Source: Paraglaciecola hydrolytica
GTDB taxonomy: Bacteria > Pseudomonadota > Gammaproteobacteria > Enterobacterales > Alteromonadaceae
DNA: 39,789 nucleotides
Assembly (NCBI RefSeq): GCF_001565895.1
Contig: NZ_LSNE01000005.1
Coordinates: 827,633 to 867,421 of the forward strand
Direction: 5' to 3'
The notes under the pieces were generated by a model. That model did not search any database, was not told where the DNA came from, and saw only the letters and a list, made by a program, of their open reading frames with translations. A program made the position numbers and the translations under genes. How positions within the stretch are numbered: position 1 is the stretch's first letter; each line of letters opens with the position of its first letter. Positions 1 through 39,789 of the stretch are shown here, one piece after another.

Positions 1-61
1 TTGGCACATTTAAGCCAATCAGGCTAAGTATCACAATTTCATTTCAGACGCTTTACCTTTG

Positions 62-82
62 TGTTCTCTGTGTTCTCTGTGG
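62..82. repeat. 9-bp tandem repeat, two units (TGTTCTCTG)
   Basis: Two perfect units of TGTTCTCTG at 62-70 and 71-79 are followed by TGG and TTAAAATG. Similar CACAGAG/CTCTGTG tandem tracts are, from memory, common intergenic repeats in many proteobacteria. The rest of 1-237 shows no gene. Confidence 0.6.
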
Positions 83-237
83 TTAAAATGCTTTTGATTT
101 TTTCTTTGCCCTCAGTGATTAAATGACCAGGCTATTTAGTGACAAAAGTCACTTCGAATACGTGACTTTTATGCCTTATTTGTCTCTCCTATTCGCACCA
201 CACTAGACACACTCAAACACAACAATTCAGGTGACAC

Positions 238-810
238 ATGCAAAATACTCAAAGTAGTTTAGAACAACAACGTGAGCTGTTTAAACAAAGACGCTTTTTA
301 GCCATGCCCTTAGCGGGCATGTTAGTTTGGGCCATCATTGGTTGCATGGCGCCGTTTGTATCTGAGCTGGTTAGGGTTTATTCAGTATGGTTGGGCTGTG
401 GCAGTATTTTTTACTTGGCCATTGGCTTGGCTAAACTTACCGGTGAAGATTTTTTTGGTAAACATCGCGCTAAAAACACCTTTGATCGTTTATTTTTGTT
501 GGCTGTGAGCATGTGTTTAATGATGTTCCCCATTGCGATGATTTACTCCACCGAAAATAGCAGTTCAGTGCCACTGACTGTAGGCATTATTGCTGGCTTA
601 ATGTGGATGCCATTTTCATGGATCATCGAACATTGGATTGGCTATTTTCATGCCATTGTCCGCACCATTGGTGTCATAATCGTGTGGTTGTGCTTTCCTG
701 AACATCGGTTTGAAGCGGTATCACTGGTCGTTGTGATTGTGTATGCCATCACACTTTATGTAATGGAACTCCGCTTTCGTGCTCAAACGACAATCAACAA
801 CGTTAAATAA
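238..810 (+). CDS. Multi-pass inner membrane protein of unknown function
   Basis: The 190-residue product starts at an ATG preceded by a good ribosome binding site (AGGTG about 5 nt upstream). A charged N-terminus (about residues 1-20) is followed by five or six hydrophobic segments, near residues 22-42, 48-66, 82-103, 112-130, 136-153 and 158-176, with a short basic C-terminal tail. No catalytic motif is visible. The layout (short polar N-terminus, then the segment MPLAGMLVWAIIG) is reminiscent of small uncharacterised bacterial membrane protein families such as DUF7010, but that assignment is from memory and uncertain. It stands alone; the next gene starts 110 bp downstream in the same direction. 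Confidence 0.75.
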   Translation: MQNTQSSLEQQRELFKQRRFLAMPLAGMLVWAIIGCMAPFVSELVRVYSVWLGCGSIFYLAIGLAKLTGEDFFGKHRAKNTFDRLFLLAVSMCLMMFPIAMIYSTENSSSVPLTVGIIAGLMWMPFSWIIEHWIGYFHAIVRTIGVIIVWLCFPEHRFEAVSLVVVIVYAITLYVMELRFRAQTTINNVK

Positions 811-919
811 CAGCTCTAAGAGCATTCACCTTGCTGCGGATATTAACAAGCTAACCATTTGACGATCAACATCGGGCTTGAGTATGCTGAGCCATAAAGC
901 CCGATAATAAAGTGCCCAA

Positions 920-1495
920 ATGCACAGACAAACCGCCATAGACTTAATCGTTAAACACCAAGTTGAGCAACTAAGCGATGACACACGCAGCGAAACCGTA
1001 CTAGGTTGGTTTGAGATGGGTGGTTTTGTAGTTGGCGACAGCTTTATTGAAAATTTGCCCACAGAGCTGCAACACGAATTAAGCAGCGGAAAAATGCCGG
1101 ACAATCCCTTAGATCGAAAATACGATCCTTTATTGATGGATGGCAAACACGATAGATATGCAGGGGTAAAAAATAGCTATTTACTTGCTTATTTACATCA
1201 GCATTTACCTAATATCCCATTCGACATTAGCGAAATTAGCGGTGAGCCTGCAACTTTGTTCGCCTGCCCCTGTTGTCATTACCGTACCTTAACAAGCCAA
1301 GGGGCTTACGAGATTTGCACGGTGTGTTTTTGGGAGGACGACGGTGCCAGTGAGCCAGACGACAATAGCTCGCCAAATCATATGTCGGTAGCTCAAGGTC
1401 AAATCAATTTTGCCAAGTTTGGCGCCTGCGATAGAGACATGCTTAACCATGTTGATCCAGAAGGTAAACACAAATACCTCAGAGCTAGCCATTAA
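920..1495 (+). CDS. Cysteine-rich CPCC-domain protein
   Basis: The 191-residue product has a mostly helical N-terminal half and a C-terminal zinc-ribbon-like part with CPCC (near residue 117) and CTVCFWEDDG (near residue 133). These are the hallmarks of the Cys-rich CPCC family (PF14206), whose four cysteines probably bind zinc. The molecular role of the family is unknown. The N-terminal part (residues 1-100) is probably a separate helical domain. There is no signal peptide, so a cytoplasmic location is expected. The stop codon overlaps the stop of the convergent WYL regulator (shared TTAA at 1492-1495). The ribosome binding site is weak. Confidence 0.8.
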   Translation: MHRQTAIDLIVKHQVEQLSDDTRSETVLGWFEMGGFVVGDSFIENLPTELQHELSSGKMPDNPLDRKYDPLLMDGKHDRYAGVKNSYLLAYLHQHLPNIPFDISEISGEPATLFACPCCHYRTLTSQGAYEICTVCFWEDDGASEPDDNSSPNHMSVAQGQINFAKFGACDRDMLNHVDPEGKHKYLRASH

Positions 1496-2232
1496 TCCTT
1501 AGAGCCGCTACTTTTGCATTGGGCAGTACTGTCGGCATAACCTTCATCTTTGCTTTCTTGCATGGCAATATAATGCGGCAAACTCAAGGTCTTGGACGTT
1601 TGAAATTTCACTTCTTGCTGACTCAGTTGCTGGATCCGGTCAATGCGAAATACCCGATAATCTTGGCGTAACTGACACCAGGCGACCAAAGTCCACACCC
1701 TGCCCCAAAATACCAAACCCAAAGGCCATAACTCACGACGACTTTGTTTATCCTCCAAACTTTGATAAGTAATTTCAATCTGCCGTTTGCCTTTTATCGC
1801 TGCACGCAGATCATCACTAAAACGGCTGACATGACTACGATGAAAATCAGGTACGATTAACCAACCATTTTGTTGATGATGGCGAGTATGTAATGGGTCG
1901 GGCAAAATGGCTTTTATTTTATCAAAGGCACGATTAGCCGCATCACCAAGCTGAACATCACTCCAGCCCTGCACCATTTTCACCCCAAGCATCAGGGCCT
2001 CAAGTTCATCCTCTTCAAACATTAAAGGCGGCAAATTAAAACCGGGACGTAAGCGATAGCCTACACCGGCTTCAGATTCTATTGGCACATTGGATAACGA
2101 CAGCGCTTGTATGTCCCGATAAACCGTACGTTGCGATACGCGCAGTTGCTCAGCTATTTCTTGTGAGGTGACCACCCCACGACGACTGCGCAAGATATTA
2201 AGCAACTGAAATAAACGTTCACCCTTGCGCAT
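1492..2232 (-). CDS. WYL-domain transcriptional regulator (YafY/DeoR-like)
   Basis: The 246-residue product has an N-terminal winged helix-turn-helix (residues about 5-60, containing TSQEIAEQLRVSQRTVYRDI), a linker, and a C-terminal WYL domain (about 140-215, containing RQIEITYQS and WPLGLVFWGRVWTLVAWC). WYL domains bind ligands such as nucleotides or nucleic acid and set the DNA-binding state of the regulator. AGGA lies a few bases before the ATG. It is the second gene of an operon, 17 bp downstream of the ABM-like gene, so it probably regulates that gene and itself. A dyad at 2672-2689 is a candidate operator. The C-terminus (last 25 residues) is polar and looks disordered. Confidence 0.88.
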   Translation of the reverse strand: MRKGERLFQLLNILRSRRGVVTSQEIAEQLRVSQRTVYRDIQALSLSNVPIESEAGVGYRLRPGFNLPPLMFEEDELEALMLGVKMVQGWSDVQLGDAANRAFDKIKAILPDPLHTRHHQQNGWLIVPDFHRSHVSRFSDDLRAAIKGKRQIEITYQSLEDKQSRRELWPLGLVFWGRVWTLVAWCQLRQDYRVFRIDRIQQLSQQEVKFQTSKTLSLPHYIAMQESKDEGYADSTAQCKSSGSKD

Positions 2233-2249
2233 AATTGTCCTATAAGGTG

Positions 2250-2609
2250 CTAAAGCCCTGGTGTTTCACTTGTTCCGTGGTTTGCATAAATAGCTAACAT
2301 CTGTGGGTAGGCTTCGGCATCTGCCAACATATGGCGCATCTGCATAGTGGTGTTATCAATAAGATTGACTAAAATCTGCCCTATATTACTTTGCATAAAA
2401 GCCTCACCTGCCGCTTTAGCATCGTCCATGGTTTTCCAATACACCACGTCAAACCACGTTTGGTGTTCATCCTGACTTATTGAGCGATACAAAAAACCGG
2501 GTTGGGCCAGACAAAAATTATTTACTGCGCTGTGAGTAGCGCGCAAATCCTCAATACTTATACCTGCTTTTAAGCGATAACTTACCATCTCGATTGTGGT
2601 TGTGCACAT
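2250..2609 (-). CDS. ABM-like (dimeric alpha-beta barrel) protein
   Basis: The 119-residue product has the pattern of small ferredoxin-fold proteins of the antibiotic biosynthesis monooxygenase type: a first strand with MVSYRLKAG, a helix, a central segment (QPGFLYRSIS), then WFDVVYWKTMDDAKAAGEAF. Family members act as dimers, often as monooxygenases, haem-binding proteins or stress proteins; the substrate here cannot be told. The start is well supported by AAGGAG 7 nt upstream. It is the first gene of a two-gene operon with the WYL regulator. Confidence 0.75.
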   Translation of the reverse strand: MCTTTIEMVSYRLKAGISIEDLRATHSAVNNFCLAQPGFLYRSISQDEHQTWFDVVYWKTMDDAKAAGEAFMQSNIGQILVNLIDNTTMQMRHMLADAEAYPQMLAIYANHGTSETPGL

Positions 2610-2671
2610 AAACTGCTCCTTAGTTAATTCGGCTACAACGCCGAAGCAGAAACAAGATTACGCGCCACCTA

Positions 2672-2689
2672 CTGACAGCATTGTGTCAG
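2672..2689. promoter_or_regulatory. Candidate operator dyad CTGACA-N6-TGTCAG
   Basis: Perfect 6-bp inverted repeat with a 6-bp spacer, 63 bp upstream of the ABM-like gene start. It lies in the only promoter region serving the ABM-WYL operon, so it could be the binding site of the WYL regulator. This is inferred from position and symmetry only. Confidence 0.4.
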
Positions 2690-2754
2690 CAGAGATCTCA
2701 ACTATAAAAAATAGTTTGTTAACTAAGCTAAATACATTTCACAACAGCATCTAA

Positions 2755-2976
2755 CTAATTCGTAAACAAATCAAAAACATTACCTAAAGTGCTGGTTTTG
2801 CCACGATAAAATTCGGTATAGGTACAATTAACACAGGTCACTGCGGTAAATTTACGATTTTGCATATCGAATATTTTCGACCAACCACTGCCTGTGGTGG
2901 CAATAGTATCGGTATCGTATTCAGGGCATTGACACTTAGGGCACTTCCATTTGTGTGAACTATCGTGATTTGACAT
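2755..2976 (-). CDS. Small zinc-ribbon nucleic-acid-binding-type protein
   Basis: Two CxxC pairs (CPKCQCPEC-like near the N-terminus, and CVNC further on) frame about 45 residues ending in YTEFYRG, typical of small predicted nucleic-acid-binding zinc-ribbon proteins (COG3478-like). The ATG at 2976 is chosen over an in-frame start 10 codons upstream (3006) because AGGAGA lies 5 nt before it, giving 73 residues beginning MSNHDSSHKW. The target is unknown. It is a single gene with no evident partner. Confidence 0.75.
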   Translation of the reverse strand: MSNHDSSHKWKCPKCQCPEYDTDTIATTGSGWSKIFDMQNRKFTAVTCVNCTYTEFYRGKTSTLGNVFDLFTN

Positions 2977-3116
2977 AAACTCTCCTAGTCTGGGTTGAAT
3001 TGGCACCTAAGGTGGTACTTAAGCACAATACTCACTTTAATGTTAAATCATCGGGGCTTACAAGGTTGCTGCGGGCTTTAAACGTAAGTAAGTATGACGA
3101 GGCAGAATTCACTCGA

Positions 3117-4235
3117 TTAAATCACTATTGCTTTACTACTGGCGTCAGCGTCCTTTTCTAATTCAGCAATGTGTTTGTTAGCCGCTTGCAATTGACGTTC
3201 AATATCGCGACGTGCATCGATCATTTCATTGGCAATAGTGGCCAAATACTTGAATTCCGAGAAGCCCAGCTTTTTGCCATCCATATGCTGATACTCCCGT
3301 TTACAGCGATAAAAAAACATCACAAAATTCAAAAAGGCTCGCTGAAAGGTAATATAACTTTTGATCAATAAGATAATTAAGGCCAAAGCAGTAATGGTCA
3401 TGATCAGTAAACTGATGTGTTCAACGCGCTTTTCTGCAGAAGTAATTGATAGCGCCAACTTACTATTTACCGTCGTGAGCTGAGCTTCCAGTGTATGCGC
3501 TTGCTCGCGAAATTTGCCTTGTAAACCAAGAGTATGATCCAAGCCAATGGTTTGATAGGCCGTCACGAGTTGCAAAAAGTTATACTGGTAATCATCTAAC
3601 AAGGCTTGTTGAAGTTGCGCATTGACTGACGTTGATTGGTTAATAGCAAAGGATAATTGCTGATAATACGAGGTCTCGCGTTCGACATATTCCAAACGTT
3701 TACGCAGTAAAAAGTCTTTTTCACTGCGGCGCATTTGCAACAATAAAACTTGCAAGTTGCTTTGCTTGAGGCGTTTTAGCTCATCTTCTAACTTGTGGGT
3801 CGCTTGACGAAACTCCCCTTGAAAACCACTATTTTCATCCAAGCCAATTTTTGTTTGTAAACTGACCAAAGCAAAAAATTGTGTTTGATACTGGGCAAAA
3901 CTAGCACCTAATTCATCAAACAACATATCGCTATCATCAAGCTTGGAAAAAACAGGTTTTATCTCACTTATCTGCTCAGCAAAACCATCGGCTCGGGCAG
4001 CAAAGCTATCCACATACTGCGTATCTAAGCGCAATAAAAAATCTTTTTCATGACGACGTAATTGCAGTAATTCATTGCTCAATTTAAGCAGTTGCTTACT
4101 CTGACTATTGAGCTTAATTAACCTGTCGGTATTGTAAATTTGGTTAAGCACTAAGACCAACATGCCCAACAAACACACGGCGATAATGATCAGTAAGCGA
4201 GTTTTAATCGAATCAAACTTTATCGTGGTAAACAT
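3117..4235 (-). CDS. Membrane sensor with duplicated helical-bundle domain, no output domain
   Basis: The 372-residue product has a transmembrane helix at about 13-33, a large periplasmic helical region (about 35-270), a second transmembrane helix (about 275-295) and a cytoplasmic coiled tail. The periplasmic part repeats one module: LRRHEKDFLLR then IGLDENSGFQGEFR, followed by MRRSEKDFLLR then IGLDHTLGLQGKFR. This is the signature of the helical bimodular (HBM) sensor domain of chemoreceptors and sensor kinases, which binds small organic acids in studied members. The cytoplasmic tail (about 75 residues, partly coiled coil) has no methyl-accepting, kinase or GGDEF domain, so it is either an orphan sensor or a truncated receptor. 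The next gene on this strand is 264 bp upstream. Confidence 0.8.
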   Translation of the reverse strand: MFTTIKFDSIKTRLLIIIAVCLLGMLVLVLNQIYNTDRLIKLNSQSKQLLKLSNELLQLRRHEKDFLLRLDTQYVDSFAARADGFAEQISEIKPVFSKLDDSDMLFDELGASFAQYQTQFFALVSLQTKIGLDENSGFQGEFRQATHKLEDELKRLKQSNLQVLLLQMRRSEKDFLLRKRLEYVERETSYYQQLSFAINQSTSVNAQLQQALLDDYQYNFLQLVTAYQTIGLDHTLGLQGKFREQAHTLEAQLTTVNSKLALSITSAEKRVEHISLLIMTITALALIILLIKSYITFQRAFLNFVMFFYRCKREYQHMDGKKLGFSEFKYLATIANEMIDARRDIERQLQAANKHIAELEKDADASSKAIVI

Positions 4236-4363
4236 TGTTAATGCTCAAAAATATAATCCTCAAGCATGGCATTTTATTATGAAGCTTTTATGTATTAAGG
4301 CGCTGAGTTTTGTACGGTGAGTTTTGCGCTGTATCTTGCTCATCTATCCAACTAATAAACTAA

Positions 4364-4390
4364 TGATGCGCTGCATAATGCAGCACATCA
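4364..4390. repeat. Hairpin-forming inverted repeat
   Basis: TGATG-c-GCTGCAT-a-ATGCAGC-a-CATCA: 12 paired bases with one mismatch around a single-base centre. It lies in the 264-bp gap downstream of the Sde182-like gene. Read on the minus strand it is followed by a T-rich stretch, so it may act as a terminator for that gene; a protein-binding site is also possible. The rest of 4236-4499 shows no gene. Confidence 0.45.
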
Positions 4391-4499
4391 TATGCTACTG
4401 GATAGTATTATGGCTGTTGAGATAATCCAGATATATGCCTTAAAACACCTGAAAAATTGTATAAAGCTCAGTTTTACTTAACTAATTTTCGCATTTTGC

Positions 4500-6083
4500 T
4501 TAATTGACATTCAAAATCATACGGCGATAGGCCGCAAGGCTTGGAGAGCCACTATCGTGAACAACTAAAATAATGTGAAGGTTTTTACCTGAAGCGTCTG
4601 CGGGTACTACGACATTTGCGACAGATGAATCACCATTGAGAATTTTCACCTCACCATCATATGAACTTGCTTCATCATAAAATTGCCAAGAATAATGTAA
4701 GGTATTGCCGTCTGGATCACTTGAGCCAGTGGCTGACAAGCTAAGCTGTTCGCCTGCCTTGACACTCATGTCCAATATTTGCCGAGTAACATCACCATTT
4801 AAAACTGCAATTGGAAAGTGATTTGCCTTACTGGGATTGGGCGTCACGCTCCAATCCATGCGTGCTGCTAAACTATTTTCAATATCCGGTTGCCATTTTT
4901 TAATCGCAGCCGTGCGTTCTTCAGTATTGGTATATAAAGCATAAGGCCGCAATTTTTGCTCATGGGCCATCACCCCTGCATGTTTTTCTGCCCAACTAAA
5001 CAATTTAACGTCGTATTTTTTCTCAGCACCAAAACGTCCACCCCAGCCACCCTGAGTCAATTCATCAGGTTCATTCAAACCACGTGCTGCAATATGAAAA
5101 AAAGATGGAGAGTCTCCTTCTGTTGCCCACTTAGAGGTTGGGTATACCTCGCCTAATGGGCCATGATTTTGCACATTGTCCGCTGTCCAACTTTTGCTTG
5201 GAGCCCAACCATAAACGCCCTCAGCATTACGGATATAAAGCGCATCAGGAAAGTTTTTTGCGATCCACGAGCCGGCATCATCTTGACCTAAAATGTCGTA
5301 CACCCTGATTTTATTAACAAAGGCTTTTACTGCCGCTGGTGAACGTGTGTGTTTAATTTTCCAAAAAGCCTGAGCTATGGTGTTGGCACCACCCCAGGCA
5401 TTTACCCAAACCGGCCGCGGATCGTCTTTATTATCCACCAGCTCAATAATAAGCTTTGAACCTTCACTGTCTTTTCCTTCACCAGTCCCTGCCATTAATG
5501 CCTCAGTTTGACCGCCTTTAACAATGGCTCTGAGGTAATCAGGGCTAGGATAACCACTCGCGTGTGCACTAAGATTTGTAAATACTTTTTCATAGGCATC
5601 AACAGCCGTGCCTATTCTTTGTTGGGCCATTTTAGGATTGGCTTCAACCCAAGCATGGCCGTATATGATCCCCTGCAAATCATACTCATTAGCTAACACT
5701 AAGGCATGCACCAAAGATTGCAAATCGTCAGGATCGGCACCACCAATATCAGTGGTAATGACTAAACGTAGTTTTGTGGCTTGCAGTTTTATATCAAAGT
5801 GAGATGAGCTTAACGAAGTGATAGAAAGGTCTTTTTGCCAATATTTATTGTTGGTGATCCTCAGTGTATCAGCCAAATTAGCCGGAGAAACTTGGCTAGT
5901 AAGAGAAAATTCTCCACTGCTGTTGGTTGTTGTTGACAGGCCTTCCTTAACTAAGTCGACTTTAGCGCCAATTATCGGTAGTGAGGTTTGTTTGTCTGTA
6001 ACCACACCATAGATAGTGCTGGCTTGGGTATAACTTACAGACAAAAGTGAAACAATCATTATTAAACGTTTGAATAGTATCAT
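4500..6083 (-). CDS. Secreted Sde182/DUF1593 nucleoside-hydrolase-like protein
   Basis: The 527-residue product starts with a signal peptide (about 1-21, ending TQA). Next is a carboxypeptidase-regulatory-like beta domain (about 22-105, IYGVVTDKQTSLPIIGAKV). The main domain (about 108-400) carries TTDIGGADPDDLQSLVHAL, which resembles the metal-binding Asp cluster of nucleoside hydrolases; DUF1593 proteins such as cellulose-binding Sde182 share it. The C-terminal domain (about 420-527) has an Ig-like fold pattern with SATGSSDPDGNTLHYSW. Relatives are linked to plant polysaccharide use, but the substrate is not established. The extra N-terminal beta domain is not part of every family member. 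Export to the periplasm or outside is expected. It stands alone with no clear operon. Confidence 0.85.
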   Translation of the reverse strand: MILFKRLIMIVSLLSVSYTQASTIYGVVTDKQTSLPIIGAKVDLVKEGLSTTTNSSGEFSLTSQVSPANLADTLRITNNKYWQKDLSITSLSSSHFDIKLQATKLRLVITTDIGGADPDDLQSLVHALVLANEYDLQGIIYGHAWVEANPKMAQQRIGTAVDAYEKVFTNLSAHASGYPSPDYLRAIVKGGQTEALMAGTGEGKDSEGSKLIIELVDNKDDPRPVWVNAWGGANTIAQAFWKIKHTRSPAAVKAFVNKIRVYDILGQDDAGSWIAKNFPDALYIRNAEGVYGWAPSKSWTADNVQNHGPLGEVYPTSKWATEGDSPSFFHIAARGLNEPDELTQGGWGGRFGAEKKYDVKLFSWAEKHAGVMAHEQKLRPYALYTNTEERTAAIKKWQPDIENSLAARMDWSVTPNPSKANHFPIAVLNGDVTRQILDMSVKAGEQLSLSATGSSDPDGNTLHYSWQFYDEASSYDGEVKILNGDSSVANVVVPADASGKNLHIILVVHDSGSPSLAAYRRMILNVN

Positions 6084-6457
6084 TAGAAAGTGTCTTGATT
6101 TGTAGGCGGATAATGCTGTTATTCGTTATTTTCAATGCTGCTATGTTCGTTTGCGCTTTGCCATCCCTTCGAGATAAAAAATAATAGAAATACTCAAGAA
6201 AAGAAGTCTGGAGTTACAACAAACCAAAGTGCAATGCTATTTATTTAGTGGCTGGGTTAATATGGATAGACTGCTTTGAACAGCGGCTCTTCGATTTAAA
6301 AGCGTTGAACATCGCCTTTACTGAGAAAGCGGGCAGTCAGGATGAATAGTTCTGCCCCGCAGGTTGTTAACCATTGGCGATCTGCCCAGCATAATAAGCC
6401 TAAGCAGCCCCCCGAGATAATCAGTCCTACAACAAGCAGGCTGAGGTGTTTATTTTC
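6084..6457. other. 374-bp gap without an assignable gene
   Basis: No gene with a normal start is visible. On the minus strand the frame of the upstream PEP-CTERM gene stays open for 88 codons past its TAA (6457 down to the TGA at 6194). That stretch encodes a hydrophobic segment (LSLLVVGLIISGG) but has no ATG, GTG or TTG. It could be a decayed gene end or chance. The promoter of the Sde182-like gene should lie near 6090-6200. Confidence 0.5.
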
Positions 6458-7033
6458 TTAAGGCTCCAATGTTTTCACAGCGGTTGAAACCGCCAAGCGA
6501 CGACGTTTAAACCCCACCAAGGCACATAAGCCAAATAGCGCGATGCTGATAGTACCTGGTGCTGGAACAGGCACTGAGACCGGAGGCGCAGCACTCAAAA
6601 ACGAGAACAACCCCGTATCGCTAGTAAGTTGGTAATCAACTTTTCTGTTTTGGCTGTCAAAAAATTCGATGCCCAACAGCCCGGCAGTGCTACTAAAATC
6701 AGCACCCAAATTGCCGTGGCCAATACCTATCGAACCCACGTAGTTATTAATCAATGTAATCGAAGTATCTAGTGTCAGGCTCATGTAGGTGTTAAACCCA
6801 TTGTTGGCATTCACGGTGATCGGGAGAGTGAAAAGATTAGTCATATCTGATGACCCGGCCGTAGTGACCTGCCCATCGCCAATACTAAAAAAGGACGCCA
6901 TCTGATTGAATTCTGGAACGCCAAAACCCTGTGTTCTGAATTCACTTCTCATAAAGGCTGAGTTGCCATCATAGAATAAGCTTTCGTCGACGTTTTCGTA
7001 GTTATTACCGTGAAATCGCATCAGGGTTTTCAT
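6458..7033 (-). CDS. PEP-CTERM sorting-domain protein lacking a signal peptide (possibly truncated)
   Basis: The 191-residue product ends in a PEP-CTERM-type sorting signal: VPVPAPGT (residues about 154-161), a hydrophobic helix (ISIALFGLCALVGF) and KRRR. In the family this tail is cleaved by exosortase, and the proteins go to the outer envelope or exopolysaccharide. The motif reads PAPGT instead of the usual PEP. The body is beta-rich and Asn/Gly-rich. Such proteins should start with a signal peptide, but this one begins MKTLMRFHGNN and an in-frame TAG sits three codons upstream of the ATG, so the export signal is missing. The upstream 94 bp hold a repeat and the divergent RAYT gene. Insertion of that element may have removed the true 5' end. 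Fourteen residues follow the usual basic end. Confidence 0.7.
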   Translation of the reverse strand: MKTLMRFHGNNYENVDESLFYDGNSAFMRSEFRTQGFGVPEFNQMASFFSIGDGQVTTAGSSDMTNLFTLPITVNANNGFNTYMSLTLDTSITLINNYVGSIGIGHGNLGADFSSTAGLLGIEFFDSQNRKVDYQLTSDTGLFSFLSAAPPVSVPVPAPGTISIALFGLCALVGFKRRRLAVSTAVKTLEP

Positions 7034-7036
7034 GGT

Positions 7037-7078
7037 GAGAATCTAAAAAAGACACCCATTTTTAGCTTTTAGAATCTC
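7037..7078. repeat. Imperfect inverted repeat with GACACCCA core next to RAYT gene
   Basis: GAGAATCTAAAA (7037-7048) and TTTTAGAATCTC (7067-7078) form 12-bp arms with one mismatch. Between them lies GACACCCA (7051-7058), whose complement TGGGTGTC recurs at 8325-8332 on the far side of the transposase gene. REP-like hairpins of this kind are the usual substrates and neighbours of RAYT transposases. Confidence 0.5.
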
Positions 7079-7127
7079 AATCTTCGACTACGCTTAAAAT
7101 TCCTCAATCGACCACGGATGGTGATGT

Positions 7128-8117
7128 ATGCCTCAAGCTCGCAAAAGCCAAATCAGTTTAATTGATACTCCCTATTACCATTGTGTGTCACGCTGTGTGC
7201 GGCGCTCGTTTTTGTGTGGCGTGGATAAATTTACCGGCCAGAGTTATGAACATCGCCGGGGCTGGGTAGAGGAGCGATTGTTGCTTTTAGCCTCAGTATT
7301 TGCCATCGATATTTGTGCCTATGCGGTGATGAGCAATCACACTCATGTGGTGCTATGTGTGGATAAAATCGAGGCAGAGAGCTGGTCGAAAGAAGAAGTG
7401 TTAACTCGTTGGCACAGCCTGCACAAAGGCACCTTGCTGACTAACAAATACCTCAATGTTGAACAACGCGCCCAAATGAGTGAGTCGGAATTACTGGCCG
7501 TAGCCGACACCGTTACAATTTACCGCCAGCGCCTGTATGACATCAGCTGGTTTATGCGTAATCTCAATGAATACATCGCCCGTGAAGCCAATAAAGAAGA
7601 TGATTGTACTGGTAGATTCTGGGAAGGTAGATTCAAATCTCAGGCTTTATTAGATGAAAGTGCGGTCTTAGCCTGCATGGCCTATGTGGACTTAAACCCC
7701 ATCAGAGCAAAAATGGACAGCACGCCCGAAACCTCACACCACACCAGCATCAAGCAGCGCATTGAAGCGATTAGAGACAGCAAACAACCTGAAACACTCA
7801 TGCGTTTTGTGGGCAACCACCGACACAATATGCCCAAAGGTATAGCCTACAGCCTGATTGACTATTGTGAATTAGTCGATTGCACTGGCCGATGCATACG
7901 CGAAGACAAAGCTGGGCACATTGAGCATCATCACAGCCCCATATTAGAACGACTCGGCATCAACGACGAGCAGTGGTTAAGCCTCACCACTCAATTTGAA
8001 CAACACTTCTCAACCGCGGTAGGCAGTGAGCATATGCTGCAACAATTCAAACACCACACCAACCATCAACGCATACGCGGCATGGGCAAGGCCAAAACAC
8101 TGTTTAAATCAGCCTAA
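7128..8117 (+). mobile_element. REP-associated tyrosine transposase (RAYT, IS200/Y1-like) gene
   Basis: The 329-residue product has the Y1 HuH nuclease motif NHTHVVL (His71 and His73), the early motif YYHCVSRCVRR, a mid region with LNEYIAREAN that supplies the candidate catalytic tyrosine, and the RAYT-typical YVDLNPIRA. These enzymes cut single-stranded REP hairpins and are usually domesticated single copies. This long version (over 300 residues) is common in Alteromonadales. The gene looks intact, starts at ATG with a weak ribosome binding site, and lies between two PEP-CTERM genes. GACACCCA/TGGGTGTC motifs lie on both sides, 70 bp before the start and about 208 bp after the stop. Confidence 0.9.
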
Positions 8118-8580
8118 ACTACACATCCATACTGCCAATACCCACCATCAACCTCAGTTGGCAACAGCCCTTGCCCGAAATTCAGCTAATTGCAACATAA
8201 CACCACCAAGCTCCCAACAATAAGGCAGTAACAAGCTGATTTTTAGTCACTTAATCTGTGTAAGCACAAACACATGCACGATGAAGTTGGCATTTCTGGC
8301 AAAGGCTAGGTTGATCTTTTATATTGGGTGTCAAATTTGCATCGCACTAAGTTTGGTTTTTAGACAGCGCATCGTATATGAAGTGCGAATCTTCTCCATA
8401 ACTGTATGATATCGAGGTATAAATACTATATCTTCTGCTTCAGTTTGATCACCGCTTGTCACTAAACAATAAATAATGTTAAATGCGGTAAGTTAAATAA
8501 ACGGTATTCTTGTTTTAAAGAACTACCACCTCATTAGTTGATGCCTCAACTGGGATCACACAAACAAGGGAATATGTGCA
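8118..8580. other. 463-bp gap downstream of RAYT gene
   Basis: No gene is supported. The gap includes TGGGTGTC at 8325-8332, the inverse of the motif at 7051-7058, which may mark the distal end of the RAYT-associated element. The last 100 bp are AT-rich and should hold the promoter of the next gene, whose ribosome binding site AAGGGAA is at about 8566-8572. Confidence 0.5.
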
Positions 8581-9264
8581 ATGCAGTACTTTTCTAATAT
8601 TATCTCAACCACTAAGCTTCTCCCCTTTATAGTTACAAGCTTGATATTCTTATCAAATGCTAGCTATGCAAGTCTTATGTCAATAGGCTCAAACGGCGTT
8701 GTTCTAGAAGTTGATGACCTAAACGGGCAATTAGTTGGTGCATACAACATCGGAGTCAATAACCGAACAGGTCTTTACGATGTTACATTTTTAAGTGATA
8801 CATTTGAAAATGCCCATCCCAATGGGGTCTTGGCGAAAGATATGGATGAATCTTTTGAGTTTTCATGGGCTTTAGCTATTGAAGTATTTTATCGCCTAGG
8901 GTTTGATAATAAATACGGTGCCAATCCTGAACTTACCAACGGATGTGAGGGTGAAAATTATTGCTTTTTATTCACTGCCCACCAAGAAATGGGAACAGTA
9001 GATATTGAACTATGGGATATCGTTAACTTAGCCGATGACTATCTAGGTAATGGTGGTAGTTTTGTAGATATTGGCGTTGGAAATTTCAATGTAATTGAAG
9101 ACGCAACAAATGTTAGGAACTTCTTTGCTTGGGCGGTATGGTCCGAATCTAAAGGTCTTGTAACTGCAGCAGTTACAGAGCCTTCTAGTTTAGCCGTTTT
9201 ATTGCTAGGTTTTATTGGGTTAATAATGAATAGTACAAAATCTAAAAAGTCCCAGTTACTTTAA
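8581..9264 (+). CDS. PEP-CTERM sorting-domain protein
   Basis: The 227-residue product has a signal peptide (about 1-30, ending NASYAS), a beta-rich body with one cysteine pair (CEGENYC near 120-126), and a C-terminal sorting signal: VTEPSSLAVLLLGFIGLI followed by KSKKS. Exosortase-dependent export and processing is expected, as known for the family; the exosortase is not in this window. AAGGGAA precedes the ATG by 9 nt. No close functional family is recognised for the body. It is the second PEP-CTERM gene within 2.8 kb, and unlike the first it is complete. Confidence 0.85.
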   Translation: MQYFSNIISTTKLLPFIVTSLIFLSNASYASLMSIGSNGVVLEVDDLNGQLVGAYNIGVNNRTGLYDVTFLSDTFENAHPNGVLAKDMDESFEFSWALAIEVFYRLGFDNKYGANPELTNGCEGENYCFLFTAHQEMGTVDIELWDIVNLADDYLGNGGSFVDIGVGNFNVIEDATNVRNFFAWAVWSESKGLVTAAVTEPSSLAVLLLGFIGLIMNSTKSKKSQLL

Positions 9265-9297
9265 TTCCAATTTTGATAGGTAGTACTTACAATTTTA

Positions 9298-9329
9298 TAA
9301 TTCGCGCAGCATTCAAGTAGCGCGAATTA
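9298..9329. terminator. Hairpin between convergent genes
   Basis: TAATTCGCGC (9298-9307) and GCGCGAATTA (9320-9329) form a perfect 10-bp stem with a 12-nt loop, located between the convergent PEP-CTERM and MscS genes. It may be a bidirectional terminator, although the T tracts are short. Confidence 0.55.
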
Positions 9330-9484
9330 AACCTTCAAACAGCGCCGAAAAATACATTCATCATTTTTTTCAACGTTTAAAAAGTCCATTCAGTCAAGTT
9401 CCCTTATGTCTAATCACACAACCTGTTTAAGGTTAATCTAACGACCAAGTTTTTATAAGCTTTCTTGACCCCGGAATAAATTTA

Positions 9485-10525
9485 CTAATCACTTTTTTTA
9501 TTGTTTTTAAGTGTTTCTACATGCACTTTTAGTTTTTCTTCTAAGCGGTTTAACTTAGCTGTTAATTTGTCTTTTTGTTCACCTTCAGCTTCGCTAATTT
9601 GCTCTTTCAGTTTTGCTACCTGCGTGCTTAATTCGTGTTTAACTTCTTCAGCTTGTTGCGCTTTTTCGGCCTTATCAAACACAATATCTTCAGCCACAGT
9701 TTGCTCTTGTTCTTTTATTTTATGGGGGGCTTTTACCAGCACTGGTAGTTCGTCTGAGACTTTGCGTTGGTTCATAAAAGACGGTGACATAATCTCAATA
9801 TCATTGTCATGCAAGGTATCTAGTATCTGACAATGTAACTTTGAGCGCATGGTTAATAGATTTTTTACGTCAATCAATAAACCGCTGACTTTATACGTCA
9901 CCGCAAAATTACCCAACTCAAGTACATGCACAAAGGGATCTTGTAACTCTATTTCAGTGGCGGCTTGTTTAAGCAAAGTACTAATACGACTATGGTGCAC
10001 GTCGTAACCCAACGACAGTGTGACCGATATAAAAGTACCTGAGCTACGAACGGTAGTGATGGCGTTGTTGATCAAAATACTATTGGGGATAGCGATTAAT
10101 TCGCGATTTTCGGTTTGCACCTCGCAATCAAATAAGCCCCGTTCAGTGACCTTGCCCACGACTTCTTTTACTCGAATATAATCACCGGTTTTAAAAGGCT
10201 CGGTAAAGCGCATCACTGCACCAGCGACCAAATTACTAATGATAGTGGTAGACGAAAAGGCCAATAAACCCGATAACAACAAACCAATCAAGCTCAGTAC
10301 CTGAGACTCAGATGACTCGCTAATAGGTAAAGAGATAACCACAGCAACAACCGCAACTAAGATTAAAACCAGCATAATAAGTTGGCGAGCAAACATATGT
10401 TCGTGGCTTTTTTGTACATCGCGTTTAAATAAAAACCAGTGGGCGAACCAGTGTAGCGCGCTAAAAAATCCCAAAGTGATCACTGTGGGCAACCATGTAA
10501 TGGTCAACTCGCCAAACATTTCCAA
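9485..10525 (-). CDS. Mechanosensitive ion channel, MscS family
   Basis: The 346-residue product has three transmembrane helices (about 10-30, 45-66 and 72-100), the last being the pore-lining helix, then the MscS beta domain with FKTGDYIRVKEVVGKVTERG and NRELIAIPNSILINNAI. The C-terminal 70 residues (about 275-346) are a charged coiled coil rich in Lys/Glu, an addition to the basic MscS fold. The channel would open on membrane tension and release solutes during hypo-osmotic shock. The start is uncertain: a TTG at 10525 has AAGGA at ideal spacing (7 nt), while the ATG at 10519 is 13 nt away; TTG is given here. The upstream gap contains a dispersed repeat. Confidence 0.88.
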   Translation of the reverse strand: MEMFGELTITWLPTVITLGFFSALHWFAHWFLFKRDVQKSHEHMFARQLIMLVLILVAVVAVVISLPISESSESQVLSLIGLLLSGLLAFSSTTIISNLVAGAVMRFTEPFKTGDYIRVKEVVGKVTERGLFDCEVQTENRELIAIPNSILINNAITTVRSSGTFISVTLSLGYDVHHSRISTLLKQAATEIELQDPFVHVLELGNFAVTYKVSGLLIDVKNLLTMRSKLHCQILDTLHDNDIEIMSPSFMNQRKVSDELPVLVKAPHKIKEQEQTVAEDIVFDKAEKAQQAEEVKHELSTQVAKLKEQISEAEGEQKDKLTAKLNRLEEKLKVHVETLKNNKKSD

Positions 10526-10580
10526 TTTTTATTCCTTAATATCACTAAACTGATATGTAACTCGAAGGTTATCTATAGCC

Positions 10581-10715
10581 AAAATCATTGGAATTGCACG
10601 GCGGCGGCAAATGAGTGAGACCCCATGAGCTTAGCCGTACTAAGTGCAACGCGGTTGGCGATGGTGGCGAATAAGTGCAGCCAACAAACGTGCAGTTTCA
10701 AGGATGAAGGGTATA
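10581..10715 (+). repeat. 135-bp dispersed intergenic repeat, copy 1
   Basis: Closely matches 21651-21785 over its whole length, in the same orientation. Conserved blocks include GGCGGCAAA, CCCCATGA, TACTAAGTG, AGTGCAGCCAACAAA and GTTTCAAGGATGAAGG. Near the ends TTGGAATTGCAC and GTGCAGCCAA are inverted repeats of each other, giving a MITE-like or structured-RNA look. It lies between the MscS gene and the histidine kinase gene. Confidence 0.8.
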
Positions 10716-10763
10716 AACAGTTTATAGCAAGTTTGTAGGCAATACATAACTAGATTCGGTCGT

Positions 10764-12116
10764 TTAAAATACCAAAGTAAACAAGGCTCCACCTAACTCA
10801 CTTTTACCTACTTTAACACTACCTCCGTGAGACATCATGACCTGTCTGGTTAGAGCCAAGCCTACCCCCGAGCCCTCGCGTTTAGTGGTGTAAAAGGGCA
10901 CAAAAATCTTGCGGCTGATGTCTTCTGCCACGCCCATGCCGTTGTCGCCAACCTCAATCACCACGTGGCCACGTAAGTTTAAACTGGCGCTGAGTACCAC
11001 TTGTGGCTGCTGAATAGCTTGCAGAGCCTGTTCGGCATTTTGTAAGAGGTTAATGAGTACCTGCTCTACCATGCCTTGATCGACCTCTACCTGCAGATTT
11101 TGCGGCTGAATTTGCATCGTTAGGCTAATGCCTTTTTCAGTCCATTCTTGGGTAGCTAACTTAGTCACTTGGCCAAACAGCTCACTAATGTATATACGCT
11201 GTTTATTGGGGATCGGCAGACGAGTGAGACGGCGATAACTGCCCACAAACTGAGTCAGCCCATCGCTGCGCCGAGCGACCGTTTCGCTAGCGTCACAGAC
11301 ATCGGCCAGCTGAGCGGCAAGTTCTTGATCACCTTGGACTTTTTGTCTCGCATATTGGGCAAGTTCAGCGGCCGTTTTAGCCAGTGAAGCAATGGGCGTA
11401 ATACTGTTCATGATCTCATGAGTTAACACCCGCACTAACTCTTGCCAGGCTTGTAATTGGGCACTGTCTAACTCACTTTGAATGTCTTGCATACTGACCA
11501 GCATTTCTTGGCGACCGGCATATAAAATCTGCGTGGCAGAAATGGCTAACTGATGATCCATACCATCCACACTAAAGACTACCAAGCTGCGTTCGCCCGG
11601 CACTAAGTGACTGACTTGTTTAGCAAATTCATCACCAAATTGCTTAAAATCGGCCAACTGACTAACGTGGTGAGTGCCAAACAGGCGTTTAGCACTGTTA
11701 TTCCAAATGGTCACTTCGCCTTGTTGATGAATGCTGATGAGCGGCACAGGTACATGTTCCACCATGGCTTTAAGATGGCGTAATTCATACTCTTGGCTGG
11801 CGCGAATTTGCTGAAAACGCTTAAGAATATCGGTAAAGGCGAGGCCTAACTCGGCAAACCCCGCGCCCATATTATCTAAGTCAAAACGTTGAGAAAAATC
11901 CGCATGGCGAGCGGCATCTAAAAACCGCACTAACTCACGGTTGGTCTTGGCGATAAAACGCAGCACTTCGACTATTTGCACCACTATTAGGCCTAAGGTC
12001 AGCAGCGTTGCCGCATGATAACCGGGCACCGTAAACAGTATGGTTAGCGCCAACAAGGTCAGCACCAGCAAGCCAAAACGCAGGGCTAAAAAAATTGCAA
12101 AACGCTTAGAGACCAT
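10764..12116 (-). CDS. Sensor histidine kinase, NtrY-like
   Basis: The 450-residue product has two N-terminal transmembrane helices (about 9-30 and 36-54) with almost no periplasmic part, then a linker, a PAS-like domain (about 112-210) and a HisKA dimerisation domain with phospho-acceptor His233 in LTHEIMNS. The ATPase domain has the N box INLLQNAEQAL, G1 DNGMGVA and G2 GSGVGLALTRQVM. It should autophosphorylate and pass phosphate to the NtrC-type regulator encoded just upstream; the start overlaps that gene by 11 bp, implying translational coupling. The lack of a periplasmic domain suggests the signal is sensed in the membrane or cytoplasm. The divergent efflux operon is its likely target. 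Confidence 0.92.
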   Translation of the reverse strand: MVSKRFAIFLALRFGLLVLTLLALTILFTVPGYHAATLLTLGLIVVQIVEVLRFIAKTNRELVRFLDAARHADFSQRFDLDNMGAGFAELGLAFTDILKRFQQIRASQEYELRHLKAMVEHVPVPLISIHQQGEVTIWNNSAKRLFGTHHVSQLADFKQFGDEFAKQVSHLVPGERSLVVFSVDGMDHQLAISATQILYAGRQEMLVSMQDIQSELDSAQLQAWQELVRVLTHEIMNSITPIASLAKTAAELAQYARQKVQGDQELAAQLADVCDASETVARRSDGLTQFVGSYRRLTRLPIPNKQRIYISELFGQVTKLATQEWTEKGISLTMQIQPQNLQVEVDQGMVEQVLINLLQNAEQALQAIQQPQVVLSASLNLRGHVVIEVGDNGMGVAEDISRKIFVPFYTTKREGSGVGLALTRQVMMSHGGSVKVGKSELGGALFTLVF

Positions 12117-13518
12117 GTTTTTCCATCCTACGGTACAACGCGGCGCGGGTAAGGCCCAAGGCTTTGGCGGTATAACTGATGTTATATCTATGGGTTTGTA
12201 AGGCGCGGCTAATTGTCTGTTTTTCCAGTTGTTCTAAATTAAATTGATTGTCACTGTTTGCCTGTGGCGCGGCATCTTCTTGATTAGCGGCTTGCGCAGC
12301 TAGGGGCACAATACTGGATTTTTCAAGTTGAAAGTCATCCTCAGTGAGTTCGTTGCCTTGCGCTAAGATCACCGCCCGCTCAACGGCATGGCGCAAGGCT
12401 CGAATATTACCCGGCCAACTGTAGTGTTGCATGCTCACCAAGGTGCTAGGAGCAATAGTTTTAAGTGGGCGTTGATACTTACGGCAATACAATTCCACAT
12501 AAAACTGGGCAATAAGAGCTATGTCTTCTTGGCGCTCGCGTAAGGGCGGTAAGGTGATTTCTACGGTATTGAGCCTGAATAACAGATCCGGCCTAAATTG
12601 ATTTTCATCGGCCAACTGTTCACGGCTTAAGTTGGTCGCCGCAATCACCCTAACATTAAAGTCCACGGGGCTATTAGCGCCCAAGGGTGTCACTTGGCGC
12701 TGAGCTAGTACCGTGAGTAATTTGGCTTGTAAATGCAAAGGCAAATTGCCTATTTCATCTAAAAACAGGGTACCGCCATCGGCCGCTTTTAAGCGCCCTA
12801 CTCGCTCCTCGCGGGCACCGGTAAAAGCGCCTTTTTTATGGCCAAACAACTCACTTTCAAACAAGGATTCCGACACCGAGCCCAAGTCGACCGACATAAA
12901 AACCTGCTCATTACGTAAACTTTGTTGATGCAATTCACGGGCAATAAGCTCTTTACCTGTGCCGTTTTCACCCAAGATCAATACATTGGCATCTGTAGGT
13001 GCCGAGCGCTCCACCAACGACATCACGTGGCGAATGGCCGCACTATTGCCCAAAATAGCTTGCTGGCTAATGTGGCTACTGGCTTTAGCTAATAGTTGAT
13101 TGGTTTGTTTTAATTGGCTGGCTTCATCACGGGTTTGACTGAGCTTAACCGCGGCTGACAAGGTGGCAACGACTTTTTCGTTTTGCCATGGTTTTGCAAT
13201 AAAGTCAGTTGCCCCCAGTTTCATGGCCTCAACGGCGGTATCCACATCACCATGGGCGGTGATCATCACCACCGAGATCAAAGGTTTGATTTGGAGTATG
13301 GCTTTTAGCCAGCGATAACCTTGCTCGCCTGAGCTTTCGCCTGGCCCAAAGTTCATATCAAGTAAGATGGCATCTACATTATGGCTGGCAAGTAACTCAG
13401 GTATTTGCTCGGGATTTTCGCTGGTAATGACATTGGAAAAATGCCGTTTAAGCAGTAATTTACCTGCCATTAGAATGTCAGGATCATCATCCACAATAAA
13501 AATAGTCGCGTCTTGCAT
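12106..13518 (-). CDS. Sigma-54-dependent response regulator, NtrC family
   Basis: A receiver domain (phospho-acceptor Asp in AILLDMNFGPGE, residue 54 from this start) is followed by an AAA+ sigma-54 activator domain with Walker A GENGTGKE, the sigma-54-contact loop GAFTGA and Walker B FLDEIGN, and a Fis-type helix-turn-helix at the C-terminus (YNISYTAKALGLTRAALYRR). Phosphorylated regulators of this type form a ring and open sigma-54 promoters. The ATG at 13518 (470 residues, starting MQDATIF) is preferred over an in-frame TTG at 13545, because receiver domains usually begin just before the first strand; neither has a strong ribosome binding site. Two candidate binding sites lie 34-70 bp upstream, so autoregulation is possible. 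Confidence 0.92.
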   Translation of the reverse strand: MQDATIFIVDDDPDILMAGKLLLKRHFSNVITSENPEQIPELLASHNVDAILLDMNFGPGESSGEQGYRWLKAILQIKPLISVVMITAHGDVDTAVEAMKLGATDFIAKPWQNEKVVATLSAAVKLSQTRDEASQLKQTNQLLAKASSHISQQAILGNSAAIRHVMSLVERSAPTDANVLILGENGTGKELIARELHQQSLRNEQVFMSVDLGSVSESLFESELFGHKKGAFTGAREERVGRLKAADGGTLFLDEIGNLPLHLQAKLLTVLAQRQVTPLGANSPVDFNVRVIAATNLSREQLADENQFRPDLLFRLNTVEITLPPLRERQEDIALIAQFYVELYCRKYQRPLKTIAPSTLVSMQHYSWPGNIRALRHAVERAVILAQGNELTEDDFQLEKSSIVPLAAQAANQEDAAPQANSDNQFNLEQLEKQTISRALQTHRYNISYTAKALGLTRAALYRRMEKHGL

Positions 13519-13551
13519 CGCTGGTAAATACCCATGTTTATTCAATCTAAC

Positions 13552-13588
13552 TGTTCATTATCGTACACCTAGTGTTCGAATTCGTACA
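13552..13588. promoter_or_regulatory. Tandem near-palindromic activator sites
   Basis: TGTTCATTATCGTACA (13552-13567) and TGTTCGAATTCGTACA (13573-13588) agree at 12 of 16 positions and are near-palindromic (TGTnCG-N4-CGnACA). Their centres are 21 bp apart, two helical turns. They lie about 64-100 bp upstream of the -24/-12 promoter, as expected for upstream activating sites of an NtrC-type regulator. Confidence 0.75.
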
Positions 13589-13651
13589 AGTTATCAGCTA
13601 ACAATCATTCAATTATTTTAAAATATTTATAAATTTCAATAAGTTAATTAT

Positions 13652-13667
13652 TGGCATGGTGATTGAT
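13652..13667 (+). promoter_or_regulatory. Sigma-54 (-24/-12) promoter
   Basis: TGGCATGGTGATTGAT matches the consensus TGGCACG-N4-TTGCW except for a T at the last C of the first box and A for C in the second. Transcription would start near 13678, about 40 nt before the efflux operon. Confidence 0.7.
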
Positions 13668-13717
13668 ATAACACTAGGTAAGACAACAGCAATAATTTAT
13701 CTGGATTAGCCACCGCA

Positions 13718-15049
13718 ATGTCAAATGAGCAAAGTAACAGTGTACGACCCATTACCGCTAAACCGAGCGTTTCAATGCCAGGATCAGGCGCAGTGTCAGG
13801 GGCCGGCATGGATCGTAAAATAGCCAAAAAATCCACCATGCCTAAAAAAGTAGGCATTATCTTTGTAGTGGCGTTATTACTAGCATTAAGCGCTTACACT
13901 CTGCTCAATCTAAATAGTGGCCGAGCTCTCAACGTGGACAGCGAGCGTATTGCTATTTCTAGTGTTAGCACCGGCACCTTTGAAGATTTTATTCCCATTC
14001 GCGCCCGTGTTACCCCAGCAAAAACCTTGTTTTTAGATGCCATCGAAGGCGGTCGAGTAGAACGTATTTTGGTGGAAGACGGCGCTAATTTAAAAGCCGG
14101 TGATTTAATTGTGGAACTGTCGAATGCTTCACTGCAACTCAATGTGCTGGGCAATGAAACCCGCGTGGCGGAGCAACTCAACAATATGCGCTCCATAGAG
14201 TTAAGCCTTGAACAAAACCGTTTGCAACACAAACGCAATTTGGCGGATATTCAGTATCAAATCAAAATGTTAAGCCGCCAGTTAAGCCGTGAAGCCAGCT
14301 TGCTGAAAACCAATGCGCTAAGCCAATCGCAATACGATGATACTAAAGACACCCTGGATTGGTATCAGCAGCAGTTGCAACTGACCTTAGAAAGTCAGGA
14401 GTCTGACAGCCGTATGCAGGGCGAACAACTAACTTTTTTACGGGAAACCAGCGCACGCTTAGAAAGTAATCTTGCCATCTCACGGCAAAACCTCGACAAC
14501 ATGAATGTACGTGCCCCAGTGGCAGGCAAACTCTCTGGTTTTAATGTAGAGATTGGCCAAAGCATTGGCCAAGGTGAACGACTAGGCCAAATCGATACAC
14601 CAGACGATTTTAAACTTACCGCACAAATCGACGAGTTTTATTTGGGCCGTGTGGATATTGGTCAGCAAGCGCAGTTTGATGATTACCGTTTACAGATCAG
14701 AAAAATCTACCCGCAAGTACAAAACGGTCAGTTTGAAGTGGATTTTGAATTTATTGAGCAACAACCCGACAACATCCGCCGCGGCCAAACTATTCAAATA
14801 AAACTGACTCTGGGTGATGCCACCGAGGCCATATTGATCCCCAATGGCGCGTTTTATCAGGACACCGGCGGCAATTGGATCTTTGTGGTGAATCAACAAG
14901 GTACTGAAGCCATTAAACGCAGCGTTAGATTGGGACGCCGCAATAGTCGCTATATCGAAGTATTAGAAGGTCTTGAAGTGGGCGAGAAAGTGGTGACCAG
15001 CCCCTATACCAGTTATCAAGACTTACAACGTCTTAATCTATCGCAATAA
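13718..15049 (+). CDS. HlyD/MacA-like periplasmic adaptor
   Basis: The 443-residue product has a cytoplasmic N-terminus (about 45 residues), one transmembrane helix (about 46-64) and a periplasmic adaptor: first barrel-sandwich half (RILVEDGANLKAGDLIVEL), an alpha-helical hairpin (about 140-265), the second barrel half (MNVRAPVAGKLSGFNVEIGQ) and beta-barrel plus membrane-proximal domains. Adaptors of this class link an inner-membrane ABC pump to an outer-membrane channel. It heads an operon: the ATP-binding protein follows after 22 bp. A sigma-54 promoter and two activator sites lie upstream, so expression should depend on the divergent NtrC-type system. No outer-membrane factor gene is in the window. 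Confidence 0.9.
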   Translation: MSNEQSNSVRPITAKPSVSMPGSGAVSGAGMDRKIAKKSTMPKKVGIIFVVALLLALSAYTLLNLNSGRALNVDSERIAISSVSTGTFEDFIPIRARVTPAKTLFLDAIEGGRVERILVEDGANLKAGDLIVELSNASLQLNVLGNETRVAEQLNNMRSIELSLEQNRLQHKRNLADIQYQIKMLSRQLSREASLLKTNALSQSQYDDTKDTLDWYQQQLQLTLESQESDSRMQGEQLTFLRETSARLESNLAISRQNLDNMNVRAPVAGKLSGFNVEIGQSIGQGERLGQIDTPDDFKLTAQIDEFYLGRVDIGQQAQFDDYRLQIRKIYPQVQNGQFEVDFEFIEQQPDNIRRGQTIQIKLTLGDATEAILIPNGAFYQDTGGNWIFVVNQQGTEAIKRSVRLGRRNSRYIEVLEGLEVGEKVVTSPYTSYQDLQRLNLSQ

Positions 15050-15071
15050 CAGAATTTACAAGGAATAACAC

Positions 15072-15752
15072 ATGTTAAAACTACACAATTTATCCCGCAC
15101 TTATCAAAGTGATGAAGTTGAAACAATGGCCTTAAACAACGTCAATATTGAAATAAAACAAGGCGAGTTTGTGGCCATTATGGGCCCCTCAGGTTGTGGT
15201 AAATCCACCTTGTTAAACATCATCGGCATGTTGGATTCTCCGACCAGCGGCGATTATCTTTTCCAAGAAGAAAACATCGCGGGATACAACGAAAGTAAAC
15301 TGGCCATTATCCGCAAACACAATATTGGTTTTATCTTTCAGAGTTTTAATCTAATTGACGAACTCACTGTAGCCGAAAATATCGAGCTGGCTTTGTTGTA
15401 TCACAAAGTACCGGCAGCTGAACGCAAAGCTCGTGTAGCTAAGGTGATGGATAAGGTAGGCATAGCCCATCGCGCCAATCATATGCCCAGCCAGTTATCA
15501 GGTGGCCAACAACAGCGGGTGGCGGTGGCTCGCGCCGTGGTGGGTAATCAATCCATGATCTTAGCCGACGAACCTACCGGCAACCTTGATAGTGCCCATG
15601 GCCAAGAAGTCATGGAAATGCTGCAAGCGCTAAATGAGGAAGGCACTACTATCGTCATGGTCACCCACAGCCCCTCTCACGCCGATTACGCTAAGCGCAC
15701 CATCAATCTATTTGATGGCCAAGTGATCACCCAAAATATTAAGGCGGCCTAA
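15072..15752 (+). CDS. ABC transporter ATP-binding protein, MacB/LolD type
   Basis: The 226-residue product carries Walker A GPSGCGKS (about 38-45), the Q-loop region FIFQSFNL, the signature LSGGQQQR, Walker B MILADEPTGNLD and the H-loop VTHS. Its length and the LDSP-SGDY region fit the MacB/LolD/FtsE-type subfamily that works with FtsX-fold permeases. AAGGAA precedes the ATG. It is the second gene of the adaptor-ATPase-permease operon and should power the permease encoded 64 bp downstream by ATP hydrolysis at the cytoplasmic face. Confidence 0.93.
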   Translation: MLKLHNLSRTYQSDEVETMALNNVNIEIKQGEFVAIMGPSGCGKSTLLNIIGMLDSPTSGDYLFQEENIAGYNESKLAIIRKHNIGFIFQSFNLIDELTVAENIELALLYHKVPAAERKARVAKVMDKVGIAHRANHMPSQLSGGQQQRVAVARAVVGNQSMILADEPTGNLDSAHGQEVMEMLQALNEEGTTIVMVTHSPSHADYAKRTINLFDGQVITQNIKAA

Positions 15753-15755
15753 GTT

Positions 15756-15827
15756 ATGTTAAGCATTATTTACGTGATAACCCTGCTTTGCATGTTGCTG
15801 GTACAAGGAGGCTATTATGTGGCGTAA
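15756..15827 (+). CDS. Possible 23-residue hydrophobic leader peptide
   Basis: A short frame right after the ATP-binding gene encodes MLSIIYVITLLCMLLVQGGY plus three residues, almost entirely one transmembrane helix. Its last codons overlap the start of the permease gene, and it contains the permease ribosome binding site AAGGAGG. It could couple translation of the two genes or be chance; its own ribosome binding site is weak. Confidence 0.25.
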   Translation: MLSIIYVITLLCMLLVQGGYYVA

Positions 15828-18342
15828 CTACCTCACCATAGCCTGGCGCAACATCATCAAAAACGGCGTATTTTCGGCCATCAATATATTTGGTTTAGCC
15901 GTTGGTTTAATGAGCTGTATTTTAATTATGTTGTTTGTACGAGAAGAAAGTGGTTTTGACCGTTGGCTAAAAGACAGCGATCGCTTGGTGCGCATGCATA
16001 CTGCTTATATCAAGGCTGACGGACCTTCATTTTTAACGGTGCGCTCGGCCGGTATGATGATGCCTGCGGTGCGCGACTACGCTAAAAACGAGATTGAAGA
16101 TGGTGTACGTTTAATCCCCTTTGGTATGACAGTGCGTAAAGGCGAAGATGCTTTTGACGAAACCTTAACGATGGCTGATGGCAGTTTTTTCAACATTTTT
16201 GATCTGCCTTTTGTTCACGGTGATGCTAATTCATCCTTTACCAAACCCTTGGATACCATCATCAGCGAAAAGATGGCGCTGAAATATTTTGGCCGTACCG
16301 ATGTCATAGGTGAAACCTTAACACTATGCTGTCTGCGCGATAACACTGTGCCAATGACCATTAGTGGTGTTATTAAAGATTTACCCCAAGCCACCCACCT
16401 TGATTTAGATATTTTGGTGTATTTACAGCCAGAAATATTTGCCGAAAATGACAGTGTTTTAAATACCTGGACCAGCGTCAATGTCTATACCTATTTCAAA
16501 ATGCGCCCAGGGGTGAGTGTCGCGCAATTACAAGAGCGTTTAACGTATTGGGTCAACAATGAAAGTCAATTCCGTGATTCCATGAGTGATTTCAGTAGCG
16601 ATGGTGCTGAAAAAAAACAAGCTAGTGACTTTATGCAACACAAGCTCATGGCGGTGCCCGATTTGCATCTGCAAGCGCGCAAAGATGCAGGCAACATGGG
16701 GGACTTAAGCCCTATGGGCGACCAGAAAATGATCTCTACCTTTGTCATTGTGGCGGTGCTTATCTTACTGATTGCCTGTATTAACTTTATGAATCTGGCG
16801 ACAGCCAGAGCCAGTCAACGGGCGCGTGAAGTTGCCATGCGCAAAGTATTGGGCGCTAGCCGCGGCCAAGTAGCCTTGCAGTTTTTAGCTGAAGCCGTGG
16901 CAATAGTCATGATCTCCTTGTTATTTGCGTTAGTGGCAGTGGAATTGGTATTGCCCTTGTATAATCAAGCCTTGGGCCGCGAACTCACTTTTGAATTATT
17001 CAACGACCTGCCCATGTTATTTAGTTTGTTGGCCGTGGCCTTGTTAGTGGGATTGGGCGCGGGTTTATACCCTGCCCTGTATTTGTCGCGCTATTTACCT
17101 GGGCATATTCTTAAATCCAACAAAAGTGGCGAATCAGGTGCCACGGCCAAACTGAGAACCGCATTGGTGGTCATTCAATTTGCCACCTCAATTGGTTTGG
17201 TGATCAGTACTGCTGTGGTTTTTAGTCAAACCAACTTTGTTAAATCCATTGATGTGGGATATGTCAGTGATAACAAACTAATCCTCAATGTTGGGGTAGC
17301 GCGTAATAATTTAGAGAGTCTCAAACAACAATTAGTTAATTTGCCTGAAATAAGTTCCGTGGTTTATTCGTCTGAAGCCCCCACCCAAGATAATGAAAAC
17401 AGTACCTTTTTTAAGTTGATGGAAAATATAGACGGGCAGACAGCCAATGAAGGCCAAATATTCAATTATCACAATGTGGGTTATGGTTTTTTTGAGGCTT
17501 ACGAAGTTAATCCCATTGCAGGACGTTTGTTTAGTCAAAATCATGGGGCCGACAAACTAGCTGCTCCACAGCAAGCCAACGAGCAGGTAAACCATGCCAG
17601 TGTGGTCATCAATCAAAGTGCTTTAAAAAAGTTGGGCTTGAACGATCCACAACAAGCAATAGGACTTACTTTGTTTTCGCAAAATATATTGCAAGACTAT
17701 CCCTTTGAATTAAAGATTGTCGGTGTTATCCCAGACATCTATTTCCGTTCGGTAAAGTTTGATGTGCGTCCCAGTATCTACATGTTAAATCCACAGCGCT
17801 TTCGGGTAGCCAGCTTAAGCTTTAAGACCGATGATATTCCTAAACTGCTAAAGGATATTGAAGAAGTTTGGAAAAACAACGTGCCCATGCAACCCATTAA
17901 CCTGAGTTTTTTAAGTGGGATGATGGCGGCTCAATACGAAAGTGAAGTAACAGAAGCTAAGTTATTTTCAGCCTTTTCCGTTCTAGCCATTTTAGTTGCT
18001 TGCCTTGGTTTGTATGGCTTAGCTGCTTTTACTGCCGAACGACGTACCAAGGAAATTGGTATTCGCAAAATTATGGGCGCACGAGTACAAGATATTGTGA
18101 CCCTGTTAATTTGGCAGTTCTCCAAACCCGTATTGATCGCCAATCTTATTGCATGGCCCATTAGTATTTATGCCATGACCTATTGGTTACAGAGCTTTCC
18201 TTATCGCATCGATTTATTATGGCTATTGCCCATATGTTTAGTCACAGGTGCTCTTACTTTACTTATCGCATGGTTAACAGTGGGTGGCAATGCGGCTAAA
18301 GTTGCTAGAGCGAATCCCATCAAAGCACTGCGCACTGAATAA
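15817..18342 (+). CDS. FtsX/MacB-type ABC transporter permease (841 residues)
   Basis: The product has an N-terminal transmembrane helix (about 20-42), a MacB-like periplasmic domain, three helices (about 305-430) with the FtsX motif RAREVAMRKVLGASRGQV, then a second copy of the same plan: one helix (about 450-470), a second periplasmic domain and three C-terminal helices with ERRTKEIGIRKIMGARVQDI. This duplicated 800-residue form is common in Bacteroidetes and Alteromonadales and acts in export of peptides or toxic compounds by mechanotransmission. AAGGAGG lies 7 nt before the ATG. It ends the operon, with a strong terminator after it. The substrate is unknown. Confidence 0.92.
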   Translation: MWRNYLTIAWRNIIKNGVFSAINIFGLAVGLMSCILIMLFVREESGFDRWLKDSDRLVRMHTAYIKADGPSFLTVRSAGMMMPAVRDYAKNEIEDGVRLIPFGMTVRKGEDAFDETLTMADGSFFNIFDLPFVHGDANSSFTKPLDTIISEKMALKYFGRTDVIGETLTLCCLRDNTVPMTISGVIKDLPQATHLDLDILVYLQPEIFAENDSVLNTWTSVNVYTYFKMRPGVSVAQLQERLTYWVNNESQFRDSMSDFSSDGAEKKQASDFMQHKLMAVPDLHLQARKDAGNMGDLSPMGDQKMISTFVIVAVLILLIACINFMNLATARASQRAREVAMRKVLGASRGQVALQFLAEAVAIVMISLLFALVAVELVLPLYNQALGRELTFELFNDLPMLFSLLAVALLVGLGAGLYPALYLSRYLPGHILKSNKSGESGATAKLRTALVVIQFATSIGLVISTAVVFSQTNFVKSIDVGYVSDNKLILNVGVARNNLESLKQQLVNLPEISSVVYSSEAPTQDNENSTFFKLMENIDGQTANEGQIFNYHNVGYGFFEAYEVNPIAGRLFSQNHGADKLAAPQQANEQVNHASVVINQSALKKLGLNDPQQAIGLTLFSQNILQDYPFELKIVGVIPDIYFRSVKFDVRPSIYMLNPQRFRVASLSFKTDDIPKLLKDIEEVWKNNVPMQPINLSFLSGMMAAQYESEVTEAKLFSAFSVLAILVACLGLYGLAAFTAERRTKEIGIRKIMGARVQDIVTLLIWQFSKPVLIANLIAWPISIYAMTYWLQSFPYRIDLLWLLPICLVTGALTLLIAWLTVGGNAAKVARANPIKALRTE

Positions 18343-18352
18343 AACAAACTCG

Positions 18353-18391
18353 CGTAATACACCTTTATTCTGGGTGTATTACGTGTTTTTT
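18353..18391 (+). terminator. Intrinsic terminator of the efflux operon
   Basis: CGTAATACACC (18353-18363) and GGTGTATTACG (18373-18383) form a perfect 11-bp stem, followed by a run of T at 18386-18391. Confidence 0.9.
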
Positions 18392-18559
18392 AGAAGCTCA
18401 TACAGTATTCAATCGGTTGATCACTGAGCAAAGTCCCTAAGTGTTAGTCAAAATAACTATTTTCTAAATATATAAAATCAAGTAAAAAATCAATAATTCT
18501 CTTATAAATCATACCATTACATCACTGGCATACTTAGTGCTCTGTTTTGCCCCAACCAA

Positions 18560-18573
18560 TGAAAACGTTTGCA
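18560..18573. promoter_or_regulatory. LacI-family-type operator TGAAAACGTTTGCA
   Basis: Matches the general LacI/GalR-family pattern TGnAAACGTTTnCA exactly, with the central CG. It lies 41 bp upstream of the acyltransferase start. No LacI-family gene is in the window, so the regulator would be encoded elsewhere. Confidence 0.5.
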
Positions 18574-18613
18574 ACAATACCTGCATTTTACTAAAAAAAT
18601 AAAAGGAGTTTAT

Positions 18614-19828
18614 ATGTCGGACCATCAAACGACACCTAACATGCTTAATCCCAATAGCCCACTACATCCAGTGACTGAGTTAAGTGGCTTAACCGGTATC
18701 CGCTTTTTTGCTATTTTCCATATCTTTTTTTTCCACCTAGCGGAAGTTTACCGTAGCAAACAAGAGCCTAAATTTGCGGGCTTACTCAGTGATATGGCTT
18801 CATTGCCAACGGGACTACAAACGTTTTTTGCCAACGGTTGGATGTCGACCAGTTTCTTTTTCCTCTTATCAGGTTTTATTTTGGCCTATTTGTATTGGGG
18901 CAAAGACGGTGAGTTGAGTAGTACACGTAATAGTTTTTGGTTAAGTCGAGCTTCACGCCTTTATCCTATTCATATTATTTTGGCGGTGCTTACTGCTTTA
19001 ATGATGGTACCCAATCAATTAATGCAAGGGGCTAATCCCTTCAATATCATCGCTGGCACGCTGGCTAACTTTGCCTTAGTCCAAGCTTGGAACCCAGACT
19101 GGGTGCCCTTACTTAGCTGGCCGACCTGGACGATATCGGCACTGGTATTTTTATATCTGTTAATGCCGTTTTTAATGTCACAACTGGCAAAGCTCAGCAG
19201 AAAATCGTCAATAGTATTATTGCTTTGTTTGCCTGTACTATCACTCATTCCCACGGTGATTTACGCCCAATATTTTCCAAGCAACAGCGAACCTCAGCAG
19301 TATTGGCAAATATTCATAAGTTCAACTCCCTTATTTTGGGTCGCCCATTTTGTCGCGGGTATGTTACTCAGCCGTATCTGTAATATTTCACGTTTTAATC
19401 CAGCGTTTAAACCTACTCAGCGGTGGTGGGCTTTAGGTGATCTGGCCTTTGTTGGGGTGATTGCACTAATGTTAACGCCTGATATTCCAGAGCCTTTTAA
19501 ATACTACTTACGTCACGGCTTGATGATGCCTTTATACCTCATCATGATTTATGACTTAGCCATGGGCAATGGCTTAGTGGCGCGCCTGTTTTCTGTGCCT
19601 GGCATGAAGTTTATCGGTGAAACAGGCTACTCTGTATTTATCTGGCAAAATATGGTGATAGTTGCCATGTTTATATCTTTAATGATCAACGCCAACGCGG
19701 GCAAACATCATCTACTCGTCGGCAGTATTAGCATGGTATTGCTGGCTATTTTTAGTACTTATGTGATTGAGAAACCCTTGTCTCGTCGTTTAAGAAAAAA
19801 GTGGCTGAAAACGACAACAACTGATTAA
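18614..19828 (+). CDS. Acyltransferase 3 family membrane protein (OafA/YrhL-like)
   Basis: From the ATG at 18614 (AAAAGGAG 6 nt upstream; an in-frame TTG at 18569 is not preferred) the product has 404 residues. The early motif LTGIRFFAIFHIFFFHLAEVY contains the conserved Arg and His of acyltransferase-3 proteins, and about ten transmembrane helices follow; LSRASRLYPIH is the second family motif. These enzymes move acyl groups from a cytoplasmic donor onto surface sugars, such as O-antigen or exopolysaccharide, or onto other small molecules. The acceptor cannot be told. It is a single gene with a LacI-type operator upstream, which hints at control by a sugar. Confidence 0.9.
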   Translation: MSDHQTTPNMLNPNSPLHPVTELSGLTGIRFFAIFHIFFFHLAEVYRSKQEPKFAGLLSDMASLPTGLQTFFANGWMSTSFFFLLSGFILAYLYWGKDGELSSTRNSFWLSRASRLYPIHIILAVLTALMMVPNQLMQGANPFNIIAGTLANFALVQAWNPDWVPLLSWPTWTISALVFLYLLMPFLMSQLAKLSRKSSIVLLLCLPVLSLIPTVIYAQYFPSNSEPQQYWQIFISSTPLFWVAHFVAGMLLSRICNISRFNPAFKPTQRWWALGDLAFVGVIALMLTPDIPEPFKYYLRHGLMMPLYLIMIYDLAMGNGLVARLFSVPGMKFIGETGYSVFIWQNMVIVAMFISLMINANAGKHHLLVGSISMVLLAIFSTYVIEKPLSRRLRKKWLKTTTTD

Positions 19829-19913
19829 ATAATGTTCCATGATGTACGGTTTACGCTATGGTTAGTTAAGCGAATTTTCATGTGTTTTTTACTTACTTTA
19901 TGAAGGATATTTT

Positions 19914-20303
19914 ATGGCTGCTCCACAAGAACTGATCAGGAATCCTGTTAGCTGGTTTGAAATTTATGTGCAAGATATGGCTCGAGCCAAAGCCTTTTAT
20001 CAAACCGTGTTGGCTGTTGAACTCAATGACATGGGCATGCCTGATTTGCTTATGTATGGGTTTCCGTCCAACTTTGAAATATACGGCGCGAGTGGTGCCT
20101 TAGTGCACATGCCGGGTTTCCCTTCAGGTGGTAACAGTACTTTGGTCTACTTTAATGTGGATGATTGCGCGATTAACGCCGCACGTATCGAGGCCGCCGG
20201 AGGCAAAATTCAGCGCGACAAAATGTCCATTGGCGAACACGGTTTTATTGTTTTAGCCTTGGATACTGAAGGCAATATGTTTGGACTACATTCGATGAAT
20301 TAG
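19914..20303 (+). CDS. VOC (glyoxalase/bleomycin resistance-like) family protein
   Basis: The 129-residue product contains the paired beta-alpha-beta-beta-beta units of the vicinal oxygen chelate fold: WFEIYVQDMARAKAFYQTVL at residues about 14-33 and the second unit with VDDCAINAARIEAAGGKI. Metal-dependent members use His/Glu at fixed positions; here the usual metal-site His of the first strand is replaced (WFEI), as in many VOC proteins of unknown function. It is a small cytoplasmic protein, probably a dimer. GAAGGA precedes the ATG. The 7-bp tandem repeat starts 11 bp after its stop. Confidence 0.85.
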   Translation: MAAPQELIRNPVSWFEIYVQDMARAKAFYQTVLAVELNDMGMPDLLMYGFPSNFEIYGASGALVHMPGFPSGGNSTLVYFNVDDCAINAARIEAAGGKIQRDKMSIGEHGFIVLALDTEGNMFGLHSMN

Positions 20304-20314
20304 TTGAACAGTTT

Positions 20315-20345
20315 CTAGTTCCTAGTTCCTAGTTCCTAGTTCCTA
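20315..20345. repeat. 7-bp tandem repeat CTAGTTC x4 plus CTA
   Basis: Four perfect units (20315-20342) and a partial fifth. On the minus strand the CWC gene reads into it and stops at the TAG at 20329-20331. Because the unit is 7 bp, a change in copy number shifts the frame but always offers a TAG soon. Confidence 0.9.
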
Positions 20346-20562
20346 AAGAAGTCTCACTTATACGCTGCGCAAAGTCCTGTGGATTTTGCGCAAAGGTTGC
20401 AATACAAGTAGCGCAAATACAAACAACATTTTTTGCTGACTCTGGTAATAAACTCAACAACTCAGCAGGAACAGCCTGTCGTATACACCAACAGCCACTA
20501 GCGTTGTTCTCGCCACACTGATTGGATTGCTGACAAAAAGGACATACTTGAGATGTATTCAT
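20329..20562 (-). CDS. Cysteine-rich CWC family protein
   Basis: The 77-residue product has CPFCQQSNQCG near the start, then GCWC (the CWC motif) and CICATC, eight cysteines in all, matching the cysteine-rich CWC family (PF14375). It probably binds zinc; the function is unknown. The last few codons (GTRN-stop) lie inside the 7-bp tandem repeat. No operon partner is clear. Confidence 0.8.
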   Translation of the reverse strand: MNTSQVCPFCQQSNQCGENNASGCWCIRQAVPAELLSLLPESAKNVVCICATCIATFAQNPQDFAQRISETSLGTRN

Positions 20563-20626
20563 AAATTAAGGTAGATTATTACAGGCGGCATGGCTTAGCA
20601 GCGATAACCACAGGTTGAAAGATAAG

Positions 20627-20929
20627 TTAAGACAAGCTGATATTTCTAAAGGCCTTATGACAGGCTTTGAGTGCCAAGACAAAAAAAGGCAGGGTCATGA
20701 TTATGCCAATAGCGATTAACGCCAAACCATTATAGTTAAATTGCAAGAAACCAGGAAGCTTGGTAACGCTACCGTATTGCAATGCCAACCCAATTAAGAT
20801 CAGCGCAAATCCCAAGATATCCAACAACATTAAGCCGACTACATTTGACGTTGGTACCAAGCTAAATTGAGGCTGTGATAGCAGTTGAGTGTTATCACTT
20901 ACTGAGCCTTGGTGAACTAAAGATCCCAT
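20627..20929 (-). CDS. Small membrane protein of unknown function
   Basis: From the ATG at 20929 (AGGAAG about 10 nt upstream) the product has 100 residues with two transmembrane helices (about 30-50 and 66-88) and a short basic C-terminus. An in-frame TTG at 21013 would add 28 polar residues but has no ribosome binding site. No family is recognised. Confidence 0.6.
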   Translation of the reverse strand: MGSLVHQGSVSDNTQLLSQPQFSLVPTSNVVGLMLLDILGFALILIGLALQYGSVTKLPGFLQFNYNGLALIAIGIIMTLPFFVLALKACHKAFRNISLS

Positions 20930-21120
20930 TGGTATCTCACTTCCTAGTGCTGCTTTTATCGCAACGAAACTATATCTGTTTCCATTGGAACCAAATTTGT
21001 CAGACAAGTTCAAGTGAAATACAAAAAAGTTAATTTTTTGTTAAAAACCAATGATGTTTCGAATGAGGCTAAGAATTAAATGGGTTTAAAGCTTGTTGTG
21101 TTAGCAAAAAACACAGGGGT

Positions 21121-21609
21121 TTAAATCCAACTCAAATACAAACCAATATGCATACAAGCTAAAGCAAACATACCCGCCAGTATGTCGTCGGCCATAATGC
21201 CAAAACCACCGTGTACGTGTTTATCTAGGTAACTGATTGGCCAAGGTTTAACAATGTCAAAAAAGCGGAATAAAACAAAACCCACCAGCAAAGTTTGCCA
21301 GTTCAATGGCACAGCAATCATAGTAATGAGCATGCCAACCACTTCATCCCACACAATGGAAGAGTCATCATGCACCTGCATATCATCGGCGGTCTTACCG
21401 CAAATCCAAATACCGACAATACTGAATAACACAGTCAAAAGCAGATAAAAACTGAAGGGTAAATAAACACTACACAAGTAAACTAAAGGCAGAGCCGCCA
21501 ACGTACCAAAGGTACCTGGAGCCTTAGGCGCTAGACCACTGCCAAAACCCAAGGCTAAAAAATGTAGGGGATTTTTTAAAGAGATTCGTTGACGTAATTC
21601 TGGCCGCAT
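21121..21609 (-). CDS. pgpA: Phosphatidylglycerophosphatase A
   Basis: The 162-residue product dephosphorylates phosphatidylglycerol phosphate to phosphatidylglycerol at the inner membrane. Family motifs are present: GSGLAPKAPGTFGTLAALPL near the N-terminus, then DDSSIVWDEVVGM and FRFFDIVKPWPI, with the C-terminal GIMADDILAG. Several hydrophobic helices follow the first motif. The ATG at 21609 (MRPELRQRISLKNP) is chosen because it gives the usual length and because an upstream in-frame ATG at 21657 lies inside the dispersed repeat and lacks a ribosome binding site. It ends the nrdR-rib-nusB-thiL-pgpA cluster; the repeat separates it from thiL. Confidence 0.93.
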   Translation of the reverse strand: MRPELRQRISLKNPLHFLALGFGSGLAPKAPGTFGTLAALPLVYLCSVYLPFSFYLLLTVLFSIVGIWICGKTADDMQVHDDSSIVWDEVVGMLITMIAVPLNWQTLLVGFVLFRFFDIVKPWPISYLDKHVHGGFGIMADDILAGMFALACMHIGLYLSWI

Positions 21610-21650
21610 TGATTCACTACCTAGCTGGATGAATGGGCATGATATACCCA

Positions 21651-21785
21651 AAAACATTGGAATTGCACCGCGGCGGCAAAAGAACTCAGCCCCATGAACT
21701 TCGCCATACTAAGTGGCAAGGAATTACCAATCATGGCGTGTGAGTGCAGCCAACAAAGGTTCCGTTTCAAGGATGAAGGCTGTAC
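21651..21785 (+). repeat. 135-bp dispersed intergenic repeat, copy 2
   Basis: Second copy of the element at 10581-10715, same length and orientation and clearly similar throughout, with most differences in the middle (about 21705-21750). It fills the gap between thiL and pgpA, so it is transcribed antisense within that operon mRNA. Confidence 0.8.
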
Positions 21786-21787
21786 TA

Positions 21788-22750
21788 CTAAAAATGCTGA
21801 TAACCAGTGGCTTGATAGTCAATCACTTGATTATTAAGACGATATTCTAACTTATTGCTCATGCCATTTAATTGGCCTATGCAGCTAAAGGATACACTGG
21901 TATTCGCCATCGCGGTTTCTAACTTACCTTTTTGCTCTTCACTGACCGTAAACAACAATTCATAGTCATCACCGGCGCTTAAAGCGTATTTGACGGCATT
22001 CTGTGGCTCAACACTTTCACGCATTGCTTTTGATAGGGGCAATTTATCCACATTAATCGTCGCCCCACAATTTGAGGCTTGTAAGATGTGCTTAATATCA
22101 GAGCTTAAACCATCGGATAAATCAATGCAGGCATTGGCTATACGGCGCAAGCTAGTACCCACTAACAAACGTGGAGTTGGATTGTGTAATCGATTCAAAA
22201 CATATTGCGCGTTTATTGGATCAGCCACCGTCACTTTATTCAGCAACAGATCTAAACCTAAACCAGCATCACCCAAAGTACCTGTGACATAGATAAAATC
22301 GCCAGGTTTAGCTTTGCTACGTAATAAAGCTTGTTCGGGCGGTACAAAACCTTGAGCAGTAATAGTCACCGCTAATGGCCCTTGTACAGTATCACCGCCA
22401 ATCAATTGGATGGAATAAAAACGGGTCATTTCAGCTAGCCCAGTAGCAAAGGCACTAAGCCAAGCTTCATCAGCTGTAGGCAGGCTAATGGATAAACTTA
22501 TCCAGGCAGGCTCTGCTCCCATCGCCGCCAAATCACTTAAATTGACTGCCACCGCTTTACGGGCGATAGTGCTAGGTTCAGCATCAGGCAAAAAATGCAC
22601 ACCCGCTAATAATGTATCAGTGGTCGTCACTAAGGCTTGACCAGCAGGCACCACTGTCAAAGCAGCATCATCGCCGATGCCAAGCAGTACATCTTTACGT
22701 TGATGGTTTTGTTGTTTAAAAAAGGTGTCTATGATGGAAAATTCTTTCAC
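21788..22750 (-). CDS. thiL: Thiamine-monophosphate kinase
   Basis: The 320-residue product makes thiamine diphosphate from thiamine monophosphate and ATP, the last step of thiamine cofactor synthesis. Family motifs are visible: GIGDDAAL near residue 24, TTDTLLAGVHF, AVNLSDLAAMGAEP, LIGGDTVQGP, and near the end CIDLSDGLSSD and SAGDDYELLFTV. The start is GTG (MKEFSIID). It lies downstream of nusB across a 64-bp gap that contains a hairpin. Confidence 0.95.
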   Translation of the reverse strand: MKEFSIIDTFFKQQNHQRKDVLLGIGDDAALTVVPAGQALVTTTDTLLAGVHFLPDAEPSTIARKAVAVNLSDLAAMGAEPAWISLSISLPTADEAWLSAFATGLAEMTRFYSIQLIGGDTVQGPLAVTITAQGFVPPEQALLRSKAKPGDFIYVTGTLGDAGLGLDLLLNKVTVADPINAQYVLNRLHNPTPRLLVGTSLRRIANACIDLSDGLSSDIKHILQASNCGATINVDKLPLSKAMRESVEPQNAVKYALSAGDDYELLFTVSEEQKGKLETAMANTSVSFSCIGQLNGMSNKLEYRLNNQVIDYQATGYQHF

Positions 22751-22777
22751 GCGGATAACTTACTCAGATTAAAGTTA

Positions 22778-22805
22778 AGCGGAGGAGCATCGCTGTGCTC
22801 CCGCT
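22778..22805 (-). repeat. Hairpin between nusB and thiL
   Basis: AGCG-ga-GGAGCA and TGCTCC-CGCT pair into a 10-bp stem with a 2-nt bulge and a 6-nt loop. On the minus strand it is followed by TTTAACTTTAAT, so partial termination or an RNA processing site within the operon is possible. Confidence 0.5.
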
Positions 22806-22814
22806 ACATTGAGC

Positions 22815-23237
22815 TTAGGCCAACTCATCTTTACGCAAGGTTTTAATGGCTTTATCAAGTACACCATTAACAAACTTGTGGCTTTCTTCGGCACCAAAAG
22901 TTTTAGCAAGTTCAATGGCTTCATTGATTACTACTTTATATGGCACATCCAAACGCGCGACCAACTCATAGGTTGCTATACGCAGTATGGCTTTTTCGAC
23001 TGGATCAAGTTCTTCAGGCAAACGACCTAAATAGGGCTTAACTTTCTTGTCTAATTCAGCGCAGTCTTTTACCACTGAGCGCAATAGTTCGAGAAAATAT
23101 TCCATATCGACTTTTGCCATATCGTTGCTTGTAACAATACTTAACTCTATTTGAGCAACGGGATTTTTCGACATCTGCCACGAGTATACGGCTTGCAAAG
23201 CAAGCTCACGGGCGAGTCTACGGGCTTTAGGTTTCAC
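22815..23237 (-). CDS. nusB: Transcription antitermination factor NusB
   Basis: The 140-residue all-helical protein joins NusE (S10) on boxA RNA and supports antitermination at rRNA operons. Family motifs: [19 protein letters not shown] at the N-terminus, and [38 protein letters not shown] near the C-terminus (shown here only as the regions near residues 91-130). The start is GTG, directly after the ribH stop (TAG-GTG), so translation is probably coupled. Confidence 0.95.
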
Positions 23238-23714
23238 CTATTTAATCCCTTTAATATTGGCTAATACGTTAACCATTTCTAGGGCAGTGATAGCCGCTTC
23301 TGCACCTTTGTTACCGGCTTTAGTACCAGAGCGTTCAATAGCTTGCTCGATACTGTCAGTGGTGATCACACCAAAAGCGACGGGGATATTATGTTGTAAT
23401 GAAACTTGGGCTAAACCCTTGTTGCATTCACCAGCGACAAAATCAAAGTGTGGTGTGCTACCACGAATAACGGCACCTAAGGCAATAATGGCATCAAACT
23501 TATTGGTTTGAGCTAAACGCTGGGCAGCGATAGGTAATTCATAAGCACCTGGCACACGAACCAAAGTGATATCCTGTTCACTGACTTCACCGTGACGCTC
23601 TAAGGCATCCAATGCGCCATCAACCAGACTTTCAACCACAAAGCTGTTGAAACGAGAAACAACCAGAGCAAATTTTTTGCCTGTCGCGCGAACATTACCT
23701 TCAATGATATTCAT
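23238..23714 (-). CDS. ribH: 6,7-dimethyl-8-ribityllumazine synthase
   Basis: The 158-residue product condenses 3,4-dihydroxy-2-butanone 4-phosphate with the ribitylamino pyrimidine to give lumazine, the next-to-last riboflavin step. Motifs: [17 protein letters not shown] near the N-terminus, [22 protein letters not shown] with the catalytic His, and [15 protein letters not shown]. It is normally a cage of many subunits in the cytoplasm. It lies between ribBA and nusB, an arrangement kept across gammaproteobacteria. Confidence 0.96.
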
Positions 23715-23821
23715 TTGCTGTGCCTTACATGAAAAAACGGCGCGCAGTTTAGCACAACCGTAGGGATATTTAATTGATTATTTTAACTATTGCTCGCAAC
23801 ATTTAGTGTTAGCGCAATAGC

Positions 23822-24922
23822 TTAGTGCTCTACATATTCAACCACTTCTAAACCATAACCTGACAACGCATGGTACTTTTTCGGGCGGCTCATCAAACGC
23901 ATTTGTTTAACACCTAAGCTTGCGAGGATCTGGCTACCCACACCCACGGTTCTAGAAGTACCTTGCCATGGTGCTGCCACGGGCTTTTCACCTTTGTCTT
24001 CTGCTTCAAATTGTTTTAATTGGGCCACTACATCTTGTTGTTTACCCAGCAAGATCAACACTCCACCTTCTGCTCCAATATGTTGGAGCGCTTGTGGCAA
24101 ACTCATACTGCGCTCAATAGAACGAGTCGAACCCAATAAGTCACTCAGGGTATTTTGTAAATGCACCCGCACTAAAGTCGGTTTATCACCGTTAATTTCC
24201 CCTTTGCATAAGGCAAAGTGGATTTGATTGTCGATGACATCTTTGAAAGTGACTAAATCAAACTCACCGTATTCAGTAGGCAATTTACACTTGGCAACTT
24301 GCTCTATGGTGGTTTCATTCAAATTTCGATATTCAATCAAATCGGCAATAGTGCCAATTTTTAGATTGTGTTTGGCAGCAAACTCTTCCAATTCAGGGCG
24401 TCTGGCCATGCTCCCATCTTCATTAAGCACTTCAACAATGACAGAGGCCGGTTCACAGCCGGCTAATCGCGGTAAATCAATTCCAGCTTCGGTATGACCT
24501 GCCCGATTTAGCACGCCGCCGTCTTTCGCTATAAGTGGAAATATATGACCTGGCTGTACTATATCAGCGGCTTTAGCATCTTTGGCTACGGCAGCTAAGA
24601 TAGTTCTGGCACGATCAGCAGCGGAAATACCGGTAGTCACACCGTGAGTCGCTTCTATAGATACCGTAAAGTTAGTCGAAAACTGCGCACCGTTGTTGTC
24701 TACCATCAAGGGTAAATTCAAACGTTTAGCACGCTCTGCGGTAATGGGTAAACACACCAAACCACGGGCATGGGTAACCATAAAATTGATGGCTTGGGGA
24801 GTAACATGTTCAGCGGCCATAATGATATCGCCTTCGTTTTCCCGATCTTCATCGTCCATCAGGATCACCATTTTACCCTGGCGGATGTCTTCTATAATTT
24901 CTGCTGTTGTATTTAAGGGCAT
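23822..24922 (-). CDS. ribBA: 3,4-dihydroxy-2-butanone 4-phosphate synthase with degenerate GTP cyclohydrolase II domain
   Basis: The 366-residue product has an N-terminal RibB domain (about 1-200) with [10 protein letters not shown] and [14 protein letters not shown], expected to be active on ribulose 5-phosphate. The C-terminal part (about 205-366) aligns in layout with GTP cyclohydrolase II but lacks the zinc cysteine triad: where RibA has a GSxRCDCG-type motif, this protein has [12 protein letters not shown]. This is the RibBX-type arrangement known in Shewanella and relatives, in which the second domain has lost GTP cyclohydrolase activity, so a separate ribA should exist elsewhere. It is in the rib operon between ribE and ribH. 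No FMN riboswitch is seen upstream. Confidence 0.93.
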
Positions 24923-24962
24923 ATAAGTGTTCTTATTCTTTCTCGTTTAGATGTTGCGTAAT

Positions 24963-25634
24963 TTACCGTAAAAAACCATTTTCTGCTAAAAAGGCCATGC
25001 TGATATCTTTTTTCTGACCGTCAACGCCACGTTCCGCAGCTTTATCCCCAAGGATCAAACGCTCCAAATAACGGGCGATCACGTCAACTTCCAAATTAAC
25101 CTTAGTGCCAACTTGGTATAAGCCTATGATGGTTTCTTGCAAACTGTGAGGGATAAGGGTGATCAAAAAGTGGTTACCATCGACTTTATTCACCGTCAAA
25201 CTGACACCATCAACGGTAATAGAGCCTTTTTCAGCTAGGTATTTCGCCAGCTCTGTAGGAGCTTTAAGCCAAATCTCCACATAACGCCCGACTTGATTGA
25301 TGGACAATACTTCACCCACACCATCCACATGGCCACTGACAATATGCCCGCCTAAACGACCATTAGCTTGCAGGGCTTTTTCGAGGTTTACTTTACTGCC
25401 AGCCTGATACTGAGCAAAACCTGTGCGTTTGATGGTTTCGTGGGATACGTCGGCACTAAAAGTACTGCCGCCTAATGCGGTAACGGTTAAGCACACACCA
25501 TTGTTAGCAATGCTATCGCCCAAGCCCACATCACTCATATCGAGTTTATTGGTCTTAATGGTGAGTCGAATATCTTCGCCGCTGGGCTGTAGGCTTTGAA
25601 TGGTGCCTATATCTTCAATAATGCCAGTAAACAT
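24963..25634 (-). CDS. ribE: Riboflavin synthase, alpha subunit
   Basis: The 223-residue product converts two lumazine molecules to riboflavin. It starts with the typical MFTGIIEDIGTI and has two similar lumazine-binding domains: the first with GDSIANNGVCLTV and SHETIKRTG, the second with KGSITVDGVSLTVN and LIPHSLQETI. The length is usual for the family with a slightly longer C-terminus. It lies between ribD and ribBA. It is called ribC or ribE depending on the naming system. Confidence 0.95.
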   Translation of the reverse strand: MFTGIIEDIGTIQSLQPSGEDIRLTIKTNKLDMSDVGLGDSIANNGVCLTVTALGGSTFSADVSHETIKRTGFAQYQAGSKVNLEKALQANGRLGGHIVSGHVDGVGEVLSINQVGRYVEIWLKAPTELAKYLAEKGSITVDGVSLTVNKVDGNHFLITLIPHSLQETIIGLYQVGTKVNLEVDVIARYLERLILGDKAAERGVDGQKKDISMAFLAENGFLR

Positions 25635-25663
25635 AATTTCTCTTGTGTAAGTTAGCCTTGTAC

Positions 25664-26788
25664 TTAGTCGTACAAAACCTTAGCGCTTAGTTTCAGATCG
25701 GGGCCAATTTGGCGCATGTCTGTCCAACTCAAATTGTAGCTCTGTTGCATGTCCGTTAAGGGTTCAATCGCAAACAAGTCTTGGCCTGTGTTACCCATAA
25801 GTTTGGGCGCTTGATATAAAATCAACTCATCAATCAATTTACTTTGTAATAAAGCCCCGGCCATTTTAGCACCTGCTTCTACCCAAATATGATTAAGCTG
25901 TTGTTTACCTAGATAATCAAACACCGCTGCTAGGTCTAATTTGTTGTCCACATATGGTGCTTGCCATTGATTCACATTGGCAAAAAATGGCAAAGGGTTA
26001 AACTCGCTGTTGATAATCAAACTTGGATCAGTCGACTGCAAACACTGTAAATCAGGAGTAAGTTGATTACGCCCATCCAGTACTACTTTTAAAGGTTGGC
26101 GCAGCTCTTTTTCTAGCAACGTTTGTTCGTCTAATCCCAATTCGTTATAACGAACATTAAGCAAAGGATTATCAGCCAATACCGTTCCAGAGCCCGACAA
26201 TATAGCACAACTACGAGCTCGATGACGCTGCACATCCTGACGTGCTAAAGCCCCAGTGATCCACTTACTTTGACCGTTAGCCAAGGCGGTTTTACCATCG
26301 AGACTTGCAGCCAATTTAACCGTCACCCAAGGGCGACCGGTTTGCATTCGTTTGATAAAACCGCGATTAAGTTGCTCAGCCTGGACTTGTTGTAAACCAT
26401 GTGCAGTACTGATACCCGCCGCATTTAATTTAGCTAATCCTTGACCTGCCACTAGGGGATTAGGGTCAACCATAGCCGCTACAACTCGAGCGACTCCCGC
26501 TTTTATCAGTGCATCAGCACAAGGAGGTGTGCGACCAAAATGACTGCAAGGTTCGAGGGTGACATAGGCAGTAGCCCCCTTAGCTAAGGTGCCTGCTTGT
26601 TGCAAAGCATGGACTTCTGCATGGGGCGTACCCGCTTGATGATGCCAGCCTTGGCCTACAATTTGGCCATTTTTATCCACAATGACACAACCCACATTGG
26701 GGTTAGGCGAAGTAGTATATTGGCCACGTTTGGCTAACTGAATAGCCAAGGCCATCATTTGGCTATCTAAGGGGGAAAACTGATCCAA
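25664..26788 (-). CDS. ribD: Bifunctional riboflavin deaminase/reductase
   Basis: The 374-residue product carries an N-terminal deaminase (about 10-150) with zinc motifs HAEVHAL and PCSHFGRTPPC, and a C-terminal NADPH-dependent reductase (about 155-374) with RPWVTVKLAASLDGKTAL. It performs the second and third steps of riboflavin synthesis. The start is read as TTG at 26788 (MDQFSPLDSQ), matching the usual N-terminal length; an ATG 10 codons later is possible. It follows nrdR by 42 bp. Confidence 0.93.
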   Translation of the reverse strand: MDQFSPLDSQMMALAIQLAKRGQYTTSPNPNVGCVIVDKNGQIVGQGWHHQAGTPHAEVHALQQAGTLAKGATAYVTLEPCSHFGRTPPCADALIKAGVARVVAAMVDPNPLVAGQGLAKLNAAGISTAHGLQQVQAEQLNRGFIKRMQTGRPWVTVKLAASLDGKTALANGQSKWITGALARQDVQRHRARSCAILSGSGTVLADNPLLNVRYNELGLDEQTLLEKELRQPLKVVLDGRNQLTPDLQCLQSTDPSLIINSEFNPLPFFANVNQWQAPYVDNKLDLAAVFDYLGKQQLNHIWVEAGAKMAGALLQSKLIDELILYQAPKLMGNTGQDLFAIEPLTDMQQSYNLSWTDMRQIGPDLKLSAKVLYD

Positions 26789-26830
26789 GTGCTTTTATCC
26801 AGAATTGACCATGAATATTGAGTATTAAGC

Positions 26831-27280
26831 TTAATCACCCAAACGAGCGATTTCTTCACCAAACTCACGAATATCTTCAAACGAGCGATAAACTGAGGCA
26901 AAACGCACATAAGCCACTTTATCCAGTTCTTTTAAGGCATCCATAATTAAGTTACCTAAAAACTGGCTATCAACTTCACGTTCACCTGTGGCTCGTAAGG
27001 CTGATTTTAAACGACTAATACACTCTTCAATTTGCTCAGTACTGACCGGGCGTTTTTCCAAGGCTCGTTGCAAACCGGCACGTAATTTATCTTCGTTAAA
27101 TGGCTCACGTGAACCACCCCGTTTAACGATGCGTGGCATGACCAGTTCAGCCATTTCAAAGGTGGTAAAACGTTCTTTGCAGATAGTGCATTCCCGTCGC
27201 CGTCTAACTTGGGTGCCATCTGCGACTAAACGAGAGTCGATAACCTTGGTTTCTTGCACGGCGCAAAATGGACAAAACAT
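26831..27280 (-). CDS. nrdR: Transcriptional repressor NrdR
   Basis: The 149-residue product starts MFCPFC, the standard NrdR start; an in-frame TTG six codons upstream is rejected. It has an N-terminal zinc ribbon (CPFC and [12 protein letters not shown]), then an ATP cone (residues about 49-139, [18 protein letters not shown]). In known members it binds NrdR boxes in front of ribonucleotide reductase genes and senses ATP/dATP. It heads the riboflavin operon, as in many gammaproteobacteria. Confidence 0.96.
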
Positions 27281-27372
27281 AGTAGGGTGTAACCTCAATC
27301 AACATGAGCCGCTAAATTAACAAAAAAAACGCAGAATACCAATGCAATGTAGCAGATAGAAAGGTTTAAGGT

Positions 27373-27427
27373 GTTTATATACCCAAACAAACTGAATCCT
27401 GCATCTTCAGGTTGTTTGGGTATAAAC
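27373..27427. repeat. Palindromic intergenic repeat (REP-like)
   Basis: Left arm GTTTATATACCCAAACAA (27373-27390) and right arm TTGTTTGGGTATAAAC (27412-27427) are complementary apart from a 2-bp insertion. The 21-nt loop reads ACTGAATCCTGCATCTTCAGG. From memory, palindromes of this TACCCAAAC...GTTTGGGTA type with a GCAGGATTCAG-like loop are widespread in marine gammaproteobacteria. Confidence 0.65.
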
Positions 27428-27478
27428 CAAACCTAGTTTGATTTGTTTAATAGAAATAAGGATAAACCCAGAGACTAA

Positions 27479-27504
27479 AAGGCCGGAGCACAATGTCCGG
27501 CCTT
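27479..27504 (-). terminator. Intrinsic terminator of the sugar-porter gene
   Basis: AAGGCCGGA (27479-27487) and TCCGGCCTT (27496-27504) form a 9-bp GC-rich stem with an 8-nt loop. On the minus strand the hairpin ends in TTTTAGTC, 37 bp after the sugar-porter stop. Confidence 0.85.
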
Positions 27505-27540
27505 GATATAAAACTACCCTGAATAATTAGAGCCTCAAAC

Positions 27541-28968
27541 CTAGCCCTGCATATCTTCTAGTTCTTTACCTTTGGTTTCGTATACATACTTAGCTACAAA
27601 CAATACCGAGATGGCTGCGCATAATGTATAGAAACCATAAGCCCCTGCAAGACCAATACTAGTCAGCATGATGGGGAAGGTCATAGTAATGCCAAAGTTT
27701 GCGCCCCATTGAAACAAACCAGCAACGGCTAAACCAGAGCCACGGATTTGATTGGGGAACATCTCTCCCAACATCACCCACATTACGGGGCCCCACGATA
27801 AGTTGAAGAAAAATACATAAGCGTTGGCCGATATCAAGGCAAAAGCACCCATCTCACCTAAAGCCAGATTACCGTTGGCATCTAAATCAGCGTTCATAAA
27901 GGCAAATACCAAACAACCAAGGGTAACTGTCATGCCAATAGAGCCCAGCATCAAAAAGGGTTTACGCCCGACTTTATCGATCAGGTACATGGTGATAACA
28001 CAAGCAGCAATACTCACTGCGCCACTGATAATGTTGATAAGCAGTGCATCAGACTCTGAAAAACCTACCGCTTGCCACAATACTGCACCGTAATAAAACA
28101 CCACGTTAATGCCGACTAATTGCTGAAATACTGCGAGGCCAATACCAATCCACACAATCTTGCGCACTTTACGAGTTTGCTTATCGAGTAAATCTGCCAA
28201 CTTAGGCTGATGGCGATCACCGGCTAAGCTTTGTTGAATTTCCAATAATTTTTGCTGGCCCTGAGCTGCGCCATATAATCGATTAAGTACATCAGATGCC
28301 TGTTGATTTTTTTTACGTAAAACCAAATAACGGGGGCTTTCAGGAATAAACAATAAGGCGATTAAAAACAATACTGCTGGAACCAACTCAATCCAGAACA
28401 TCCAACGCCAAGCCGCAAAACCCATCCAAAAATCGGCGGTTGAAGCACCGGCAAAATTAGCCAATAAATAGTTACTCACAAAGGCGGCAAACAAACCGGT
28501 GATAATAGCAACTTGTTGAATCGAGGATAAACGACCACGCAATCGAGCTGGCGCTATTTCACTAATATAAGCTGGCGCCATCACCGAGGCGGCACCTACC
28601 GCTAAACCACCTAAAATACGATAAACGATAAACTCAAGTGATGAACCAGCAACACCTGAGCCCCAAGCACTAATGATAAAAAACACCGCCGTCACTAATA
28701 ACAGGGTTTTGCGCCCGTAAATATCGGCTAAACGCCCCGCCGTAAAGGCACCTACTGCGCAGCCTAACAACATACTGGCTACATTAAATCCCGTGCCTAT
28801 GTCATTAGAATTAAAGGTTTTTTGCAAACCATCAACCGTACCGTTGATCACGCCGCTGTCAAAACCAAATAAAAAACCGCCAATGGTGGCCACAATGCTC
28901 ACTAACACAATAAACAACATATTTTCGTTGTTATGTTCTTGGTTATTTTCGTAATTAGAACTACTCAA
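27541..28968 (-). CDS. Sugar porter, major facilitator superfamily (SP family)
   Basis: The 475-residue product has twelve transmembrane helices and the SP-family marks: GFLFGFDSGVINGT in helix 1, GRLADIYGRKTLLL after helix 2, PAYISEIAPARLRGRL after helix 4, PESPRYLVLRKK before the central loop, DKVGRKPFLM in the second half and VYETKGKELEDMQG at the end. It should be a proton-coupled hexose or pentose importer of the inner membrane, xylose being likely given the neighbours. The start is TTG (MSSSNYENN) with GAGGTGAG about 5 nt upstream. It diverges from the GPH symporter gene; the shared gap has a repeated 18-bp motif. Confidence 0.9.
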   Translation of the reverse strand: MSSSNYENNQEHNNENMLFIVLVSIVATIGGFLFGFDSGVINGTVDGLQKTFNSNDIGTGFNVASMLLGCAVGAFTAGRLADIYGRKTLLLVTAVFFIISAWGSGVAGSSLEFIVYRILGGLAVGAASVMAPAYISEIAPARLRGRLSSIQQVAIITGLFAAFVSNYLLANFAGASTADFWMGFAAWRWMFWIELVPAVLFLIALLFIPESPRYLVLRKKNQQASDVLNRLYGAAQGQQKLLEIQQSLAGDRHQPKLADLLDKQTRKVRKIVWIGIGLAVFQQLVGINVVFYYGAVLWQAVGFSESDALLINIISGAVSIAACVITMYLIDKVGRKPFLMLGSIGMTVTLGCLVFAFMNADLDANGNLALGEMGAFALISANAYVFFFNLSWGPVMWVMLGEMFPNQIRGSGLAVAGLFQWGANFGITMTFPIMLTSIGLAGAYGFYTLCAAISVLFVAKYVYETKGKELEDMQG

Positions 28969-29066
28969 AATCTCACCTCGGTGTGGATGAAAAAACTAAA
29001 ATAAAGACTGACAGCATACTGCACTTCATAACTCACACAATAAGTTGTTAACCATCTGTGAAAAAA

Positions 29067-29141
29067 CATAAGGTAATACTAAAAAATCAGCGTACCTGTT
29101 TGCCTAAAGCTTAAGCAAGGGCACATAAGATAATACTAAAA
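29067..29141. promoter_or_regulatory. 18-bp direct repeat between divergent transporter genes
   Basis: CATAAGGTAATACTAAAA (29067-29084) and CATAAGATAATACTAAAA (29124-29141) differ at one position and are 57 bp apart. The spacing and position in the only shared control region suggest operators of a common regulator of the xylan genes. Confidence 0.55.
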
Positions 29142-29217
29142 GCGAAAATAACAATAACCAAAAACCGCCAAGCCTATACAATCCCTGCATAACAAAAAAC
29201 CTACAAATGACTTACAT

Positions 29218-30687
29218 ATGAATCAGCAAACAGAAAAATTAGGTGTTCTTGAAAAGGTCGGGTACAGCTTAGGTGATTTAGCCGCCAATTTGGTATTCCA
29301 AACTCTTGTTACTTTTATCGCCTTCTTTTATACCGATGTTTATAAAATCCCGCCTGAATCAGCTACCAGAGTTATCTTTGTCTGTGGTTTGATTGCAGCC
29401 TTTTTCAACCCTTTTATGGGCATGATTGCCGACCGCACACAAACGCGCTGGGGCAAGTTTCGTCCTTGGATATTGTGGACTTCGGTGCCTTTTGGGGTAT
29501 TAGCCCTCTTAGCTTTTAGCACGCCAAACTTTGGTCCTGATGGAAAAATCTATTACGCCTTTGTCACTTATTTATTGTTATTACTGGTGTATTCAGCCAA
29601 CAACTTACCTTACTCGGCGTTAAGTGGCGTTATTACCGGAAACATGCGTGAACGTAACAGCATGTCATCCTATCGTTTTGTGGCTGTAATGATTGCGCAA
29701 TTTATTATTCAAGTTCTATTGTTGCCTTTAGTTTTAATTGCCGGTGACGGTGATAAAGCGATTGGTTTTGAAAAGGTCATGACCTTCTTATCAATTGCCG
29801 GCATTATCATGTTTTTAATCACCTTTTTTACCACTAAAGAACGGGTGGTACCCACTGCACAACAAAAATCTACAGTGCTCGAAGATGTTAAAGATCTCTT
29901 TGCCAACAAACCTTGGGTCGTAATGCTGCTTGTGACCATTTTAGTGTTTGTGACCTTGGCCTTAAAAGGCGGCATGTATATTTTCTATTTCGAAAACTAT
30001 TTGGATGCCGGTCAAATTGCACTGTTTCTCAACAATATTGGGTTTAATAGTTTTATCTCTGGCCTCAACTCTATGTTGACGGGTATGGGCTTGACTGAAT
30101 TTAAATGGCCAGAAGATCCCGCCACCTCAGGTTTTGCTTTGTTTAATGCTGGCGGCATCATCTTTATGATCATCGGGATTGGTTTTTCTAAATCATTGGC
30201 CGACCGATTTGGCAAACGTGAAGTCTTTGGTGCTTCGCTATTTACCTCCACCTTGTTCATCGCTGTGTTTTACTTTTACCCCGCAGACGCCATAGGCACA
30301 GTGTTTATGTCGCAAATATTGCATGGTTTTTTCTATGGTATTTCCACTCCTTTACTGTGGGCAATGATTGCAGACGTAGCCGATTATTCAGAGTGGAAAA
30401 ACAATCGCCGCGCCACTGCGATTATCTTCTCAGCCATGATAGTTGGTTTAAAAGTAGGCTTAACCTTAGGTTCGTCTTTTGTATCTAGCATACTTGATCA
30501 CTACCACTATAGCGTTGACTTAGTTGTGCAATCGGCTGAAACCATCAACGGCATCAAACTGTCTGTCAGCCTTTATGCTTCGATTCCGTTTTTCTTGGCC
30601 GTGGCTTGTTTGTTTGCCTACAGTATTAATAAAGCGATGGAGCAGAAAATTGAACAAGACCTAAACACTAGACGCCAAAGTGTTTAA
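29218..30687 (+). CDS. Glycoside-pentoside-hexuronide (GPH) family cation symporter
   Basis: The 489-residue product has about twelve transmembrane helices with the GPH-family pattern: GYSLGDLAANLVFQ at the start, FNPFMGMIADRTQTRWGKFRPWILW after helix 2 (residues about 61-85), and DVADYSEWKNNRRATAI in the second half. XynP, YicJ and similar members import xylosides or oligosaccharides with a cation. Here GH43 and GH10 genes follow, so xylo-oligosaccharides are the likely cargo. An insert between helices 7 and 8 (about residues 265-305) is longer than in the E. coli relatives. A strong terminator follows its stop. Confidence 0.92.
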   Translation: MNQQTEKLGVLEKVGYSLGDLAANLVFQTLVTFIAFFYTDVYKIPPESATRVIFVCGLIAAFFNPFMGMIADRTQTRWGKFRPWILWTSVPFGVLALLAFSTPNFGPDGKIYYAFVTYLLLLLVYSANNLPYSALSGVITGNMRERNSMSSYRFVAVMIAQFIIQVLLLPLVLIAGDGDKAIGFEKVMTFLSIAGIIMFLITFFTTKERVVPTAQQKSTVLEDVKDLFANKPWVVMLLVTILVFVTLALKGGMYIFYFENYLDAGQIALFLNNIGFNSFISGLNSMLTGMGLTEFKWPEDPATSGFALFNAGGIIFMIIGIGFSKSLADRFGKREVFGASLFTSTLFIAVFYFYPADAIGTVFMSQILHGFFYGISTPLLWAMIADVADYSEWKNNRRATAIIFSAMIVGLKVGLTLGSSFVSSILDHYHYSVDLVVQSAETINGIKLSVSLYASIPFFLAVACLFAYSINKAMEQKIEQDLNTRRQSV

Positions 30688-30713
30688 GTAAACTAGTTAA
30701 GTTAATTATCACC

Positions 30714-30745
30714 AGCACAAGCTTATTTAAGCTTGTGCTTTTTTT
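30714..30745 (+). terminator. Intrinsic terminator just before GH43 gene
   Basis: AGCACAAGCTT (30714-30724) and AAGCTTGTGCT (30729-30739) form a perfect 11-bp stem with a 4-nt loop, followed by seven T (30739-30745). It ends only 16 nt before the GH43 start codon. Confidence 0.92.
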
Positions 30746-30761
30746 ACCAAGCGAGTGAGTC

Positions 30762-31781
30762 ATGTCAGAAGAATTATTACCCCCCGAACAAATACAAGCC
30801 ATTAGAGCCAAAGCGATTTCCCAGCCCTTAGTTGAGAACATTTATACTGCCGACCCTTCTGCCCATGTGTTTGATGGCAAAATTTATATTTACCCTTCCC
30901 ATGACATCGAAGCCGGTATTCCGTTTAACGACAATGGCGACCACTTTGGCATGGAAGACTACCATGTGATTTCCATGGATTCGCCCGATAGCCCCGCCGT
31001 AGACAACGGTGTAGCTTTACATGTCAAAGATGTGCCCTGGGCTGCAAGGCAAATGTGGGCGCCCGATGCAGCGAAAAAAGGTGATCTTTACTATTTTTAT
31101 TTCCCGGCAAAAAAAGCCGATGACATTTTTCAGATTGGTGTCGCCGTTGGTGATTCGCCAATAGGACCTTTTGTAGCTCAGCCTGAGCCAATTAAAGGCA
31201 GTTACACTATCGATCCTGCCGTATTCGAAGATGAAGACGGTGAGTACTACATGTATTTTGGTGGTATTTGGGGCGGACAATTACAGCACTATCGTAAGAA
31301 CCAATATGACGCGACGCTTAGCGAACCTGCAGATCATGAGCCACAACTTGGCCCTATCGTTGCCAAAATGAGTGATGACATGTTGGAGTTTGCAGAAACG
31401 CCCAAAGAGATCCTGATCCTCGACGAAAACGGCCAGCCTTTATTGGCAGGCGACCACGACAGACGCTTTTTTGAAGCCTCGTGGATGCATAAATACGATG
31501 GCAAATATTACTTTTCGTACTCCACCGGCAATACCCACTTTTTGTGTTATGCCATGGGTGATAGCCCTTACGGCCCCTTTACTTATGGCGGGCGCATCCT
31601 TGAGCCAGTCTTAGGCTGGACCACTCATCATTCCATCGCTGAGTTCGAAGGCAAGTGGTATTTGTTCTATCACGACTCCAGTTTATCAAGTGGTATCACC
31701 CATTTGCGCTCAGTCAAAATGGCGGAAATTACTTATGATAAAGACGGCAAAATAAATACACTCAAGCCCTATCGCGATTAA
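30762..31781 (+). CDS. Glycoside hydrolase family 43 (beta-xylosidase/arabinofuranosidase)
   Basis: The 339-residue product has no signal peptide, so it works in the cytoplasm. The GH43 five-blade propeller triad is visible: general base Asp31 in YTADPSAHVFDG, the pKa-modulating Asp151 in YTIDPAVFED, and general acid Glu238 in FFEASWMHKYDG. Family members split xylo-oligosaccharides or remove arabinose. The position between the GPH carrier and the GH10 xylanase favours beta-xylosidase. The ribosome binding site GAGTGAG is just downstream of the terminator, so transcription must read through it or start inside the carrier gene. The GH10 gene follows after 18 bp. Confidence 0.93.
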   Translation: MSEELLPPEQIQAIRAKAISQPLVENIYTADPSAHVFDGKIYIYPSHDIEAGIPFNDNGDHFGMEDYHVISMDSPDSPAVDNGVALHVKDVPWAARQMWAPDAAKKGDLYYFYFPAKKADDIFQIGVAVGDSPIGPFVAQPEPIKGSYTIDPAVFEDEDGEYYMYFGGIWGGQLQHYRKNQYDATLSEPADHEPQLGPIVAKMSDDMLEFAETPKEILILDENGQPLLAGDHDRRFFEASWMHKYDGKYYFSYSTGNTHFLCYAMGDSPYGPFTYGGRILEPVLGWTTHHSIAEFEGKWYLFYHDSSLSSGITHLRSVKMAEITYDKDGKINTLKPYRD

Positions 31782-31799
31782 TAGCCCTAGAGAACTACT

Positions 31800-32948
31800 A
31801 TGAAATTAGCATTATTCCCGACCACCACTGCACTTTTGTTAAGCTGTATTTTACTCTCAGCTTGTAGTAATCAGAGCGTCGAAAAATCAGCGTCTACCGC
31901 CAGTTTGAAAGATGTCTATAAAGACAGTTTTTTAATTGGTACCGCTATTGGTAATAGTCAACTGATGCAGCCCAAAGCCATTACCACTAAGCTTATCCAG
32001 CAAGAATTTAATGCCGCTACGCCAGAAAACGATATGAAATGGGAGCGTATCCATCCTTTACCTGGTGTCTACGATTTTGCTGCCCCTGATAAATTTGTTG
32101 AGTTTGCCCAAGCCAACAATATCTTTATCACTGGCCATACTTTGTTATGGCACAGCCAAGCACCTGATTGGGTTTTTGAAGACGAGCAAGGTAATGAGAT
32201 CAGCCGTGAAGCTCTACTCGTCCGTTTAAAAGATCACATAGATACGGTAGTGGGACGTTACAAAGGCCGCGTGCAAAGTTGGGATGTGGTTAACGAAGCC
32301 TTAAACGAAGATGGCAGCATGCGCCAGTCAAAGTGGTACAAAATCATCGGTGACGACATGCTCGAAAAAGCCTTTGAATACGCCCATGCAGCTGATCCTG
32401 ATGCAGAACTGTATTACAACGATTACAACCTCTATGCCCCGCAAAAACGTGCCGGTGCCGTACGCATTGTGCAGCAGTTAAAAGCTAAGGGTTTACGCAT
32501 AGACGGTGTAGGCATGCAAGGCCATTATTCATTGTTTCACCCCGAGTATAAAGAAGTGGAAGACTCCATCATTGCTTATGCCGCACAAGGTGTAAAAGTG
32601 ATGTTTACCGAAGTGGACATTTCGGTATTGGTCTTTCCAGAAGGGGCCGAAGCTGGGGCTGACGTAAACCAAAACTTTGCTTTACAAGAAAAGCTCAATC
32701 CTTATAGCCAGGGTTTAACGCCTGAAGCTGAGGCTGAACTCGACAAACGTTACAGCGATTTGTTTGAAATATTATTACGCCATGAAAAAGACATCAGCCG
32801 TGTCACCTTTTGGGGTACGGATGATGGCATGACCTGGCGCAACAACTGGCCAATGAAAGGCCGCAGTGATTATCCCCTGCTGTTTGACCGCCAAAGCAAG
32901 GCTAAATCTGCCTACTACAAAATAATGGCCTTAAAACATAAGTCATAG
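31800..32948 (+). CDS. GH10 endo-1,4-beta-xylanase, lipoprotein
   Basis: The 382-residue product has a lipoprotein signal with lipobox LLSAC (lipid-anchored Cys22), then a GH10 TIM barrel of about 340 residues. The acid/base Glu166 lies in WDVVNEALNE and the nucleophile Glu271 in VMFTEVDIS; ENDMKWE and HTLLWHSQAPDW are further family marks. It hydrolyses internal beta-1,4 bonds of xylan or large xylo-oligosaccharides, at the outer membrane or in the periplasm. It has no binding module. A hairpin follows 7 bp after the stop. It supplies substrates for the carrier and GH43 enzyme encoded upstream. Confidence 0.95.
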   Translation: MKLALFPTTTALLLSCILLSACSNQSVEKSASTASLKDVYKDSFLIGTAIGNSQLMQPKAITTKLIQQEFNAATPENDMKWERIHPLPGVYDFAAPDKFVEFAQANNIFITGHTLLWHSQAPDWVFEDEQGNEISREALLVRLKDHIDTVVGRYKGRVQSWDVVNEALNEDGSMRQSKWYKIIGDDMLEKAFEYAHAADPDAELYYNDYNLYAPQKRAGAVRIVQQLKAKGLRIDGVGMQGHYSLFHPEYKEVEDSIIAYAAQGVKVMFTEVDISVLVFPEGAEAGADVNQNFALQEKLNPYSQGLTPEAEAELDKRYSDLFEILLRHEKDISRVTFWGTDDGMTWRNNWPMKGRSDYPLLFDRQSKAKSAYYKIMALKHKS

Positions 32949-32955
32949 TCAAAGT

Positions 32956-32978
32956 TCCCCCTGTCTATAACAGGGGGA
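32956..32978. terminator. Hairpin after the xylanase gene
   Basis: TCCCCCTGT (32956-32964) and ACAGGGGGA (32970-32978) form a perfect 9-bp stem with a 5-nt loop, followed by CGTTTCTG. It is a likely terminator of the xylan operon despite a short T run. Confidence 0.75.
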
Positions 32979-33092
32979 CGTTTCTGCATTACGTAAACCA
33001 ACAAACGCCTAAAAAGTATTATTTTTAAGCGATTTTCTTATAGCTTAAACCTTGCACCTCCCGATAGACTGTCAACATTGTTAAAAATATGT

Positions 33093-33109
33093 TTGATAGT
33101 TGCTATCAA
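33093..33109. promoter_or_regulatory. Dyad TTGATAG-TTG-CTATCAA
   Basis: Perfect 7-bp inverted repeat with a 3-bp spacer, 52 bp upstream of the large fusion gene, in a 212-bp gap. It is a candidate operator for that gene; no matching regulator is visible. Confidence 0.4.
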
Positions 33110-33160
33110 TTTGTAACTAGCAATCAATGTTTATCTTAAAACTGAATTTGCGAGAACATT

Positions 33161-36100
33161 ATGATATTTCGTTACTTGGTATTATTTGCCCTTTTATTAC
33201 CTGTTCTTGCCCTGGCCAAAGGTTTGGATCATCTGGTGTTTGAACCACCAGCTAATATTGCCAAGGGTAAATCTGTGGTACTGATTTCAGGTGATGAAGA
33301 ATACCGTTCAGAAGAATCATTGCCTATGTTGGCCAAGATACTAAGCCAGCGTCATGGATTTAAAACCACCGTCTTATTTGCAATCGATAAACAAAGTGGC
33401 GTCATTAACCCAAACGAAAACAGTAATATTGCCCGTTTAGATTTACTCAAGAATGCCGATTTAATGATACTAGCCACACGCTGGCGAGTACTTCCGCCGC
33501 AACAATTACAGCATTTCCTTGATTATTTTAATGCCGCCAAACCTATTATCGCCCTGCGCACCGCCACTCATGCCTTTAACAATACCGACCACTATGGCGG
33601 CTATGATTGGCAAAACTTTGGTGTAAACGTGGTGGGTGAAAATTGGCTAAATCACCATGGCGAACATAAAGTGCAAGGCGGTCGTGGCGTGATAGTCGAG
33701 AAAAACGCTCAGCATCCGCTACTCAATAATGTCAGCGATATTTTCACGTGGTCTGATATTTACGGCATTAAACATCTAGACCAAGCCAAGGCCACCGTTT
33801 TGTTAAATGGTGCGGTGACAGAATCACTGGAAATGGATTCAAAAATTATTGATGGTAAGTTAAACAATCCCATGATGCCCTTGGCGTGGCTGAAGTCTTA
33901 CACTACGCCAACAGGAGATAAAACAGGCCCTGTTTTTGCCACCACCGCCGGTGCAGCTGTGGATTTCAAAAAAGAAGATTTACGACGTTTAGTGGTCAAT
34001 GCGACTTACCATTTGCTGAATCTAAAGGTTCCACAAAAAGCCGATGTGGCTTTTGTCGATCCCTTTGAGCCTTCCTTTTATGGTTTTCAAGAAGCCGATT
34101 ACTACCTAAAACGTGGTTTAAAAGTGGAAGATTTTGTCTTAGGTAAATCGGGCAAGGCGATTTTAACTAAAGCTGAATTAGCTAACTTGAATGTGAGTTC
34201 TGCAATCACATTGAACAAAGGTGATCGCATTGCCTTAATTGGTAACGGCTTACCTGAGCGTATGTTGCATTATGGGCATTTTGAAACCGAGCTACTGTTA
34301 CGTAACCCCGATAAAGATCTGACTATTCGCACCTTAGCCAGACCGGGTTACACCCCAGGTTTTAGACCTCATTCATCACGTAATAGCCAGTGGGCCTTCC
34401 CCGGTGCAGCGCAATTTAATCCACAATTTAACCACCACAGTGGTGAAGGCCACCATCCTACAAGTGACGAATGGTTATACGACATTGCCCCTGACGTGAT
34501 TGTGGCATTTTTTGGATTTAACGAGTCTTTTGCTGGAAAAGAAGGTGCCGAGAATTATCGTGCCGAATTATCCGCTTTTGTCGATCACACTTTAGCTAAG
34601 CAATATAACGGCAAAAACGCAGCTAAATTGGTGCTCGTGTCACCTATCGCCTTCCAAGATTTATCAGCTACTTTGGATTTGCCTGATGGCAAACAAACCA
34701 ACAAAAACTTAGCCCTATACCGCGATATCATGCAGCAAGTAGCCGCGGCAAAAGGTGTTCACTTTGTTGATATTTTTGAGCCTAGCGCTACGATATTTGC
34801 TAGCAGCAAAACGCCGTTAACGGTCAATGGCGCCCATTTGAATCAAGCAGGTTATCGCCTGCTAGCGCCGATATTAGTCAATGGTATTTTTGGTCAACAA
34901 CAGCTTGTAGCGCAAGCCAAACATGATGAAGTACAAAAGCTAGTAATAGATAAAAACTGGTACTGGTTTCAAACCTATCAAATGCCCAATGGTGTACATG
35001 TTGATGGTCGTCGTTTTGAGCCCTATGGTGTGGATAACTACCCTGAAGAAGGCAAGAAGGTTAAGCAGCTAACACAAAACCGTGACAAAGCCTTATGGGC
35101 TTTATTAAGTGGTAATACTTTTGATTTAACCGCCGCCGACCAACAAACTCAACAACTTACACCGATTAAATCTAACGTAGCAGAAGAGGCCGTAGGTGAA
35201 TATCTCTATGGTGAGGATGCGCTGGCTAAGTTTGAAATGGCCAAAGGTTACAAAATAGAGCTGTTTGCATCAGAAGTAGAATTTCCTAACTTAGCTAATC
35301 CGGCGCAAATATCTTTTGATAATCAAGGGCGTTTATGGGTTTCCACCTTAGGCTCTTATCCCCACTATCGCCCTGGGGATGCACGTCCAGATGATAAAAT
35401 CTTAATTTATGAAGACAGCGATGGTGACGGTAAAGCCGATAAAGAAACCGTATTTGCCAGCGGTTTAAATTTACCCATAGGTTTTGAAATCACCGAGTTT
35501 GGTGTGTACGTATCACAAGCCCCTAACTTGGTATTACTCAAAGACACAGATGGCGATGATAAAGCCGATACTTACGACATCATTCTGTCGGGTTTTGATA
35601 CCCATGATACCCACCATGCGATCAGCGCATTTACCGCCGATCCCTTTGGTAACATCATTTTGGATGAAGGGGTATTTTTGCACTCCAACATCGAAACCGC
35701 TTACGGTCCTGTTCGCGGAGTGAATGGGGGGTTTTACCGTTTTGAACCCCGTACGCAAAAATTAGAGCGTATGGTGCAAACCCACATCCCTAACCCATGG
35801 GGCGTAACCTATGACAAATGGGGGCAAGGCTTTTTTCTGTTTACTTCTGGTCCCGAAGTCAATTGGATGACGCCGGTCGAAATGAAAACACGTTATGGCC
35901 AACTCACTCTTGGCACCGATACCTTAATTGAAGAAGCTCATCGTGTGCGCCCCACCTCAGGTATAGAGTTTATTTCCAGTCGTCATTTTCCCGATGAAGT
36001 ACAAGGTAATTTATTACTCAATAACGTTATCGGCTTTTTAGGTGCTAAACAGCATCAGCTTGAAGACGCAGGCACTGGTTATGTGAGTCATTGGCGCCAT

Positions 36101-37270
36101 GATTTATATACTTCAAGTGATCCTAATTTCCGTCCGGTTGATATGGAATTCGCCCAAGATGGCTCGCTCTATGTGGTCGACTGGCATAACCAGTTAATCG
36201 GCCACATGCAACACAACGCCCGAGATCCGCTGCGTGATCACGCCCATGGTCGAATTTATCGGGTGACTTATCCTGAACGTGCCTTGTTAGCTAAAGTAAC
36301 AATAACAGGAGCAAGCCCAGCCGAGTTATTTGAACTATTAAAAAGCCCAGAAGACCGAATTCGTTATCGAGCCAAACGTGAATTGCGGGCTTTACCTGCA
36401 GATAAGCTAATTGCTGCCAAGAAAAAGTGGCTCAAAAGCCTAGATAACAAGTCTACCCATTATGAACGTTATGTATTAGAAGCCATGTGGGCAAGTAATA
36501 GCCCTAACGATTTTGATCAATCCTTAGTACGTCAATTACTTAAGGCTAAAGATTTTCATGTGCGTGCAGCCGCAGTGCGAGCGCTACGTTATCAACTAGC
36601 TGATTTCGAAGATGCTATCCCCTTATTGAAAAAAGCCGCCAATGATGAGGAAGGCCGAGTGCGCCTAGAAGTGATTGCCGCAGCCTCGTGGCTAGATTCA
36701 GCGGCCACTATCAACATCTTGCAAGAAGTGGGCAAACACCCTATCGATAGTTGGATGAGAAACGCGTTTTTGCAAACCATGAACAATGTAGGTGGCACAT
36801 GGGAGTTTAAGGAAGAAGTCGTCGCCAATGAAGCCGCCCATTTACCAGAGGTTTTACAACAAACTTACTTTAAAGGTAAGGATATTTATCGCAAAGAGGG
36901 TTATTGCTCAACTTGTCATCAAGTTGATGGCTTTGGTTTGCCGGCAGCTCAATTTCCACCATTAGCTGGCACTGATTGGGTGACAGGCAATCCAGAGCGC
37001 CTTATCGACATTGCCCTGTACGGTATTATGGGCAAAGTATGGGTTAAAAATGTGGAATATGTCGGTCATGTACCCATGACACCTTTTCAAGGCCTGTTAA
37101 ATGACGAAGAAATGGCCGCCGTGCTCACTTATGTGCGTAATGCTTTTGGTAATAAAGCCTCTGCGATCTCGCCTGAGCAGGTCAAAAATGTACGAGATGG
37201 CGGACAAGAACCACAAGGATTTTGGACAGCTGAAGCGCTGAAAAAGAAATACCCTGACGCAGAATATTAG
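33161..37270 (+). CDS. Secreted multi-domain protein: ThuA-like, SGNH-like, PVC-type propeller, HEAT, cytochrome c
   Basis: The 1369-residue product starts with a signal peptide (about 1-19). In order: a ThuA/trehalose-utilisation-like domain (about 25-295, KSVVLISGDEEYRSEESLP); an SGNH-hydrolase-like domain (about 355-580, with IGNGLPERM in place of the usual GDS block, FFGFNES, and VNGAHLNQAGY as the His block); a PVC-type membrane-bound dehydrogenase propeller (about 690-1050) with two Asp-rich calcium-loop motifs, DSDGDGKAD and DTDGDDKAD; HEAT-like repeats (about 1060-1215); and a class I cytochrome c domain with one haem site CSTCH (Cys1249, Cys1252, His1253) and a candidate Met ligand in HVPMTPF. 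Such chains are typical of Planctomycetes and Verrucomicrobia. The substrate is unknown; a periplasmic sugar-oxidising role is a guess from family and neighbours. Confidence 0.9.
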   Translation: MIFRYLVLFALLLPVLALAKGLDHLVFEPPANIAKGKSVVLISGDEEYRSEESLPMLAKILSQRHGFKTTVLFAIDKQSGVINPNENSNIARLDLLKNADLMILATRWRVLPPQQLQHFLDYFNAAKPIIALRTATHAFNNTDHYGGYDWQNFGVNVVGENWLNHHGEHKVQGGRGVIVEKNAQHPLLNNVSDIFTWSDIYGIKHLDQAKATVLLNGAVTESLEMDSKIIDGKLNNPMMPLAWLKSYTTPTGDKTGPVFATTAGAAVDFKKEDLRRLVVNATYHLLNLKVPQKADVAFVDPFEPSFYGFQEADYYLKRGLKVEDFVLGKSGKAILTKAELANLNVSSAITLNKGDRIALIGNGLPERMLHYGHFETELLLRNPDKDLTIRTLARPGYTPGFRPHSSRNSQWAFPGAAQFNPQFNHHSGEGHHPTSDEWLYDIAPDVIVAFFGFNESFAGKEGAENYRAELSAFVDHTLAKQYNGKNAAKLVLVSPIAFQDLSATLDLPDGKQTNKNLALYRDIMQQVAAAKGVHFVDIFEPSATIFASSKTPLTVNGAHLNQAGYRLLAPILVNGIFGQQQLVAQAKHDEVQKLVIDKNWYWFQTYQMPNGVHVDGRRFEPYGVDNYPEEGKKVKQLTQNRDKALWALLSGNTFDLTAADQQTQQLTPIKSNVAEEAVGEYLYGEDALAKFEMAKGYKIELFASEVEFPNLANPAQISFDNQGRLWVSTLGSYPHYRPGDARPDDKILIYEDSDGDGKADKETVFASGLNLPIGFEITEFGVYVSQAPNLVLLKDTDGDDKADTYDIILSGFDTHDTHHAISAFTADPFGNIILDEGVFLHSNIETAYGPVRGVNGGFYRFEPRTQKLERMVQTHIPNPWGVTYDKWGQGFFLFTSGPEVNWMTPVEMKTRYGQLTLGTDTLIEEAHRVRPTSGIEFISSRHFPDEVQGNLLLNNVIGFLGAKQHQLEDAGTGYVSHWRHDLYTSSDPNFRPVDMEFAQDGSLYVVDWHNQLIGHMQHNARDPLRDHAHGRIYRVTYPERALLAKVTITGASPAELFELLKSPEDRIRYRAKRELRALPADKLIAAKKKWLKSLDNKSTHYERYVLEAMWASNSPNDFDQSLVRQLLKAKDFHVRAAAVRALRYQLADFEDAIPLLKKAANDEEGRVRLEVIAAASWLDSAATINILQEVGKHPIDSWMRNAFLQTMNNVGGTWEFKEEVVANEAAHLPEVLQQTYFKGKDIYRKEGYCSTCHQVDGFGLPAAQFPPLAGTDWVTGNPERLIDIALYGIMGKVWVKNVEYVGHVPMTPFQGLLNDEEMAAVLTYVRNAFGNKASAISPEQVKNVRDGGQEPQGFWTAEALKKKYPDAEY

Positions 37271-37319
37271 GATTAACAAGGCTTTATACTTTAAGCTAGG
37301 AGCCTAGTTTGAGCATGTT

Positions 37320-37347
37320 AAAACCCAGCGAGTCTGGGTTTTATTTT
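37320..37347 (+). terminator. Intrinsic terminator after the large fusion gene
   Basis: AAAACCCAG (37320-37328) and CTGGGTTTT (37334-37342) form a 9-bp stem with a 5-nt loop, followed by ATTTTAG. Confidence 0.85.
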
Positions 37348-37382
37348 AGGTGTTTTTTTGTTTCTTTTATTTTGGTGCAGGC

Positions 37383-38489
37383 ATGAAAAATCTGTTAAAT
37401 GAAACCGCTGTACAACATATCGCTGACTGTTTCAGTGCAGTAGATAAAAACTTTAATCACCCAGAATTCTGCCAACAGGCATTACAGGGTTTAAACACTC
37501 TCGAACTCAAACAGCGGGTAAACCATATCATCGAGGTATTACATCGATTTTTACCGAGTGACTTTCAACAAACATCAGAACTGCTCAAACTCTTACCTAA
37601 GGTGTGGCAACAACAAGATCCCAATAAACAAGTCAGTAACTTTGCTGCGTGGCCGGTGATCGATTACGCCAGTGTTTATGGTTTAGCCCATCCACAACAA
37701 TCTTTAGAGGTGCTAAAAACGCTAACCCCTTTGTTTAGCGCTGAATTTGCTATACGTGCTTTTATTATCGACCATTCTGAATACTGCCACAGCCAATTTA
37801 AATTATGGGTCAAAGACGACAGTGAACATGTGCGCCGTTTAGTCTCTGAAGGTACTCGCCCTCGCCTGCCTTGGGGTTTACAACTTAAACGCTATATGGC
37901 TGATCCCTCACCCAATATTCCATTGTTAGCCGCGTTAAAAGACGATCCCAGTTTGTATGTCAGGCGCTCGGTAGCCAATCATCTCAACGACATCAGCAAA
38001 GACAATCCGGATAAACTCTTAGAAATTTGTCAAGCTTGGCATGTTAACGCCAGCAAGCACGTACTGTGGATAATCAAACACGCCACCCGCAGTTTAGTTA
38101 AAGCCGGAGATGCGCAAGTATTACGTTTGTTAGGTTATGAGCAAAGTGTTGCGCTAAAACCAGTCAAATTAAATATCACCAATAGCCAAGTAAAACTGGG
38201 CGACTATCTTGAATTCGACTTTGAGCTCCACTCCACCAGCTCAGAGTCACAAAACCTCGTCATCGACTTTGCCATTCATTTTGTCAAAGCTAACGGCCAA
38301 CAAAAGGCCAAAGTGTTTAAACTAAAATCCATTGAATTAGGCGCTAAACAAAGCAATAAAATACAAAAACGCCATGGCATAAAGGTGATCACTACCCGCC
38401 AGTATTATGCAGGCACGCATTTGTTAGAGATTTTGATAAATGGTCTAGGGGTGGCGAGTCAGGAGTTTGAGCTGAGCAAACAAATTTAA
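37383..38489 (+). CDS. DNA alkylation repair protein (AlkD/AlkC-like HEAT fold)
   Basis: From the ATG at 37383 (an in-frame GTG at 37350 lies in the terminator region and is not preferred) the product has 368 residues. The first 240 or so are helical HEAT-like repeats with VRRLVSEGTRPRLPWG and DPSLYVRRSVANHLNDISKD, which match AlkC/AlkD-type glycosylases; these excise 3-methyladenine and related bases without flipping them. The last 110 residues are beta-rich (KLGDYLEFDFELHS), as in AlkC proteins with an Ig-like C-terminal domain. Cytoplasmic. The stop TAA lies inside an attC core sequence at 38484-38490. Confidence 0.88.
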   Translation: MKNLLNETAVQHIADCFSAVDKNFNHPEFCQQALQGLNTLELKQRVNHIIEVLHRFLPSDFQQTSELLKLLPKVWQQQDPNKQVSNFAAWPVIDYASVYGLAHPQQSLEVLKTLTPLFSAEFAIRAFIIDHSEYCHSQFKLWVKDDSEHVRRLVSEGTRPRLPWGLQLKRYMADPSPNIPLLAALKDDPSLYVRRSVANHLNDISKDNPDKLLEICQAWHVNASKHVLWIIKHATRSLVKAGDAQVLRLLGYEQSVALKPVKLNITNSQVKLGDYLEFDFELHSTSSESQNLVIDFAIHFVKANGQQKAKVFKLKSIELGAKQSNKIQKRHGIKVITTRQYYAGTHLLEILINGLGVASQEFELSKQI

Positions 38490-38590
38490 CGTAGAACACG
38501 ATTGTTTTTTGGCTCCGACCTTTTTCTACAGCCTCAACGCTTTTAGAAGCTGCGCTGTTTTATCGCGTCCGCTTGCTCAACTTGTTAGCT
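38484..38590 (-). repeat. attC-like integron recombination site (toxin-antitoxin cassette)
   Basis: Read on the minus strand it opens with AGCTAAC followed by AAGTTGAGCAAGCGGACGC and closes with GTTAAAT, which fits the GTTRRRY core (38490-38484). An inner stem AAGC...GCTT and ACAGC/GCTGT can form. A shorter reading ends at GTTGAGG (38537-38531), giving a 60-bp site. The exact right core is uncertain. Confidence 0.65.
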
Positions 38591-38862
38591 GTAATATCTT
38601 GTAAAGTGCCAGATACATATTTGTGAAGTACACTAGCCACCAATGTTTGATATGGAATGCCTTCTTCCAAAGCGCGGCGCTGAATCGCAGATAAATCATG
38701 CCCAGATAAGCGAATATTAATACGCTTATCTCTTTTGAATGTATCCTCTGCGGATGCTTGGATTTCGGACTTACGCTTTTCTGTTAGTGTTGATGTAAAG
38801 TTACCACTATCAAAATCATCGAGTAAATCTCGTTCTTTTTGATCCAGTTTTACATTGTTCAT
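38560..38862 (-). CDS. Antitoxin partner of BrnT-like toxin (ribbon-helix-helix type)
   Basis: The 100-residue product has a variable N-terminus and a C-terminal region with KRINIRLSGHDLSAIQRRALEEGIPYQT (residues about 44-71), the pattern of CopG/BrnA-type ribbon-helix-helix antitoxins that bind DNA and neutralise the toxin. The start overlaps the toxin stop by 4 bp (ATGA), so the two are coupled, toxin first. The last nine residues (ANKLSKRTR) are encoded by the attC-like site. It should repress its own operon, as related systems do. Confidence 0.82.
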   Translation of the reverse strand: MNNVKLDQKERDLLDDFDSGNFTSTLTEKRKSEIQASAEDTFKRDKRINIRLSGHDLSAIQRRALEEGIPYQTLVASVLHKYVSGTLQDITANKLSKRTR

Positions 38863-39137
38863 GGCTTTTCACCTAAATATTGCTTAGTAGCCTTGCGACT
38901 AGGGATGACTGTTTTTAAGAAAATTTCTTCATCAGTTTCAATATAGGGAACCAGATATGCGTAGTTATCAATATTGATGATGAAAATCCGTTGATTGGGG
39001 TACTTTTGCTGATTTGAGTTTTTCAAATCATCTAACAAGCAATTATTTTGAAGATGATAAATAACATCTTCAAACGAGATGCCGCGCTCCTCAATTAAGA
39101 GCTTGTTTTTATCAGGATTCCAATCAAATACTTTCAT
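38859..39137 (-). CDS. BrnT-family toxin
   Basis: The 92-residue product starts KVFDWNPDKNKLLIEERGIS, the standard N-terminus of BrnT ribonuclease toxins (PF04365), and continues with a RelE-like core (RIFIINIDNYAYLVPYIE). BrnT toxins cut RNA and stop growth until the antitoxin is restored. It is the first gene of a two-gene operon. The unit lies within an integron-like cassette on the minus strand; toxin-antitoxin pairs are well known to stabilise cassette arrays. Confidence 0.85.
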   Translation of the reverse strand: MKVFDWNPDKNKLLIEERGISFEDVIYHLQNNCLLDDLKNSNQQKYPNQRIFIINIDNYAYLVPYIETDEEIFLKTVIPSRKATKQYLGEKP

Positions 39138-39176
39138 GTTTAGCAGTCTAGCATTGTGTGCCGTATGTCATCAAGA

Positions 39177-39293
39177 AGCTAACGTTTCAAATAAGCGGCA
39201 CAGATTTGCTGGCTATACTTGTCGAAGAATGAGCCGCAGCCAGCGAGTATGTGTCCGGCGACGAAGGAGCGCACTTGATTTACCTTGTTAGGT
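39177..39293 (-). repeat. attC integron recombination site (117 bp)
   Basis: On the minus strand: core ACCTAAC (RYYYAAC), an arm AAGGTAAATCAAGTGCGC, a long middle with GCTGGCT/AGCCAGC inverted repeats, the complementary arm GTGCCGCTTATTT, and the end core GTTAGCT. Arms pair with extra unpaired bases, as in real attC sites, and the length matches long sites of chromosomal integrons. The stop codon of the gene upstream lies in the first core. Confidence 0.8.
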
Positions 39294-39539
39294 GCTACTA
39301 GCACACACTACCTCCATTTTTATTTCAGAAGGTTCGAAAGTAGTAAGCCATTTCGTAACGCCTTTCTCATCACTACATTCAATGTCATAACCTAAGCAAG
39401 GTGTAGTATAAATTTCTACAATGGTTCCAACATCTCCTATTTTAGGTGAGCAATAGCCCAAGCAAGATCCACGACCCTGTAACTTTTTGGGATTCGAAAT
39501 TTCTAATACTTTGATCACATCGTATTGTTTAAATTCCAT
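39288..39539 (-). CDS. Small DUF4926-like cassette protein
   Basis: From the ATG at 39539 (TAGGTG 9 nt upstream) the product has 83 residues, starting MEFKQYDVIKVLEI. The middle IGDVGTIVEIYTTP resembles the GDVGTVVEV core of DUF4926-type small proteins, and the C-terminus is acidic; a small beta-barrel is likely. Its role is unknown. The TAA stop lies inside the attC core, a standard trait of cassette genes. An in-frame GTG four codons upstream is not preferred. Confidence 0.75.
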   Translation of the reverse strand: MEFKQYDVIKVLEISNPKKLQGRGSCLGYCSPKIGDVGTIVEIYTTPCLGYDIECSDEKGVTKWLTTFEPSEIKMEVVCASST

Positions 39540-39549
39540 ATCTAAAAGC

Positions 39550-39605
39550 ACCTAACACTTATTAACGAGCAAAGCGCATTTGTCGCTGCTCGGCTTGATT
39601 GTTTT
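39550..39605 (-). repeat. Upstream cassette boundary: GTTAGGT core and attC-like hairpin
   Basis: GTTAGGT (39556-39550 on the minus strand) is a perfect end core just before the DUF4926-like gene. Next to it CGAGCA-aa-GCG and CGC-TGCTCG (39566-39592) form a bulged hairpin. The far core is degenerate (AAAAAAC). It is probably the end of another attC site. The remaining 180 bp to the window end show no convincing gene. Confidence 0.5.
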
Positions 39606-39789
39606 TTCCGTCATTTTCAGTGCTTACCTTCTGATTTTATTACGTATTTTATGCTTTAACTCGCCCTATATTAATACATTTCCAAAAAACAAAAGGAGCC
39701 TGACTTTAACGAGACTTTTTACGCTTCCTATTAAAAGCGATGTGTATAATATTTTCCATAACTAAATTAACAACGTAGCGATTCTCTGA

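Follow-up and report, generated by a model that had tools for sequence, protein, structure and literature searches.

A probable integron platform without its own integrase gene in Paraglaciecola hydrolytica, and its relatives across the genus

Cassette clusters without an integrase gene are usually taken as degraded integrons. For such clusters of attC sites lacking an integrase (CALINs), the accessible part of PMC8618304 discusses three origins: off-target insertion, intI loss and rearrangement. What, then, is the cassette-bearing locus at the right end of a 39,789-nucleotide stretch of the Paraglaciecola hydrolytica genome (G000:C5:827633-867421, hereafter the window, meaning this whole stretch)? 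An earlier note on this DNA had read it as two minus-strand cassettes forming a CALIN, set directly against the stop codon of an AlkD-like gene. All the heptamers it named are present at their positions and, as it said, no integrase is in view at this end of the window. We find that the locus is very probably an integron platform whose own intI is gone, and which has kept attI and at least one cassette. Read from the right on the minus strand, it would comprise a LexA-like box just outside the window, attI, a first cassette (a DUF4926 gene with its site, attC1) and a BrnT/CopG toxin-antitoxin (TA) unit joined exactly at the attC1 core. The sequence comes from a draft assembly, in which a 140-N gap, starting at the base that follows the window, falls inside the attI region.

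Only one attC site is secure at the locus. attC1 (39177-39293, minus strand) scored 41.6 bits (E=1.7e-7, 208 kb searched) with covariance model R1, whose training set consisted of 18 attCs from two arrays of the same genome (L007, L009) and from one array (L040) of G031, a genome from another genus of the same family (Alteromonadaceae), with none from the window. This search, which the earlier note had proposed for both of its attC sites, bears out this one and not the other. The note had also pointed to the minus strand as the one to fold. The plus (bottom) strand folds better, with -18.2 kcal/mol, z=-1.74 and 9/200 shuffles as good, versus z=-0.63 and 49/200 for the minus strand, which was rejected as the folding strand. 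The fold alone is weak evidence; the covariance model carries the claim. Two home-made attC detectors were dropped in favour of this model, as both overlooked attCs visible by eye; the second made 31 calls on the cassette side and strand versus 4, 5 and 8 in three controls.

Cassette 1 (39183-39555, minus strand) runs from TTAGGT through the G of the attC1 R' core. This start corresponds to the R'' of the unit (ACCTAAC), the pattern of a cassette closed into a circle. In a canonical array of G031, a stretch of 74% identity (L040:1484-1799) shares this start and R''; homology begins at the same GTTAGGT and extends into the attC, the unit sitting between attCs. The gene (39288-39539, minus strand) has an ATG start and a TAA stop inside R''. 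Scored on a longer GTG form, it reaches 31.8 bits on Pfam PF16277, above the cut-off of 29.1, which confirms the DUF4926-like assignment of the earlier note. Its protein has a 73% identical homologue in G031 and is present in 9/345 genomes of the family, own genome included. The unit therefore has the features that define a cassette: a gene with an attC, G|TT limits, and matching R'' and R'.

Ahead of cassette 1, positions 39557-39789 (minus strand, continuing over the gap) are 83.6% identical over 232 bases to the attI and intI-upstream region of the intact integron on contig C2 of the same genome (L009:739-970), where the matching stretch lies between intI and the first cassette. By this homology the region is a predicted attI with the intI-upstream region, intI itself being absent. 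The C2 homology stops at GTTAGGT (39550-39556, minus strand, G|TTAGGT). This heptamer, counted earlier among the attC cores, is a real core but marks the junction of attI and cassette, and no attC end. On the other side of the gap, the first 14 bases match the C2 copy exactly where the pre-gap stretch leaves off, though taken by itself this match lacks significance (E=0.39). Judged against the C2 copy, the gap (window 39789 / L004:423-562) may have zero length. Beyond it lies the LexA-like box CTGATTTTTTATACAG (L004:636-651), with one mismatch to CTGTN8ACAG, and past this box the assembly continues into a DEAD-box helicase gene. In a colinear copy, intI would be expected on the far side of the LexA box, where the helicase gene follows, and the gap would then conceal none; an intI hidden there is unlikely, given the abutting C2 match on both gap sides. 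No IntI-like match was found in the flanks examined for the window copy.

These observations bear on off-target insertion, by which a distant IntI would have placed cassettes at a non-att (attG-like) site beside the AlkD-like gene. Integrases exist elsewhere in this genome, and the accessible part of PMC8618304 names this as one CALIN route. However, homology identifies the stretch preceding the first cassette as attI, not as a chromosomal target, which largely refutes off-target insertion; we hold it to be very improbable. As to the CALIN label itself, IntegronFinder 2 asks for at least two attCs and detects attI only for class 1 integrons, according to the accessible part of PMC9024848. The window locus has no neighbouring integrase, and one strong attC plus one at E=0.12 for that minimum of two. 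Compared with a complete integron, it has an attC cassette and, by homology, attI, and it lacks intI beside attI. The CALIN reading is right about the missing intI, with one of its attCs secure. As attI and the LexA-like box are retained, the locus is an integron minus intI, more than a cluster of attCs, and by the IntegronFinder 2 rules as given there such loci would be filed as CALINs or missed.

A scan for the cassette promoter Pc over 38400-39789 returned two promoter-like sites, both on the cassette strand, versus 4.4 expected in shuffles. An Rfam scan of the window returned no family at gathering scores, and a plasmid collection queried with the cassette region gave a single weak match, to a BrnT gene.

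The second unit is less clear. It starts (39140-39183, minus strand) with the R' core, followed by a leader containing TTGATGACATACGGCACACAATGCTA. This leader is common to the five close TA copies compared, with 1 base different in G004, and its longer form, TTGATGACATACGGCACACA(A/G)TGCTA, is likewise common to five TA copies. The BrnT-like toxin gene (38859-39137, minus strand) scores 30.2 bits on PF04365, below the cut-off of 34.5, and so falls outside the BrnT family by this measure; the CopG-type antitoxin gene (38560-38862, minus strand) scores 30.3 bits on PF12441, above the cut-off of 28. In gene order and size the pair is like the BrnT/BrnA arrangement (Pfam BrnT_toxin with CopG_antitoxin), from which it differs by this low toxin score and by an antitoxin far under the NCBIfam BrnA cut-off (19.3 versus 60). 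Searching PDB sequences with the toxin gave 2 matches with unrelated names, the best at E=0.26. The toxin is present in 12/345 family genomes, own genome included, with copies 88-91% identical at C5:128657 of the same genome and in G014, G016 and G004. The copy in the same genome belongs to a second BrnT/CopG pair (G000:C5:128657-128932; toxin 91% identical), without a clear attC by eye.

As a closed circle would, the second unit opens with a sequence complementary to its R'' (TTAGCT/AGCTAAC). This signature is weakened because R'' is in-frame CopG coding sequence and is not conserved in the closest copy, where AGCTAAC reads GCTAAT. A shorter attC2 candidate (38531-38590, minus strand) is doubtful: it has 19 bits with R1 (E=0.12) and overlaps the CopG coding end. 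The wider site first proposed, 38484-38590, was rejected on fold, cores and covariance model: it shows no fold (z=+0.39 and +0.63), its inner core is CopG coding sequence, and its outer core (38484-38490) overlaps the TAA stop of the plus-strand AlkD-like gene. The TA unit might then be resident DNA beside the end of a one-cassette array, a reading to which we give nearly an even chance. It agrees with the lack of a secure attC after the unit in the window, and with the TA copies at C5:128657, in G014 and in G004, which have no clear adjoining attC by eye and whose flanks differ. It sits less well with homology beginning exactly at the R' core in both the window and G016, with an attC-like stretch preceding the G016 copy, and with a distant TA copy in G233 (L053), which has an attC-like stretch before it and AGCTAAC at the matching place (both by eye). 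The TA unit is a probable cassette; the cassette reading, right for the DUF4926 unit, is plausible for this one. The unit would be either the last cassette retained or DNA lying just past the array end.

The AlkD-like gene (37383-38489, plus strand) is convergent with the cassettes, and its stop makes the false core at 38484-38490. The idea of an insertion directly against this stop rested on that core, which is the stop codon itself, and is abandoned. The gene has no match in Pfam or NCBIfam at E<=0.001; homologues occur in 19/60 genomes searched, own genome included. Among five relatives compared at this locus, only G018 keeps the gene beside genes of our right flank. In this genome the site is free of an insert, and the end of the neighbouring gene lies some 24 bases past the AlkD-like gene; flanking gene order differs in G018, so that the empty-site comparison is weak.

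Which integrase could have acted on this locus? Two full IntI genes, with 39% identity between them, are present: one on C5 (C5:581678-582625; 468.6 bits on integrase_gron, cut-off 265), the other the intact cognate gene on C2 (C2:378672-379628; 384.7 bits on the same model, matched at C2:378678-379610). The attI homology, attC1, the cassette limits, the lack of an adjoining intI and this intact cognate integrase elsewhere in the genome are all directly established. The C2 sedentary chromosomal integron has the same attI family and attC style as the window locus, which differs in having no intI. From these likenesses, the window platform may have derived from a C2-type integron through intI loss, its cassettes being inserted by IntI either in trans or prior to that loss; the C2 integrase might still serve it in trans. 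The C5 gene heads a second, unrelated integron, with an array at L007:12306-18040 of about ten attCs (by eye and first scan) and an N gap in L007 at 10390-10665. The nearest intI remnant (C5:885035-885282) lies 17.6 kb right of the window and, with 59% identity to the C2 IntI over 64 residues, is not closely related to it; on this identity it was rejected as the lost intI of the locus. The remnant, at L004:18036-18310, is a frameshifted C-terminal piece of a third integron integrase.

The window copy is not isolated. A 250-base attI query gave 68 matches in 18/22 genomes of the genus, own genome included, and none in G005, G011, G020 and G021. With a 261-base query, and at most two candidates scored per genome, matches were found in 25/340 family genomes, 18 in Paraglaciecola and 7 in four other genera; among public contigs, an attI pattern of 24 bases was found in 11, of which 10 are from Paraglaciecola and one is from a Glaciecola MAG. 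We compared 42 of the 68 matches, mostly the strongest (40 regions and the two own loci, with L073 and L074 as partial copies). Intact cognate intI adjoins four of these loci (own C2, L109, L094, L100) and a broken one adjoins three (L079, L080, L081); the flank of L075 is too short to judge. At the remaining loci, no IntI-like match was found on the intI side within the flank examined, and weak or distant recombinase matches were seen on the cassette side of L091 and L092. In 38 attI loci, 62 of the 63 attC calls (E<=0.01) fall on the cassette side and strand. Among the 33 loci without a full or largely kept intI (a set that includes L081, with 31 intI codons, and L075), 27 have at least one attC; the six without a call are L071, L076, L084 and L105, plus L097 and L106, which lie near contig ends. 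LexA-like boxes with at most one mismatch occur in 18/31 copies without intI, versus 0/36 stretches of the same length further out. Enzyme-less docking sites of close similarity are thus dispersed over the genomes of related marine bacteria, and this suggests that one enzyme could serve several.

The same sites may instead be dead remnants, in which intI is lost, attI and cassettes are decaying, and each dispersed copy is a separate relic of one among many old integrons. An intact cognate IntI (>=87% identical) is present in 4/18 attI-bearing genomes (own, G012, G007, G010); none was seen in the other 14, several of which are drafts, so that many copies may be dead. Some other attI-bearing genomes have an IntI at 55-59% identity, broken cognate pieces occur in G004, G006, G012 and G013, and the LexA-like boxes are imperfect in 25/31 copies without intI. 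The accessible part of PMC12444791 likewise portrays Xanthomonas integrons as ancestral systems of progressive inactivity, CALINs being present at several loci. The arrays argue otherwise: platforms 90-99% identical carry unrelated ones. We found 43 platform pairs with at least 90% identity over their last 225 bases; 16 of these involve L088 or L097, each with less than 850 bases of array. Among the 27 pairs with at least 2.5 kb of array on both sides (15 joining two copies without intI, the rest including an intI-bearing copy), 15 share some stretch and three share more than 130 bases, each time within a 1.2 kb repeated insertion encoding an IS110-family transposase. Near-identical pairs within one genome include L086/L099 (97.8%) and L077/L083 (97.3%). 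Across 33 aligned copies lacking intI, identity averages 0.77 over the 30 bases around the junction and falls to 0.31 over the following 30; this drop and the differing arrays make the attI junction a sharp exchange boundary. Furthermore, a junction between end sequence and LexA box is common to several loci, which argues for spread after intI loss, against many separate losses. We regard the dead-remnant explanation as less probable than not.

Some cassettes do recur between platforms: L080, L087 and L098 have their first unit in common, and L081 and L096, which belong to the same genome, share a stretch of 401 bases. The IS110-family transposase gene (Pfam; L081:4757-5713) lies inside a cassette array, in a stretch also found in L082, L094 and L101, and belongs perhaps to an attC-targeting insertion sequence.

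Several relatives of the platform have defined ends. A common left terminus, near -425, -393 or -440, is seen in many intI-less copies, and pairwise matches define a right terminus after the last cassette in six loci. A leave-one-out profile of this right terminus found each locus again (E 4.5e-12 to 9e-21), the E-values of an earlier profile with each locus included being so by construction; its reverse complement matches the left ends weakly (best E=0.013 and 0.0016 in two runs). The 18-base end motif GWGCSAAWWGCSGWCATT occurs 70 times with at most one mismatch, in seven genomes (36 times in G016), versus 5 for a backward control. Nineteen of the 70 sites are no more than 6 kb away from the attI matches used, with 0.75 expected, an excess in part by construction as the motif was derived from some of these loci; the other 51 are not near attI. 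All 12 units with two nameable ends have one GTGCC-type end (TTGCC in L102) and one GAGCG-type end, L099 having an extra GTGCC-type candidate that lies 46 bases outward. Of these 12 units, eight contain attI, bracketed by these asymmetric inverted ends in a transposon-like manner. End motifs (0 to 3 mismatches) are also found past the intI stop in L094, L109, L079 and own C2, and L100 has none there; 168 kb of control DNA contains 4 occurrences of the loose motif. Their position past the intI stop suggests an origin of the intI-less units by internal deletion from an end-bounded integron.

No GTGCC or GAGCG end was found beside the window platform, which does not qualify as a transposon-like unit. 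Inspection of 13 end pairs gave no convincing target-site duplication. For one G016 platform, no clean exact empty site was found among G019 and six other loci: G019 joins both flanks within about 8 bases, and the G016 insert exceeds the end-to-end unit by 378 + 60 bases. For a second site, eleven loci gave no cleaner case than G019.

Taken together, the platforms could form a distributed integron, in which one SOS-controlled IntI would serve several solitary attI platforms in trans. Those without intI would multiply as transposon-like units, with one GTGCC and one GAGCG end, spread in the genus by a putative transposase, and each would collect its own array; the window locus would be such a docking site with worn or lost ends. 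We propose this tentatively, at somewhat less than an even chance. CALINs are said to be mobilisable in trans by a functional IntI in the accessible part of PMC12444791. The Xanthomonas CALINs of that paper are also attC clusters away from the intI locus within one genus; they lie at set loci, and attI copies beside them are not described in that part. CALINs in general share with the window locus attC cassettes and the absence of intI at the locus, and differ by the attI kept here. In the accessible part of PMC12901181, Delta-attI-type cassettes of mobile integrons also carry attI-derived sites out of their usual place, functional with IntI1; there, attI parts form the site of a cassette within mobile arrays, whereas in the window a whole attI heads its own array. 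No report of solitary or dispersed intI-less attI platforms, or of Paraglaciecola integrons, was found in the literature searched (mostly outside subscription papers). Gillings 2009 reportedly describes a class 1 integron with flanking MITE-like structures, comparable to the relatives here in that an integron lies between short inverted ends; the unit in the relatives is often without intI, and the window copy is without such ends.

In this genus, many integrase-less clusters keep a conserved attI, at several sites per genome and with different arrays. This points to the spread of the docking site itself as a route beyond the three given in the accessible part of PMC8618304, a spread which tools seeking attI in class 1 integrons only would miss. 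The system also provides a natural setting in which the action of an integrase in trans on several platforms could be tested directly.

The four end-bounded units without attI have other contents. L142 has a MerR/RND-efflux cluster, L144 an attC, and L145 a group II intron reverse transcriptase; L143 is the fourth. The MerR/RND-efflux cluster, 8.9 kb long, is flanked in two genomes (L004:7505-16395, and L142:523-9464 in G006) by ends resembling those of the attI units. The 1 kb unit of G016 (L144:542-1535) contains an attC and ORFs and has no attI match. The 3.9 kb unit, also in G016 (L145:3605-7553), encodes the group II intron reverse transcriptase and a second reverse transcriptase-like ORF, and adjoins an attI platform.
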